A DNA stretch of 64,000 nucleotides, taken from the NCBI GenBank assembly GCA_036172665.1, contig CM069871.1:6138001-6202000 (forward strand), in the 5' to 3' direction. The position numbers and the translations under genes are program-made. Positions 1 through 64,000 of this stretch are shown here, piece by piece. The notes below the pieces were generated by a model. The model saw only the letters and a list, made by a program, of their open reading frames with translations. It was not told the DNA's origin and ran no database searches. Source of the stretch: Prosopocoilus inquinatus (taxonomy: Eukaryota > Arthropoda > Insecta > Coleoptera > Lucanidae). Each line of letters begins with the position of its first letter. Position 1 is the first letter of the stretch.

Positions 1-407
1 TGGGTTTTTTGCCGACGTTTTATCCTTGAATACAAGAATTCCGCTCCTGAGGTCCTGATAAGTCTGTGACTAAAGACCACGTTGGGCAAAACACCACAGA
101 TAAAAAAAAACCGTTGCTGTTTGACCATTGTGCGACTAAAGGTGACCACAGACGTAACTGCATGCTTCACAAGCATGCAAGATCAATCTTATTGCACAAA
201 CAAACATACTTAAGCGTGAATAGGATAATTTTGGGCAAGTATTTCATTCTTCTTCTTTGGTATAACTGTTTGATTTATCAATTTTATTTCTTATCTGCTG
301 AACTTTTGGGGTTTTAAATCTCTAGAAGATGACCTTCGAGCCTTTTTTCTTTTGCCTTCTGCGATTTCTAGAACTTTCTTTTCTTTTTACCGATCCTTGA
401 TTTTTTT
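1..407. other. Pyrimidine-rich lead-in with a divergent first repeat copy
   Basis: No gene is seen. From about 255 onward the sequence aligns loosely with the downstream 240-bp repeat: a 'tatctgctgaa' stretch, an 'agatgacc' block and the final 'ggttttaattgcc'. It is probably a decayed outer unit of that array. The open frame at 66-317 crosses a poly-A run and has no recognisable domain. Confidence 0.45.
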
Positions 408-1180
408 GGTTTTAATTGCCCTCTTCGTTAATCACAACAATTCTTGTGGCCTTGTAATTTTAATCAACTTTATTTTTCCTTGGTTTTAATTATCCCTGCT
501 CTTCCTTTTTCTTATCTACTGAAGCTTCTTTAACTCCATTTGAAATTTTGTTCTGGAAAAGATGATATGCGCTTCATTTTCTTTGATTTTTGTGCTCTGC
601 ACATTCCTTGAGTATCCTTTGTTTTTATCCAGCATTAATTTTCGCTGGTTTTAATTGCCCTCTTTCGTTAACCACAACAGTTCTTGTGGTCTTGTAATTT
701 CAATATACTTTAGTGTTCCTTGGTTTTAATTATCCCTGCTCTTCCTTTTTCTTATCTACTGAAGCTTCTTTAACTCCATTTGAAATTTTGTTCTGGAAAA
801 GATGATATGCGCTTCATTTTCTTTGATTTTTGTGCTCTGCACATTCCTTGAGTATCCTTTGTTTTTATCCAGCATTAATTTTCGCTTGTTTTAATTGCCC
901 TCTTTCGTTAACCACAACAGTTCTTGTGGTCTTGTAATTTTGATCATATTTAATTTTCCTTGGTTTTAATTATCTCTGCTCTTCCTTTTTCTTGTCTACC
1001 GAAGCTTTTTTAACTTCACTTGGATTTTTGATCTGTACAAGATGATCCGAGCTTTATTTTCTTTGGTTTCTTGTCCTCTGCACATTCCTTGAGTATCCTT
1101 TGATTTTATCCAGCATTAATTTTCGTTGGTTTTAATTGCCCTCGTTTGTTAACCAGAACAGTCTTTGTAACCTGGTAATT
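408..1180. repeat. Tandem array I, ~240-bp unit, three full copies plus a partial
   Basis: The marker 'ggttttaattgcc' recurs at 408, 647, 887 and 1128, giving periods of 239, 240 and 241 bp. Copies 1 and 2 are nearly identical over about 150 bp, from the 'cttccttt' block through 'gatgatatgcgcttc' to 'ccagcattaa'. Copy 3 is more diverged and copy 4 is truncated. The + strand is strongly pyrimidine-rich. The pattern of near-identical inner and decayed outer units is typical of satellite-like expansion. Confidence 0.9.
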
Positions 1181-1435
1181 AAACCTTCTCTACTTTTTTA
1201 TTTTTACTTTTTCAAATGTCTTGTATTGATGTTTCTCTTCTGTTTTTCTTCTTTCCCTGATTTCTCACAAATTTTTTTATTGTCTTTACTTCATCTGAAT
1301 TGTCAAGAAACACTTCTAAATTTATTTGTTTTCGTATCGTTCTTATCTTCCATCCCATCCACATCCTTTTTTCTCTCGCAAATCCTCATTTTCATTTTCC
1401 ACTTAAAGTGAACGTCATTTCTTGTTTTTTTCTTA

Positions 1436-1580
1436 GACCCGATTTCATAATCGGCCTTTAGGAGACTTTGAATTAAAAGTCACATTCTGATGTATAAATA
1501 ACTACGTTCTCGCATCTTTTCGGACATGTGACTGTGACTTTTATTTTAAAGTCTCCTTTAGTTCGATTATGAAATCGGTC
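1436..1580. mobile_element. Short palindromic (foldback/MITE-like) element
   Basis: Arms of about 48 bp at 1436-1484 and 1533-1580 are inverted copies with a few mismatches; each has 'gatttcataatcg' (or its complement), an 'aggagactttga' block and a 'tgtgactttt' block. The spacer is about 48 bp. The ends read 'gacc...ggtc', with 'tta' and 'tag' outside them, so no clean target-site duplication could be fixed. Length and structure suit a MITE; the superfamily is not assigned. Confidence 0.7.
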
Positions 1581-2298
1581 CCTAGCGTTACAATTCCTGT
1601 CACTTTGTAATTGTTGCCGGCCTCTTCCTTTGAGCTTTCAGTTCTCTATTTAAACACCAAATTCACATTTTCGACTGTTGTAACATCACTTGAGGAATCT
1701 TCCAGTTAAGCAAGCATGCATGAATCGACAAATTTTTGTGTATGTTTGCAAACAAACCGGTATGAGTAATCCAAAGAAGTTAATCGGTAAGACGATTCGC
1801 TTGAAGAGGTCGATTCGTGTTGCATCAAACGATGAACGTGGCCAGCGTCGCCCCTGGACTCAAAATCTACACCGTCGCCTCGAGGAGGACCACACCATCG
1901 CCTCGGATCTTACCACCGCCTCGTCGCCAGAGATCAAGTCATCCCAGCAACTCCCAAAAACCTAGAGGCGTCCAGCCCAAAGGATCGAAAACCTCTATCT
2001 ACGGTTCTAGTTGTAGCCGTAACAATAAAGTAGATAAAGAACCGTAACTTTTGTTTTGAAGGAAACTAAAGGGCAATTTTCTTATACAGGTTGTGTCACA
2101 TATTATTGGTTATAGCAATACGCATAAAAGAGCTTACGCTTGTCTTCTTACAATACACGCGTGTGGGCTGCGAATTGAGTCCGCCCTGTTCCGATAACGC
2201 TTCTGCACTTTGCGTTTCAAGCACAGTTGGGTTTCAAACGCTTCAGCTTCATAAATAAACTTATGGAAACCTGACTAAGGCTCAGTTTGTTTATGAAT
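1581..2298 (+). other. No supported gene; weak open frame downstream of a TATA-like box
   Basis: A TATA-like 'tatttaaa' lies at 1647-1654. A frame open to 1965 has its first ATG at 1720 and would encode about 81 basic, Ser/Thr-rich residues. A second frame overlaps it, opening at the ATG at 1817. No domain or homology is recognised, and no splice or poly-A structure supports a transcript. The segment 2060-2298 shows nothing definite. This could be a retroelement leader or a chance frame. Confidence 0.2.
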
Positions 2299-2403
2299 GC
2301 ATTAATTGCCACATATCCTTAAAATGCTATGCGAGTTTGTTTACTTTGAACCTTTCAGTTGAACGTCAGTCAGTTTAAAGCTCCTCGGCACAACTGGCCC
2401 TTA

Positions 2404-2540
2404 TGGTCAGCTGCACCAAACACTTAAGCCGAACTTAAATTTAAGTATTGCTTATAATTTATGAAATTTCCGGTAACATAACATTAATATAAGAGGCGCT
2501 TAAATTTAAGCTGATTTTAAGTGTTTGGTACAACTGTCCA
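2404..2540. mobile_element. PIF/Harbinger-type MITE, copy 1 (137 bp)
   Basis: Terminal inverted repeats begin TGGTCAGCTGCACCAAACAC and end in its approximate complement, finishing TACAACTGTCCA. A 3-bp TTA duplication flanks it at 2401-2403 and 2541-2543. Both arms contain the palindromic 'cttaaatttaag'. A 3-bp TWA target site together with short inverted repeats is the hallmark of PIF/Harbinger. The element has no coding capacity. Confidence 0.8.
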
Positions 2541-2787
2541 TTAGCGTGCTTTGCGCTTTTTGTGCTTCCGGACTCCTTTGCGTGTGCAACGGGGGTAATG
2601 CGAAAGCAGGTAATGTGATGTGCTGCTGCAGAATTTAATTAGCCCCATAACATTAATATAATTCCCAATCTAAGTGGTTAATGCATTAATTGCCGCATGT
2701 CTTTAAGATCCTACGCGAGTTTGTTTACTTTGAACCTTACAGTTGAACGTCAGTCAGTTTAAAGCTCCTCGGCACAACTGGCCCTTA

Positions 2788-2936
2788 TGGTCAGTTGCAC
2801 CAAACACTTAAGCCGAACTTAAATTTAAGTATTGCTCATAATTTATGACATTTCCGGTAACATAACATTAATATAACTCACATTTTAACCGACGCTTAAA
2901 TTTAAGCTGATTTTAAGTGTTTGGTGCAACTGCCCA
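2788..2936. mobile_element. PIF/Harbinger-type MITE, copy 2 (149 bp)
   Basis: This is the same element as the one at 2404-2540, carried in the second duplication unit. It begins TGGTCAGTTGCACC, ends GGTGCAACTGCCCA and is flanked by TTA at 2785-2787 and 2937-2939. It is 12 bp longer inside ('actcacattttaaccg'). Its inverted repeats match each other slightly better than in copy 1, so it is the better guide to the original ends. Confidence 0.8.
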
Positions 2937-3035
2937 TTAGTGTGCTTTGCGCTTTTTGTGCTTCTGGACTCCTTTGCGTGTGCAACGGGGGTAATGAGAA
3001 AGCAGTTAATGTGATGTGCTGCTGAACAGTTCAAT

Positions 3036-3218
3036 TAGCCCCACGTCGGGCGTCAATTTATCATGTTTCGTTCTATAGCTAGTTCGGCCCCACGTCGGAC
3101 GCCAAATTATTATTACGTTATTCACAACTAACTCAAGCTCACGTTGTGTGTCAAATTATTTAGTACTTTATTTAACTATATTTAACAAAGATCGACGTTT
3201 TTGTTTGGGCGCCAAATT
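3036..3218 (-). repeat. Four degenerate primer-binding-site-like motifs
   Basis: Read on the minus strand, four motifs about 48-60 bp apart begin AATTTGGCGYCC or similar: at about 3036-3058 (TGACGCCCGACGTGGGGC), 3087-3109 (TGGCGTCCGACGTGGGGC), 3136-3157 (decayed) and 3193-3218 (TGGCGCCCAAAC). TGGCGCCCRACGTGGGGC is the form of a tRNA-Lys primer-binding site known from many LTR retroelements. No LTR, gag or pol is visible nearby. The match is read directly from sequence; the retroelement origin is inference. Confidence 0.5.
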
Positions 3219-3392
3219 CTCTTACTATTTTATTAACAGTGATGTGGTTAGAGCTCGGACCGTAGGTTAATTTGATCTTCGATTTATTTATTTATTTTAT
3301 TTCAATTTTTAAATTAGATTAGAACATTCAACGTCGTTTGCAGTCTCGCCTATGCCATTATTGCTTGTCGTCGAGGGGGGAAATGGTGACAA

Positions 3393-3409
3393 GGGGGGGG
3401 GGGGGGGGG
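3393..3409 (+). repeat. Poly-G run of 17
   Basis: An uninterrupted run of 17 G follows a shorter G6 tract. Long G runs are unusual in DNA this AT-rich; the exact length is prone to sequencing error. Confidence 0.9.
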
Positions 3410-4818
3410 ATCTGCGGAGTTTACACAAGAACCTTGCTTTGTTTTTATTGGGGCATGCATCCTACAGAGTGTGTACAGATGTAGGAGCTCTCTTTGTTTA
3501 ATTGGGTGTATTGTTATTATTTTTGGATAATCATTTGGATAATAATTTTGATTAATTTTAATTTTTTTTTCTGAATTCGGATATCACAGCAATACCATTT
3601 CTCATTTTATCTATTTCTGTTTCTTTTGCAAAATTTCTTATTGATGTTTAACATCAAGCTCAAGACCAAGAGAAGCAGGGAATCTGTCAAAATACATTCA
3701 GGATACGATACAGGGTTTTAAGGTAATACGACGGCACATCCGGTACGTAGGAAATATTGTAATACGCGGTAGATGTTATGTCGTGCTCAAGGCGTAAAAA
3801 CACCATTCTCTCTCGCACTTTGATGTTTTGCCTCCCTGCCTTCAGCTATCTCTCTCGCACATCGATCTTACATTCTCCTGCACATGCCAATGCATAGCCG
3901 ATTGCTCTGTCGGACCACCTGTATTGTTATACACCGTGATTCAGGACGAGTAAAGATCACAAGATGAAAAAAGTGCCTAATGAACTTCAACTAAATCGTC
4001 ACAAGAACTATAACAAATTAAATTTCTAATTTAATCCGTGATACAATACGATATAAACGTCTAAGGAAAGTTCCGTTTCTCGCATCCATTTAAGTCTCTC
4101 GTAGGTTCATTTTTGTGGAAGGTACACAAGCGATAAGGGCCGCTAGAAAAATCCCCCTGTTTTATTATGTCGGCGAACATGTAGCGCACGTGTATCGCGC
4201 AAGTATTAAATAATGTTATTATAGTTGAAAAGAACGCAACTTACACGCTACATGCGAAACAAGTTCTGCGTAGGGCGAAATCACAAAGTTATATCTACAT
4301 TATGCAGTAATTAAATTAATACGGACTTCCTCTTCGCGGTGTGTAATCGCGCGTGGAAGTATTTAATCAATCTTTTACTTCGCATGTTGTTTTTATTAAT
4401 TAATTACTTGCGCGGCGCATCTTTTTGCTAATTGCTACCTGCATGTTTACATAATGTGAGATAGCGAGGATTTTTTTTATTTCTTGCACCTTGACTTTTT
4501 TTTTATAGACTAAATTCTGTTTTATTAATAGTTACGTCGTTGATTTGAGGTTAACACACGTGTGTGGTCTCCTATGAATCTATCTATAATTATGTGTGCA
4601 AGATTCTAAAAATACAACGCACCTGGATGTTTTTGATCCTTTTATGCCGGTTGAATTGTTTCAAGCAAGTTCTTCCGGTCCGATAAACCGTTTCTGCATT
4701 GAAAAACAGAGGTAATTAGGTTGGAATGTTTGCGCAAGCCGTGTTCGTAATTGATATCTTTGTTTTAACAGAGGAATCAGCTCTTACTTTCTTCGAAAAA
4801 ACTATTTAAACTAACTAA
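3410..4818. other. No gene identified
   Basis: The sequence is AT-rich with short mixed-composition patches. A perfect small hairpin lies near 3642-3658 ('ttgatgt...acatcaa'). A segment at about 3800-3900 has repeated 'tctctcgca' motifs. No frame of useful length and no repeat unit was recognised. Confidence 0.5.
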
Positions 4819-4960
4819 ATTTTAACTAGAATTTATTATACTTTGACTTTCAACCTTTCAAAATTAAATATCAAATCCTTTTCTCTTCAGTTAACCGTTA
4901 ACTAGAATTGTTTTTAAAAAACCGGAGTCTGAAGACTGTTAAATTTCTTCCGAATTAAAA
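4819..4960 (+). repeat. Dispersed repeat A, copy 1
   Basis: This aligns with 9591-9745: both carry 'attttaactagaattta', 'actttgactttc' or a close variant, an 'aaatccttt' block, 'tagaattg' and a final 'ttc(t)tcgaattaaa'. The copies are diverged by indels. It is an old interspersed repeat of unknown class with no coding content. Confidence 0.7.
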
Positions 4961-5701
4961 AAAATGAGGCGCCGAATTAAAGAAAAAAACCTAAATTTTT
5001 TTTCGCTTTTTTGTGCCTACTTTTCCCACCGAGGGCGTATTGAGAACACTGTTGTAATTCTATTTTCTTGTGGCCCGACGCTAAGTGAACGACGTACATA
5101 TGTACCTTCCCGAAGGTCATCGGTGTGCGATAGTTGATACGAGCGCCTTGATTGAAGTTCGACGTTTCCACGAGTGGTGGCGCTGCCTCGCTGACGTTTG
5201 TTTGCGATTAACAGACGCAGCTGGGACCCCAAAATCCTAACGTAACCACTTGTTTTTTGTAATTAGCCTATGTTATAGAATAATTTGACGTAAATATTCC
5301 GGCACATGTGTGAGTATTAGGTTAACGTTCTCTAACGCAAATTAAACCTAGATTAATTTAAGTAAAGTGGATCACCGTTTCGCAATTTGTGAAGGTCATT
5401 ACTGAACCTGATTGTACTCCGCATTTTGTTTCAGTTGGATTGGATGTAGGATACATTATTTTAGGCCCTTCAGGCTAGTGTACATTTTGCTTTTGTAACT
5501 TAGCCGTGTCTGTGCTTAAATACATGCATTTTAAGTACATTTCGGTGATTTATTGCGTCGGTAAACTATTTTGATGCTCGAATGCAAGCTGCGAACTCTT
5601 GGGAGTCGGTTTTATAGTGCGCAGTGATCAGCTAGGGTTCTCCTTGGCGCCCTTATTAATATTTGTAAACCCACCCTTCAAAGTACTAGCTCGGGACAGC
5701 T
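4961..5701. other. No gene identified; short GC-richer patch
   Basis: A moderately GC-rich patch at about 5030-5230 contains 'gagtggtggcgctgcc'. Two overlapping minus-strand frames here have no domain and read as shadows of one another. The rest is AT-rich and unremarkable. Confidence 0.4.
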
Positions 5702-5721
5702 GTAAGTAAGTAAGTAAGTAA
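5702..5721 (+). repeat. (GTAA)5 microsatellite
   Basis: Five perfect GTAA units are present. Confidence 0.95.
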
Positions 5722-5816
5722 TCAGCAGATAACGTAATCGTATTTAGGCAGTAGCACGGTTTCAAATTTGTTTTATTTTTTCTTATCCAAATAACTTTTT
5801 GCACGTCGTTGTTCTT

Positions 5817-7060
5817 TTTGTATTACTTTTGTGTTCAATCATTTGTTTTCTTTCACCTTATTGTTGTCAATTTGATATTTTATTTCTTCTATCGGATTAT
5901 TTTTTTTATTTCGTTTTTTACAGTACTCTTCTATTTTTTGCCATATATTTTTTCAACAATTTTTCTCTTGTGAGTCGGTCCCCCATTTTTCTCCTGTTTT
6001 GTTTTTCGATTTCTTATTCACGTTTTAACATGTTTTCAAATTTTATTTTCCTTATGATACTTTTGTGTTCAATCATTTGTTTCCTTGGTTTCTCGTTCAT
6101 CTTAATGTTCACATTTCATTGTTGCCGATTTCATCTTTTATTTCTTTCTATCGAAATATTTTCTTTTGTTTCGGTCTTTACAGTGCTGCTTCATTTTTTT
6201 AAAAACTTTTCTCTTGAGAGTCGGTCCCCCGTATTTATTTTGTGTTTTGTTGTTCGATTTGTTATTCAAGTTTAACATTTTTTTTTAATTTTATTTCCTT
6301 GTATTGTTTTTGTGTCCAATCATTTGTTTCCTTTGTTTTTCGTTCATTTTATTGCTGATATTTCATTGTAGTCGATTTCATCTTTTATTTCTTTCTATCG
6401 AATTATTATTTTTTGTTTCGGTCTTTACAGTGCTCCTTTATTTTAAAAAAAAATGTTTCTCTTAAGAGTCGGTCCCCCGTTTTTCTTTTGTTTTGTTGTT
6501 CGATTTATTATTCAAGTTTAACATTTTTTTTTTAATTTTATTTTCCTTGTATTACTTTTGTGTCCAATCATTTGTTTCTTTTGTTTTTCGTTCATCTTAT
6601 TGTTGATATTTCACTGTTGTCGATTTCATCTTTTATTTCTCTTTTTTTGTTTCGGTCTTTACAGTGCTCTTTTTAAAAAAAAAACTTTTCTCTTAAGAGT
6701 CGGTTCTCCGTATTTCTTTTGTTTTGTTGTTCGATTTATTATTCAAGTTTAACGTTTTTTTTTTTTAATTTTATTTTCCTTGTATTACTTTTGTGTCCAA
6801 TCATTTGTTTCTTTTGTTTTTCGTTCATCTTATTGTTGACTTTTCACTGTTGTCGGTTTCATCTTTTATTTCTTTCACTCGAATTATTTATAATTAATTA
6901 ATAATTAAATTAATTTATTTTTTGTTTCGTTCTTTACTGTGCTCTTTTTTTATCAAAAACGTTTCTCTTGATAGCCAATGCGCCATTTTCTTTCTATTTT
7001 GTTGTTTCTTTTATTTTGTTGTTCAATTCACATTTAACATTTTTTTAATTTTATTTTCCT
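5817..7060. repeat. Tandem array II, ~234-248-bp pyrimidine-rich unit, five copies
   Basis: The marker 'gtgtycaatcatttg' recurs at 5831, 6065, 6312, 6560 and 6793 (periods 234, 247, 248, 233). Each unit also has a 'gtttcggtctttacagtgc' block, an A-run, 'ctcttragagtcggt' and 'gttgttcgatttattattc'. The fifth unit is interrupted near 6885-6920 by an AT tract. The hydrophobic frame at 5799-6275 (Phe/Leu/Ile/Cys-rich) simply reflects T-rich repeats and shifts frame between units; it is not a gene. Confidence 0.93.
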
Positions 7061-7314
7061 TTTTTATAGAGTTTCAGTTTTTTTTTGTTAAACTGCTTCT
7101 GTTTCTTTTTGTTTTAGTTTCTTGTGCTTCATTTTGTTACATCTTTTCGCAAATAGCTTTCAAAAACTTTCTTCTTCTGTCCAAACATTTAATTGTTTTC
7201 TTTTTTTAATTATTATTTCATTTTCTTATATACTTCTTTGCAAAGTAAAGTTTTTTTCTTCTGCCGTTCTTGACATTTTAAAATGTAAAAAATTGGTCTC
7301 AGCAAGTCAGTTTA

Positions 7315-7398
7315 GATTGCAGTGGATTCCTCGAGCATCCCCCGGACAGCTGTTTTGGGCCAATTTGGGGCCTCCTCAGCAAGGAAGCAGGTTTTTTC
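7315..7398 (-). ncRNA. Decayed hammerhead-ribozyme-like element
   Basis: On the minus strand it keeps CUGAGGA (7379-7373), a GGCC/GGCC stem II, loop AGCU and a GUC cleavage triplet (7347-7345). The second box reads AAAAC rather than GAAAC, so the invariant G12 is changed and activity is not expected. Stem I bases differ from the other copies but still pair (CGGGGGA with the strand 5' of the first box, including G-U pairs). The flank 'gattgcag' and the 'ctcgagca' block match the copies at 12.3 and 51 kb. Confidence 0.5.
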
Positions 7399-7492
7399 CT
7401 CACACTTCGCCGAAAAATAATCGACCGTCTTTTGTTTTTCATTCGCTTTAATCTTCTGATTTCCATGTTGTTTTCATCGATCCTCTTATATA

Positions 7493-7854
7493 CAGAGTGG
7501 TGATGAAGTCCCGCAAACATTTTAAGTTTTTTTTTTGTTAAATTCTGAAACAGGAAATGTAAAAATATTTTCTTGATCGTCCTCTGCCTTCCTGCTGTGA
7601 CGTCATCACGAAACCTAACTTTTAAGTGACATGAAGAACCATCAAAATCTCGATAGGAAAGTCAGGGTTGTCATTAAAAAAGAAATATCAAGATAACGTC
7701 ACGGCGGAAAGACAAATGACGATCAAGAAAAGATTCTTATACTAAACATGTGTTTTTTTCAAATTAAAAGTTGACCTGTTACAGGACTTTACAAGAAAAT
7801 TCCAGATAAATAAATAGATAATTAGTTTGTTGCTGGACTTTATCACCACTCAAC
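7493..7854. mobile_element. Inverted-repeat DNA element, ~362 bp, mariner-like ends
   Basis: The left end CAGAGTGGTGATGAAGTCC and the right end GGACTTTATCACCACTCAAC are inverted over about 22 bp with about three mismatches. 'tata' lies outside the left end and 'atattata' outside the right, consistent with a TA target site. The interior has no coding capacity. Ends resembling 'tacag.gtg' fit Tc1/mariner-type MITEs; the class is inference. Confidence 0.65.
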
Positions 7855-7870
7855 ATATTATACTATGCGA

Positions 7871-8235
7871 TCAACGGAATTTATAATTAGAGCAGGTTGT
7901 GGTATTTATCGTAAATTGGCAACACAGGCCTGCAGTTTGAAATTAAAGATTTTAAGTGTCAGAATTGTGACGTTTAGTTTTTGAAAATGTTTGATATTCG
8001 ACATAAAATTTTTCTCATTGAAAGTTATTTCAGAAATGCACAGAAACAACACTTATTTTATTTCTGCGTTTTAGCAAAATAATGTTTCCTATGTCATTAA
8101 AGATTGAATGAACAAAGCACGAATATAACCTCAAAATATAACAACTGTCAATTTATTATTCATTTGTCAATGTGTCCAACCACACAACGTAAAATAGCAC
8201 CTCTCACAGCCTTCTCTAATTATAAATTCCGTTGA
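7871..8235. mobile_element. Inverted-repeat element, ~365 bp, adjacent to the previous one
   Basis: A perfect 22-bp inverted repeat (tcaacggaatttataattag plus 2 bp) sits at 7871-7892 and 8214-8235; pairing continues inward to about 31 bp with two mismatches ('gag.agg.tgtg'). There is no coding content. Only 16 bp separate it from the preceding element. Pyrimidine-rich sequence lies on both sides, so both elements probably inserted into an old array. Confidence 0.7.
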
Positions 8236-9590
8236 CCTCCCGGTATGTTTTTTTGTTTTTTTTTTAAGTATTTTGATTGACTGTTTTTTGTTTTTGATTC
8301 ACTTTATTTTCGTCCTTTCAAATCGGTTCTATTTTGTTTTTGTTTGTGGAATTATTTTTTCGCGTTTTTTTTCACTTTAATCACGTTTTTTTTTCTGTTC
8401 AACGCATTTAATTGTTTTTTTTTTTTTTAATATCGACACTACATAGTTTTCTTCTTCAGTTTAAAGTTTTGTTTTTCATTCGTTTTATTGCTCGCGTCGT
8501 TTTCGTCAACTCTCCCTTTCTCTTTTATATTTTTGATTGTCCTTTGATTTATTGTTTTATTAATTGAAAACAGCGACTTAGAAGATCTAACTCAAGAAGT
8601 AACCAAATCAATTGAGGTGAGATAGTTCTTGTGGTAGCACGTCTAATGATAGTGGTGAAGTTTTTCCGTCTCCTCTACTTTGCCATACTATAATGATAAT
8701 TGGCTCATAAACGTCTAAAAAAGTAAATTGAAGTAACAGCACTCATCAAATTAATGTATCATAAAATAGTCCATTTAGCAAAGAAAATAATTGAAAGCTG
8801 TTACAGCAAAGTTGCTATCGATAAACGTCTTAATCTTGTGGTACATCTTTTTTTTCTTGAGCTCGATGCATAATAATAGACCATTCCAATCACGTGTTAA
8901 TAAAAAAGGAATAAAATAGATAAAAATTTCACATTAAAGCGGATAAAGGAAATATTTCTTTCTGCGCCAACAAAAGTCCTCGTGCTTCTTTGACGAAATC
9001 TGTATTGTACGTTTCTCTTTATTATTATAAATAAATAACGTCGCCCGTGCACCGTTATCTGTGGGTTTCTGCGATTATATCTGGTGAAACAGAAATGCTT
9101 TCAAGTGTGAATTTAAATTATTACATTCTTGTTTTTCATGTCATTTCTTTACCTCTCAAAGGAGAAGTGTTAATAGTTTAAATAAGTTAATTAAAATCCG
9201 TAAATTAGGACTCGAAAGTAAATTGTTAAAGGCAACAAAACAGTTACGTGTATGTGTACAGCACGAATAAAAAATTGATTGTAGAAAACCGCAAATCCTG
9301 TCGGTGTCAATTTCCAGTTGTAATTGAGTTCGAAGTAGCTGAAGTTGATGTTTATTAAAATTGATGATGTCAGAGCAAGTTCAGAAAGTAATAAACTCAT
9401 TGAAATTAGAAAGCAATAAAAGATGAGACTCACATAACTTTTATAAAAAAAAAAAATCAATTTTGTTTATTTCAAGTTTAATAACGATTTTAAAATAACC
9501 CAAGCACTATCTTGTCCGATGAAAATTATTATAAATGTATAACTATTTTGCTGATCTTAAAATATTTTTATAGATTTTTTGAAAAGCTTT
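8236..9590. other. Pyrimidine-rich remnant, then AT-rich DNA without a gene
   Basis: Up to about 8560 the DNA is T-rich with blocks ('caacgcatttaattg', 'tttaaagtttt') that echo 7170-7260, so the two elements at 7.5-8.2 kb interrupt one older repeat tract. From 8560 to 9590 nothing is recognised beyond poly-T tracts. Confidence 0.4.
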
Positions 9591-9745
9591 ATTTTAACTA
9601 GAATTTATCATATTTTGACTTTCTACCCTTCAAATTCATATATTAAATCCTTTTTTTCCAGTTATTAAATAGAATTGGTTTTACAACAATTGGAAACTTA
9701 AGAACGTCGATGGCGCCATCTATTGCATTTTCTTCGAATTAAAGG
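9591..9745 (+). repeat. Dispersed repeat A, copy 2
   Basis: This is the partner of 4819-4960. It contains 'gatggcgccatc', a palindromic GC block absent from the first copy, just before the shared 'ttcgaattaaag' end. Confidence 0.7.
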
Positions 9746-10739
9746 GCAAGTGCCGCGTCAAATTCGAGTGCATTTTTAGATATTTTTTTTTGTTTTGTTT
9801 AAAATTGGCGAAGGTTAGATAATTCAAAATATCTCGTGGATGTAGCGAATCATAATCAAATAAATTGCGAATCAGTTTTTACAGAGAAATACAAAATAAA
9901 GCCAGTTGCCTTTACTACAGAAAATTGAATGACGGTGACGTCAAATTAATTTTCTTTTTTTTTTGGACAAATTAAAATATTTTTATTTGGAACGGATGTT
10001 ACGGTGTGAAAACCGCCTTCAGGAAGCAATGTATATATTTCGTTCGACTCGCATTTATTTTCGATTGCATTAAGAAATTCTTTTTTTTTTTGTAGTTAAA
10101 ACGCTTCACTCGCCGCACACCGTTCATCGTCATTTTACTGCGATAAGTTGTTTATGATGGCATTCGTCGCTGGCATGATTAATTAGGCGAACTGCAAATA
10201 ATTTCACGCTTTGCGTTTTATTATAGGCGCTTGTTCCATTTAGAAATATTCCGGCCATGAATTAGTGTGAAATAAATTCACTCCTTTGTGATTTTAAATC
10301 AATAAGAATATCGTTCGGAGGTTCTATTCTTTTTATATAGGATTGCGTTATCTTTTGAAGCGATTGTATTATCTTTTGAAACGATTGCAAGTCCATCTTC
10401 TTTTGTTTTTTTCATTTTTAATTTTTATTTTCTTTCGAAGTTCCTTTTTTCTATTTTTTTAATAATTAGTAATTCTGATTGATGAATAAGTATGCTATTT
10501 GTGGCGAAATTTTTATTCCACGCGTTCTTATTGCGTTTTAAAATGAGAACAAAAATTACTTCAATAAAAATTTCAATCGAATCAAATCAGTTTGAAAGTG
10601 ATGTTAAATATAGTTGCTTTAGCACTAAAATTATATAAAAAAAAATTGGAATAAAATAAAATAAAGTACTTGGTGCTCGTCCTGTGCCAATTGCTCAATA
10701 GCCCCTTGGCAGAAAGCTTTTGTTTTTTTTTTATCAAAA
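9746..10739. other. No gene identified
   Basis: The sequence is AT-rich. A mixed-composition stretch at about 10095-10230, with homeodomain-type 'ttaatta' cores, looks like ordinary non-coding DNA and could be regulatory, but nothing in the window shows that. Confidence 0.35.
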
Positions 10740-12215
10740 TAAGATAGCGTTGCAGATGAAGAGATGACAATCAACAAATAAACGAAAGCAAAATGACGAT
10801 GAAAAAAGAGAAAACTAACAAACTAAGAAAAATTTTTAAAATAAACCTGAACATGTAAATAAATAAATGATAATTAAGGAAAAGAATTCGGACCACTCGC
10901 GAGTGATACGAAAATTTAGTACTCGGCCTCGCCCACAATAATTTCTGTGAAGTGCAAAGGATCGCATTGCATTCTTTCCCCTCCCACTCAAAAACAATTC
11001 GAACATCGGAGACGCGGAAAGGTGGTAGGAATAAATAATACATTCGACGTAAAAAGTGTCCAACAATAAGTGGCCTGAATTCTTTTCCCTGATGATAATA
11101 ATCGGCTAATCAAAAAAATAAATGATTAGTAAATAGATCAACTGATGAAGGAAAATAAATGTCAATCAACTATGAAAATAAAAGACAATCAGCTGATCGA
11201 AGAAAATAAGCGACATTCGGCTGGCACAGAAAATAACGGTTTTTCAGGAAACAAAAGACAATCAATTAATCGATAAATAAATACAAATCAAGACGAAAAC
11301 AAAAGACGACTGGCCGATGAAGGAAATTAAATCAAATAATAATCGATCAAATAATCAAGCAAAATCAATGACAGCCGACTGATGTAGAAAACAATGCCGT
11401 TGCAGGAAACAAAAGGCAATCGATTAATAAATAAAAAAAGAAAAACAAATGATCGAAGATAATAAGTGACAATCGACTGATACAGAAAATAGTGCTATTT
11501 GGGGAAACAAAGGACGATCGATTAATAAATGAAAACCAACCCAGACAAGAACAAAAAACGATTGTCCGATGAAGGAAAACAAATGAGGCTCAAACAATCG
11601 AGCAAAATAAGTGAAAGTCGACTGATATAGAAAATAATATTGTTTGAGGAAATAAAAGACGATTAATAAAAAAAGCATTTAGTCGAAGTTAATAAGTGAC
11701 AATCGACTAATATAAGAGTAGAAAATAACGCTATTTTAGGAAATAAAAGACAACGGATTAATAAATATAAACCAATCCAGACAAAAAAGAACCAGAGGCA
11801 ATTGTTCGATGAAGAAAAATAAATGACGATCAATTGATCGAGAAAAATAAGTAGCGATCGACTGATGAAGTAAACAAATGAAAAACGACGACAACCACCC
11901 TATGGAGACAAACATGTGGCAATCGACTGATAGCAGAAACTAACGGGGTTTTTTCAAGAAACAAAAAGTACTCGACTAACAGAGAAAAATAACGCGAATA
12001 AAAAAAATGGACGGAAAAAAAACAAACGATGGCAAATAGGAAACGAGAACAACCAATAAAGACAGAAACAAAAGACAATCGATCAATTAAGGAAAATGGA
12101 CGACTGTCAATCGATCGTGAAACATAAATAATCGATTAATATAGGAGAAATAAATAAATACGTAAATAAAGGAAAATAAAGGACAATTAACCGACAGAGG
12201 CAATGACATGGAATT
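10740..12215. repeat. Tandem array III, purine-rich on +, ~240-bp superperiod
   Basis: The motif 'aggaaayaaaaga' followed by 'cgattaataaa' recurs near 11246, 11405, 11501, 11647 and 11738, with spacings alternating about 159/96 and 146/91 (superperiod about 237-255 bp). Between these are 'gacaatcgactgata.agaaaata' and 'gatgaaggaaaa' blocks. A non-repeat segment at about 10875-11045 interrupts the 5' side. The minus-strand frames here are artefacts of the repeat. Confidence 0.8.
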
Positions 12216-12334
12216 CTGATTAGGGATCTTCAGTTTATTTTTTAACAGGTTTAACTAGCCGAATTACTCTCAGAAGGTTTAAACTACGTTTAACGTTAAT
12301 TTTATGAAAAAAAATTGGTGCAAATCGTTTTTGA

Positions 12335-12427
12335 TTGCAGAGAAAACTTCGAGCAGCCTCTGTACAGCTGTTTCAGCCCTGCTTGGGGCTTCTTCAGCAG
12401 AGACGTAGCTCGACATTTCCACTGCAA
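12335..12427 (-). ncRNA. Predicted type I hammerhead ribozyme
   Basis: This is a predicted self-cleaving RNA, read on the minus strand. CUGAAGA lies at 12397-12391; stem II is AGCCC/GGGCU closed by CAAGCA (12390-12375); GAAAC is at 12374-12370. A two-pair stem III with loop AGCU leads to GUA at 12365-12363, giving predicted scission between 12363 and 12362. Stem I pairs CAGAGGC (12362-12356) with GUCUCUG (12404-12398), seven pairs with one G-U. After an internal loop it resumes with TCGAGC and TTGCAG helices closing at 12335/12427. All invariant core bases are present, and open stem I makes it type I. Activity and expression are not shown. Confidence 0.75.
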
Positions 12428-12475
12428 ACAAAAACAACTTGTTCAATTTATTCACAAATGCGATGTAAAAGTGGT

Positions 12476-12647
12476 GAATAGATAAAACAGTGACATCTTA
12501 CGATCGCTTTTTGACCTGATATTGCAGTAGGATAGACAGATTGAAGCGGATTGGATTTTATTTTGTAGCAAATCCGCTTCAATTTGTCCATCCTACTGCA
12601 ATATCAGGTCAAAAAGCGATCGTAAGATGTCACTGTTTCATCTATTC
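12476..12647. repeat. Snap-back palindrome, 77-bp arms, 18-bp loop
   Basis: The arms at 12476-12552 and 12571-12647 are inverted copies with three mismatches in 77 positions. Each arm is the end module of the hammerhead-bearing element ('gacatcttacgatcgctttt', 'attgcagtaggat', 'ttgaagcgg') seen at 49.7, 50.8 and 57.4 kb. The mismatches show that the inversion is not a simple cloning or sequencing artefact. Confidence 0.92.
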
Positions 12648-13829
12648 GTTAATTGTTTTGGTTGTTCAGACAATGATTAAGATGTAAACCATAGTTTATC
12701 TGTGAATTAAGATGTAAAACTTAGTTAAACTATGAAAGAAAACTGTTTTGGTTTGATACTTAACCCGCGGTTAATAAATTGCTGGTTTAATCGGACACTG
12801 AGCAACTCAGCCTCTGGGACATAATTCAGTGCTATTTAGATGAAGTCTTCGCACTAACATGCTATTATACTATATGATATATTATATGCAGAAACTGAAA
12901 ATAGAAGACCTAATTCAAACTGAAAGAATATAAACAATAATCGGTAATAACACATATCCGTTAAAGCGAAATATTAGACGACGTTAATCTGCAACTTGCA
13001 TTACAAGTTGAAAGCCAGGGAATCATTACCTTTAATACTAAATGTGCAGTTAATGATGCTTTAAGAACAGTTTACGTGAGCTTCTAAGAGTATATTTAAC
13101 TAATAATTTGTACTGCGAAGATGGGTGGTGATGGGGGGCGCACTGTAGAAGATTTTCTTCATGAAATCAATGAATTCATGTTTGATCTGTTGTTTTCCTC
13201 CTCGGCAATAATCAAACATCCGTTTGATGTTCGGAGACAAACATCGAAAGCCGCTTTGCGCGCGGAGCGCAAAAATAAGAAATACATCCCCTAAAACAAG
13301 AGCCCGGTGAAAATAAGCGTTTTTGTTTTCGGGAGCAAAGGCAGGAAGGAAGGCGCCGGCTGTAAAATCCAATATTGCCGATTGCACGTTAATCGGCTGA
13401 CGTGCATTAGAGAATTTCTATTTTGTACTACTTACATGCCGACTTCGGGAATTCGGAAAATTTCTAATTAAATATAGCTCCTTAGTCCATATCCAATAAA
13501 GTTCGAGGCGAGAGGCGGGCCGGCTTAACGCGGTATAAGAAATCAGTGTTTGGCAGATGCTCCAGGAATGTTTTAGGACTTATGGAACTTCACTTTCCCC
13601 ACTTTTAGTTGATGTGGTGACGGAAACTTAAAAAGAAATTTCTGCAATACAGAAAACCTGAAGCGTCATTAAACGAATGAAAATAACATTAAAATTAATA
13701 GTGTATTTATCATCACTTTGGAAAAAAAAGGGGAACATAGTAAAAGTTTTGTTTATAGAAGCCATTGTTACCAATTCGGAGTTTGGAGGACAAACTGATG
13801 ACAGAGGCATAATGAAAACTGAATAATAA
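12648..13829. other. No gene identified
   Basis: At 12670-12730 'aagatgtaaa' recurs beside 'tagttta' motifs. A minus-strand frame at 13100-13387 has mixed composition but no recognised domain. A GC-richer block at about 13500-13540 ('aggcgagaggcgggccgg') stands out against the AT background and is unexplained. Confidence 0.35.
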
Positions 13830-16800
13830 AATCTTGTGGCTAATTAAAAACTGGTTAAAAACGATTAAGACTGGCGAAGCTAATTGGCTGGAATGTTAGG
13901 TAATTGAATATATCCACTGCTTTTAGTTGAACTGTAGACTGAACTGTTGTTATCATTAGCCTATTTGAATTTCCTTGTTCAATCATTTATACTTAGCTGA
14001 ACTATAGAGTGAATAGATAATTAATTGCTCAGCCAATTTGGATTTCAGTTTTAACTAGTAGTAAACAACCAGTTTGGTTCCTCTTGCATTTATCTAAGCT
14101 ACAAGCGAAACGAAGGTTGCTTCAGCCAATTTAGTTACATCTGTTTGGTCATTTACACTGACCTGAACTGTAGACTGGAGGCAATTAATTCCTCAGCTAA
14201 TTCAGATTCAATTTTTAACTAGTAGAGCTTAGCTAAACAAAATTATTAAACAAATCGTTACTTCAACCTATTTGAATTCCTCTGTTCAATCGTTTACACT
14301 TAGCTGAACTGTAGATTGAACAGACAATTCATTCCTCAGCGAGTTTAGATTCCAGTTTTAACTGATAGTGTTTAGCTAAACAAACCAATTTGATTTCTCT
14401 TGCATTTATCTGAACTACAAGTAAAACGAAGGTTGCTTCAGCCAATTTAGTGTCCTCTGTTTGGTCATTTACACTTACCTGAACTGTAGATTAGAGACAA
14501 TTAATTCCTCAGCTAATTCAGATTCAATTATTAACTAGTAGCGGTTAGCCAAACAAAGTTATTAAACAAATCGTGACTTCAGCCTACTTGAATTCCTTTC
14601 TTCAATCGTTTACACTTAGCTGGACTGTAGATTGAACAGATAATTCATTCCTCAGTGAATTTAGATTCCAGTTTTAACTGATGGTGTTTAGCTAAACAAA
14701 CCAATTTGGCTTCTCTTGCATTTATCTGAGCTACAAGCGAAACGAAGGTTGCTTCAGCCAATTTAGTTTTCTCTGTTTGATCATTTACACTTACCTGAAC
14801 TGTAGATTAGAGACAATTAATTGCTCAGCTAATTCAGATTCAATTTTTAACTAGTAGAGCTTAGCTAAACAAAGTTATTAAACAAATCGTTACTTCAACC
14901 TATTTGAATTCCTCTGTTCAATCGTTTACACTTAGCTGAACTGTAGACTGAACAGACAATTCATTCCTCAGCGAGTTTAGATTCCAGTTTTAACTGATAG
15001 TGTTTACTAAACAAACCAATTTGGTTTCTCTTGCATTTGCCTGAACTACAAGCGAAACGAAGGTTGCTTCAGCCAATTTAGTGTCCTCTGTTTGGTCATT
15101 TACACTTACCTGAACTGTAGATTGGAGACAATTAATTCCTCAGCTAATTCAGATTCAATTTTTAACTAGTAGCGTTTAGCTAAACAAAGTTATTAAACAA
15201 ATCGTTACTTCAGCCTACTTGAATTCCTTTCTTCAATCGTTTACACTTAGCTGGACTGTAGATTGAACAGATAATTCATTCCTCAGTGAATTTAGATTCC
15301 AGTTTTAACTGATGGTGTTTAGCTAAACAAACCAATTTGGCTTCTCTTGCATTTATCTGAGCTACAAGCGAAACGAAGGTTGCTTCAGCCAATTTAGTTT
15401 TCTCTGTTTGGTCATTTACACTTACCTGAACTGTAGATTAGAGACAATTAATTGCTCAGCTAAGTCAGATTCAATTTTTAACTAGTAGCGCTTAGCTAAA
15501 CAAAGTTATTAAACAAATCGTTACTTCAACCTATTTGAATTCCTCTGTTCAATCGTTTACACTTAGCTGAACTGTAGACTGAACAGACAATTCATTCCTC
15601 AGCGAGTTTAGATTCCAGTTTTAACTGATAGTGTTTAGCTAAACAAACCAATTTGGTTTCTCTTGCATTTGCCTGAACTACAAGCGAAACGAAGGTTGCT
15701 TCAGCCAATTTAGTGTCCTCTGTTTGGTCATTTACACTTACCTGAACTGTAGATTGGAGACAATTAATTCCTCAGCTAATTCAGATTCAATTTTTAACTA
15801 GTAGCGTTTAGCTAAACAAAGTTATTAAACAAATCGTTACTTCAGCCTACTTGAATTCCTTTCTTCAATCGTTTACACTTAGCTGGACTGTAGATTGAAC
15901 AGATAATTCATTCCTCAGTGAATTTAGATTCCAGTTTTAACTGATGGTGTTTAGCTAAACAAACCAATTTGGCTTCTCTTGCATTTATCTGAGCTACAAG
16001 CGAAACGAAGGTTGCTTCAGCCAATTTAGTTTTCTCTGTTTGGTCATTTACACTTACCTGAACTGTAGATTAGAGACAATTAATTGCTCAGCTAATTTAG
16101 ATTCAATTTTTAACTAGTAGCGCTTAGCTAAACAAAGTTATTAAACAAATCGTTACTTCAACCTATTTGAATTCCTCTATTCAATCGTTTACACTTAGCT
16201 GAACTGTAGATTGAACAGACAATTCAATCCTCAGCGAGTTTAGATTCCAGTTTTAACTGATAGTGTGTAGCTAAACAAACCAATTTGGTTTCTCTTGCAT
16301 TTGCCTGAACTACAAGTGAAACGAAGGTTGCATCTGCCAATTTAGTGTCCTCTGTTTGGTCATTTACACTTACCTGAACTGTAGATTGGAGACAATTAAT
16401 TCCTCAGCTAATTCAGATTCAATTATTAACTAGTAGCGGTTAGCCTAACAAAGTTATTAAACAAATCGTTACTTCAGCCTACTTGAATTCCTTTCTTCAA
16501 TCGTTTACACTTAGCTGGACTGTAGATTGAACAGATAATTCATTCCTCAGTGAATTTAGATTCCAGTTTTAACTGATGGTGTTTAGCTAAACAAACCAAT
16601 TTGGCTTCTCTTGCATTTATCTGAGCTACAAGCGAAACGAAGGTTGCTTCAGCCAATTTAGTTTTCTCTGTTTGGTCATTTACACTTACCTGAACTGTAG
16701 ATTAGAGACAATTAATTGCTCAGCTAATTCAGATTCAATTTTTAACTAGTAGCGGTTAGCTAAACAAAGTTATTAAACAAATCGTAATTTACTTCAGTCT

Positions 16801-17480
16801 ACTTCAATTCTTTTGTTCAATCGGTTACACTTAGCTGAACTGTAGATCCAACAGACAATTCATTCCTCACCCAGTTTAGATTCCAGTTTTAACTGATAGT
16901 GTTCAGCTAAACAAACCGATTTTGTTTCTCTTGCACTTATCTAAGCTACAAGCTAAACGAAGGTTGCTTCAGGCAATTAATTCGTCAGTTAATTTAGATT
17001 CAATTTCTAGCTAGTAGTATTTAGCTAAACAAAGCTGTTAAACAAATTGTTACTTCAGCCTATTTAAATTTCTTTACTCAATGATTTGTATTTGGAGCAG
17101 ACAGTTCATTCTTCAGCAAATTCAGATTTCACTTTTAACTGATAGTGTTTAGCTAAACGAAGTTAACTTCAACCAATTTGGTTTATCTTGCATTCATCTG
17201 AACTACAAGCGAAACGAAGCCATAAGCCAATTTAGTTTCCTCTGTTTAGTCACTTACACTTATCTGAACTATAGATTAAACTGAAGACAATCCATTCCTT
17301 AGCCAATTTAGATTCCAGTTTTAACTGATAGTGTTCGGTTAAACAAAGTTAGCTTCAACTAATTTGGATTCTTTTGCATTTACTTGAACTAGAAGCGAAA
17401 TAAAGATTGCTTCAACCAATTTGGTTTCCTCTGTTCTTCTGTTTTGAGCTCAGCTGAACTATAAGCTGAATAGAGTTGAA
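13830..17480. repeat. Satellite array with nested 158/316/632-bp periodicity
   Basis: The marker 'cttagctg(a/g)actgtag' recurs at 14299, 14615, 14931, 15246, 15562, 15878, 16194, 16510 and 16830, intervals of 315-320 bp. Alternate units share variants ('agctgaactg...cagcgagttt' versus 'agctggactg...cagtgaattt'), giving a 632-bp higher-order repeat. Each 316-bp unit holds a second, diverged half marked 'cttacctgaactgtag', so the ancestral monomer is about 158 bp (offsets about 175 and 141). Central units are nearly identical; both edges (13.9 and 17.0-17.5 kb) are decayed. No frame stays open. Confidence 0.95.
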
Positions 17481-19440
17481 CAAGCTAGTAATGCCCTGAA
17501 GACTGAATAGAGTTGTTCAAAAACTATTTCAAAGGAACACTTTCCAATAATTCGATCGGCTTGAAAGTCTACATAGAGATAGCTGAGTTGTTAATTTTAA
17601 CTGAATTGTTGAATAGCTTCTGATGATCATTTGTTCAATAAATGCTGTTTCGGTACACCTCAAATAATTTTAACGCATATTTTGAACCTATTTAAAAATA
17701 AAGTCGTAATTATAAAATTATGAACTCCCCGGTTGCATTTATTTTGCCGTGTTTGTTTGTTCAGAAAATAAAACAGCGCATTTCGTTTTTTAAGCACGCG
17801 TCCGACACAGAGAAATTTTCGTTAATCGCCGAATAAAGTGAAATTAGCAGGAGCTGCGAAGTTATAAAAATTAGAAGGCAAAACGGTGTGCAATTACGAA
17901 CGAAAAACGAAATAAAAACGCGAACATAATTTAAGCTCGGATTAGCACAAAAGAGATTTATTTTAAAATGGCTTTACGTGCCGTTATTTTTCCAAGTCTT
18001 TGTAATTCAAGTTTTGCGCAAAAGCTGCAGCCGCCCACCCGCCCGTCCGCCCGCCCGGCGCGATTTGTTGCCAGGCGATGATCTAATTTTGAAATAATAA
18101 ACGGCTTCATTATTTTACATTATCTCATTAGGCATGCAAAAATGTACAACGGACGTCGAGAGTTCGGGAACATCTTCTCTTACCTACTTTTGAAATATCC
18201 TTTAGCCGGATTTCATTTGGAAGTATAAATTAATGCGTTTTGTTTCACTGATTCTTTCAGATCTGCTGTAGGTGAAGAAAAATAAAAATTACATCTTCGT
18301 TATAATTTAAAATGTGCAGTAAATTGTTTGCTTTCGATTTATTTATAAATATTTTATACGTAATTTGATTTTGATTTATAAAATTTGCTGCAATTTTTAT
18401 TGCAGCAAGCAATTTCTACTCTACGCATGCTCATATATGCAAATATGTGTGAACAATATTTGTTTTTGTAATTAACTAGTCTCAATAAGTATTTGTTGCA
18501 TTTACACTGGCATTATTTTAATATAAAACTGTTTGATCAAGTGTAAGTTTTCCGTGCAATATTCGTTGCAATGCATTCGGCTTACCTTGTAAAGCAGACT
18601 TTAGTCGTTTTCTGCTTGGAAAAACACGTTTATTTATTTGTACACTCCAATACACTATTATAATGTCGATGTACTATGGTGTAATTTTATGGGTTCTTAC
18701 ATACATGCATGTTGTACAGGGTCGTGCAATTCAATGTGTCGCACTCGTTTTGCTTGATTTTAAAAGCGGCTCAGATTTCAGCACAATGATAAATTCTTAT
18801 AAACTGGCGTTCGTAACTTTGAAATTAATATGTTTAGCTTTAATTGAAGTCCGTTTAAAAGGCAGTAGTTGCGTTATAATTTTGCATTCGTGCGACAATA
18901 ACGAAATTTATTGGAGCTTTATAATAGTAGTACGAGGCGAATGTATGGCAAGAGAGAGAAAGAGGTTCGTCGAGAGTGTTGTTAATTAAATATTAAATGT
19001 ATATTGAATTCCACGCTACCTGCACACGCCTGAGATATATTACCTTAAGGATATTTCAGACACAATCAATAACATGCTCGTTTTCGAGTTACAAATATTA
19101 GCAATAAATAGTGCCAATTATAAAGTCGGCGCTGCGAATTAATTATAGGGCGTAAAATAAGGAGGTCTGTAGCTCTAGCTATGCCGCTGTAGCTGTAGCA
19201 AACCGAATAATTAATTAGATTTTCATAACAATATAAGGTTTCCAGTTAATGTCGGGCATAAAGCGATAAATTCAAGAATATAATATCGTCATCTATATTA
19301 ACGTCATGGAAGATGCAATACGTGCTGCTGCAATAATTGGTTTGACGCAGGGATGCAACTTCTTCTTCGTTCTGCGAAGGAAACTGCGCCACTTAATTAC
19401 GTTAATCACGCTTCATAGAACTTTCCAAGACACCACCAAT
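17481..19440. other. No supported gene; hairpin and GC-rich patch
   Basis: A CCCGCC-rich patch lies at 18029-18062. A perfect hairpin lies at 18385-18408 (ttgctgcaat with its complement, 4-nt loop). The frame at 18663-18989 (108 aa, ATG start) opens with a hydrophobic segment like a signal peptide but has no recognised domain and crosses a mariner-like 'tacaggg' at 18715; it is not called as a gene. Confidence 0.35.
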
Positions 19441-19488
19441 ATGTTGCACTTGCGTCTTCTCCTCCTCCTCCTCCTCCTGGCATTAACA
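19441..19488 (+). CDS. Possible signal-peptide first coding exon (speculative)
   Basis: An ATG with A at -3 opens a 16-codon segment reading MLHLRLLLLLLLLALT: a short polar start, a Leu-rich hydrophobic core and a small-residue end, as in secretory signal peptides. It is followed in phase 0 by GTGAGT, a good 5' splice-site core, although the preceding base is A rather than G. The same frame is open upstream from 19306. The Leu run comes from a CTC microsatellite, which would give a hydrophobic run by chance. No downstream exon was identified in the window, so this is only a candidate. Confidence 0.18.
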
Positions 19489-20260
19489 GTGAGTGAATAA
19501 CGGCGGCGTACATTTGCAACTTGCAACTTCTTTGTCAAGCAAGCTGTCAATAATGTCGGGCGTTATTTGTCTTAATTTATATCCGTCTTCGTTCGGGAAA
19601 GTCATGCTTGTGACAGCCACTTTGTATCTGTTTCAGTTGAATGGTGCAAGTGTGCGGCAAAACTGGCAGGACATATTTTCTGTTTCATTCTATTTCAAAT
19701 TTCTTCGCGCCTGATAGTGCTTCTTCTCCATTTTAATTCAGTGCTAAACACCAGAAGATAAATTCGAATTAGCATCTCCATCGAGGCCCTCCAAACTTTT
19801 AAATAACGCGTTTTCGTCTGCAGCACAGGATTTTATTACGAAAGTCTACACGAACTTATGCATTTTAATTTAACTACGTAACCTAACCTACATTTCTCGT
19901 ATTTTGCCTGTTTATAATTTAGCAGCACAAACAGAACAATTTCATGTATGCGAAAAAACTCGATCCATTAGTTGATTATTAGTTTTGAATGCAAAAATCT
20001 TGTTACAAACAGTTTTTTTTTTGCTTTTAGAAACATTTCTGACTGTAAGATCAAGAAGTCAATCGAGCAGCTGAAGACCTGGGGATAGGATACTGCAAAA
20101 CAATTAAGTCTCGTGGTTAAATTTGTGTGAGTGTTTTCGAGTTAAAAGTGTAAACATTTACGGTCTCAATTACCCCTGATTTTATCTCATTAAAACTTCG
20201 CTTATTTTTTTTTTTTAATATGGGGTTTTCATTTTCGAAAGCAGAGCAGCATGAAAGTAG
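19489..20260. other. No gene identified
   Basis: A polypyrimidine/AG site (ctgtttcag) occurs near 19637, but no exon could be joined to it with confidence. The rest is AT-rich with poly-T tracts. Confidence 0.35.
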
Positions 20261-21345
20261 TTCGTTTTATTCTCGTGAATTTAAACACGTTAAATTGCGT
20301 TTTATTTTCGATCCGGTTGGCGCCGCTTTTCTTGCGATATTTCCAGTTGGTTTTTGTCATCCCTTCTCGCTCGAATTTCGAACACTTCCTTTGATATTTA
20401 ACCCACGTTCGAAGATCATTACGTCACATTTTCGCTGGATTGGCTAATCTTTCTCGATCCTTCTTTCCTCTGGTTTGTTTTCTTTTCTCCTTGCTCTCCG
20501 AATCGAGTTAGCGACACTCCATTCTTCATACAGAATCCGGGTAAACCACTTTGAATAATATTTCCTCAAGGGGTGAAATACATTCCACAGCCTTTGGCCG
20601 GCTTCGACAGGTTTACCTTAAATTAAACCGCGTATCCTCGCGCTTATGTCAGTCTGGTGTTTAACCTATTTCCCAGATAGATAGATAGAAACGCAGGAAA
20701 ATACTAGCTCGTTTTATTCTCGTGAATTTAAATTGCGCTTTATTTTCGATCCGGTTGGCGTCGCCTAGGCTGCTTTCTTTTGCGATATTTCCAGTTGGTC
20801 TCTGTCATCCCTTCCGCATCGAATTTCGAACACACACCTTTGATATTTAACCCCATTCGTAGATCATTATGTCACATTTTCGCTGGCTTGGCTAATCTTT
20901 CTCGAGCCTTCTTTTCTTCTGTTTCGTTTTCTTTTCCCCCCTCTCTCCGAATCGAGCTAGCGACACCTCATACTCTATACAGAGTCCGGGTGAATTACTA
21001 CTATTGTAGTGTTTAAAGAAATATATCCCTAGGGGGTGAAATATATTCCACGGCCTTTGGCCGGCTTCGATTGGTTTACCTCAAATTAAGCAGCGTATCC
21101 GCGCTCTTGTGTTAGTCTGGTGTTTAACCTATACTCCAGGTGAGTTTTTGTTGTCGTCGGGTAACTTGATTCGTGTTTTACATTTCTCTGTATTTCTCTC
21201 CCGTAGGCTCTTGCTACTGAATTGGAGTGTTTTTCCTCTTTCTGAATATAGTGCGTAGTATTGTAGGGTTTGAGAAATATTTCCCCCGGGGGGTGAAATA
21301 TATTCCACGGCCTTTGGCCGGCTTCGACTTAACTTGGTTCGTGTT
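20261..21345. repeat. ~447-bp tandem duplication plus a third partial copy
   Basis: Copy 1 begins near 20261 and copy 2 near 20709. Both share 'cgttttattctcgtgaattt', 'ttttcgatccggttggcg', 'gcgatatttccagttggt', 'tcgaatttcgaacac' and 'agtctggtgtttaacctat'. The copies differ by about 10-15% (by eye) and indels. A third partial copy carries only the block 'ggggtgaaatatattccac' plus 'ggcctttggccggcttcga', found at 20568-20611, 21031-21070 and 21288-21328. A (GATA)3 tract at 20675-20688 separates copies 1 and 2. The several frames here are repeat shadows. Confidence 0.88.
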
Positions 21346-24300
21346 TTAAGTTTGCTTGGATGATTTGGCCGGGTTGAAGTAGCTCCTGGCTCTTCGAGAG
21401 GGAGAGCTGCTGCGTTTTCTGTTTCTAACAAGACCGAGCGATTTGATGTTCCTCCATTGAATTCCTTCGAATTCCACACGATACCGATGATGTCCTTGCC
21501 CAGCCTTGCAGTTGTTTAAAGAGACGAGAGAAGTCAAAACGATTAATTTCAACGAGAAACATAAAAAGATCAAAAGCGCCCTAAAAATAAATTGCTGTAT
21601 TCGGCGAGAATTTTAGAAACAGAAACAACCGACTTCGTTTTTGAAAAACTCCGCGAAAACGGCGAGAAATTTACATTCCGACGGCGACAAACAATTGAAT
21701 GACGATGCCGGAAAGGCAACGCCGCAAATTGTCTCACAGTACGATAAGCAGCTGACCTTTTTTTTAAAAACCTTGTCCAAAAATTGAAATCCCGACAATA
21801 AGAACCACCTGACTGACGTCAGCGAGAAAGCTTAAATTTTGTTTATTAGCCGATTGTCAATGAATTGAAGAAAATAGTGCGCCGATTTTAATGATCCTGA
21901 CATTAGAGCTAATTTTTTCTTTGATGCAGTTTATCCTTGTCTTCAAAGCCAGTGTCCTCTCAGTTGTCTACAACCCATTTCATCGAAACCATGGATTCCA
22001 ATGACATTCGATCCATTGGATTGGTTGAAAATTCATCATTAACGGCACAGAAGAATGTCGCTCCATCATCATCGATGGCATTGGTTTGCTCGGACTCTTC
22101 TTGGTGAAATTATTTTTTGTCTTCCAGCTGCCCCAACGATGGAATGTCGTTCTCCGAATGTTGGATACTAAATTACATCTCCTTAACCGATTTAATCTTA
22201 GCCATTGTAGAAGGAAGGTCGCAAATTCAATGCAATTCAATTGGCTGATCGTCATCAGTATGTTTTCCAGGAATTTTCCTGACCCCATCTTTCATGGTTA
22301 TTCAGTTACGGTGTTGCGTTGCTTTTCGTTTATTAAGTTTGCACTGATTTTAAGGCATGTTTGATTCGCGTGCTGAATTCCGAGACAGGAGAGAAGAAAT
22401 CTTTGGGTGTTGCGCTTTGCCTTTCTGGGGTCATTGGGGTTGCACTTCTCCAGTCGTGTACACCCTTACTCTATCGTGTTGCGTAAATCGCCGTTTCTAG
22501 TCACACCTACCCGTACAAAGCACTATTTTTTTTGGAGTTCTCACTCCATCTCCACTGAGTGGGGGGTACCATGATGTCATTATCATCGTCGGAACTCAGA
22601 GGTGGCAAACGATTTCGCTTCGAGGTATCTATTATCAAGTTTATGATCAAGTAAAGAGGTAGAGGAGCAGAATCTATGAATCTTTGAGAATGTTGTAAAA
22701 AAAATAAGAGTATATCTTTATTGATGGTTTCTTACTTAAGAAGAAGACTGCAATGATTTACTCTCTTGTGTGTGATTATGCTGCAGTAATAAATTTTCCA
22801 TATTCTAATCAAACAAGGAAGGTTATACAAGGATTCTTATCTAATACATAATTCTTGTCGACGGAACGTTTCGCAGCTATTACGATCAACAATTTTAATA
22901 TTCAGGCTTAATGCTTTTGTAATGCGGTTTGAATGCGAAATGCACGTTAAAATGCGAATGGCAGATCGATCAGATACTTATTCTATAAACAAGAAACGCA
23001 ATTTACTTTCGTCACTATCACTGACCGGGGGCCGCCGCCGGCGAAAGCCATTTTTCGCCATCTAGCCGCAGCTGATTTCACTACCATTAAACGTAGCCGT
23101 TCTGGTATGATGTTAACATGTTCGGAAAATTTTAATCCGAAGTTTAATGCCTTTGTAATGTGATTTGTGCTAGATGGATGCTGAAGTATTATTATTTATT
23201 ACGACATCTTGAAGATCCAGGAAGTAAGAAAACGCACTCTATTATAATCCGTATAATAAATGTACCTAGTGATGTGGTTAAATTTATTTTAGAAATTGTC
23301 AGCAATTATTTTTGGTATGTGATATGCGAAGATTTTATTACGCATGTATGTATGTACATCCTCCAGCTATGATTAGGTAAAAGTTCCAGAAGGTTCAGAA
23401 GTCGTCGACTTGTTCGCAACAGCAAAATAGGAAAACACTGTCCCAATTACGCGCGTCCATTTTATTTTCTTTGTAAACGTTTCATAAGTTAAGACGAAGG
23501 AGAAGAGTTCTTATTAGGAAGACCAAAAACTTAATTAAAAAAAAATAATTTTCGTTTCTGTGATGCCTTAGAAAACTGGCCCAATTAAATATTTCATTCA
23601 TAATGTTTTTGATGTTTGAAAGGTTTTATGCCATGATTAAATGAATTTAATTCTAATTGAATCCCGCTTATATTAATTTCGATATGAAAGAATTCAGATT
23701 CGTATATTTTTTTTTGTACAATTCAGTACACTTTATTTAATTAAGATACTTAAGTAAATTTGAAACCGGATCGAAGTATGAGTAATCTGAATTATAAATC
23801 ATATAGAAGTATGATTCATATGAAAATACAAAATGACAAAAAACATGCAGCTCATGTAACGAAAGCATTAGCCTGCGTTAGTCATGTTAAAAACAAGGAA
23901 CAAGCTTGCATTGCATTGCATTGCTCTGCAGAACGTGAATCAATGGTGACTCATTAGAAAGCTCCGTGCGTTGCATAATGCAGCTCCAGACGCAAGTTAA
24001 TTCTAGGAATTCCAGCTTAGTTTCGGCTATCAACGTCAGTCGACGATTTCGTAACAAATAGGACGAGAGAGAAAGTTCCAGGGTAGTTCCGAATATCATA
24101 TAGTCCGGGTGTGACACAGTCTTAAAACTTCCTCGACATAAAGTGTTAAAAATTAAAAAAAAATTGTCTTCATTCAATTTTCCTGATTTAATTTAAATAA
24201 AGTGTAACTAAGAAGCATCCACGATCGGTAAGAGTGAATCTTAACAAACTGGTTTATGTAGATCTGCCCTTCTTCTTCTCTCTTTCAAATTCTAGTTTCA

Positions 24301-25231
24301 ACTTTACACGCTAATTGCTAAAAATTTAATTATTTGGATAAAAGGAGTTCAAAAGTGAGTTCCAACTCCCGTCCGCGCGTCTTTATATACAGAGGGTTTC
24401 TCGTGTTTCCTGCTAATAATGAAACGACTTTTTGCCGGAAGTGATACACAATGATTGCAAGAATTTGTTTTTGCGGCGAATATTATCATATAAATGAATA
24501 TAAGCAAGCCGGCAGTGGTAACATTCCAATAAATTTATTCCATTTATCTGTTTCATTATCTACCTTATATTGCGTTATTGTTTCGTATAAAGACAGTAGC
24601 TGTATACCATCACATTAATCAATCTTGCACAATGGAAGGCGGCGCGGAACAATAAAATTGAGTTCTAGGCGACGCTTACATAATTATTTGTTTCAATTAA
24701 ACGGGGCGTGGGGGTCTAATAAACTCGGTCGCCAAGAGTAATTCTAATTAAATAGCATCAAAATTATTAGTGATTAGTCTAATTTTTCCAATTTTTATTT
24801 AATGCTATTAATAATAATTTATTTATTTAATTTTGACGAGGTGCTGTTGTTGATGTTTAAAATGGCTTTATTAAGCGCCGCGGCGTTTTTAAGGTATGGC
24901 CGTCGTTACCTGCAATCGATATTTGAAAACTTGTTTAAAGTTTTAGGAAAACTCGATTAAAACTTCATTTACGGCGGCTCACTTCCTGTTGCTCTTGCTC
25001 TGGAAGTTAAGTAACTTTTTTAAAACCATTTATCTATTTCGTACAATTGATAAACGAGGAGGTCACTTAAATGGTATAAATAATTTAATACATCTAACCT
25101 CTAATTAATATATTATATAAAATTCATTTACTTTAATATAGAAACCTCAAAGGTATAATACACAGCATGTTACTTACTTAATGTCTTGTATTTATTTTAA
25201 TAAGAACCGATTTTAAGTTGAAAAGTTTATG
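21346..25231. other. No gene identified; one short repeat pair
   Basis: A diverged 40-bp pair ('aattttaat...ttaatgc.tttgtaatg') occurs at 22891-22931 and 23128-23166. A GC block 'ccgccgccggcgaaagcc' near 23031 can form a small hairpin with 'ttttcgcc'. The stretch 24470-24900 alternates homeodomain-type AT cores with short GC words ('ggggcgtgggg', 'gcgccgcggcg'), as conserved enhancers often do, but conservation cannot be judged here. Frames are short and unrecognised. Confidence 0.35.
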
Positions 25232-25352
25232 TATATAAGCGTAGAATGTTTGGTTTTCGATTTACATTCGTTTTCTTCGGTTGAAAAAATCGAAAATGCA
25301 AACAAAAATTTTTACACCCTGTACATCGAAAACCAAGCATTCTGAGATATAT
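25232..25352. mobile_element. Inverted-repeat MITE-like element, ~121 bp
   Basis: Arms at 25232-25263 and 25321-25352 match as inverted copies over about 30 bp ('agaatgyttggttttcgat', with 'tatat' outermost). An 'acaccctgta' motif, a mariner-like end in reverse orientation, abuts the right arm at 25314-25323. There is no coding content. Confidence 0.65.
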
Positions 25353-27179
25353 GTTCGTCATTTAAATAAATAAATACATAACATTAAGTAACTGTAACCC
25401 CCTTAATGATATATGCATGTAATCATTGTAAAATGAATTGAGATTTACTGTCACTGAAAACTACCCACCTACTCGCACGGTTTAATCGATGTTTGTTGAT
25501 AAACAGTGGCTGTATAAATAAATCGGTTTTAAATATCAGGAGGGATGCCCCGGCTGGCGTCTTTGAGAAATGTGTTTGGGATCTGATACCCCTGGGAAGA
25601 CCTAAATGTGATTCTTTTTCTGAAGTCGCGTTGTTGTCACAAGTTGATTTTACGCCATGGAAGAGGAATCGAGCTTACGCTTTCAAAACAGCGAAACAGA
25701 CGTTTTTTTTTTTTAGCAACAAAATTAAAATCCTTGGTACACTTTCTCATCTTCTACAACATGAATATTGTATAATATGGTAATTAATAATTTTATGCAC
25801 GCAACAAATTAATATTGAAAACATCCTCCTCTCTCTAAATGGCACTTTAAATGACGCCATTAATTTTATGTCAGCAACATATTAACATTGTAAATATGTA
25901 TTTACATAGCAAAAAATGAAAGAAAAAAATCATTTACTATCTTAATAGGTCTCCAAGTTTTTTTTTACCCCAAATTCTGAAATAATAATTCCAAATTCTT
26001 GGATGTTTCGTCTCAATGTATATATCTAAATAAAAAAATGTCTGGAAATTTCGCTTTTATTTGCACACCTGCTGTGCACGACGAGCAGTTCGGTTTTATA
26101 AGATAAACCCGCACGTGTTTTCTTGTATCTCAGAAGTGAAATTAAATGAAATAATTAAAGGATATTACCGCGGCGCACATTTTTTGATGAACATTTCACG
26201 AGAACACCTGTAGCTGTTCGAGGCAGATTAAAATCTTTACACATCGCATCCGAAAGTGATTTCGCTTCACGTTTTGCTCGAATACGTTTAAAAATTAAGT
26301 ATATTTTAATTAAAAAAATACATCTAATAGAGGGTGACTCTGTAAAATACATTGTCTTTTTTTTAAGTACACGCTGTATTTGTACATGTCAGGGTATTTT
26401 ATGAACAACTAAAAAAATTCCAGTATGTTCAGTAACGATAAAAATTTTATTTCAATTAAAAATAAATTAACAGAGATAATGCTTTTGCAAATATGGAGTT
26501 AATTGCTTTTTATCCCACATCCAGAAGGTCTTAATGCAGGCAAACGGATAACTCGGCAGTTTGTATGATTGCCTGCATCACAGGCGCTACGCGGTAAGAA
26601 CTTTTGCCAAAAAAAATAAAAAACGTTCCAAGTTTTTAAACGCTTAAAATAGTTTTACAGACTCTTCTTGTTTTCAGAAAAGAAATAACAAGCTAACAAA
26701 AATTATTTTCTTTTAATTTTCTCCTGCATTAATAAGTTCACTTCCCACGAAACTGTCAACTGCGATTGAGCGATTGTGCAAGTTTTTAAAGCGTCCGTTA
26801 AAAGATTTAAAAAAGTAATTATATCTATTGTAAACAATGAAGTTTTAATGACTTGCCGGTTTATTGAAAAAAAAATCATAAATTACTCTTTTCTCAAAAA
26901 TCCTTAAAAGCCTTATCTATAGGCAACCCAATTACCCTAGTCGTTTGTACGGTTGTCTGTACTTAAGGTCGTAATTTTTTCTTTAATAACCAAAACTTTA
27001 TTTTCTTTAATTTAGTTACAGTTAATGCTAAATTTAGTTACAGTAAATTGTGAAGAAAGCGACTGATTTCATTTCATTCAAATCGAGTTGATCGAAAAAA
27101 TTAAGGAAATAATCGTTATCGTGAAAGGCAGCAAGAAATTAATTTAAAAATTAGAAAAGTCCACGTGATTAATGTTTAT
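25353..27179. other. No supported gene; local 73-bp duplication
   Basis: 'taattttatg..cgcaacaaattaatattg' at about 25785-25822 recurs in diverged form at about 25858-25895. The frame at 25493-25783 and the minus frame at 26155-26352 have no recognised domain; the latter ends near a possible splice donor but has no partner exon. Confidence 0.35.
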
Positions 27180-28640
27180 TCTTAGAAGAATTGCTGAATG
27201 TCGGGCGAGACGCTTAAAAATTGGGCGGATGACCTTGAAAATTGAATTCTTCACCGAAATTTCTTTTAATCGACGCACGACTAAAGAACACTACACTATT
27301 GCTGGACTAGAATAATTTTTTTCTGTTTAGACTTTTGATGGGCCTTCTCGATAGTTTTTTTTTTTTGATAGATAGGATTACAATTAGTTTTTATTTAAAC
27401 TTCCGAAGGACTTTTAATTTTTCTTTCTTGTAGTGAACGAAATGCAATTAAAAATTACAGCAAACAGAAGGAGTTTTAGATCACTGAATCTCAAAATGTC
27501 GGCAGGAAACAATCCTTGAAAAGTTCTTTTCAAAATTATACAGCTAACAAAATAACGATCAAATTCACTTTTCTTCTATTCAAAAAAAGTGAGAATCCCT
27601 GGCTGGATGACCTTGAAATTTAATTTTCTATTTTTTTAATTAGTTCCCATTAATTGTAAAAAATAGAAAATTAGTTTTGAAAATAAATTTTCAATTCTTT
27701 TTTTAATTAATTCCCATTAATTGAAAAAAATAGAAAATTTTCAAGGTCATCCGGCCAGGGGTTCCCACTTTTTTCACAAAAGAAGCTATCATGATACTAT
27801 TGCTCTGGATTTTAGTTCTTTTGTTAAGTTTCTGAAGGGTTTCTTCAATTTTTTTTGTAATCGATGGAACAGTCAGAAAATTATTATCTGAGTAACAGGA
27901 GATTGTTCTAGGCCAGTTATTCCCAAAATGACGGCAGGGAATACTTCTTGAAGCGTTATTTTCCAAATTTTTCCATTGCTAACAAAGCATTAATCAAAAT
28001 CTCATTTTTCGCAATTTTCAAAAAACCAAATACCCGGTCTGGATAACCTAGAAAATTGAACATCGCAAGTTTTATAGAAATTTATTTAATTTTTATTTTG
28101 ACGCAAGTCTAAAAGGAAGCTAAAGTCACCAAACTTCTTCCGCATTTTTTTTTAGTTAGACTTTTGAAAGGATTTTTTTTGTAGGGAACGAAATAGCAAT
28201 TAAAATTACTTGCGCAAACAAAAGGACTCGGAGATCAGTGAATCTCAAAATGTCGACTGGAAATAGTTTTTTCCAAAATTATTAAATAAGTAACAAAATA
28301 TCAATCAATATCACTTTTCTACCATTAAAAAAAAATAAAATAATAAAAAAAAGAAATTTGGGAACCTCCGGTCTAGATGACCTTGAAAATTAAATTTTCT
28401 ATCTGTATTGCAATTTTTAATTGATGAGAGTCTAAAGGAAGGTAAAATCATCAAACTATTGTTCTGAATTCGATTTTTTTGTTTAGACCTTTGAAAGGTT
28501 TCATTTTCTTTTGGTAGTGGACGAAACAACAATCAAAATTATTATACGTGAACAGGGACGGGTTCTAGACCAGTGATTTTCAAGATGTCGGAAGGAAATA
28601 GTCCTTGAAGGCTTCTTTCCAACATCAGATAAACAGCGTA
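27180..28640. repeat. Diverged tandem array, ~330-440-bp unit, about four copies
   Basis: The marker 'gatgaccttgaaaatt' (or a variant) occurs at 27227, 27605, 28042 and 28375. Each unit also carries 'gtttagacttttgaaagg', 'gtag.gaacgaaa', 'aatctcaaaatgtcgg' and 'taacaaaat..aatcaa' blocks in the same order. Copies are heavily diverged, so the array is old. The longest interval (437 bp) contains an internal inverted segment. Confidence 0.85.
27589..27768. repeat. Inverted repeat inside the 27-28 kb array
   Basis: The array segment 27589-27631 ('ccctggctggatgacc', 'ttgaaatttaattttcta') reappears inverted at 27731-27768. Between the arms lie two direct copies of 'attaattcccattaattg' (27640-27657 and 27705-27722). 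This looks like a fold-back rearrangement of one unit. Confidence 0.8.
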
Positions 28641-28824
28641 CAAAACACCAGTCAAAATCACTGTTTTGTTATTGTAGAAAAATTATTAAACTTAAAAATT
28701 ATAAATAATTGATAATAAATTATTAATGTCACTCTTAGTAAACATGTTTAAAAAGTAAGCAAGGTGATTTCATTGAATAAAATTTAAATATTTCACATTC
28801 ACATTAGTTTATTCTATTTGTCCC

Positions 28825-29205
28825 GACAGTTGCCATAGTGACCAGATATATACGCAAGCCGACATAAGTCTGGAGATGTCATAGCGACAGCTACCTCGGA
28901 AACGTCACTTTGACAGCTACCATAGTCACGCCGCGTCTGTGCCAACAAAACAATGTCATAGTTGTCGTAGTGACGAGATGAGATATGCAATACCATTTGC
29001 TAACCAATCAGGAATCGAATGCAAGTGCATCTCAATTTGCAATAAATATCAAACTGACATGAGTCTGAAGATGTCATAGCAATAGCCATGTTGTGTAGTA
29101 ACGCCGGGTCTATGGCAACAAAACAGTGTCACGGTGGTGACCGTCTATAAAAACATGAAATCAGACCGCCCGGCTGTCGCAATGACAATATCAGTTGCTA
29201 AGTGA
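28825..29205. repeat. ~195-bp tandem duplication
   Basis: 'gacatragtctgragatgtcata' at 28861 recurs at 29056, followed in both by 'acgccgggtct' or a variant, 'ggcaacaaaac' and 'gtcatagttgtcg/gtcacggtggtg'. Copy 2 carries 'ctataaaaac', a chance TATA-like word. Confidence 0.8.
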
Positions 29206-32200
29206 AGAACGGAAGCCAACATAACCATGTCTTTATACAGGGCGTTCAAGAATGATCGAAAGAGAAACGCAAGATAAATTATTACACATCACAAAATATT
29301 AAAACAAACTTCCAGTTTTTTCAATGAATTGCAATGATTATATTGTATTGAAGCAGATAACTTTCCTGGCTTTTCCCTGACATTACCAACATTTTCCAGG
29401 TGGGAAATCCTGTACGAGTATTAACCACGCCTAATCATTATAGTCCCTACTTTGTACCAAAGAAGAATTGTCTTTAGTGGAACCGTACGTATCTAAGCTA
29501 CTCCCCGCTGTTGACCGTTTTTAAAAAAAGTGAGCAATATTTAAAACAATATACTTATTACGATGGCATCAAAACCTTATGTATGTATAGATATACCAAT
29601 GCAAGTATGTATATTTAGAATCAAGTTGCACTGAAAATGAAATAAATACCCCCTTCACATAGGAGGAACATGCCTAAGATGATTTGTTTTTTTATAATCG
29701 ACGAGTATATTGTATTCACATGCATATACCGGGTGCGCCATCGCAAACAGGCACAAGCGACTAAAATTATGGTTCCGATATTTGCCGATGTGCGTTGGTA
29801 TATCATCTTAAAGTAGCGTACACGGTATATGAATAAAAGTAAGTAAACCGAGTAGGTATATGATGACTTTCATTTAATATATACATGCTGAATGTCTATT
29901 TATTAATGAAAACAACCCTTCTGTATGCTCGTATAAGTATGTTACCTGTACAATAAATTATTCCTCAGTGACCGTGTATGTATCGTTTATATAAAGTCGT
30001 CAACAAATGTAAGTATAATTCACGAATTGTTAATGCCTTTTAGATGTCTCTTGGACATTGAAACATTCCTGGACTCTTTGTTAATTTAATTATTTCGACT
30101 CGATTGATGTATTTTTAAGATGAAAGATTAGAAGAAAAAAAAAGAGCTATTGCTAAACATGTTATATAAAGTGTTGGGATTAAAGCACGTGAGATTTCCT
30201 CTTTTGGCATTTAATTCGTCTTAAATTCGTTTTAATGGAACGTAAAAGTGCAAAGTTATCTTCCTTTCATAAGACGCCTTTTGCTCGAGAGGATTCCGCC
30301 ATCAGCTAATCCAATTTACAACGCACTGTATAGCGGTCTGAATGGTAGTCACGCTTTAGAATGCAGCCTAACGTAATCAAACACAAGACGTACGTCTTTT
30401 CTGTCCGGTGTCAAATTGACGTAATTTTATTACGCATTATACAAAACAGCTAACGGTGATACAGAAATGGGTTTAACAGGTAACGCAGGCATTTTATATA
30501 AAATGCCGACTACCAAATCTATACGTACCGTTAAGTACCGAAGCGCATATATTTCAAGATAAGAGACAGGTGGTTTACCATTTACCATTACCACTAACAA
30601 CGGTAATGAGATTTGTGCGTTGGTTTGTAGAAAAAATTTATTTAAAAAAAAAAAAAAATCGCACGAGTCATCCAACGGGTTACAAATCAAAGTATACAGA
30701 ACTTTCCGCCTGTCATCTAGACATAATAGTGAGAGTGTAGATTGCTGTGAGGAAGAAGGTAAAAATAGATGGTAGAGAATAGTGGTGCTTGAAAGCTGCG
30801 GGCAAATGCTCTTTTTGCGGTAAGCGTCCTTGCGGTCGCCAGCGCGGGTGCTTGACCGGATGCACTCGTTGCATGAAGGTGCGTGCGTGTCCAACATTTT
30901 AACAATATAATTAAAATGTCTCGCAAATATATAAGTTGCCACCAACCTGTATACCAACGGAATATAATAAAACTGAAATTTACAACGACACTTTATTAGT
31001 GTGCCGCGCCGCTCTCGTTTTATTCCGCTTAGCGGATGTGTATTTATTTAAATGGAATTACAAATCTAAAAGATAATTGCAAGTTTTCACCGGCTTCAAT
31101 CTTCCGACTTCATGAAGTCTCCGCTTTTAATTAATTAAAATATAGTTATTTAACTGCCAGGTTTCAACAAACTAATATTTCTATTTACGTACGTGTCTCT
31201 AATTATATTTGTACACATATAATTGGAACGGTGCGAAGCGAGGGTTACCTGTTTCATTAATAATACATAAATAAAGACAGCGTTATTTATGCGAAAGCTT
31301 GTAAACGGAAACACCAAGAAAAATATATTGACTTGACGCTACGAAATTACTTCCTGAACTCGTGTACGCGTACATACACATTCTATGCGTGACACCCTGT
31401 GTAAAGTGACCGGAATTTTTTTTATTATTGATTCCTGAGAAAAAAATATTATTATTTATCTTCCCAAACTCACGATGCACCTGTCAAAGTTTAAATATCT
31501 TTTGGCATACGCCGAGGAAATCAAAACATCTGAAATCAACATAAGAGTAAAGTACCTCAATTTTGCAAGATACGCGGAAATGTTGTTGGGAAAAGTTGTT
31601 CAGAATAATCATGAGACTTCAAATACGAAATTATACGAAAATTAGCTCCACAATTTGCGGGAATACGCCACTACCATCAAGGTAGCGAGGTCGTCGATGG
31701 TTCCTTCGGGAGACGAATGGTGTGGAGACATGTTGTGAATTAGTGTCCACTCAGTGGAAATGGCTTGGGGTATACAACATATCGCTACGTATTCGCGTGG
31801 CTTCTCGAGAGTTGGGTCCTGAAGGGATCTTGGTCCTCCTACTCTTGCGACAGGATAACCAAAGAGACTTGCTGGTTTATATGTACATAAGATCCAGGAT
31901 TCATACACAAGCCAAATTAACACCCGAGGTTTTCATATTCTTGTGTTACTTCAGCCGACAATTGCCAAAATATCACTCGAGGTTTGGACGCTCTTATATC
32001 ACTACAACCTTTGCTCGGACAGAAGCCAGAATCTCGTTTAATGTTTTCATTAATAAATTTATATAACTGTAAATGGCGTTTTTTCTTTTTTAAAATAATA
32101 ATAATCAGAAGTGACGGGTTGCGCTCGAACCACATCTAATTACCAAGTTTGAAGTTATTGATTTAACTTTAGTTTATAATCCAAATGCGACAATGTTTCA

Positions 32201-33203
32201 ATGTTGAATCAAACAGACAGTTCACTTAACACATTTTTAATAGTATATGAATTTTGATACTAACATTTCAAATTATTAACGTACTTTAAGTGGTCTTGGA
32301 TCATTCAAGTTTGAAGTCTGCCAAAGTTTGTTAAAATCTGTCCAGAATCTGTTGAAATCTGCTCTGGTTCCCAGTTTTATAGGAACCGAATGACCACCTC
32401 CTAGACGTACTCCTACCCCAATGCGCCAGTTTAACGTGCAAGTCGGTTCTAGGAACATTTTACGAACCGTTATCAGATTGGTAACAAAGTCACAAATTCG
32501 GTTGGCACTCTAACTTTGATTGTTAAGATGTCAAATGTCAAAATGCGTGAAGTATTTACAAAAATTTTCAGTTTTTCAGTGTTTCAATCAATATGTAAGT
32601 ACAAATTTGTAATTCCTTTTATTTGCCCGAAAATACTACCGTATTTAACCTAACTTCCACATCAAACTGTCTTTTCCCCTAACTTAAATCTTCCAAATAA
32701 CTATAATTTCTAACTGAACATAGTCCAAAAACCTTCCCAACTTAAATGTCCCAAAATCTGAATTTAAAGCGTCCAAAGAAAATTATTTCTTTAATTTTGT
32801 ATCTTCAGATTTTTCTTGCGTAGTTCTTCATAATTAATTGCCACGTCCTTCAGAAGCAGCCGCATTCTTCTACTGTCTTCGAGGTAGACCAGTCTCCTTT
32901 TCCTTTTGCTCCCTTCCTACGATTGGAGGAGTCAATGCCCGAGCGTCTTGGGTTTCTTATGGAAATAGTCTAAACACTCCACGAACTCCTGCCACACGGT
33001 TTGCTTTAATATTTCGTCCGCCCAACGCACCATATCTAAATGACTAAAACGGCACAACACAAAAACTGCTGGATCGCTTTCCAAACAGAAAAAAAGAAAA
33101 TTAGAAAGAGAATAATTAGTAAATATTAAACAAGATGTAAGCGTTCGGGTCGGTTATCATAAGCGAGCTGCAGGGACTAAAAAAAAATAAAGTGCGTCGG
33201 CGA
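29206..33203. other. No supported gene
   Basis: A mariner-like end 'tacagggcgttcaagaatg' lies at 29236. The minus-strand frame 30430-30957 is the longest in the window, but its in-frame ATG gives only about 155 residues; it includes a poly-Phe stretch from a poly-A tract and has no recognised domain. Opposing frames at 31642-31923 (minus) and 31722-32066 (plus) overlap in a GC-balanced patch and cannot both be real. Near 32400-32540 'aggaaccgaa' and 'gtcaaatgtcaaa' words hint at a decayed repeat. Confidence 0.3.
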
Positions 33204-33790
33204 GAGTACTCACGCGTTAGCTTACACGCATATTGCAAGCGACGATGAACTCGAACCGCTCGTAATAAAATTCGGGGCGCACAAAAAAAGAACCTTCAAC
33301 AGTTGCAATCAAATAACAAAATAAACAAAAAAATTGACAGATTATTGAATAAACGTCAAATTTCGTAAGAAATTTAAAGTAAAAAAAAACACAAATTTTT
33401 ACCCGAAGTCCAAACGCGGTCGGCGACTTACACCCGCCCAAACTTACTCCGCAACAAAATTTCATGACGTTCTCTGGGAACAGACGACGAAACAGAATGT
33501 ACAGGAAGCGATGGACTCCCGAAACGAGAATAAAAAAAGAAAAGGAGCGTAAATAGTTACTCCGCGCAAGGTGGAGAGGCGAGGCGGCCGTTGTAGATCC
33601 TTAGTGGACGGCGGTCCTAACGGATCAGCGTCGCTCGCGCACCAAAACAAAGTTTTGGGTCGGTCGCTCGAGCTACGACTTATGCAGAACGCCAAACAAA
33701 GTCCCTTAACGGGGAAATCCGGTGCACAGGTGAATTTTAATTCGAAACTACAGCGGCTCAGGCACAACCTGTAATCACAAAACTGCTACT
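33204..33790 (-). repeat. Dispersed repeat B, minus-oriented copy
   Basis: The 24-bp end at 33204-33227 (minus: GTGTAAGCTAACGCG, then TGAGTACTC) matches 54235-54258 at 23 of 24 positions. The remainder is GC-richer than its surroundings, with 'ggcggccgttgtag' and 'gcgtcgctcgcgcacc', and has no credible frame. Homology to the 53.7-54.3 kb copy beyond the terminal motif is weak by eye, so the outer limit is approximate. Confidence 0.45.
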
Positions 33791-34929
33791 CTTATTAAAA
33801 AGGCTGAAAACACCACGATACCGAATGCAATCTCAGTGATATTAACGCTTCGAGCTCCAGGGCAAAAGAGAAAGCGATTTTTCCAGTTGCTGCGCTGATA
33901 AAATCGGCGAAATAACACAAACCGACTGCAACACGCACAGTACACGGCGAAAAGGGTGGCCTAATCAGGTGTAACACCAACCTCAAAAACTGAACGTAAC
34001 ATGCAGCAATTTTCATAAACAATGTTTTCTTCTGAGAAATCAAAGTTAAAAAAGTTTCCCATATGTGTCCAACCTTCTACCGGACGCTGTATAAACATTT
34101 TTTTTTTTTTCAGTTTACGATTAGAACCTCTAATGGCAAAGCAAAGAAACTTTTAATGACCACTAACTCATCCAAAGTAAATATACCTATTACCGACCAA
34201 TTATTTTTAATTTTCGTTATTTCAAGAGAATCCTCAACCGGGTCCGCCTTATCTCCACCACGGTTACTTAATAATAAATATTAATGGGCTACCGCGCGAT
34301 TTTTTAAGTACCGTCTCCGTCCGGCCAGCCAATTAGGTTATATAGGAGTTACTATCGAGTTCATCAGAGCCTTGCTTTTATTAAAACGCCACAGATAAAT
34401 CCCGTCGTATTGCTTCAAGTATCGTACCTATACACATAAGCAATCTACGTGGGTCTATCTTTAATTAAATTACATCGAACTAAAAATAAATGGTTTGAGA
34501 GGCGCTCGGGCCCTTTCTTTTTGTTCGTTTTTTTTTTTGTTCGCCGTGCAATATCATTAGCGTTATTTATAACCGCGAAATTTAAATTTAAATCTAAATC
34601 AGGTACATTACGTTGTAGATAATTGGCTATAATTTAGCTAATTAGATACTGTATTACATAAGAAACCATCCACCGACATGGGCGAAATTGCCCTAATAAA
34701 ATTATCGTTATCAAAAAAGAGTCGACGCTATTGCTATGTTCTTCATGGAAACTCTATTATCTAAAAACAGGGGGAGGCAATTATGCGTTGTTATTGCTGA
34801 GTAAAACACGTTATTAAACTTATTCTATTTCAACTAATAAAGGCGACAAGTACAAGAAAGAAACTCCATTAATTTTCTTCTGTGTTTACAGAGAATTGTT
34901 AATAATAAATTCAAGAAAGCGTTTCCGTA
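33791..34929. other. No gene identified
   Basis: Mixed AT-rich DNA. Short frames here lack domains. The region 34580-34720 is rich in 'ttaaattt' and 'taattagat' words but holds no repeat unit. Confidence 0.35.
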
Positions 34930-35260
34930 ATCTATTTGCGTGAATTTACAAGAGCTGTTTTGATTTCTTGTCCTTTTATATGTATATACATAGTCATTAC
35001 GTATTTGTGACTTATTCACCTGTGACTAAACTACTCGAAGGCATTAAACAATTTTATTTTAAAATCGTTAATTAGCAAGCTGTTAAAATCGTGTTTGTGT
35101 TTATATTTCTTGTCTTTTTATACGTAAGTCATCTACTTACTTATACATTTTTTTTATTTACTTACTTGTGACTTATTCAGTCACCTGTGACCAAACTACA
35201 TGAAGACATAAACATTTTTATTTAAAATCGTTAATTCCCAAGCTATTAAAATCGCATATA
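34930..35260. repeat. ~161-bp tandem duplication
   Basis: 'ttgtgacttattca' at 35005 recurs at 35166. Both copies continue with 'cacctgtgac.aaactac', 'aaaatcgttaatt' and 'caagct.ttaaaatcg'. The second copy has an extra 'gtc'. The pair ends at a mariner-like 'tacagggtgc' at 35259. Confidence 0.85.
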
Positions 35261-38200
35261 CAGGGTGCTTACTATTTACTTGCATCTGTACTCTTAAATT
35301 TATTCGCCTGTTCGCCCCATTAACAATGAAAAAAAGAGGTGCGTTGTAGGCATTTTTCTTCCGAAAGTAATTAAATCATTAATTACTTTAGTTCGCAGTG
35401 CGACAAGCTCGCTCTAATGTTTCACGGCGGAACACTCACTCGAGTTTCAAGTTAGTTCAAATCGAATCTTAAAACTTCCGCGCGACTGTATGAAGTTTGA
35501 ACGATTTAAATGTGCCCGACGAAATGAGAATCGTTGCGCTCGTTTTCTTTGCGTTTGCTTACGGAATTGTTCCGCGACAAATTCAGAGGGGGCGAACGAA
35601 CCAGACTCTGTTATTATCGCTTATGACGAAATGAGGAAAAAATTGAGGACAACAAATCAATAATTGAATCGACAACTTTAGGTATAATTTGTTTGCTGAA
35701 ATATTTGATTGGTTGTTTCAAGTTCAAGTCATACTGTGATTTTTCGAAAACCCACCCAAAAAAAAAATATACTACTTCATCACTGATTTGATTTGATGGA
35801 ACCCTCCAATTCTTGTTGTAGATGACCAAAAGTTTTATCTACTTCACACGCATGAGAAACCGGGAATTCACGATAGCCAAATCATCACTCCAGGTTTGCA
35901 CCTCTTGTGAGAGTTTGACTTTCAACTGTTTAACGTTAATGCGTTAACTCGTTTAAATGCTGCAAACAAAAACTTCTATTTTAAAAGTAACAATAATGTG
36001 TGACGGCTTGCGCCAAGTCACCCGATTGTCATCATGGTTACATTCTCTTGATTTACTTTGTTTTATTCAGTTTGGATGTTGTTGATTATGATGATGATGA
36101 CGTTGTAGATGTAATCCTGGTTTCAATTGCGGATCCTGTTGTCTCCTCCAACTTCAACATTTATTGTAACAAATTAATACTTTAGACTAACATTTTTTTA
36201 ATATTTTGATCTATTGATGTTAGTGTCCTTCCAGCTCGTTCTCCAATCAAAATCTCTCTGCTTGATCCCGTGTCGGCGTCTCATAACCCTCCTTTCTCCG
36301 CCATCAGTTTTGCCCCACTCAGACGCTCCGACACGAACCGCGCGCATCGATCGCATCTAGGGACATGTTCGGGCTGGAAAATTAGAATGCCTAACTTGTA
36401 AAAACAATCTCCATTTCCGTTGGTACTAGCTGTGACATTCGATAGTTTTGTATTGTTGTTTGCAAACACTGAGAAAATTTTCATTCTTCGTTTTTATTTA
36501 TTTTATTTAAATAAATACATTTATTGCAATATCCGTCGTAGCGCAAATCGGCTATTGTTGGTGTGCTCTGGTGGATCAAAAGCTCATTGTGGCTTGTCTC
36601 AGCTTGTCCCCTTCATGTCCAGGTATATTTTACGATTGTTGCTCGCCTTGTTCGAATTATTATTGTCGTGCGTCTCTTCCCTTGCAGTTTACGTTTTGGT
36701 TTACATATTGGTACACGTATTGTTTGACGTATCGGCTTTAAATTCTGATTTATTTTGCTAGAACTAGACAAGTATGCATTCTTCTTACATTCTGTTGTAA
36801 AATTAGATGCAATAAAGGCTGTTAAATGTTGTGATCTAAAGATGGAGAAAAACAATGTTTTGAATGCAGGTGCTGCAATGCACAGTTGAAAGCGAATTAA
36901 ATCTGATTACGCGTAGAAAAGCAGAAAAACGAAAATGTAAGGGTAATAGACGTCGTAACACAATGTATATTCATTAGAAAATAATCGCCGTCTTATGCGA
37001 AAACTTAATCATCACAACAATTACGTAAATCGCCGCAATAATTAGCAATTACTTGGATGCACTGCGGTAAGGCGGGAGTTTTAGAAACCTTAATCCAGAT
37101 GCAAGATCGCTTCCTCTGTTAATAATTATAACACCATAAAGCAAAAGGTAAGTGATTATTTTACCACTTATCTATTGAATGCCTGTGCAATTATTGGTTA
37201 TTAAAACTGATTATGTTGTGTAGTGCACATACACACTACTTATTAATAGGTAGTCGTGTCTAAGCGTTGGCCTGGGCAGAGAGGCATTCCAAGGCATTTC
37301 ACTTTCTGCAGAAATCTGGCACTGATGTAATGCGGTGGGCAAAGTCGAACACGGGAAAAATCCAAAACTTTAAGTGCCAGCGGAATTAACAGTTCCAGTT
37401 CCATCGGTGGGGATAAAGCAAAGCAAAACGACCGAACAGGAGGAGCAAACTGCAAGAGCTGTTTTTATATTGAGATCGGACGCTTGTATAATTCGATTAT
37501 TTATGGATCATTTAACATCGGAAAAAAGGGACATCTTTATGGGTATAACGGAGTAGTGATAAAACAAAACAAAATGCAGGCGGAAGTGTCACGTAGTGTA
37601 ATTAAAATTTTACCGACGGACGGACGGTAATTTATTATTGGCCATATGTATACTCTCGTTGTAATTAATTAACAGGTCAGTACATAAAAAATACAGTTTT
37701 AATTCTGGTTCTGGTTGGGATCACACCAACAAATTTTTTTTTTTGCTCGTAATTGTATCTTAACGTGGAACCATTTACATGGTCTTGTAGAGGCAGATAG
37801 ACACATACCACTACTGATTTGTTAATGAATGTATCGACTGACTAATCTTAGCGATGTGTGTTGGGTTATAAATGATTCCCGGAGGCTTGTATGAACAAGT
37901 GTGTTTTTGGAGCGGAAACATCAGGGATCGGAGCGGTATCCGTATGAGTCATAGGAAATTCTTAAACAATTGAAAAGCTTCTCCCGCTCTCATCTCGTAT
38001 AAAAGCAGAATTTAGTAAGGAATTTTCGGAACATTTGAAATTTTCTCATTATAGCTTCACCGCATGTAGGTAGGTGGTGTTAATAACACTTGCAACTTTT
38101 CCCAAAGAAACAAAGCAGCTCCATTTGAAAGTCAGATACGACGCTATTAAAAACACAATGGAAGAAAACCTGATAGCAAAGGAATCTCGGTATACCTGGT

Positions 38201-39041
38201 AATCCTTAACATTCCCGGAGTCTCGTCGCCGGTTTTTAAGCACGGTTTAATTAAAACAACGTAGGCGCTCATTGCGGGAGTATGTTTTGTCCGTGGTACG
38301 TGTCGCGATCTCGCGCAGGGCGTGACGACGATTACTCAACTAGAAAATTCAATTTACACATAGCTATTAGATGGAGTTCATTTGCCTATTAGAGCGTTCA
38401 TCAGTCACAGCTAAAGACACCGGCATTGTCCTTCGGGACACGTATCTTTCTTCTTGTCTGCCCGTACGCCTAAGAAGCGTTTGCAGCGATGCCGAGCTGA
38501 ATTTATTTCTCATTATATTGCAATAAATAGAATCTGTATTCATTACAGCACCGAGTCCGCAGAGAACTTAAATAATACCGCAAGGTTTCTATTTACACAC
38601 ATACTTACTTTATTTTTTAACCGATTCCAGAAACTTCCCTCTGGCAACTAACTTTCCTTATTTATTTATCTTCTTCTAAAATCACTTGTTAATTTTCAAA
38701 ATGCAAATCCTTGCAAAAATTTGTGTGTGGTGGTGACACGTCCTTGCCCTCCCTCCTCAAATGAATTCCCTGGCTGAAAGGACGTGGCTGGTTCATAATC
38801 CAATTCGCCGAGAATGTTTGGTTTGCACTTAAGCTTAGCTCGCTGAAGCTTAATGAAAGCCAAATATGCTATTCGAAAAATTGAAGTCTCCTATTGGATT
38901 TATGCACGTTTGAATGAAACGCGCCGTTTCTATACAAGAGACTTTCAAACCTTTATTTAACCGGTAGCTCGTTCAAACTCGTTCATTCACCCTTGTAAAG
39001 ATCATGGTCTTTACCGTTGCATCATGGTTACGTATTTGGAC
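35261..39041. other. No supported gene
   Basis: A TATAAAAG word at about 37996 has an initiator-like 'tctcatt' about 48 bp downstream, but no frame follows. A (GAT)n-like stretch lies at 36080-36110. 'gacggacggacgg' lies at 37616-37627. Frames here are short, and several lack an ATG at the first codon. Confidence 0.3.
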
Positions 39042-39650
39042 GAAGAAAAATCGTTAAATCTTCAATTTGGCCAAACTGCCTTTCCAAAGTTATTCCAACA
39101 CTCACAAAATGGCAGGTCTGGCTTCGATAAAGCACTGGAATTAGACATTTAAAGATTTCCAAGGGGGTCAAGTACCTAGGGGTGACTGGGAGGGGGGGAG
39201 ATACAAAGTTGAGTTGAAGAGAAAAATCGTTGGATCTTCATTTGGGCAAATTAATTTTGCAACGTTATTCCAACACCCACAAAAAGGAAGGCTTGGTTTC
39301 GATAAAGCTCTGGAATTAGAAAATTAGAGGTTTCTTAAGGTAGTCAAGTACCTAGCTAGGGATGACTGGGAAGCGATTCAAAATTGAATTGAAGAGAAAA
39401 GTCGTTAGATTTGCAATTTGAACGAATTGCTTTCGCCAACTTATTCCAGCAGTCACAAAATGGAACGTTCGGTTCGGATAAAAGCTCTGGAATGAGACAT
39501 TTAGAGGTTTCCAAGGAGGTCAAGGAGCTAAGGGTAACTGGGGGCGATACAAAGTTGAGTTGAAGAAAAAAATCCTCAGATTCTTGGATCTAGACAAATT
39601 GATTTTACAAATTTATTTTGCAACAGTCATAAAATGGAAGCAAACTTTTC
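39042..39650. repeat. ~174-bp tandem array, about 3.5 copies
   Basis: 'gaaga(g)aaaaatcgttrgatc' recurs at 39042, 39216, 39391 and 39562 (periods 174, 175, 171). Units share 'ttattccaacactcacaaaa', 'gataaagctctggaatt', 'tagaggtttcc.aagg' and 'actggg'. Divergence is moderate. A unit near 174 bp is in the size range common for satellite DNA. Confidence 0.9.
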
Positions 39651-39861
39651 CATCAACGTCAGTGTCAGCTTTATTACAATCACTGTATTGCTAATGATCA
39701 CCATGAGGCTTTAAATAATGATCCCGCAACTTTACTCTTCAACACCTGGTTTAAGCCAGAGGCGCTATCGTGAAAATCTCGTTCTTCAAATTAGCCAAAA
39801 TCACAAAATAATGAATCTTTTTCGGGCCTCATGAAATGCCTTAATTATTTAGGACCTCGTT

Positions 39862-40054
39862 ATGATTAGGAAGGGCAACAAAATTATATTTATGTGGATT
39901 CCAGATGGTGAAGAGAAAGAAGGAAATGGCAAAGTTGCTAAAGTAGGTTTAAAAAGGCTTCCTCAACTGATTCTAATTTTTTCATGGTATGATCAAGATG
40001 GTAGAGGATCTAAAAGTTCGACTGGAAAAATACCATCGCTCCAAAGGAAGTTAT
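39862..40054 (+). pseudogene. Fossil non-LTR retrotransposon RNase H-like segment
   Basis: The open frame contains KIIFMWIPDGEEKEGNGK and then VAKVGLKR. The pattern (hydrophobic)-F-x-W-(I/V)-P-G-H-x-G-(I/V)-x-G-N-E-x-A-D-x-x-A-K is the C-terminal part of the RNase H domain of I/R1/Loa/Jockey-type LINEs. Here W-I-P, G-N and the trailing K/A-K spacing survive, while the H is D and the catalytic AD pair is KV. No upstream reverse transcriptase was found, so this would be a short, inactive fragment. The match is a short motif; chance remains possible. Confidence 0.4.
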
Positions 40055-43000
40055 GAAGTTCCTTCTTTCCACATGGAACGTGAATCAAGTTACGCCTGAC
40101 GACATTGTTACAGTTTAGTTCCTTGGTTCTTTTAAATATTCATGTGTGGCACGTTTTAGTTGTTGACCGTTGGCCACATCGTTCGTTTCCGGTTTAGGAG
40201 CGTTGATGTTACGCTCTCATTGGATCTGGAACTCACGTCATCTGTAATAGTATTCTAATTGGCCGAAATTATGTTTGTGAGAGAATCTATTTCCAGCCTC
40301 TTGCGTATACTACATTGTTGGAATTTATTATGCTAAGTGCGAATCAGCTACAGTGATAACTGGTATTATTTTTGCTTCGTAATCCCGTAGAGTTGTTATA
40401 AATAGCTTATTCCAAGCGCATCTTCCGTGTCTGCGTTAAATAGCCAGGTATTTATGTGACGCCATTCCGACGACCCATGCTCATATTAGATTTCCTTGTT
40501 CCCACAGTGAAATTCGCTTATTTGGTTCCTCCCGAATGCCGTTTTTCGAATTTTCTGTCTTTCGAGATTACTTTTCCGTTTGCTGTTTACCTATTTCGAC
40601 GTCATTTAAGGGACAACAATCATCGAAGGTCATCGAACCAATTATTTTGCATATATCCTCCTAACAGTTTCCGAAATTTTAGCGCACGTTACAACCCTTG
40701 GAGGGCGGGGGTTCCGCAGTGCATAGCATCAGCTGGGGAGGGAAGGTTGTTCTCCTAACGCCCTGAACCTTCTTGATCCCGACCATCTTCAACTGAATAC
40801 TGGCTCGGGACAGCTGAATTGTCTTTTTCAACGCCAACTTGCCGAAGAGTATCAAGAAGAAAAGATCACCACGCTTTCAATCTTGAAAAGCTCGGGTGCA
40901 AAGAGATTCAAAAGCATTGGTTATTGCTTTGTTTTGTTTTTTTTTTCTTTTAGGCAAGTGATTTTAGCTTGAATTTTGCTGAATATAAAGTGGGCAGGGA
41001 ACTTGGTGGAGATGGTGGTGGGACGAATTCCATCTTCCGAAGTAATCAGTTTTGAATGTAGCGTGATTATTAAAGGCATATCGAAGGCAGCGGCGCGTAG
41101 ATTGTATTAATTAGCGTCAATTTCACGAGCAAGAACAATAAACTAAAATCAAATAAATAGTTATTACAAGTAAGCCTATCAAGATTCTCAGGTATAAGTG
41201 GAGCCCGGGGCAAGTCGGCGATTGTTTCCAACGAATACGCCGTCGTACACATATCCACACGCCGCATTGTATTAACGCAAGGAAATCTGAAACAATGTAA
41301 TGCGGTTCGAGTCCGATCATGGTAGTCATCATTCATTGCTCGCTGTCTTTGTGCGACGTGGGGGAAGCATGAGAACAGTTCCGCAAACATCGTCGTAGTA
41401 CGGCCTCCTGCAGGGATGCACTGCTCCCATGCACAATTCTGTCTTTGCCTGCACCAAATGCACTGCATCGTGTCTCTGAGGTAAATTATGGTCATGCGAT
41501 TCCTCTACGACGTTCTGTAAGGTGCAAGGCATTTTATACTGTCTGATCCAGATATACACCGCACACGGAAATATCGCTACTTTAATGTAGCACGATCAAA
41601 ACAGATATGATGTATGCTACTTCAAGCACAAGCAAAGCAATTTTCTTGCAGTCAGCACTGACAGAAGTTGCTGTTGTAAATTACGAGAAGTACATCCGAG
41701 AATTTGCAGCAACGGTCAAGGAAGGAATTACGACTGTAAAATGGAGAAGGAATTCAAGCAAATTTTTGGTTGAGTTACAATTTGCATTAAAATACCTTAA
41801 TCAGAATAAATTTAATTCTGTATTTTTACAGTGTGTAGGTGTAGTTCTAGTTCTGAAGCAGCTTGTAGTCGTAGCTACTAAAGTTCGTCAAACAACAATA
41901 AAATTTAATTGATTCCTGTAGAGTCGTAGAAAAAAAATCGATTTATGGTTTAGGGAAATTGTTTCCTGTTCACTTCTATTAATACTCTTGCTCGCTCGTG
42001 CCTTTGTCCATTTCGCATTCTGTATTTATAGCTTTTCACGATTCAGAATTAAACAAACTCACGTCTGCATTTGCAGAAGTTTATACTCGCACACGCCGCC
42101 CATTTTTATCAATCCATCCGCTTAATACCACCATGAAGATTTAACAGCAAATGTATAATTCTTCTCTGCCTTCCTACGCGATCCTATAAGGTTTTACACG
42201 CCATTATCCGTCTGTTTTATAACCTCTGTCATGCCAAAATAGAATTGGTTTTCCGTCTGCAATCAATTCGTGTTTCAAAAAACGCGTGGGAAGGAATGCC
42301 TGCCACAATCAACTCCGGTGTGTTTGTTCCATGGGGTTTTTGGTATTTACACTTTATGTCTTAAGTAACGCATGAATCTTTCAAGAGAAGGCAAACGTAG
42401 GCAATACTTTTCTTCTGCCTGCTCTCCTCATTAATAGCACTGTAAATTTTAATTACCATGAAAAATAAATAAATCTAAAGCAGGTCTTAATTACGTTCCA
42501 TTGAAACAGCCAGCTATTTATGGCATTCCCCTTTACATTAACGCAGAACAATTTTTAATTCCTGTTTTCTTTTTTTCTTCTTATTTCTCTCACGTTTAAT
42601 TTGCAAGTGCGAAAAGGCGCCATCTTTAATAACAAAGGCGCTTTAATTGATCCCCAGGTAATTCCAGAAGCAAAGATCAGGTGAATCTGAATTACTTTAG
42701 GTTTAGATCTGAAGAATCTCTTGTTAGCAGTACCCCCCTTAATACGTTCACATGTCGTCCAATGAGTTATTACAATTAATCAGTGGCGTCGTTAAGTATA
42801 CACGTTACGCTCGAAATATAATTAAGCGGCGGAAAAAAATGTGGGAGCCGCCAATGATTTATGAATTCAATAGCGACGTACGTGTCGAAATAAGTAGACG
42901 GGACAAAAAGGAAATTGAACTCGTAGGTAAATTCTGATTACGGTAATAAATCGAGGCGTGTAATTTTCCATGACATTAATAAATTAATACGTCGTTAAAC

Positions 43001-44558
43001 GACTGAGTAAATAATAATAATAAATATTAACGAGCAGCGAAAGCCCGCGAGTTTAATAATGTTAATTGCGAAATGCATTTGGGCCCCGCCGTTGATCATC
43101 ATAGGCGGCGGGCTTTTCCACGAATTTACAAACATTACACAAACTATGAAATTCGTAAATTAGTGAAAGGTATTATAGTATAGAATTAAAATAGACGGCT
43201 GAAAGGAAAAGTTCCGCAGGAATTTCTAGCTTCTCGGTAGGTATGAAAAACTAAATACAATTTAATTGTTACTAACACTTTCCTGGAGATGAGGTATCAG
43301 ATACCACTCGATATTTCTAGAGAATTGGCAGTTTTCAGTTTCCAAACTGATTCATTCATTTATTAGGCACACTCACACACAAACACCATTTTAAATTAAT
43401 TTAAACGAAGCGTTAAATAGAATCCATCCGAGAATCCATCCAGAGAAGCGTAGCCTGTTAATCTGTAAATAATTTCTTTGAATTGTAATTGCTAATTAAA
43501 TTAAAGATATGCGCGGAGTTGTTACACAAAAGCAAGACTGCCGCCAACCAGACCCCGAGGTCTTCAATTTCCGAGGTACCTACCTATCTTTTTCTTTTTT
43601 TTTTTTTGTAAACGCAAGCCATGAAATAATGCGGTAATTACACATCCATCTACGATGCACTTCTTGAATTTCGCCTCTCCTTAGAAAAAGAATTCGTCGT
43701 GCTTCTTCTTGTATAATCGGCGGAACGGAGAGGCCCGGGTAGATTAGTGTTTTTAAAATTGCGCTTCACGATTCTGCTTTATCTCGTCTTGTCAACTATT
43801 AACGTGTCGAAATCCTAGGTATCAATTTAAATGGATTTTCAATAAACATCACGTCGACGACGACGCGCGCAAATTGAAAAACGAAGAGTCCTTTTTTAAC
43901 GAACGCTGCTGCTCGGACTAATACAATTATCGGCATTGTCAACACCTTTCGTCTTTACAATTCAAATTCTTCAAATTAAAAAAAAAAGTCTTCGGTATAA
44001 ACCAGGTCCAGTTCTTTAGATTTGAAACTTATCGGAATCAAAAGAAAACACGAGTCTGGTTCAATAATAAAAGAAAATGAAAGATTTTGTCCATTTTCGG
44101 CGTGGCCTCTACAGCATGAATTTGCAAACATAGCATATCCTCTCCCATCACCATTCTATTCAAAAAAACAAAAACACTTTTCTATTTGACTAACAGCTCT
44201 ATTTTGATTAGAAGACAAGGATGAGAATCACATTTTTTACATAGATCAGTAGACTTTGCTTGACCAACGAGTATCAATCTGACATAAGAGAACGCCAATA
44301 ACGTCAAAGGCCAATTAAACAACCGTTGAAATGTTGGCTCGCAAAAACCTGAAGTTCAAACATAAACTGATCTAATAAAAAAAAACAGACGGCAGCGCCG
44401 GAAACTTCATTAGTGTCTGAACGCATGGAATAACAATTTCGCCGAAAATTCCACGAGCCAGAAAAAAAAGATGCGCTTGCAATCCTTTCAACAGATGATG
44501 TAGTCCTATCACAAGAAATAGTATCTCCAAACGATATTTAAAACTACAAGGAAGTGCC
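40055..44558. other. No supported gene
   Basis: A TATAAATAG word lies at 40398, but the frame that follows begins with GTG and has no recognised domain. The patch 41070-41560 is GC-richer, with two overlapping minus-strand frames of 141 and 76 residues that lack domains. The plus frame at 41607-41912 (ATG start, 101 aa) has a mid-section of mixed composition but is unrecognised. At 43040-43125 'aaagcccgcgag' and 'ggcgggctttt' form an inverted pair in a block that looks constrained by composition. Confidence 0.3.
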
Positions 44559-44716
44559 GAGGCCTCGAAAATTTTGCACTAATTCGTGGCCGGAGTATTT
44601 TAAAACGAAAACTCAAACAAATGTATCACACAAAGTAGTCCTGAGGTGTCGAGAATTTTGTACTAATCCGCGGCCGGAGTATTTTCAAACGAAAGCCCAA
44701 ACAAACGTTTAAAATA
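44559..44716. repeat. 84-bp tandem duplication
   Basis: 'gagg...tcgaraattttgyact' at 44559 recurs at 44643, followed by 'aat.cg.ggccggagtatttt' and 'caaacgaaa.c.caaacaaa'. The match is about 85% by eye. Confidence 0.88.
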
Positions 44717-47136
44717 GAACGCAAAGCGTGAGATTATTTGCCTAATTAGTCACTCCAGCGACGACGATCATAAAAAAACTAAAAAAAAACTGTCGGTAAT
44801 CGCAAGGAAGTTCCGATGAACTGGGCGCGGCAAACGAAGTGTTTTTATTAAACACAGAGAAAATAATTTATTAATATCGCGAAATTAGAAATAAATGGGA
44901 TTCGAAAAGAAGTCGTTCAGTGAAAGCGGTTTTCACATCATAACAATCTCCAGTTATATTCTATATATATCACCATGAAAAGAACTTGATAATAACAAAA
45001 ATTTTCACACATGAAACACTTAAGTGTAAAATAAATCGAAAGGGGTGATAGTATATAAAGGTCAAGGGAATATTGAATTGAGAATCGACACAAACCAATA
45101 GGTTGGTAACAGTGTAGGCGCTGTGACGTATACAAAAGCGACCTCCGTTTCTACACACACACACACACACATAAGTGGTAAATGAAAAAAAAACCTTTCT
45201 AATTTTGAATTGAAATAAATGAGGCAAATAATAAAAACGCAAATGTCACATTCGGCTTCTTTGAAATTTGCCGACAAAGACACCGCCTCGCAGGTGTTGC
45301 ATGTAACAGTCTGCCATCTGTGGACACTGGCGGGGATAATTGACTTTCATAATCGTCGGCTTTCTTTGAACTTCTGAAATTTCGAAATTTACCGCAAAAA
45401 TCGGGGCCAGACGAATTGCATGTCGATGGTAATGTCTGAAGTTCTGAGATAAGGCGTAAATTTAAGACTCCGGAGTAGCAGCTACTCTAGAATTCTTTGA
45501 CTCATCTCTTGTGATGCGTTACGTCACTTCTTCTTCTTCTTCTACTTCTTCGATTTTTAATTTAAGATTTTACAAATTGCAAGTCAATTTTGTCATATAA
45601 ATGAAGAAGCCAGCGTCATCTCCTGACCACAAATCGGAGCTACTTTAATTTCTGATTTTAGCAACCGCAAATCAACTTTGCAATTTAAATGAAAGGGCGC
45701 CATCCCTTTGCCAAGTTTTGTAGTTTCTTTGCTGTAATTTTATTATTTTACGTTACTCAATTCGACTTCGTGATTAAAACGAAGAAGCACTTGAAAAAAT
45801 TCGGTAGCTTCTTGAAATAATCAACTTCGTAAATGAACACGAAGAAGCACCACCACCTTTCAACCAAAGGTCGAAGTTTTTTAAACGAAACTTCATTATG
45901 TAAACCACCTGAAAAGGAATAGGAGCAAGATTTTTATTTAAGTATTGCGCTTTTAAACTAATTTGTGTTCCATCTTCCTATTTGGAGGTCTTGGTTCTAC
46001 ATTTGAAACTGGAAAAACAGAAATTATTCTGGAGGTATTTTTTTTTTCAGTTGACGCTCTTTTGTTTTTTTTTTTTTCAGAAACTCCAGCGTTCCTGCTG
46101 TGAAACTAATTTTAACAACCAATAAGTTCGATCACATTTTTTCCTTACGAAAATATGGTTTTGTCTTTTCTACTTGTGTTTTCTCTCATCTATTTTTCTT
46201 TTCTTATGTTGAATTTATCGAATTAAAAAAAAATCGTAGATCTCTTGTCTTCCCGCTCGTTCTTCCTCTTTATTTGGAGTTATCAACTTATCCAAATTCG
46301 TAACGTTCCTGGTTTTACTTCTCTTGCAAAAATTTAGTTTTGCAATTCACTTTCTCACCCCTTAAAAGAACCCTTGTACATCACTTCGATGTGTTTGTCT
46401 CATTCTCGAATACGAATAATTGAAAATAAAAAAAATAAATAAACAGAAACAGTTCATACGGGGTGAGTGAAACTTCCGAAAATGGATTAAATTGAAGCAA
46501 AAAATATGTTTCTTTGGAACAAGTTCTTCCCAATTCAAAAAATCCAAACTAAAAGTTTGATATTATTGGTCAAACCATTGTCTACATGATATTAATTTCA
46601 ATTTTTTTTTGTAATGTTTGTGATTGTTTACCTAACGTTTTGTATTTTTTTTTTTTTTTTTAGTTACAATCGTTGTGCTACTTATTAGCTTCAGTTACTT
46701 GCGCATCACATCTAACTATGGCTAACTTGGCTAAATGAATAAAAAGGATTGATTGGTTGATTGAATGATTGACATCCCTAATTGAAGCCCAGTCTTGTCT
46801 GATGAAAACCGTATCAAAATCTATCGCAACGTCTTTTTTAATAAATTAAATTCAAATTTTGCAAAAACATTCATCTCTTTGGGCTCAATAGAATTGTTTT
46901 TTTTTTTTCTGAAGCTAAAACTAAACAGGGTTTTATTTTTCATCTCCTGTTATTATTAAATTACCCTGTATAAAAGAAATGATAAAACTCAGGCTTGCAT
47001 GACATGACCGATGCTTTAAATATTAAACTCGCGAGTTATTTCATCAATCTTCAAATTAAATTAAATTATTCATGAAATTACAATAATAAAGAAGCGGACA
47101 GTGGTGGAAAAGAACTTGACAAGCTTTAGCCTTAAA
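44717..47136. other. No gene; simple repeats
   Basis: Besides the CA tract listed separately, there is a (CTT)n tract at about 45529-45550 and a poly-T-plus-AG run at about 46645-46663. A reverse-oriented mariner-like end 'taccctgta' lies at 46962-46970. No coding region is recognised. Confidence 0.4.
45153..45172 (+). repeat. (CA)n microsatellite
   Basis: About ten CA units. Minus-strand frames crossing it read Cys-Val repeats and are artefacts. Confidence 0.95.
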
Positions 47137-47225
47137 CGGATCTATTCTGGCCTTCGTGCGAAAACATCAGGGAAGGTATTTTTGGCTGTAAACCTCAATT
47201 CAGGTACCAACCAAGAAAATCGTCT
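47137..47225 (+). repeat. Dispersed repeat C, copy 1
   Basis: This aligns with 52049-52138: 'cgg.tctattctg', 'ttcg.gcgaaaac', 'tttttggct.taa', then 'accaa.caagaaaatcg'. It is an unknown interspersed element without coding content. Confidence 0.8.
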
Positions 47226-47343
47226 TTCAGGGGTGACTCGTTGATTAATAAAATTAGATTGGGTGAAACGCGTAACCTTGATAAGAGTAAATTGGGTTAT
47301 CAGTAAGTGGGGGTGGCAAAATTCTTAATTTAACATTTTTTTA

Positions 47344-47385
47344 TACAGGGTGCGTGAAGTGCTCTGTACAGGGTGACTTGATTTA
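47344..47385 (+). mobile_element. Two mariner-like termini 23 bp apart
   Basis: 'tacagggtgcgtgaag' at 47344 and 'tacagggtgacttgat' at 47367 share orientation. TACAGGGTG-type ends are common in arthropod mariner-like elements and their MITEs. No partner right end was found close by, so these are probably solo or truncated ends. Confidence 0.45.
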
Positions 47386-49676
47386 AAGGAGAAAATGAAT
47401 TAAAATTAACAATTAGGTCTTAATTGAGGGATTTTATTTATTTATCACTTGCTTGTCTCTTGAAATTATGGTCATGTTATAGGTTTGAAGTGTGAAATGT
47501 TTTTTTTTTTACTCTTTCATTGTGGGTTGTGCATTGCTTGTTTGAAGTCGTCAACAAATTTTGATTTTTGGTATCTTTCTATTATTTGGATAATTTGTTT
47601 TTGGTTTTTGATGACATGTATATAAGGAATTGAAAAAGCAAGTACATATATAAACATTCAGACAATATTCTTCAATGCAGAACGTCTAAAAATAATCACA
47701 GAAATATGTGACAAAACCAGTTCAGCACTGAAATACTCGAAAGCAACCAGTTTCGAGAAATTCATAATGTGATCAAAAGGAAAAGAAACAAAAACGTGAA
47801 AAAAGCATCACGAATAAATAAAGATTAGAGACCGCTACAAGTTCGCGTCTTGCTCCTTCGACAAAAAGCGTACAGAATGAAATATCACGGTACAGTGCAA
47901 TCGAAATTTATTAGTCGGTTTCTTTCGTTAAATATTTTAAACGCGCCTGCGAGGAAAAAGCGCGCGCAAAAAGGTTAATTTAATAAATCATTTAAATAAA
48001 TTGGCGAATCAAAACAATGGCCCCGCTGGAAAAAGCGAACGATGTGTAATCTGGTTCTGCGTTTTCTTGAAATCTTGAAATAAGTGGCGCAGGTGCGATC
48101 TGTGTGGTCAAACAATAGGAAATTCTTTTTTGATTCTTGACGGCCGGACAATGATGTTACTCAAGTGAATTTTGGCATCCGTCGCGCTCATTTAGAGAAA
48201 AAAAAAGTTACCGTTAGCTGTATAAATACAGAACACAATACTCTTATTTTTAGGACGATCTTTTAAAAATGTACGTTTTTGCAACTAACAACAGCAAATT
48301 GCTTCCGTTTGCAGAAAACTATAAGAAACATTTCTGCATTTTCTATTAAGGCAGCATCGTAAAAAAGAAGCGCACACAAACAGGACGAACTAATTCGTTT
48401 CACAATCAGTAATTAGTTTAGCTTAAGTATTACGCAAGCAAAATAAAAGGTATAGTGTGAGAAATCCACTTTATTATGTCGAATTCAAATTTTATGCTAA
48501 TTAATTTCCATGGTAATCTGAGAACTGCCTCTTGCTCATCTTTTAAAAAGTTAAATTTATTACACAAATCCATTATTTTTCTAACCGTTAGTATCCTGTC
48601 CCAGGTATCACATAACTGAATCATATCAGTGAATAATTACAACCTAATTTACAATTAATTGAATATATACTGTCGTAAAAGGACTAGACCGAAGTAATTT
48701 AGGATGCACGTCATGTACATACATACATATATATACACTTGACGCGCAAAATTGACACACCTTTAAATGTTTCACTATAAATAATAATTATAAACGTGGA
48801 ATGCTGATATTCTACACGTTTTATTCGCAGCTTCTCATCATAACGCAAGTGTCTGGTTAAATCGAGATATTTAGCACGAGTAATAAAAACCGCAGCTGAA
48901 ACAAACAAGGTTTTGCTTGTAATCATGTGAAACACATAGTATCTTTAATGTATATTACGGTGGTTAACACATTTTGTAATACCATCTGGAAAGGAAAACC
49001 GCTGCCTTTTTTTTAATTTTCGCAAGCGAAATTGAATGACCGTCGCAAATAAAACAAAGTAAGCTCGACTTAAAAATCTGCAAATCACACACGTCACATC
49101 ATCCTTATTGTAACAAGCACAGGATAAATTAGGTCTTTATTACTCGTGGAGATCGACCAGCTCATCGTGACTTGCACCCCCCTGTAAACGTATTTACTTA
49201 TTCAATACTCATGAGGATGAGAGTGGAGTGGCTACATTAATATGTAGATTATTATTAAGAACGTGAAAAATGAGGGTCTTTTATTTTTTGCATACATGTG
49301 CCCCCCCGTCTGGGTTACAATTGATTAATTTAGATTAGGAGGTTTACAATTATTACGTTGATGAAACTTAATCTTATATACGTGTTATATTCCGCTTTAA
49401 TGAAATTAAAAAAAAAAAAAAATAAGCAAGAGATTCACTTTAGGCTGTGGTTACATTGGGTACGTATTCTGACAACTAAAAGGGTACGATTTAAAAAATA
49501 ATAATAATTCTATAGTCCAAGCACTTCGTTCGTAACGGACGCTTCCAAATAGTTAATAGTTAAGTCTATACAGGGTTATTAAAATTAGAGGAAACGGTTT
49601 AAAATTATTGTCTGGCGGCAATTAGGTATTACGAAACAAGTCAAAATATTTTTAACTTTAAACTGAAGTCATTTTT
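47386..49676. other. No gene identified
   Basis: The sequence is AT-rich. 'gcgcgcgcaaaaagg' near 47962 is a GC island. A (CATA)n-like tract lies near 48718-48735. A mariner-like 'tacagggtta' lies at 49569. The frames here are short and unrecognised. Confidence 0.35.
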
Positions 49677-49842
49677 GAACAGATAAAATAGCGACATCTT
49701 ACGATCGCTTTTTGACCTAAAATTGCAGTAGGATAGACAAATTGAAGCGGGATTTGCTCCTAATAAGTCCCCCATGCAAGGCGGCCATGCTTGCATAATG
49801 AAAGATTTAGAAAAATTTTGTGCAAATCGTTCTTGATTGCAG
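49677..49842 (+). mobile_element. Hammerhead-family element, end module only
   Basis: This matches 50794-50968 nearly base for base: 'gacatcttacgatcgctttt', 'gcagtaggatagacaaattg', 'gtcccccatgcaaggcggcc', then 'tgcaaatcgttcttgattgc'. It stops exactly at 'gattgcag', where the hammerhead begins in the other copies, and continues into unrelated DNA. An 8-bp gap relative to the 50.8-kb copy removes part of 'ctgtcgaa'. Confidence 0.9.
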
Positions 49843-49974
49843 CGTCGCCAAAAGAAAGGCCGTCAAGAGAAAAGCCGACTGTCATTTTTTTACTTCACAA
49901 ATTTTCAAATTATTGCGTTGAATTACATACTACACAAACCGCCGACAGAAGAAAAAACGACGATCAATATCATG

Positions 49975-50785
49975 GTAAACCGTTTCTTTCAAAAAATTGA
50001 TTGTCACTTGTTTCTTTAAAAAAATGATTGTTTCTTTAAAAAATCGATCGCCAATTGTTTCTATTACCAATCAATTTAATAGTTTCTCTACGTAGAAATT
50101 GGTTACTTTTTTTTCTTTAAAAAATTGAGCGTCAATCCAATAATTTAAAAAAATTGATTGTCAATTGTTTTCTTAAAAAATTGATTGTCAATTGTTTTCT
50201 TAAAAAAATTGATTGTCAATTGTTTTCTTAAAAAACTTGATTGTCAATTGTTTTCTTAAAAAAATTGATTGTCAATTGTTTTATTAAAAAAAAGATTGCA
50301 AATTGCTTTCTTTAAAAACTTGATCATCAAATGTTTCTTTAAAATCAATTTCAATCCAATCCAATAGTTTAGAAAAAATGACTGCCAATTGCTTTCTTAA
50401 AAAAAATTGATCAACAATTGTTTCCTTTACTATTCAGTTCAAGTTTTTCTTAAAAAAACAGAAAATGATTGTCAATTTCTTCTCTAAAAAAAATCGTCAA
50501 TTTTATCTTATCTATAAAATTCGAACGCCAATTGTTTGTCTCGCTAATTCAATTGTTTCTTTTTTTAAAATATTGTCAACTGTTTTTCTTTAATATTATC
50601 AATTGTTTCTTTAAATAAATTGTTCGTCAATTGTTATTAAAAAAAAATCATCGTTTCTTTTATTATCCAATTCAATAGCTTCTCAAAAAAAATCGATCGT
50701 AATTTTTTTCTTAAAAAAAAATCATCTTTAATTGTTTCTTTTCATTGTCACTTTGTTCTGTTCAAAAATTGATCGTCGATTGTTT
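49975..50785. repeat. Tandem array IV, ~31-bp unit
   Basis: The unit 'ttgattgtcaattg' plus 'ttttcttaaaaaa' is repeated; the centre (50150-50290) is nearly perfect and both sides decay. The array is bracketed by two direct copies of the hammerhead-family end module (49677-49842 and 50794 onward). Confidence 0.93.
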
Positions 50786-50793
50786 ATTTTATT

Positions 50794-51131
50794 GAACAGA
50801 TAAAATAGCGACATCTTACGATCGCTTTTTGACCTGACATTGCAGTAGGATAGACAAATTGAAGCGGGATTTGCTCCTAATAAGTCCCCCATGCAAGGCG
50901 GCCATGCTTGCTGTCGAAGCATAATGAAAGATTTAGAAAAACTTTGTGCAAATCGTTCTTGATTGCAGTGAAAACCTCGAGCAGCATCTGTACAGCTGTT
51001 TCAGCCCTGCTTGGGGCTTCTTCAGCAGAGACGTAGCTCGACATTCCCACTGCAGTGGGAATGTCGAGGGCTGAAACAGCTGTACAGATGCTGCTCGAGG
51101 TTTTCACTGCAATCAAGAACGATTTGCACAA
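50794..51131. mobile_element. Hammerhead-family element, fullest copy, ending as a palindrome
   Basis: The end module (50794-50962) leads into the hammerhead (50963-51054). The DNA then turns back: 51053-51131 is the inverted copy of 50943-51052. The centre 'cattcccactgcagtgggaa' has no loop. The right arm lacks about 30 bp (corresponding to 51007-51036), which removes the CUGAAGA box and most of stem II. Outside the deletion the arms are essentially identical. Confidence 0.9.
50963..51054 (-). ncRNA. Predicted type I hammerhead ribozyme
   Basis: A predicted self-cleaving RNA on the minus strand with every core element. CUGAAGA is at 51025-51019; stem II AGCCC/GGGCU with loop CAAGCA at 51018-51003; GAAAC at 51002-50998; loop AGCU at 50997-50994; GUA at 50993-50991. 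Predicted scission lies between 50991 and 50990. Stem I starts with CAGA (50990-50987) paired to UCUG (51029-51026), then an internal loop, then a six-pair GCUCGA/UCGAGC helix and a seven-pair CACUGCA/UGCAGUG helix. An internal loop in stem I is expected for contact with loop II in fast-cleaving type I hammerheads. A two-pair stem III is like that of Penelope-type minimal hammerheads. Confidence 0.78.
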
Positions 51132-52048
51132 AATATTTCGAAGTCATTTTTGTTTAAAAAGTAGAAATGTAAGCATTTTCAAAATTCTCGGACAGTTTTC
51201 TCAGAAAATGTAGAGCGGTAGTCTTATTTTAAATAAAAAAAGGGCGGAGGGGTCGACTCATCTAAGGCACTTTCATTGTTTTTAAACTCAGCGTGTATCT
51301 ACGTAGAATATAATTGGAGGGAAAGTCTAAAGCGAATCTATTCTAAACTAGCTCGCAGACATTTATTTTTTTTTTATATATTTCATCCTAATTCATTTCG
51401 TCATATAGAGTAAGCAAGAAGTTAGGAAGAATGAGTCACTCAAAATTGTGTATATACTCGTGGCGTTCTCTTTTTGCTGTCCATTAGTGTACATACACGA
51501 TCGTGTTTGTCCGTTTTGACGTATCTACAGTACCTGGCAAAGTCTGCTGCCCATATTTGTTGGTCGGACACATCGACAAAGCTACACGGCTTATTGTATT
51601 TATGCTAACGTTTTGCCTTGTTTGCGTCAGTAAATCTCTTATTAATTACCAGGAGGTATTTGACTATCGGACAGCGATCACACTATCGCACATCCGTGAA
51701 CCATACCTGCGTTATTAAATTTATGACCGATGAAAATCGATGCAGGCGAAGGCAATTGTAACATAATTTATTCACTTCCCCACGTTCGTCCTGTTATCAT
51801 CGGGAATTAATGAGTTTATTATTTATACGGGGTGTTTAAAATATTCGAATTTCCTAGCGACACACAAAAAAAAAATAAAAAAGAAAATTTTATTTTATTT
51901 AATAACCCGGCCTTCTTTTTAAACTCGCGGACGCCAGCTTATAAAAACAACGCCTCACCATATCTTAATAAGTTCGAAGTTAAGATGTTACGTATCAAAT
52001 GAAATATGAACTGAGTTTGCTGAGTTTGCCGCGCACCGCAGGATACAA
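51132..52048. other. No gene identified
   Basis: A shared 13-bp word 'gaagtcatttttg' lies just outside this element (51139) and just before the copy at 49677 (49664). The frame at 51503-51718 is unrecognised. A mariner-like 'tacggggtg' lies at 51826. Confidence 0.4.
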
Positions 52049-52138
52049 CGGCTCTATTCTGACTTTCGAGCGAAAACTTCTCTGGCTACGCATTTTTGGC
52101 TATAATTCTCGACCCAGTTACCAAACAAGAAAATCGCC
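52049..52138 (+). repeat. Dispersed repeat C, copy 2
   Basis: Partner of 47137-47225. The match ends near 'caagaaaatcgcctt'. Confidence 0.8.
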
Positions 52139-53659
52139 TTCCATTTTGGTTGGTTTAAAAGAGTATATTGCGTTATGAGTCAGAGCAAGAAGTGTTTTAG
52201 GGTGAGTATATAAAATAAATAATCCCGACGATTGGAATGAAATTGTATTTGCTTATTTAAAGTAAGATTGCGCATCAATATAAAAAAAAAACTCGAGTGT
52301 ATTTTTATAGTCCACATGAATATGTAATCCGATGCAATAACATTCTGATTGGCAAATATTCCAATTTGCATTTTGTTATTACCCGCATTAAAAAAAAAAA
52401 AACGGATTAAAAATTGTGCGCGACAGCTGTTGAATACTTTCATACGTCGGCATTACTCGATATTACCGAGCGCGTTATACTGTAATACGCAGGTCGTGAT
52501 TACAATTTCAATTTCCGATATTCTGTTGGCGATTTCGATGATGAAAAGTGTGTCATGGGTACGCGACATTTGCATTTATATAACTCAAAATATTGTTTGT
52601 TTTCTGTCCGTACTGAAATCTGCTCGCGCCGAGAACGAAGTTGATTCGCCACAATCCGAATGCGATGTTCACATTCACAGGCGGGCATAATTTCCGGAAA
52701 ATGTTTCAGTCACGTCTGTCTGTTTGTTGTTCTGACCTCCACTCGTGGCTGAAAGTCTTCCAGGATCTTCTTCATCGTCGAAATTAGCAAAAGCACGATC
52801 TGCAAAACGCAACCAGACACGAAAAACTCCGCAAATTAATACCATAATAACATTTCGTGTCACTGCGAAAGTCGTTCCTCCGCCATAAACAGCCAGTTTT
52901 GATTTTATTGGCGTTTTGATTAAACCGAACGAACGCCGACCACATACATAAGTTAATTATAATCCCGCTGTTGCACTTCAATAACGTTTTTACTTATGTA
53001 ATAGTTAACATGGCTTATTTTTAGATGTGCGTGATTGCTACGCCGCTGATTACTGATTACAGATTAAAATTTATGCCTTCCTTCCTTCTTTAATTTCCAT
53101 TGGTGAAACGAGCTGCCCTAGACTATGCCTGTCACTTATTGTCGTGTCATGTTTCCAATCTAAGTTGTATATACACTTCTCTAAAACTTGCACCGCGCAT
53201 TTACACGTAACGCGAATAGTTACATTTTAACAATTTTACATTGTTTACATTTACAATACAGAGAAAATGTTTATAAGACCAAATAATTAAGCTTTAAGTT
53301 ATAAATATTTAAGAATTTAACAAACTATTAGTATAGGTGTAGCACTTTCCAATATCATTAAGCGAACCGGTAATGAACTTTGGTGACGTTTCCTCTCTTG
53401 TCTCCGCGCTTTTGAGTTTCCGACATTTAGATGTCGCCTGTTGTTCCATTTTGTAGTAGCTAATGTGTCGTATTGCGGTTCTTGGTGGGAGAAACACAGG
53501 TGGGCACGCGCTCGGCACGAACGAGGTCAGAAAGAGAAAATTTTCGCTAACGACTTGGGTGTGGCTTTTTGCTACGAATTTTCTGTAGATTATGTCGTTA
53601 TTTTTCCTCACGATGTAAGCGGAGATCGCTCTTTGCAGATTTGACAGCGATTTTGATAT
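52139..53659. other. No supported gene
   Basis: Overlapping frames on both strands at 52349-52980 share one mixed-composition patch and none has a recognised domain. From 53000 to 53350 the DNA is AT-rich with nothing recognised. Confidence 0.3.
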
Positions 53660-54258
53660 CTCTTATGTACCTACGTGCAACGTAGGGTAAGTTATTTTTC
53701 TTTGCGATCTCGTAGTCATTCTTTTATTAATTGTTCCCTTCTCGCTTCTCGTTATTATAGTGCTAGTGCTAGGCAGGGGCTTCACACTTTCCTTTGCCCC
53801 CGTTGTGACTGGGAGAAGGCTAGCCAGTACCGATTCCTTTATAACATCGACCGATCGACCGCGATGGAGGGATTTTAAGATCGTTTTGTTTTGTTTTTCT
53901 TTCCTTTTCTCGTCACTATTCTTTATTCTTGTGGGGTGACGTCTTCGGTTTACGTCGTCGCTGTGTGGAAAATTTTTCTTCCCTCCCCCCGGAGCCTTCG
54001 TTGGTGCAAATCCGGTTGTCGGTCCTTGTATTCGCTGTTGTTTGGGATGAATTTAAATTTTGCTATCACTGTTCAGGTGCTCGTTCAGAGCGTTAAACAT
54101 CGTTGGAATTTTTGAACATGCTTTTAATTTTCTTTTTGTATTTTGGAAAAGAGTGTAAAATGAATTTTAAATTTCTCACTTTCTTTTTGTTTTGGCGCTT
54201 TAATTTAGTTTTGAGCGTTGATTTCTATGTTTCGGTGTAAGCTGACGCGTGAGTACTC
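53660..54258 (+). repeat. Dispersed repeat B, plus-oriented copy
   Basis: The right end at 54235-54258 (GTGTAAGCTGACGCG, then TGAGTACTC) matches the copy ending at 33204 in 23 of 24 positions. The left side, 'caacgtaggg' followed by 'ttgcgatctc' at about 53679-53710, resembles 'aaacgtaggg...ttgcgatttc' at 63536-63560. The interior is T-rich with GC words and has no credible gene. Confidence 0.45.
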
Positions 54259-56784
54259 CCGTAAAGGCGCTTTCTCTGTTCACGAGTTGGGCCTTGTATG
54301 TGAGTTTATTTAAGGCGTGGTCGTTGCTCGCGCCGGATCCGGGCGAATGTTTACATAATCTTGATTTCTCTTCACTTGATCGTCACGGCATATTGAAGTC
54401 TAATTGATGGGTTTCTGTGGCTGCTATAGTTACATATCAATGCGCTCCTCTTCATTTATTATTGAAATGAGTTGGTGATTACAGAATGAACATGATTATC
54501 ATTCTTTAATGTGTTGTTGAAAGACTCGTTTAACATAATTTGGAGGACACCGTAATTCTTGTGCCTACGAGCGTGTTTAATACAGAAGTAAGTTTTTTTT
54601 TTATTAATAAAGTCAATTATATCTGAGCAATGAAGATGAATAAAAAACAGAAACATTCAAGGGAATTACAGAAGTAACAAAAACTTTTCACCACATCTCG
54701 TTCTCAAATAAGCGCAGTTGTTTGTGGCAATTTATTATTACACGTGGAGCTCATACAGTGCGTTGCAAAAAACAAAAACAAACGAAAAGGTGCAAGAACA
54801 TTATTTTATCGAATCATGGATGCAATAATTGACGACTCGCCCGCCCCTCGTTAGCATTGAAAATAGTGCTGCTGCGAACAAGTGCTGAATGACTCGGGCA
54901 AAAGAAGTAATACATAGTAAGAAGTGTGGAATAGGTTGTTCAAGGCCGCCAAACAATTTCCGCTAGAATGAACAATTGTAATAAGTGTAGCAGCAGCAAT
55001 AATTTGCCGACTGCCGCAGACTTACAAGAGGAGGGGGGAAAAAACTCAAACCTACCCGACCATTAAATAACTTAATAATACACAATAGGATGATCTACTT
55101 TGCATTAATTTACATGCGCTAATCGCCGCAATATTTACACGCTAATGAAGCAGCAACTACATTATTGCATTACATCAATTTGTTAGATGTAATTCAATTT
55201 TCAGCTCGTCGAGATTGCGCCTCGAGATCAAACAGCTTCCTTTTATTTATTTATTTATTTTTTTCTTCGAGAAATTTTATTTGCGATGTTCTTAATGGAA
55301 ATCGAAAAGCGTTTAAGAAGATGTAGTAGTAGCAACACCCGATTTAAATAACTCGGGCGCAGTAAACACGCCAAATGAAATATCTTTGTCGGCTGGTAAT
55401 TGTAATTGTAAGTTTCGAAACTCATTAGTGATGGATGTTTAGGAAGTCGCAGGAATTAATTAAACGGAATTAAATAAAGAAGTCACGCCGTAAATTACAA
55501 TTAAGCAGTAGCAGTAGTTTCTACTGCACACGCTAATAACAATATTTAATAATTTAGTCATCGTATTGTGTTTATGTAAATTTTTTATTGTTAGTATAAA
55601 AATTTAAAGTATCGGTTGTAAGTATTACAAAGAGCATAGGTCATAAAGTATGATATGCTATTAATAGAGGTCAAAAGCTTAACAACTCAAAAAGCTAAAA
55701 ATAGAAATAAGTAGTTATTATGTAAGTAGTAATTTGTGGAGGAATTTTATCCCACAAGATCATCTCTCAAGTCCTTAATGAATCAATTGCGATTGTCCAC
55801 TGAACTAGCGTCATGTACCCTCCTCATTAATTTCAAAAAGTATACAAGCATCAAGCTGCGTGCACAATGGCACAATGCAAATTTGTATACATACACACAC
55901 AAACGAGCATAAAAATTATAAACACGCATATAATTCTGCGGCGTGTTCTTCTTTAAGATGTCAATTATCAACGACTAGGAAGAATCGGCGATACATATGG
56001 GCACGAGAATGGTATCTTTGTTGATTTACGGAAGAAACGCGGTCAATGTCCGGTATGTGGTGCCCCGTGGGATGCCTTCACACGCGCTTTGCAAACCTTT
56101 ATCTATCTCCTCCTAGAGATTAAGTCCAGTGCCGCGTTCAGTGCTGGAAATAAGTGTCCTCACCCACGCAATGTCCATAGATAGGTCAATCAGTTATCAC
56201 CACCACCGCTTTACTTAATTAACATTTATGCATAAAACATTAAGGGGATTGGTCATGCACAGTTTCAGCGAGAAACTCGAGGAATACTAATATACCAACG
56301 ACATAATGACACAAAACGCCCATTACCGGGTGCTTGTGAAATAAAAGCAGAAATTTAAACCTATAGTACATCACCAAAAATTAGAACTTACATGTCCTTA
56401 ACAAAAGTTTTACACATTTCGAGAAAATCGCAGTTGAAAATCGGGCAAGAAATAATCGCACGCCTATGTCTTTGAGGTAGGTCAAGAAGCAAGTGCCCAA
56501 GTTTTTTTTTTTATTATTTCGTGAGCACCGAATAAGGGACGAATAAAGGAATTTTCTTTTTGTTATGCGGTATTTCTTCGTATTTGTGCTGTCGGCGTAC
56601 TTTTTTTTGCACTCTGGATGTTCTGGTGCGAGAAGTGTTACAAATCTAAGTCAACAACAAACAACAGGAAAAAATAAAATAAAAATGACTAGCACATTTC
56701 AAAAAAAAAAAAAACAGAATTTTTGGAAGCCTTTCCAACTAACAATCAATCAAACAGAGCCTGACAAAATCGCAAAAGATGAAT
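54259..56784. other. No gene identified
   Basis: The sequence is AT-rich with tracts of moderately complex DNA at 54700-55550. A 'tacatacacacacaaac' simple tract lies near 55889. Short frames are unrecognised. Confidence 0.35.
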
Positions 56785-57010
56785 TGACAGTCATTTCAAA
56801 TCTGCAGGCAGTAACAAATTCCAAAACCAGTTACTCAAACTGCTTTTCGTTAGGCATAAAATATCAGGGTTACAAGTTCTAGTTAAGACGAAGGAATTTT
56901 GCCTGGCCAAATTCAAAGGCAATGGAAGGAGATAGAAACGAGTGGCGGAAGATACACAGATAATTTTCCTCCACTCAAAGGCAAAGTTCCTTCGTTTTAA
57001 CTCTTCCAAC
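56785..57010. repeat. Dispersed repeat D, copy 1, with an internal inverted repeat
   Basis: The left part ('gtcatttcaaatc', 'ccaaaaccagttactcaaac') matches 59060-59145 directly. Then 56881-56904 ('agttaagacgaaggaatttt' plus 4 bp) recurs inverted at 56979-57002 with two mismatches. The second dispersed copy carries this second half in the opposite orientation. Confidence 0.8.
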
Positions 57011-57387
57011 ACACAACTAGAGAAAATATTCGAGATTTTCGAAATTCTCAGTTTTTTTAGAAAAGATATTTCAGAAACGAATATTGCAGATAGAAGACTC
57101 TTTGGAGATTGCAGACAGTTTAAGATTAAAGAACATCAGCTACCAAACGGATTTGAGAAGTATAAATAAAAACCGCTGAGAAATCATTTTGCTAATTGCA
57201 TTATTCCTTCACCTCCACCAACTCAAGGTCATCCAAGAGTACGCGCTCATTCAAGAAATGTAATGACGACAATTTGACATTGTTCTAGGACCACCAAGAC
57301 ACAAAACAGGATTCATATTAGAGTAAGCTAGAATCAAATCGACGATTATTAAGATGATCATCAATGCCGTTAAACATTATTATTAAA

Positions 57388-57629
57388 TAGTTTAAACAGC
57401 GACATCACACGATCACTTTTTGACCTAACATTGCATTAGGATTGACAAAGTGAAGCCAGTTTGCTACATAATAAGTCATCCCATGCAAGGCGGCCATGCT
57501 TGCTGTCAAAGCATAATGAAAGTTATAAAAAAAATTGTTGATTCTGTTGATGAAGTCTCAAATAAGGCTGAAATAACTATGTAGAGGCTGCTCGAGGGAT
57601 TCACTGTAGTCAAAAACGATTTGCAACAA
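57388..57629 (+). mobile_element. Hammerhead-family element, diverged copy with inverted hammerhead
   Basis: The end module ('gcgacatcacacgatcac', 'gcattaggattgacaaagtg', 'catgcaaggcggccatgctt') is in the same orientation as the 50-kb copies, but the hammerhead part runs the other way (plus strand). The 5' strand of stem I is missing. This arrangement is what remains if a palindromic copy loses one hammerhead. Confidence 0.8.
57541..57612 (+). ncRNA. Diverged hammerhead motif
   Basis: On the plus strand it reads UUGAUGA (57547-57553), stem II AGUCU/AGGCU with loop CAAAUA, GAAAU, then 'aactatgtagaggctgctcg'. The stem II changes (C to U, G to A) keep pairs as G-U or A-U. The first core base is U rather than C and the cleavage region is altered, so it is probably inactive. 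The CAAAUA loop is also the loop II known from the schistosome hammerhead. Confidence 0.55.
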
Positions 57630-58316
57630 TTTTTTTTATTATTATTATAAAATATAAATTAAAATGGGATAGGATTTTGCTGTTGCGCGTGCAAAAGGAG
57701 CAGAATTAAGAGAATTTCAGTAAGCGGGAAAACATGTTTCTGTGAAAAACGCACAAAGCAACCTAGAGGAACGTTTTGTAATCTCAAAATGTCTTAGATT
57801 CTAAATAAGTCATGTTTAATGGCTAAGTCTATTTATAATTAGAGAATATGCTGGATTTTTTGCTAAATTAATGCACTCTATCGTCTTTTTAACATACAGG
57901 GTGATTCATAATACATGTCTGACCCATTAGGGGCGCATTTACTAAGGTCATGCAAATTCCAAATTGTAAAAAAAAGATTATCGGAGACGTTTCGAAAATC
58001 AACGTCTTTTGTACCCCAAGTGGAAACCGTTTGAGTAGCACCGATGACTATTGGAATGCGATGCATAATGTGTCTTTAAAAGCGAGTTGACTAACTGTGT
58101 CACTGTGTCAACAAAAAACAAATCTAACTTACAGTTTTTATAAAAGATTTTCGATGTGACCTTTTTAAGCGCTTATTCACATGATTGATGAATAGGCCGC
58201 CAAACAACATCGCGTCTTAGGGCTAGCTTATTCGATCAAATTTAACTTAACATTTAATTTATTAAAACTGCAATAATTACTCCTGGATACACGTTTTAAC
58301 TCGCGTACTTGGTAAC
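57630..58316. other. No gene; one mariner-like end
   Basis: 'tacagggtgattcataatac' lies at 57895, a typical mariner-like terminus; no matching right end was found. The rest is unremarkable. Confidence 0.4.
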
Positions 58317-58492
58317 GCAAGATTTTTCTTCTTTGCGCGAGCAACTCTGCGTGCCGAGTACAGTTCTATGTGAATGTCAGCCTAATGAATCACGTACGCT
58401 GAGCAGTGATCAGCGTACGTGATTCATTAGGCTGACTTGGGGGTCGTCTACTTGGCACGCAGAGTTGCTCGTGCAAAGAAGAAAAATCTTGC
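58317..58492. repeat. Snap-back palindrome, ~85-bp arms, 7-bp loop
   Basis: Left arm 58317-58402 and right arm 58410-58492 are inverted copies; 'cctaatgaatcacgtacgct' and 'gcaactctgcgtgcc' are perfectly matched. A middle block of about 12-15 bp (left 'tctatgtgaatg', right 'gggggtcgtc') does not match. The loop is 'gcagtga'. Confidence 0.93.
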
Positions 58493-59059
58493 ATTCTTTT
58501 GATTTCTTTTGCTCCAGCAAAAACGAAATTCCCTCAAGTGGAGTGTTGAGTTTCCATGAACACGAATTATTCGAGGAAATTTTTATACGTATAAGATTAG
58601 GAATAGAAGGATATGGAAGCATTCTGTTTGAGGTCGTATTTCCTCCTGGAATTTTTTGATATTCACGTTGTTTGGTCTCTTCTTTGCTGTTGTGTTACTA
58701 CCTACTTGTTTTCTCGACTTCTGTTTTAAAATACTTTCCTAAATTTTAATTTGGCGTTTTATTAAAATGTCGAAGCCTTAACACCTTGGTACAAATATCT
58801 TATTTTCAGTTTTTCTCTTTATCTTTAGATCCTCTTTCTAGAATTTCTATTCTCTCTGTTCAATGTGTTCAGCTTCATTTGCATCTTTCAAACCTACCTT
58901 CCCCATTCAGCAACACTTTCTTTCAATTTTCAATTTCCAACTCCCTTTCCGCATTAAATCGTTGTCGTTTTTTTTTGTTGTTGTCCAACGATGTTTTGAA
59001 TTTTTAAGTAACCGTAAAAAGATCTAAATGATCAGAGTTTGCTAAAATTGTAAAAAGAC
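58493..59059. other. T-rich DNA without a gene
   Basis: Pyrimidine-rich on +, with a Leu/Ser/Phe-rich open frame at 58786-59007 that reflects composition. No repeat period was found. Confidence 0.4.
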
Positions 59060-59225
59060 TTGAAGGTCATTTCAAATCATCACGCAGTAACTAACTCCAA
59101 AACCAGTTACTCAAACCCCTTTTTCGTTGTACATAAAGTATCAAGTCCCATCTCCTTTCACTCCTATTTATATTGTCTTTGAATTTAGCCAGGCAAAGTT
59201 CTTTCGTCTTAACTTTTCCAAGGCA
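59060..59225. repeat. Dispersed repeat D, copy 2, second half inverted
   Basis: 59060-59145 matches 56785-56860 directly. 59175-59222 ('tgaatttagccaggcaaag', 'ttctttcgtcttaac') matches 56883-56925 in the inverted sense. One half has flipped between copies. Confidence 0.8.
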
Positions 59226-60175
59226 CTTTCGTCATTTTCATTGGCCTTCCTCCAACTGTCTTTGAATCAACCTTTTTTGACTAGTATCAACTTCTACTGG
59301 CTTTTTGAATTTTGAAAGATTATGTTGCCCAGTTTTATGAAGTTTTCGTCTCGGCCATCCTCAACATTTTTGTTCGGATGTGAATAGAACTTGATGGTCT
59401 CTTGCTTGTATTGTTCTGGCTTGAAATCTTCGTGTTAAGGATGTTTTTTGTGGTTGTGTTGGGTTGTGTTGTGCTGGTCCCTTACTGGACTATTTGTATT
59501 TTCGTAGCTTTCCTTTTTTTTTTTTATTAATTACGAATGTTGAAGATTTAAGCTTCCGTCATCATAAATTTTGTTATCTTTTGCACAATTTGCTTTACAA
59601 GTAAAACAATTAAGTATATATTATTGTTGAGATTAATCTCGCGCTTCTTTGACAAAGTGCTTTTGACAAAACGAATTGTACGATTGTAATAATAGAGAAC
59701 ATCTGCAAATTTTTTTGCGAAATTTATTTCGGTGAATGTACAGTTACAACGTATTAATCTCCTAGCGGGAGAGGAAATTTATTCAGCCTTCGAATTTTTG
59801 TCCGCAAAGAATTAAAAAAATAAGAATCTCAGCCGGCTCGTAGATTATGCGCTTTATATTATTATTTAACACCGGAGATACGTATTTATCATAAGTTTGT
59901 AACCCCGCAATTTATAACGGTGTAACTCATAGCTATGCATAAAATATGTGAACAATCGTACGCGTAGAAGTTATAGGCCTCATCGTATTATGTTTAATTT
60001 TATTTAGAATGTTCTCTTAGCCGGGGGACACCAATAAATAACCACAAACGGCTGTGGACTCAGCAGTTGCACAGTAGGAATTTAGTTTTCAATCAACAGA
60101 CGCGAACGTGTCGGATCTGTTAATATGAACTGTTATTTTTTCTGTGGTTAACTCCATGCATCGAATACGTGATTG
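59226..60175. other. No gene identified
   Basis: 'ggttgtgttgggttgtgttg' near 59452 is a short simple-sequence tract. The rest is AT-rich and unremarkable. Confidence 0.4.
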
Positions 60176-60253
60176 CCAGACAGCGGGATTCTTACGGGAT
60201 GGCGAAAGCACGTGGTAGACCGACTGTCATCCCGTAAGAATCCCGCTGTCTGG
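60176..60253. repeat. Snap-back palindrome, perfect 26-bp arms, 26-bp loop
   Basis: Arms 60176-60201 and 60228-60253 are perfect inverted copies (ccagacagcgggattcttac, then gggatg). The GC-rich arms stand out from the flanks. No matching element elsewhere in the window was seen. Confidence 0.95.
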
Positions 60254-61059
60254 TGATTACTAATCTAAACGAAAATAAAAATTAAAAATCCTGCGTCCTA
60301 AGTACCGAAATGAATTTTTATAACACTTTTTACACGCAATTGTCGATAATTTGCGACATTTTTTGCCTTAAAGACAGCGTTTAGTAAAGTGGACGAGTTT
60401 TTTCCCCGTGTCCTATACTCGGTGTTATCCGAGTGTATAATGCAAATGCCAAAGAATTATTTACGGTACGACGTGGTGAAACTTCCAGCTGTTAACCGTA
60501 CTGCTATTCAAGACGTTTCATGTCCAGAAACCGGGAACCTCAATTCAGAAGATCCACTGAGCGCACTCGTGTACGATAAACTGCACAATGCACTCCTGAG
60601 ACGGTCACAAGTCCTACATCTGTAATATTTGTATCAATAATGTGGGAATATTTTCTCACTCTACCATAAAAGATTAACGAAACCAAATTGCATATGCTTT
60701 TATTAAATTGAATGCAGCATTATTTTTGAAACGCTCATTGCATATAAAGAAAGAAGGTTCTGAAGAAAACATTCCTAACTACTTCATACTGCTTAACATT
60801 CATCATCATCATTTGAGCTTTTGGCCAAACTTTTATAGATTTGCAAAGTAAAAGATTTGGAATGATGTATATAATGTACTTAACAAAGTAGAATTCTCTG
60901 AAGGCACTGCAAGACCGATCGCTAGATGCAGAATGACTCACAAAATATGAGTCACGAATCCACGCGATGCGTTCGTAAACGGAGAGTAATTTAAAATTCA
61001 CTGCCGAAAATGAAAGACTGAAAAAAAAGCCTCGACTTCACGGTAGTCGAAAAAATTTA
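60254..61059. other. No supported gene; one mixed-composition frame
   Basis: A plus frame ending at 60625 has an in-frame ATG at 60440 and would give about 61 residues, ETGNLNSEDPLSALVYDK near its end, followed by a short AT-rich tail. Composition is more gene-like than elsewhere, but no family is recognised. A small perfect hairpin (actcgg/ccgagt) lies just upstream at 60418-60435. An isolated exon is possible. Confidence 0.2.
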
Positions 61060-62870
61060 CGTATTTGTGGAAGGCCAAAGAAAAGAACGTACATTTTCTT
61101 AACGTTTCGTAATTTTCTTTTCTACGGTTACATTCACAGTGCTTTTAATATCGAAAGCTCAAGGTCATTCAAGGTAGATCGATCAATCCAAGTCCTAAAA
61201 ACATTAATTAATCAGTTTTTTTAATTGTTCGTAATGCCGTCACTGGAATTCAGTGGCAAGAAATTCAAGGCGTTTCAAGGTCAACCGCCTGAAGATATCG
61301 TGATATGGAGCCGAGCGGCGACAAGAAATTTAAAAGCATTCAAGGTAAAAAAAAAATTTTAACTCGCAATACATGCTCGAAATGAGTTAACAAGTTAAGC
61401 TAACCTTAATGTAAAAGTAAGAAAGAAACAGCTTATGGTTAGATGTTTAGATTTATTTAATTAGTTGCTCGAAATGATGAACTGTTATATTCGAAGTAAC
61501 GCCATCGACGTTCCATGACAAGAAAGTCAAGGACATCCAAGGCCGAATGATGAAAGCACCTCAAAAACTAATGAACTAGAATTTTTATTATTAAAACCTA
61601 ACCCCGTATTACTTGCTATAAAAAAAAGATAAAATCTGGAATTAATAACGATCGCGAACCATAAACGCACGTGGAAAACTTTTTTTGACCGTAAATGTGC
61701 AGTCATTCAATTTCTTAATGTTTTGTAATTTTTTTGTACGCAGTGCTTTTAATACTGAAAGCTCAAGGTCATTCAAGGTAGATCGATCAATCCAAGTGCT
61801 ATAAACATTAATTAATCAGTTTTTTTTAAATTGTTCGTAATGCCGTCACTGGAATTCAGTGGCAAGAAATTCAAGGCGTTTCAAGGTCAACCGACTGAAG
61901 ATATCGTGATATGGAGCCGAGCGACGACAAGAAATTTAAAAGCATTCAAGGTCAAAAAAAAATTTTAACTCTCGCAATACATGCTCGAAATGAGTTAACA
62001 AGTTAAGCTAACGTTAATGTAAAAGTAAGAAAGAAACAGCTTATGGTTAGATGTTTAGATTTATTTAATTAGTTACTCGAAATGATGAACTGTTATATTC
62101 GAAGTAACACCATCGACGTTCCTTGACAAGAAAGTCAAGGACATCCAAGGCCGAATGATGAAAGCACCTCAAAAACTAATGAACTAGAATTTTTGTTATT
62201 AGAACCTAACCCCGTATTACTTGCTATAAAAAAAAAGATAAAATCTGGAATTAACGATCGCGAACCATAAACGCACGTGGAAAACTTTTTTTGACCGTAA
62301 ATGTGCAGTCATTCAATTTCTTAATGTTTTGTAATTTTTTTGTACGCAGTGCTTTTAATACTGAAAGCTCAAGGTCATTCAAGGTAGATCGATCGATCTA
62401 AGTAGCGCAAACATTAATTAATCAGTTTTTTTTTATTGTTCGTAATGACGTCACTGGAGTTCAGCGGCAAGAAATTCAAGGCGTTTCAAGGTCAACCGAC
62501 TGAAGACATCGTGACATGCAGCCGAGCGACGACAAGAAATTTAAAAGCATTTAAGGTCCAAAAAAAATTTTAACTTTCGCAATACATGCTCGAAATGAGT
62601 TGAACAAGTTAAGCTAACGTTAATATAAAAATAAGAAAGAAGTTAGATGTTTAGATTTATTTAATCAGATAGTCGAAATGATGAGCTGTTATATTCGAAG
62701 TAACATCATCGACGTTCCGTGACAAGAAAGTCAGGGATATCCATGGTCAAATGATGAAAGCATCTCAAAAACTAATGAACAAGAATTTTTGTTATTAGAT
62801 GCTCGTATGAGTTCGCTAAGAGATAAAATCTGGAAGTAACGACCGCGAACCATAAACGCACATGGAAAAT
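61060..62870. repeat. Tandem array V, ~605-bp unit, three copies
   Basis: 'gcttttaata' starts units at 61141, 61745 and 62351 (periods 604 and 606). Each unit carries 'aaggtcattcaaggtagatc', 'cactggaattcagtggc', 'ggcgtttcaaggtcaaccg', 'aagtcaaggacatccaagg' and 'cgcgaaccataaacgcac'. Units 1 and 2 are about 97% alike by eye; unit 3 is more diverged and lacks about 15 bp. A short 'tcaagg' word recurs within each unit, suggesting the unit grew from a smaller repeat. Confidence 0.95.
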
Positions 62871-62926
62871 ATTTTTGTTTTCCACGTGCGTTTATGGTTC
62901 GCGATCGTTAACTCCACATTTTATCT
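62821..62926. repeat. Inverted partial unit closing array V, 49-bp arms, 8-bp loop
   Basis: 62821-62869 (end of unit 3) recurs inverted at 62878-62926 around 'tatttttg', with about six mismatches. The right arm continues as an inverted copy of the unit to about 62960 ('tttttatagcaagta'). In several bases it resembles units 1 and 2 more than unit 3 ('gcgatcgttaa'), so it was copied from an inner unit or predates unit 3 divergence. Confidence 0.9.
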
Positions 62927-62960
62927 TCCTTTTTTTATAGCAAGTAGTCCGGGGCAGGTT

Positions 62961-63470
62961 TTCATCAGCCAAATCGGCGTAGAGTGATTGCCACTCCGCT
63001 TAACCTCGTGAGCGTCGCTTGAACTTCAAGAGTCACATGTCCACGTGTTTTTGCTGAAAAAAAAAAGGTTCCACGGCTCCCGTCTCTGGGCTGTCGCAGT
63101 CATTCCATTGACATCCTATCCCGGAGGAATTTAAGTAGGACCAGACCAACTTTTTTTTCTCGCCCTTTGGAGACATGGACATGTACACGACGTCATCACA
63201 CGCGCGTGCATATTGCCAGTGGCGGAGTCTGGGGTTGAGCTTACGAGAATTTTCGGCGACGAATTCATCGGGGAGGGACGCTTTGCAACGTGGTCAGGGG
63301 GAGTTTAGCTTAGTTTTTCTTTAACATTTTTACAGTCATATTCATACTATTTTATACTTTATATTTCGCTTACATTTTATTTATTGTTAATGCTTTTGAC
63401 TCATTCAGAGAAGGAATATTTCATGAGATTTCAGAGTGTTTCTCCGTTTTGCTTTTGCTAGCTTGCTAGG
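62961..63470. other. GC-richer DNA with a hAT-like end; no gene
   Basis: A CAGTGGCGGAGTCTGGGG motif at 63217-63234 resembles CAGTGGCG-type terminal inverted repeats of hAT-like transposons and their MITEs; no partner end was found. Two 'cacgtg' or 'acatgt' palindromic words lie nearby. No frame is supported. Confidence 0.4.
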
Positions 63471-63664
63471 TACTGTAAAATCGCAACTTGTTTCTCTTGA
63501 CAACTAATTTTTTTTACTCTTGACGAAGCTAGCGAAACGTAGGGCGTTCCTTGCGATTTCACAGTATCCGTCTTAAAGTTTAAAAACTATTTTCTTACGT
63601 ATTTCTTCCGATTTTAGGTATTTTATTTTCCTGTTTGAGGCTGTAAGCAAACACGAAAGTACTC
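63471..63664 (+). repeat. Dispersed repeat B, third copy, with a hammerhead-like junction
   Basis: 'tactgtaaaatcgcaa' (63471-63486) pairs with 'ttgcgatttcacagta' (63551-63566), 15 of 16. Between them lie UUGACGA (63520-63526), a tiny AGCUAGC stem II, GAAAC (63534-63538) and ACG/CGU around UAGGG. The right end 63641-63664 matches the 54235-54258 terminus at 18 of 24 positions. The junction resembles a decayed minimal hammerhead, but the first core base is U and stem II has only a two-base loop. Confidence 0.35.
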
Positions 63665-64000
63665 ACGTCGATGTGCCATTGACCTTTGGTTTGGGCCGTG
63701 TAAATTTAAATCCTGATAGCTTTACGGTCGATAACCCTATTTGCGGTTGTGCACATTCACTTAATAAACACCTGTGTGCTTCAATTTTAAATATGAACGA
63801 ACTATTTTTTGAGATGAACTGAAGTTTATTTACTTTTTATCTTTGTCTTTGCTGGTACGTATACTTTTGTGGAGAGGTCTCAAAGATCACCATCTGGTTT
63901 TCCTTTTTCTTTTTTTTTCGTTTCCCGTTCGATTACTTTTTGGGTATACCAAAGGAAAAGCAGGTCTTGGGGAGCTGTACCTTCTGGGGACATACACTTC
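63665..64000. other. No gene identified
   Basis: Mixed AT-rich sequence to the window end. 'aataaacacctgtgtgc' near 63763 contains a poly-A-signal-like word without a supported gene. Confidence 0.35.

Follow-up and report, generated by a model that had tools for sequence, protein, structure and literature searches.

Head-to-head insertions of a hammerhead retrozyme in the beetle Prosopocoilus inquinatus resemble those of a resident Penelope-like element

Retrozymes of animals produce circular RNA, and Penelope-like elements (PLEs) have been proposed to move them, according to the account in PMC7229834 and a transposable element guide that repeats it (PMC8969392). The grounds given for this proposal are the co-existence of PLEs with retrozymes, the tandem occurrence of both, and the presence of type I hammerhead ribozymes in both (PMC7229834, PMC7761336). 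For the element PAc, both target strands are reported to be cut and extended, with reverse transcription starting at two adjacent internal RNA sites without any difference between the strands, and the hammerhead is described as dispensable in vitro (PMC11167929). Bdelloid PLEs are described as having inverted ends arranged head to head, one of which may bear a tail, and target site duplications (TSDs) of 8 to 10 bp in several copies and none in others (PMC3846280). Plant LTR retrozymes form a separate group, distinguished by LTRs, PBS, PPT, a 4-bp TSD, and a type III hammerhead (PMC7229834, PMC7761336); the beetle element described here resembles them, as they are presented in PMC4918200, in being non-autonomous, in carrying a hammerhead, and in its presumed circular RNA.

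The DNA analyzed here (the window) comprises 64,000 nucleotides of P. inquinatus contig CM069871.1 (assembly GCA_036172665.1, positions 6,138,001 to 6,202,000). On its minus strand, positions 51025-50991 read CTGAAGA-AGCCC-CAAGCA-GGGCT-GAAAC-AGCT-GTA, a complete type I hammerhead core; pattern reading of the window thus confirmed all the parts named in the initial annotation, in the same order, and the predicted cut at the 50991/50990 bond coincides with the 5' end at 50990 given there. The motif combines the invariant CUGANGA, GAAA, and UH elements with three helices and an open stem I. The flanks do close stem I around an internal loop, as had been claimed, although the helices count slightly differently here: 4 bp (TCTG/CAGA), the internal loop, 5 bp (TCGAG/CTCGA), and 6 bp (GCAGTG/CACTGC). 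A second copy of the same core is found at 12397-12363, also on the minus strand. The argument that such a combination is unlikely by chance does not hold for the bare core pattern, which has four matches in the window (two of them overlapping each other) vs. 2.97 expected from shuffling. Given that this pattern is common, a chance origin is excluded by homology instead, using a covariance model trained outside the window.

The Rfam type I model Hammerhead_1 (RF00163) produced no match in the window at the gathering score and none at E ≤ 10 in the 601 bases around the motif. The initial annotation had proposed a search with this model and had named the absence of a significant covariance-model score as a reason to drop the ribozyme reading; such absence is what the general model returned, whereas a family-specific model, R1, gave 78.8 bits to the same motif. 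R1 was built from 14 related loci outside the window, 6 of them above the Rfam cut-off, with no window copy in the training set. It delineates a complete hammerhead, including stem I, at 50968-51044 on the minus strand (78.8 bits, E = 4.4e-23) and another at 12340-12416 on the same strand (78.4 bits); weaker matches are at 57535-57604 on the plus strand (54.1 bits), at 7322-7395 on the minus strand (an old hammerhead copy, 53.0 bits), and at 51035-51107 on the plus strand (24.1 bits). In the 650-Mb assembly, RF00163 has 27 matches at E ≤ 1, 7 of them above the cut-off. Among the 20 that were fetched, 17 align in blastn to the 312-bp monomer of the element over its hammerhead, and 19 contain the CUGANGA ... 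NAAA core pattern. The window motif agrees with RF00163 in core and topology, and some relatives of its monomer exceed the cut-off, but the motif itself goes unreported.

Covariation was assessed in an alignment of 21 rows, 3 from the retrozyme family and 18 found with RF00163, so that the pairing counts lean to the RF00163 structure. In the hammerhead helices, 82.1% of the cells are paired, vs. 22.9 to 43.5% in slid versions, and 10 of the 22 helix pairs show changes on both sides (for example, U-A 15 and C-G 5 in stem I, A-U 13 and G-C 5 in stem II). Among 500 column shuffles, none reached the observed covariation score or the number of double-changed cells, and 6 reached the percentage paired; two of the five measures were within reach, the double-changed pairs (29 shuffles) and the pair types (166 shuffles). 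The helices thus covary across homologues, with stem III being nearly invariant and hence uninformative. The R1 matches and the relatives elsewhere in the genome bear out the placement of the motif in a dispersed repeat with further window copies, and its identification as a hammerhead by descent, inside a mobile repeat of this kind, is well supported by these comparisons.

The host element is a non-autonomous non-LTR retrozyme with a monomer of 312 bp, within the 150 to 450 bp of this class, with a type I hammerhead and with copies ranging, like the dimers to multimers of the class, up to arrays of ∼13 units. The monomer shows no coding constraint, and the loci decompose into monomer arms only, which is consistent with the absence of LTRs. 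Loci were decomposed into stretches of the monomer, in which m1 is the first nucleotide past the predicted cut; this was done for 30 loci, for 3 window copies, and for later loci. The first set (L001 to L030) represents 30 of the 40 scored among 214 candidates, L031 to L050 are 20 of the 27 RF00163 matches, and the second set consists of the 14 distinct loci among L051 to L080, drawn from the 40 scored among the 457 first-look candidates for the family. Duplicates (L018 of L017, L056 of L054), L052 (the same as L023), and the L051 to L080 stretches overlapping counted ones were dropped before counting. Three of the 45 distinct loci are cut at a stretch edge (L028, L060, and L079) and were left out, leaving 42 uncut insertions; the B end missing from the L060 array is visible in L064, and that of L079 is visible in the monomer match list. 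The same element with the same structure occurs at different places in L054 (C13) and L056 (C11), L035 and L036, and L017 and L018, which are perhaps unmerged haplotypes or segmental copies.

One A end (m54-72) and one B end (m192-212) are found in 37 of the 42 uncut insertions (26 of 30 in the first set and 11 of 12 in the second); L003, L008, L012, L016, and L053 do not conform. By the end bins used, none of the 42 is A-A or B-B, although L012 looked A-A in an earlier decomposition. Site A lies 54 to 65 nt downstream of the cut (72 nt in one copy), and site B lies 192 to 212 nt downstream. The two arms are joined head to head and both point outward, and in each the hammerhead strand has its 5' end where the arms meet. 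The monomer position at which one arm reaches the junction bears no relation to that of the other arm (mean circular offset of 70.9 nt vs. 78 nt expected, n = 37). The median length is 370 nt for A-arms and 336 nt for B-arms, and the longest arm in the monomer match list, ∼4.1 kb, corresponds to 13 laps. Direct repeats of at least 10 bp, in line with the >4 bp of non-LTR retrozyme TSDs, flank 29 of the 37 insertions vs. 6 of 648 mismatched pairs; they measure 12 to 13 bp in 18 of the 37.

This anatomy of two head-to-head arms, fixed ends A and B, and unrelated junctions appears to be new for retrozymes. It was not found in the full-text literature searched by titles and the opening parts of abstracts, including passages of the report on the Schistosoma W-element (PMC8490949), with subscription papers, preprints, and supplements lying outside the search. 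The element shares with the animal non-LTR retrozymes of Cervera and de la Pena (2020; PMC7229834) a type I hammerhead with a weak stem III, an ∼300-bp monomer found as dimers to multimers, low GC content, the lack of an encoded protein, TSDs of >4 bp where present, and a highly self-paired predicted circle. That paper describes tandem repeats; inverted arms, fixed end points, and a putative donor-enzyme signature are features noted here. A foldback DNA transposon or MITE was considered and rejected: the outer ends A and B differ, an arm can hold several tandem units, and the TSD length varies. Also discarded as a heritable terminal variant was the G-to-T change that many first-set loci carry at m5 in a single unit; this change occurs in either arm, is absent from the second set, and matches a T in the search query, pointing to ascertainment.

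The window contains three such insertions. The one bearing the motif, at 50793-51142, is a two-armed inverted element, which the initial annotation had missed. According to the decomposition, its B-arm (50793-51049, minus strand, 257 nt) runs from m199 back through the cleavage site to m254 and holds the complete hammerhead; its A-arm (51050-51142, plus strand, 93 nt) consists of 17 nt of m248-264 followed by m295-m58, without the CUGAAGA part, so that it repeats the motif only partly and in inverted orientation (the 24.1-bit match). No clear duplication was found around this copy. The second insertion comprises an A-arm with a complete hammerhead (12309-12549, minus strand) and a B-arm (12562-12647, plus strand). 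An older, third one comprises a B-arm (57394-57539, minus strand) and an A-arm with a decayed hammerhead, the 54.1-bit match (57540-57638, plus strand). A truncated fragment at 49676-49842 on the minus strand covers m199 to m23, and its second arm was not found. With one complete hammerhead and both arms shorter than the 312-nt monomer, the copy at 50793-51142 can release no unit-length circle. The earlier interpretation is thereby upheld as far as a hammerhead by descent in a mobile repeat is concerned and falls for circularization from this locus, which could cut once at most and could fold back on itself; tandem copies elsewhere could release circles. The window also contains two other tandem arrays, one at 13958-17435 with a period near 313 bp and up to ∼91% identity, which, despite the similar length, is not matched by positions 50700-51300 in blastn, and one at 61092-62876 with a period near 610 bp and units 84 to 91% identical. 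Foldback repeats of ∼185 to 200 bp at 27583-27774 and 58314-58495 are likewise not matched by 50700-51300 in blastn.

Given its sequence parts, the window motif can be predicted to self-cleave. For the 92-nt stretch containing it, the predicted optimal fold (-49.6 kcal/mol) is not the hammerhead, which has -39.6 kcal/mol when enforced; an optimum below the hammerhead, by 1.1 to 15.1 kcal/mol, was also seen in all 14 relatives tested. Natural hammerheads mostly close stem II with a G-C pair, and an A-U pair is found here. The 14 second-set loci, whose selection used the whole monomer, show less variation at hammerhead sites than elsewhere in the monomer (1 of 448 vs. 56 of 3,920 locus-sites, p = 0.027); for all loci together, the respective counts are 20 of 1,440 and 244 of 11,634. 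The lower variation in the first-set loci was set aside as biased by the query used to find them. The second-set counts lend weak support to purifying selection on the hammerhead. The circular monomer is predicted to fold with -114 kcal/mol (z = -8.8 vs. base shuffles), and in this fold site A immediately follows the hammerhead rod on its 3' side, as site B follows a second stem. The outer insertion ends fall in unpaired linkers of this predicted circle (0.79 vs. 0.35), and 5 of the 312 rotations, the real one included, are as good.

The GIY-YIG domain (PF01541) has 2,232 candidate matches in the genome, and the 150 that were scored have frames of up to 788 aa. One frame of 591 aa carries both RVT_1 and GIY-YIG domains. 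Among the 120 relatives listed of 754, the first with species names come from the beetle Tribolium, the springtail Allacma, and the beetles Molorchus and Aromia. Neighboring GIY-YIG pairs within 10 kb of each other are oriented -/+, that is, head to head, in 47 of 48 cases. Twenty of these 47 pairs were picked by position before their ends were seen, and the L124/L125 pair was dropped on account of its alignment, leaving 19 readable. In 18 of them, one short end (+45 to +52) and one tail end (+84 to +94) follow the putative hammerhead cut; the remaining pair has a short end and an end at +81, just outside the tail bin. TSDs of at least 10 bp flank all 19 (19 of 20 counting the unreadable pair) vs. 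0 of 166 mismatched pairs. The insertion anatomy of this PLE therefore parallels that of the retrozyme in the head-to-head ends, the two kinds of ends, and the TSD.

At the upstream start codon of the PLE, a putative minimal hammerhead, GCG-CUGAAGA-UGGUAAC-UUC-GUUACC-GAAA-UACGUA-UU/CGC, was recognized by eye (L093:298-340, plus strand); a short upstream frame comes after it and ends ahead of the main frame. Its putative cut, 26 nt after that start codon, is at the distance reported for PAc in PMC11167929. No PLE hammerhead was reported by R1 (11 loci, E ≤ 10) or by the Rfam model (8 loci, E ≤ 1), both scans being of loci other than L093. The two PLE starts lie just 3' of two predicted stem-loops, with unpairedness at the ends modestly raised (0.57 vs. 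0.43). Comparison of the monomer with 12 PLE loci in blastn gave no match at E below 0.8, apart from a retrozyme copy inserted in L082; that insertion, at L082:2006-2467, is ∼0.4 kb from the GIY-YIG match.

Target preferences were compared in the 27 of the 37 retrozymes that have a duplication of at least 10 bp under a narrower window and in the 19 PLEs, with the A or short end drawn on the left. The trinucleotide GTT directly follows the TSD on the B side in 9 of the 27 retrozymes (0.58 expected) and on the tail side in 6 of the 19 PLEs (0.41 expected); at the 14 other offsets tested, it never appears more than twice. AAC before the TSD is enriched in the retrozymes (5 of 27) and occurs in 0 of the 19 PLEs.

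As portrayed in PMC3846280 and PMC11167929, PLEs have in common with this retrozyme the head-to-head inverted ends, the optional tail on one end, TSDs in many copies, AT-rich targets, the cutting and extension of both strands, two internal start sites, and, in PAc, a minimal type I hammerhead where the frame begins. The retrozyme differs in having neither a reverse transcriptase nor a GIY-YIG endonuclease, as its 312-nt monomer includes no constrained frame, and in a spacing of ∼140 nt between A and B, compared with ∼40 nt between the short and tail starts of the PLE. It works like a PLE insertion, yet it is no PLE. In PAc in vitro, no start-site difference between the strands is described (PMC11167929), whereas both the retrozyme and the resident PLE have one end of each kind per insertion.

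The whole is best explained, and with high probability, by a type I hammerhead retrozyme being inserted by the resident PLE enzyme, with priming at A and B. Tandem retrozyme copies would be transcribed and their RNA cut by the hammerhead, and the cut units probably would be ligated into 312-nt circles. The PLE enzyme, a reverse transcriptase joined with a GIY-YIG nuclease, would nick both strands of an AT-rich target ∼12 to 13 bp apart. Within the retrozyme RNA, reverse transcription would have two dedicated starting points, A and B, both in linkers predicted to be unpaired and located immediately 3' to a stem; A would serve for extending one target strand and B for the other, and the copying would often exceed a single lap. 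Joining of the two cDNA ends at unrelated positions would then place head-to-head arms between the TSDs. A narrower version, in which the arrays are fossils of rolling-circle reverse transcription from one ribozyme-made 312-nt circle by the PLE enzyme, with two start sites, one per nicked strand, up to ∼13 laps, and joining of the cDNAs, has roughly an even chance of being correct.

The two arms of a locus tend to come from like templates. At common variant sites, they agree in 0.903 of 389 cells from 36 loci, vs. 0.606 in shuffled pairings (maximum 0.785), although such agreement would also follow from two molecules of one subfamily. Rare variants are common to both arms in 16 of 148 cases, whereas units of other loci have the same letter in 100 of 35,236 (15 of 117 vs. 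76 of 14,632 in the first set). In these comparisons, an old separate insertion in L028 was left out, and L060 was replaced by L064 for the 0.903 concordance and the 16 of 148 counts. The 132 of 148 rare variants that are confined to one arm can be expected from mutation after insertion or from copying errors, and they leave room for two templates at some loci. The cleavage site is traversed by 36 of the 37 A-arms, and arm junctions are located there in only 2 of 74 cases, with no pile-up, so the usual template is a circle or an uncut multimer rather than a self-cut linear monomer.

The main competitor of the circle keeps the same element and the same PLE enzyme and takes as template a linear multimer, transcribed from a tandem array and left uncut; it has an appreciable, if lesser, likelihood. 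PAc inserts hammerhead-dead RNA equally well in vitro, and unprocessed RNA is called its dominant substrate (PMC11167929); passage of the arms through the cleavage site fits uncut RNA as well, and arrays of several monomers exist as possible sources. Against such a template speak the reduced variation of the hammerhead sites (the 1 of 448 vs. 56 of 3,920) and the abundant circles described for animal retrozymes elsewhere (PMC7229834). Tandem units within one arm agree at 472 of 503 common variant sites, as they might if copied from a single circle, though a homogeneous source array would give the same.

Mobilization by a LINE through twin priming, with the likeness to the PLE being coincidental, is improbable. 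LINE insertions can also have TSDs of 10 to 15 bp and 5' inversions, but the second ends of such inversions are not known to lie at one fixed internal site as A and B do here, and the resident PLE, in a comparison confined to it among possible donors, has in common with the retrozyme the head-to-head arms, the one-of-each-end rule, the TSD length, and the preference for GTT. A mechanism suggested in PMC3846280 for the palindromes of PLEs, self-priming with an antisense template, is similarly improbable as the origin of the head-to-head arms. Near-palindromic junctions (offset of at most 15 nt) do occur in 6 of the 37 insertions, but folding back predicts matching junction coordinates, while the offsets look uniform, and a TSD-flanked insertion whose two outer ends are fixed yet different requires a start for each; the junction offsets accordingly do not support self-primed palindromes. 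Twin priming on one RNA fits better than self-priming, given that the two strands have distinct, fixed sites, that the junctions are unrelated, and that the templates are alike. Finally, the reading of the motif as part of a protein-coding exon with a chance likeness to a hammerhead has a negligible probability and was rejected on the codon-position counts: a frame reading MSSYVSAEEAPSRAETAVQMLLEVF... remains open over the motif for 55 codons in the window copy, counted from an ATG, but substitutions in the first-set loci are spread evenly over the codon positions (86, 90, and 91) with a synonymous share of 0.27 vs. 0.24 expected, in 8 of 18 aligned relatives stem II begins with a one-base gap, and relatives exceed the Rfam hammerhead cut-off.

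The retrozyme insertions of this beetle thus have a signature of PLE type, in agreement with a young PLE of the same genome as to the arrangement of the arms, the one-of-each-end rule, the TSD length, and the target preference, and this signature bears on which enzyme moves animal retrozymes. It also offers a genomic view of how PLEs work, in which each target strand has a start site of its own, two in all. A single purified protein and a single 312-nt RNA would suffice for a direct test of the donor enzyme and of the circular-template model.
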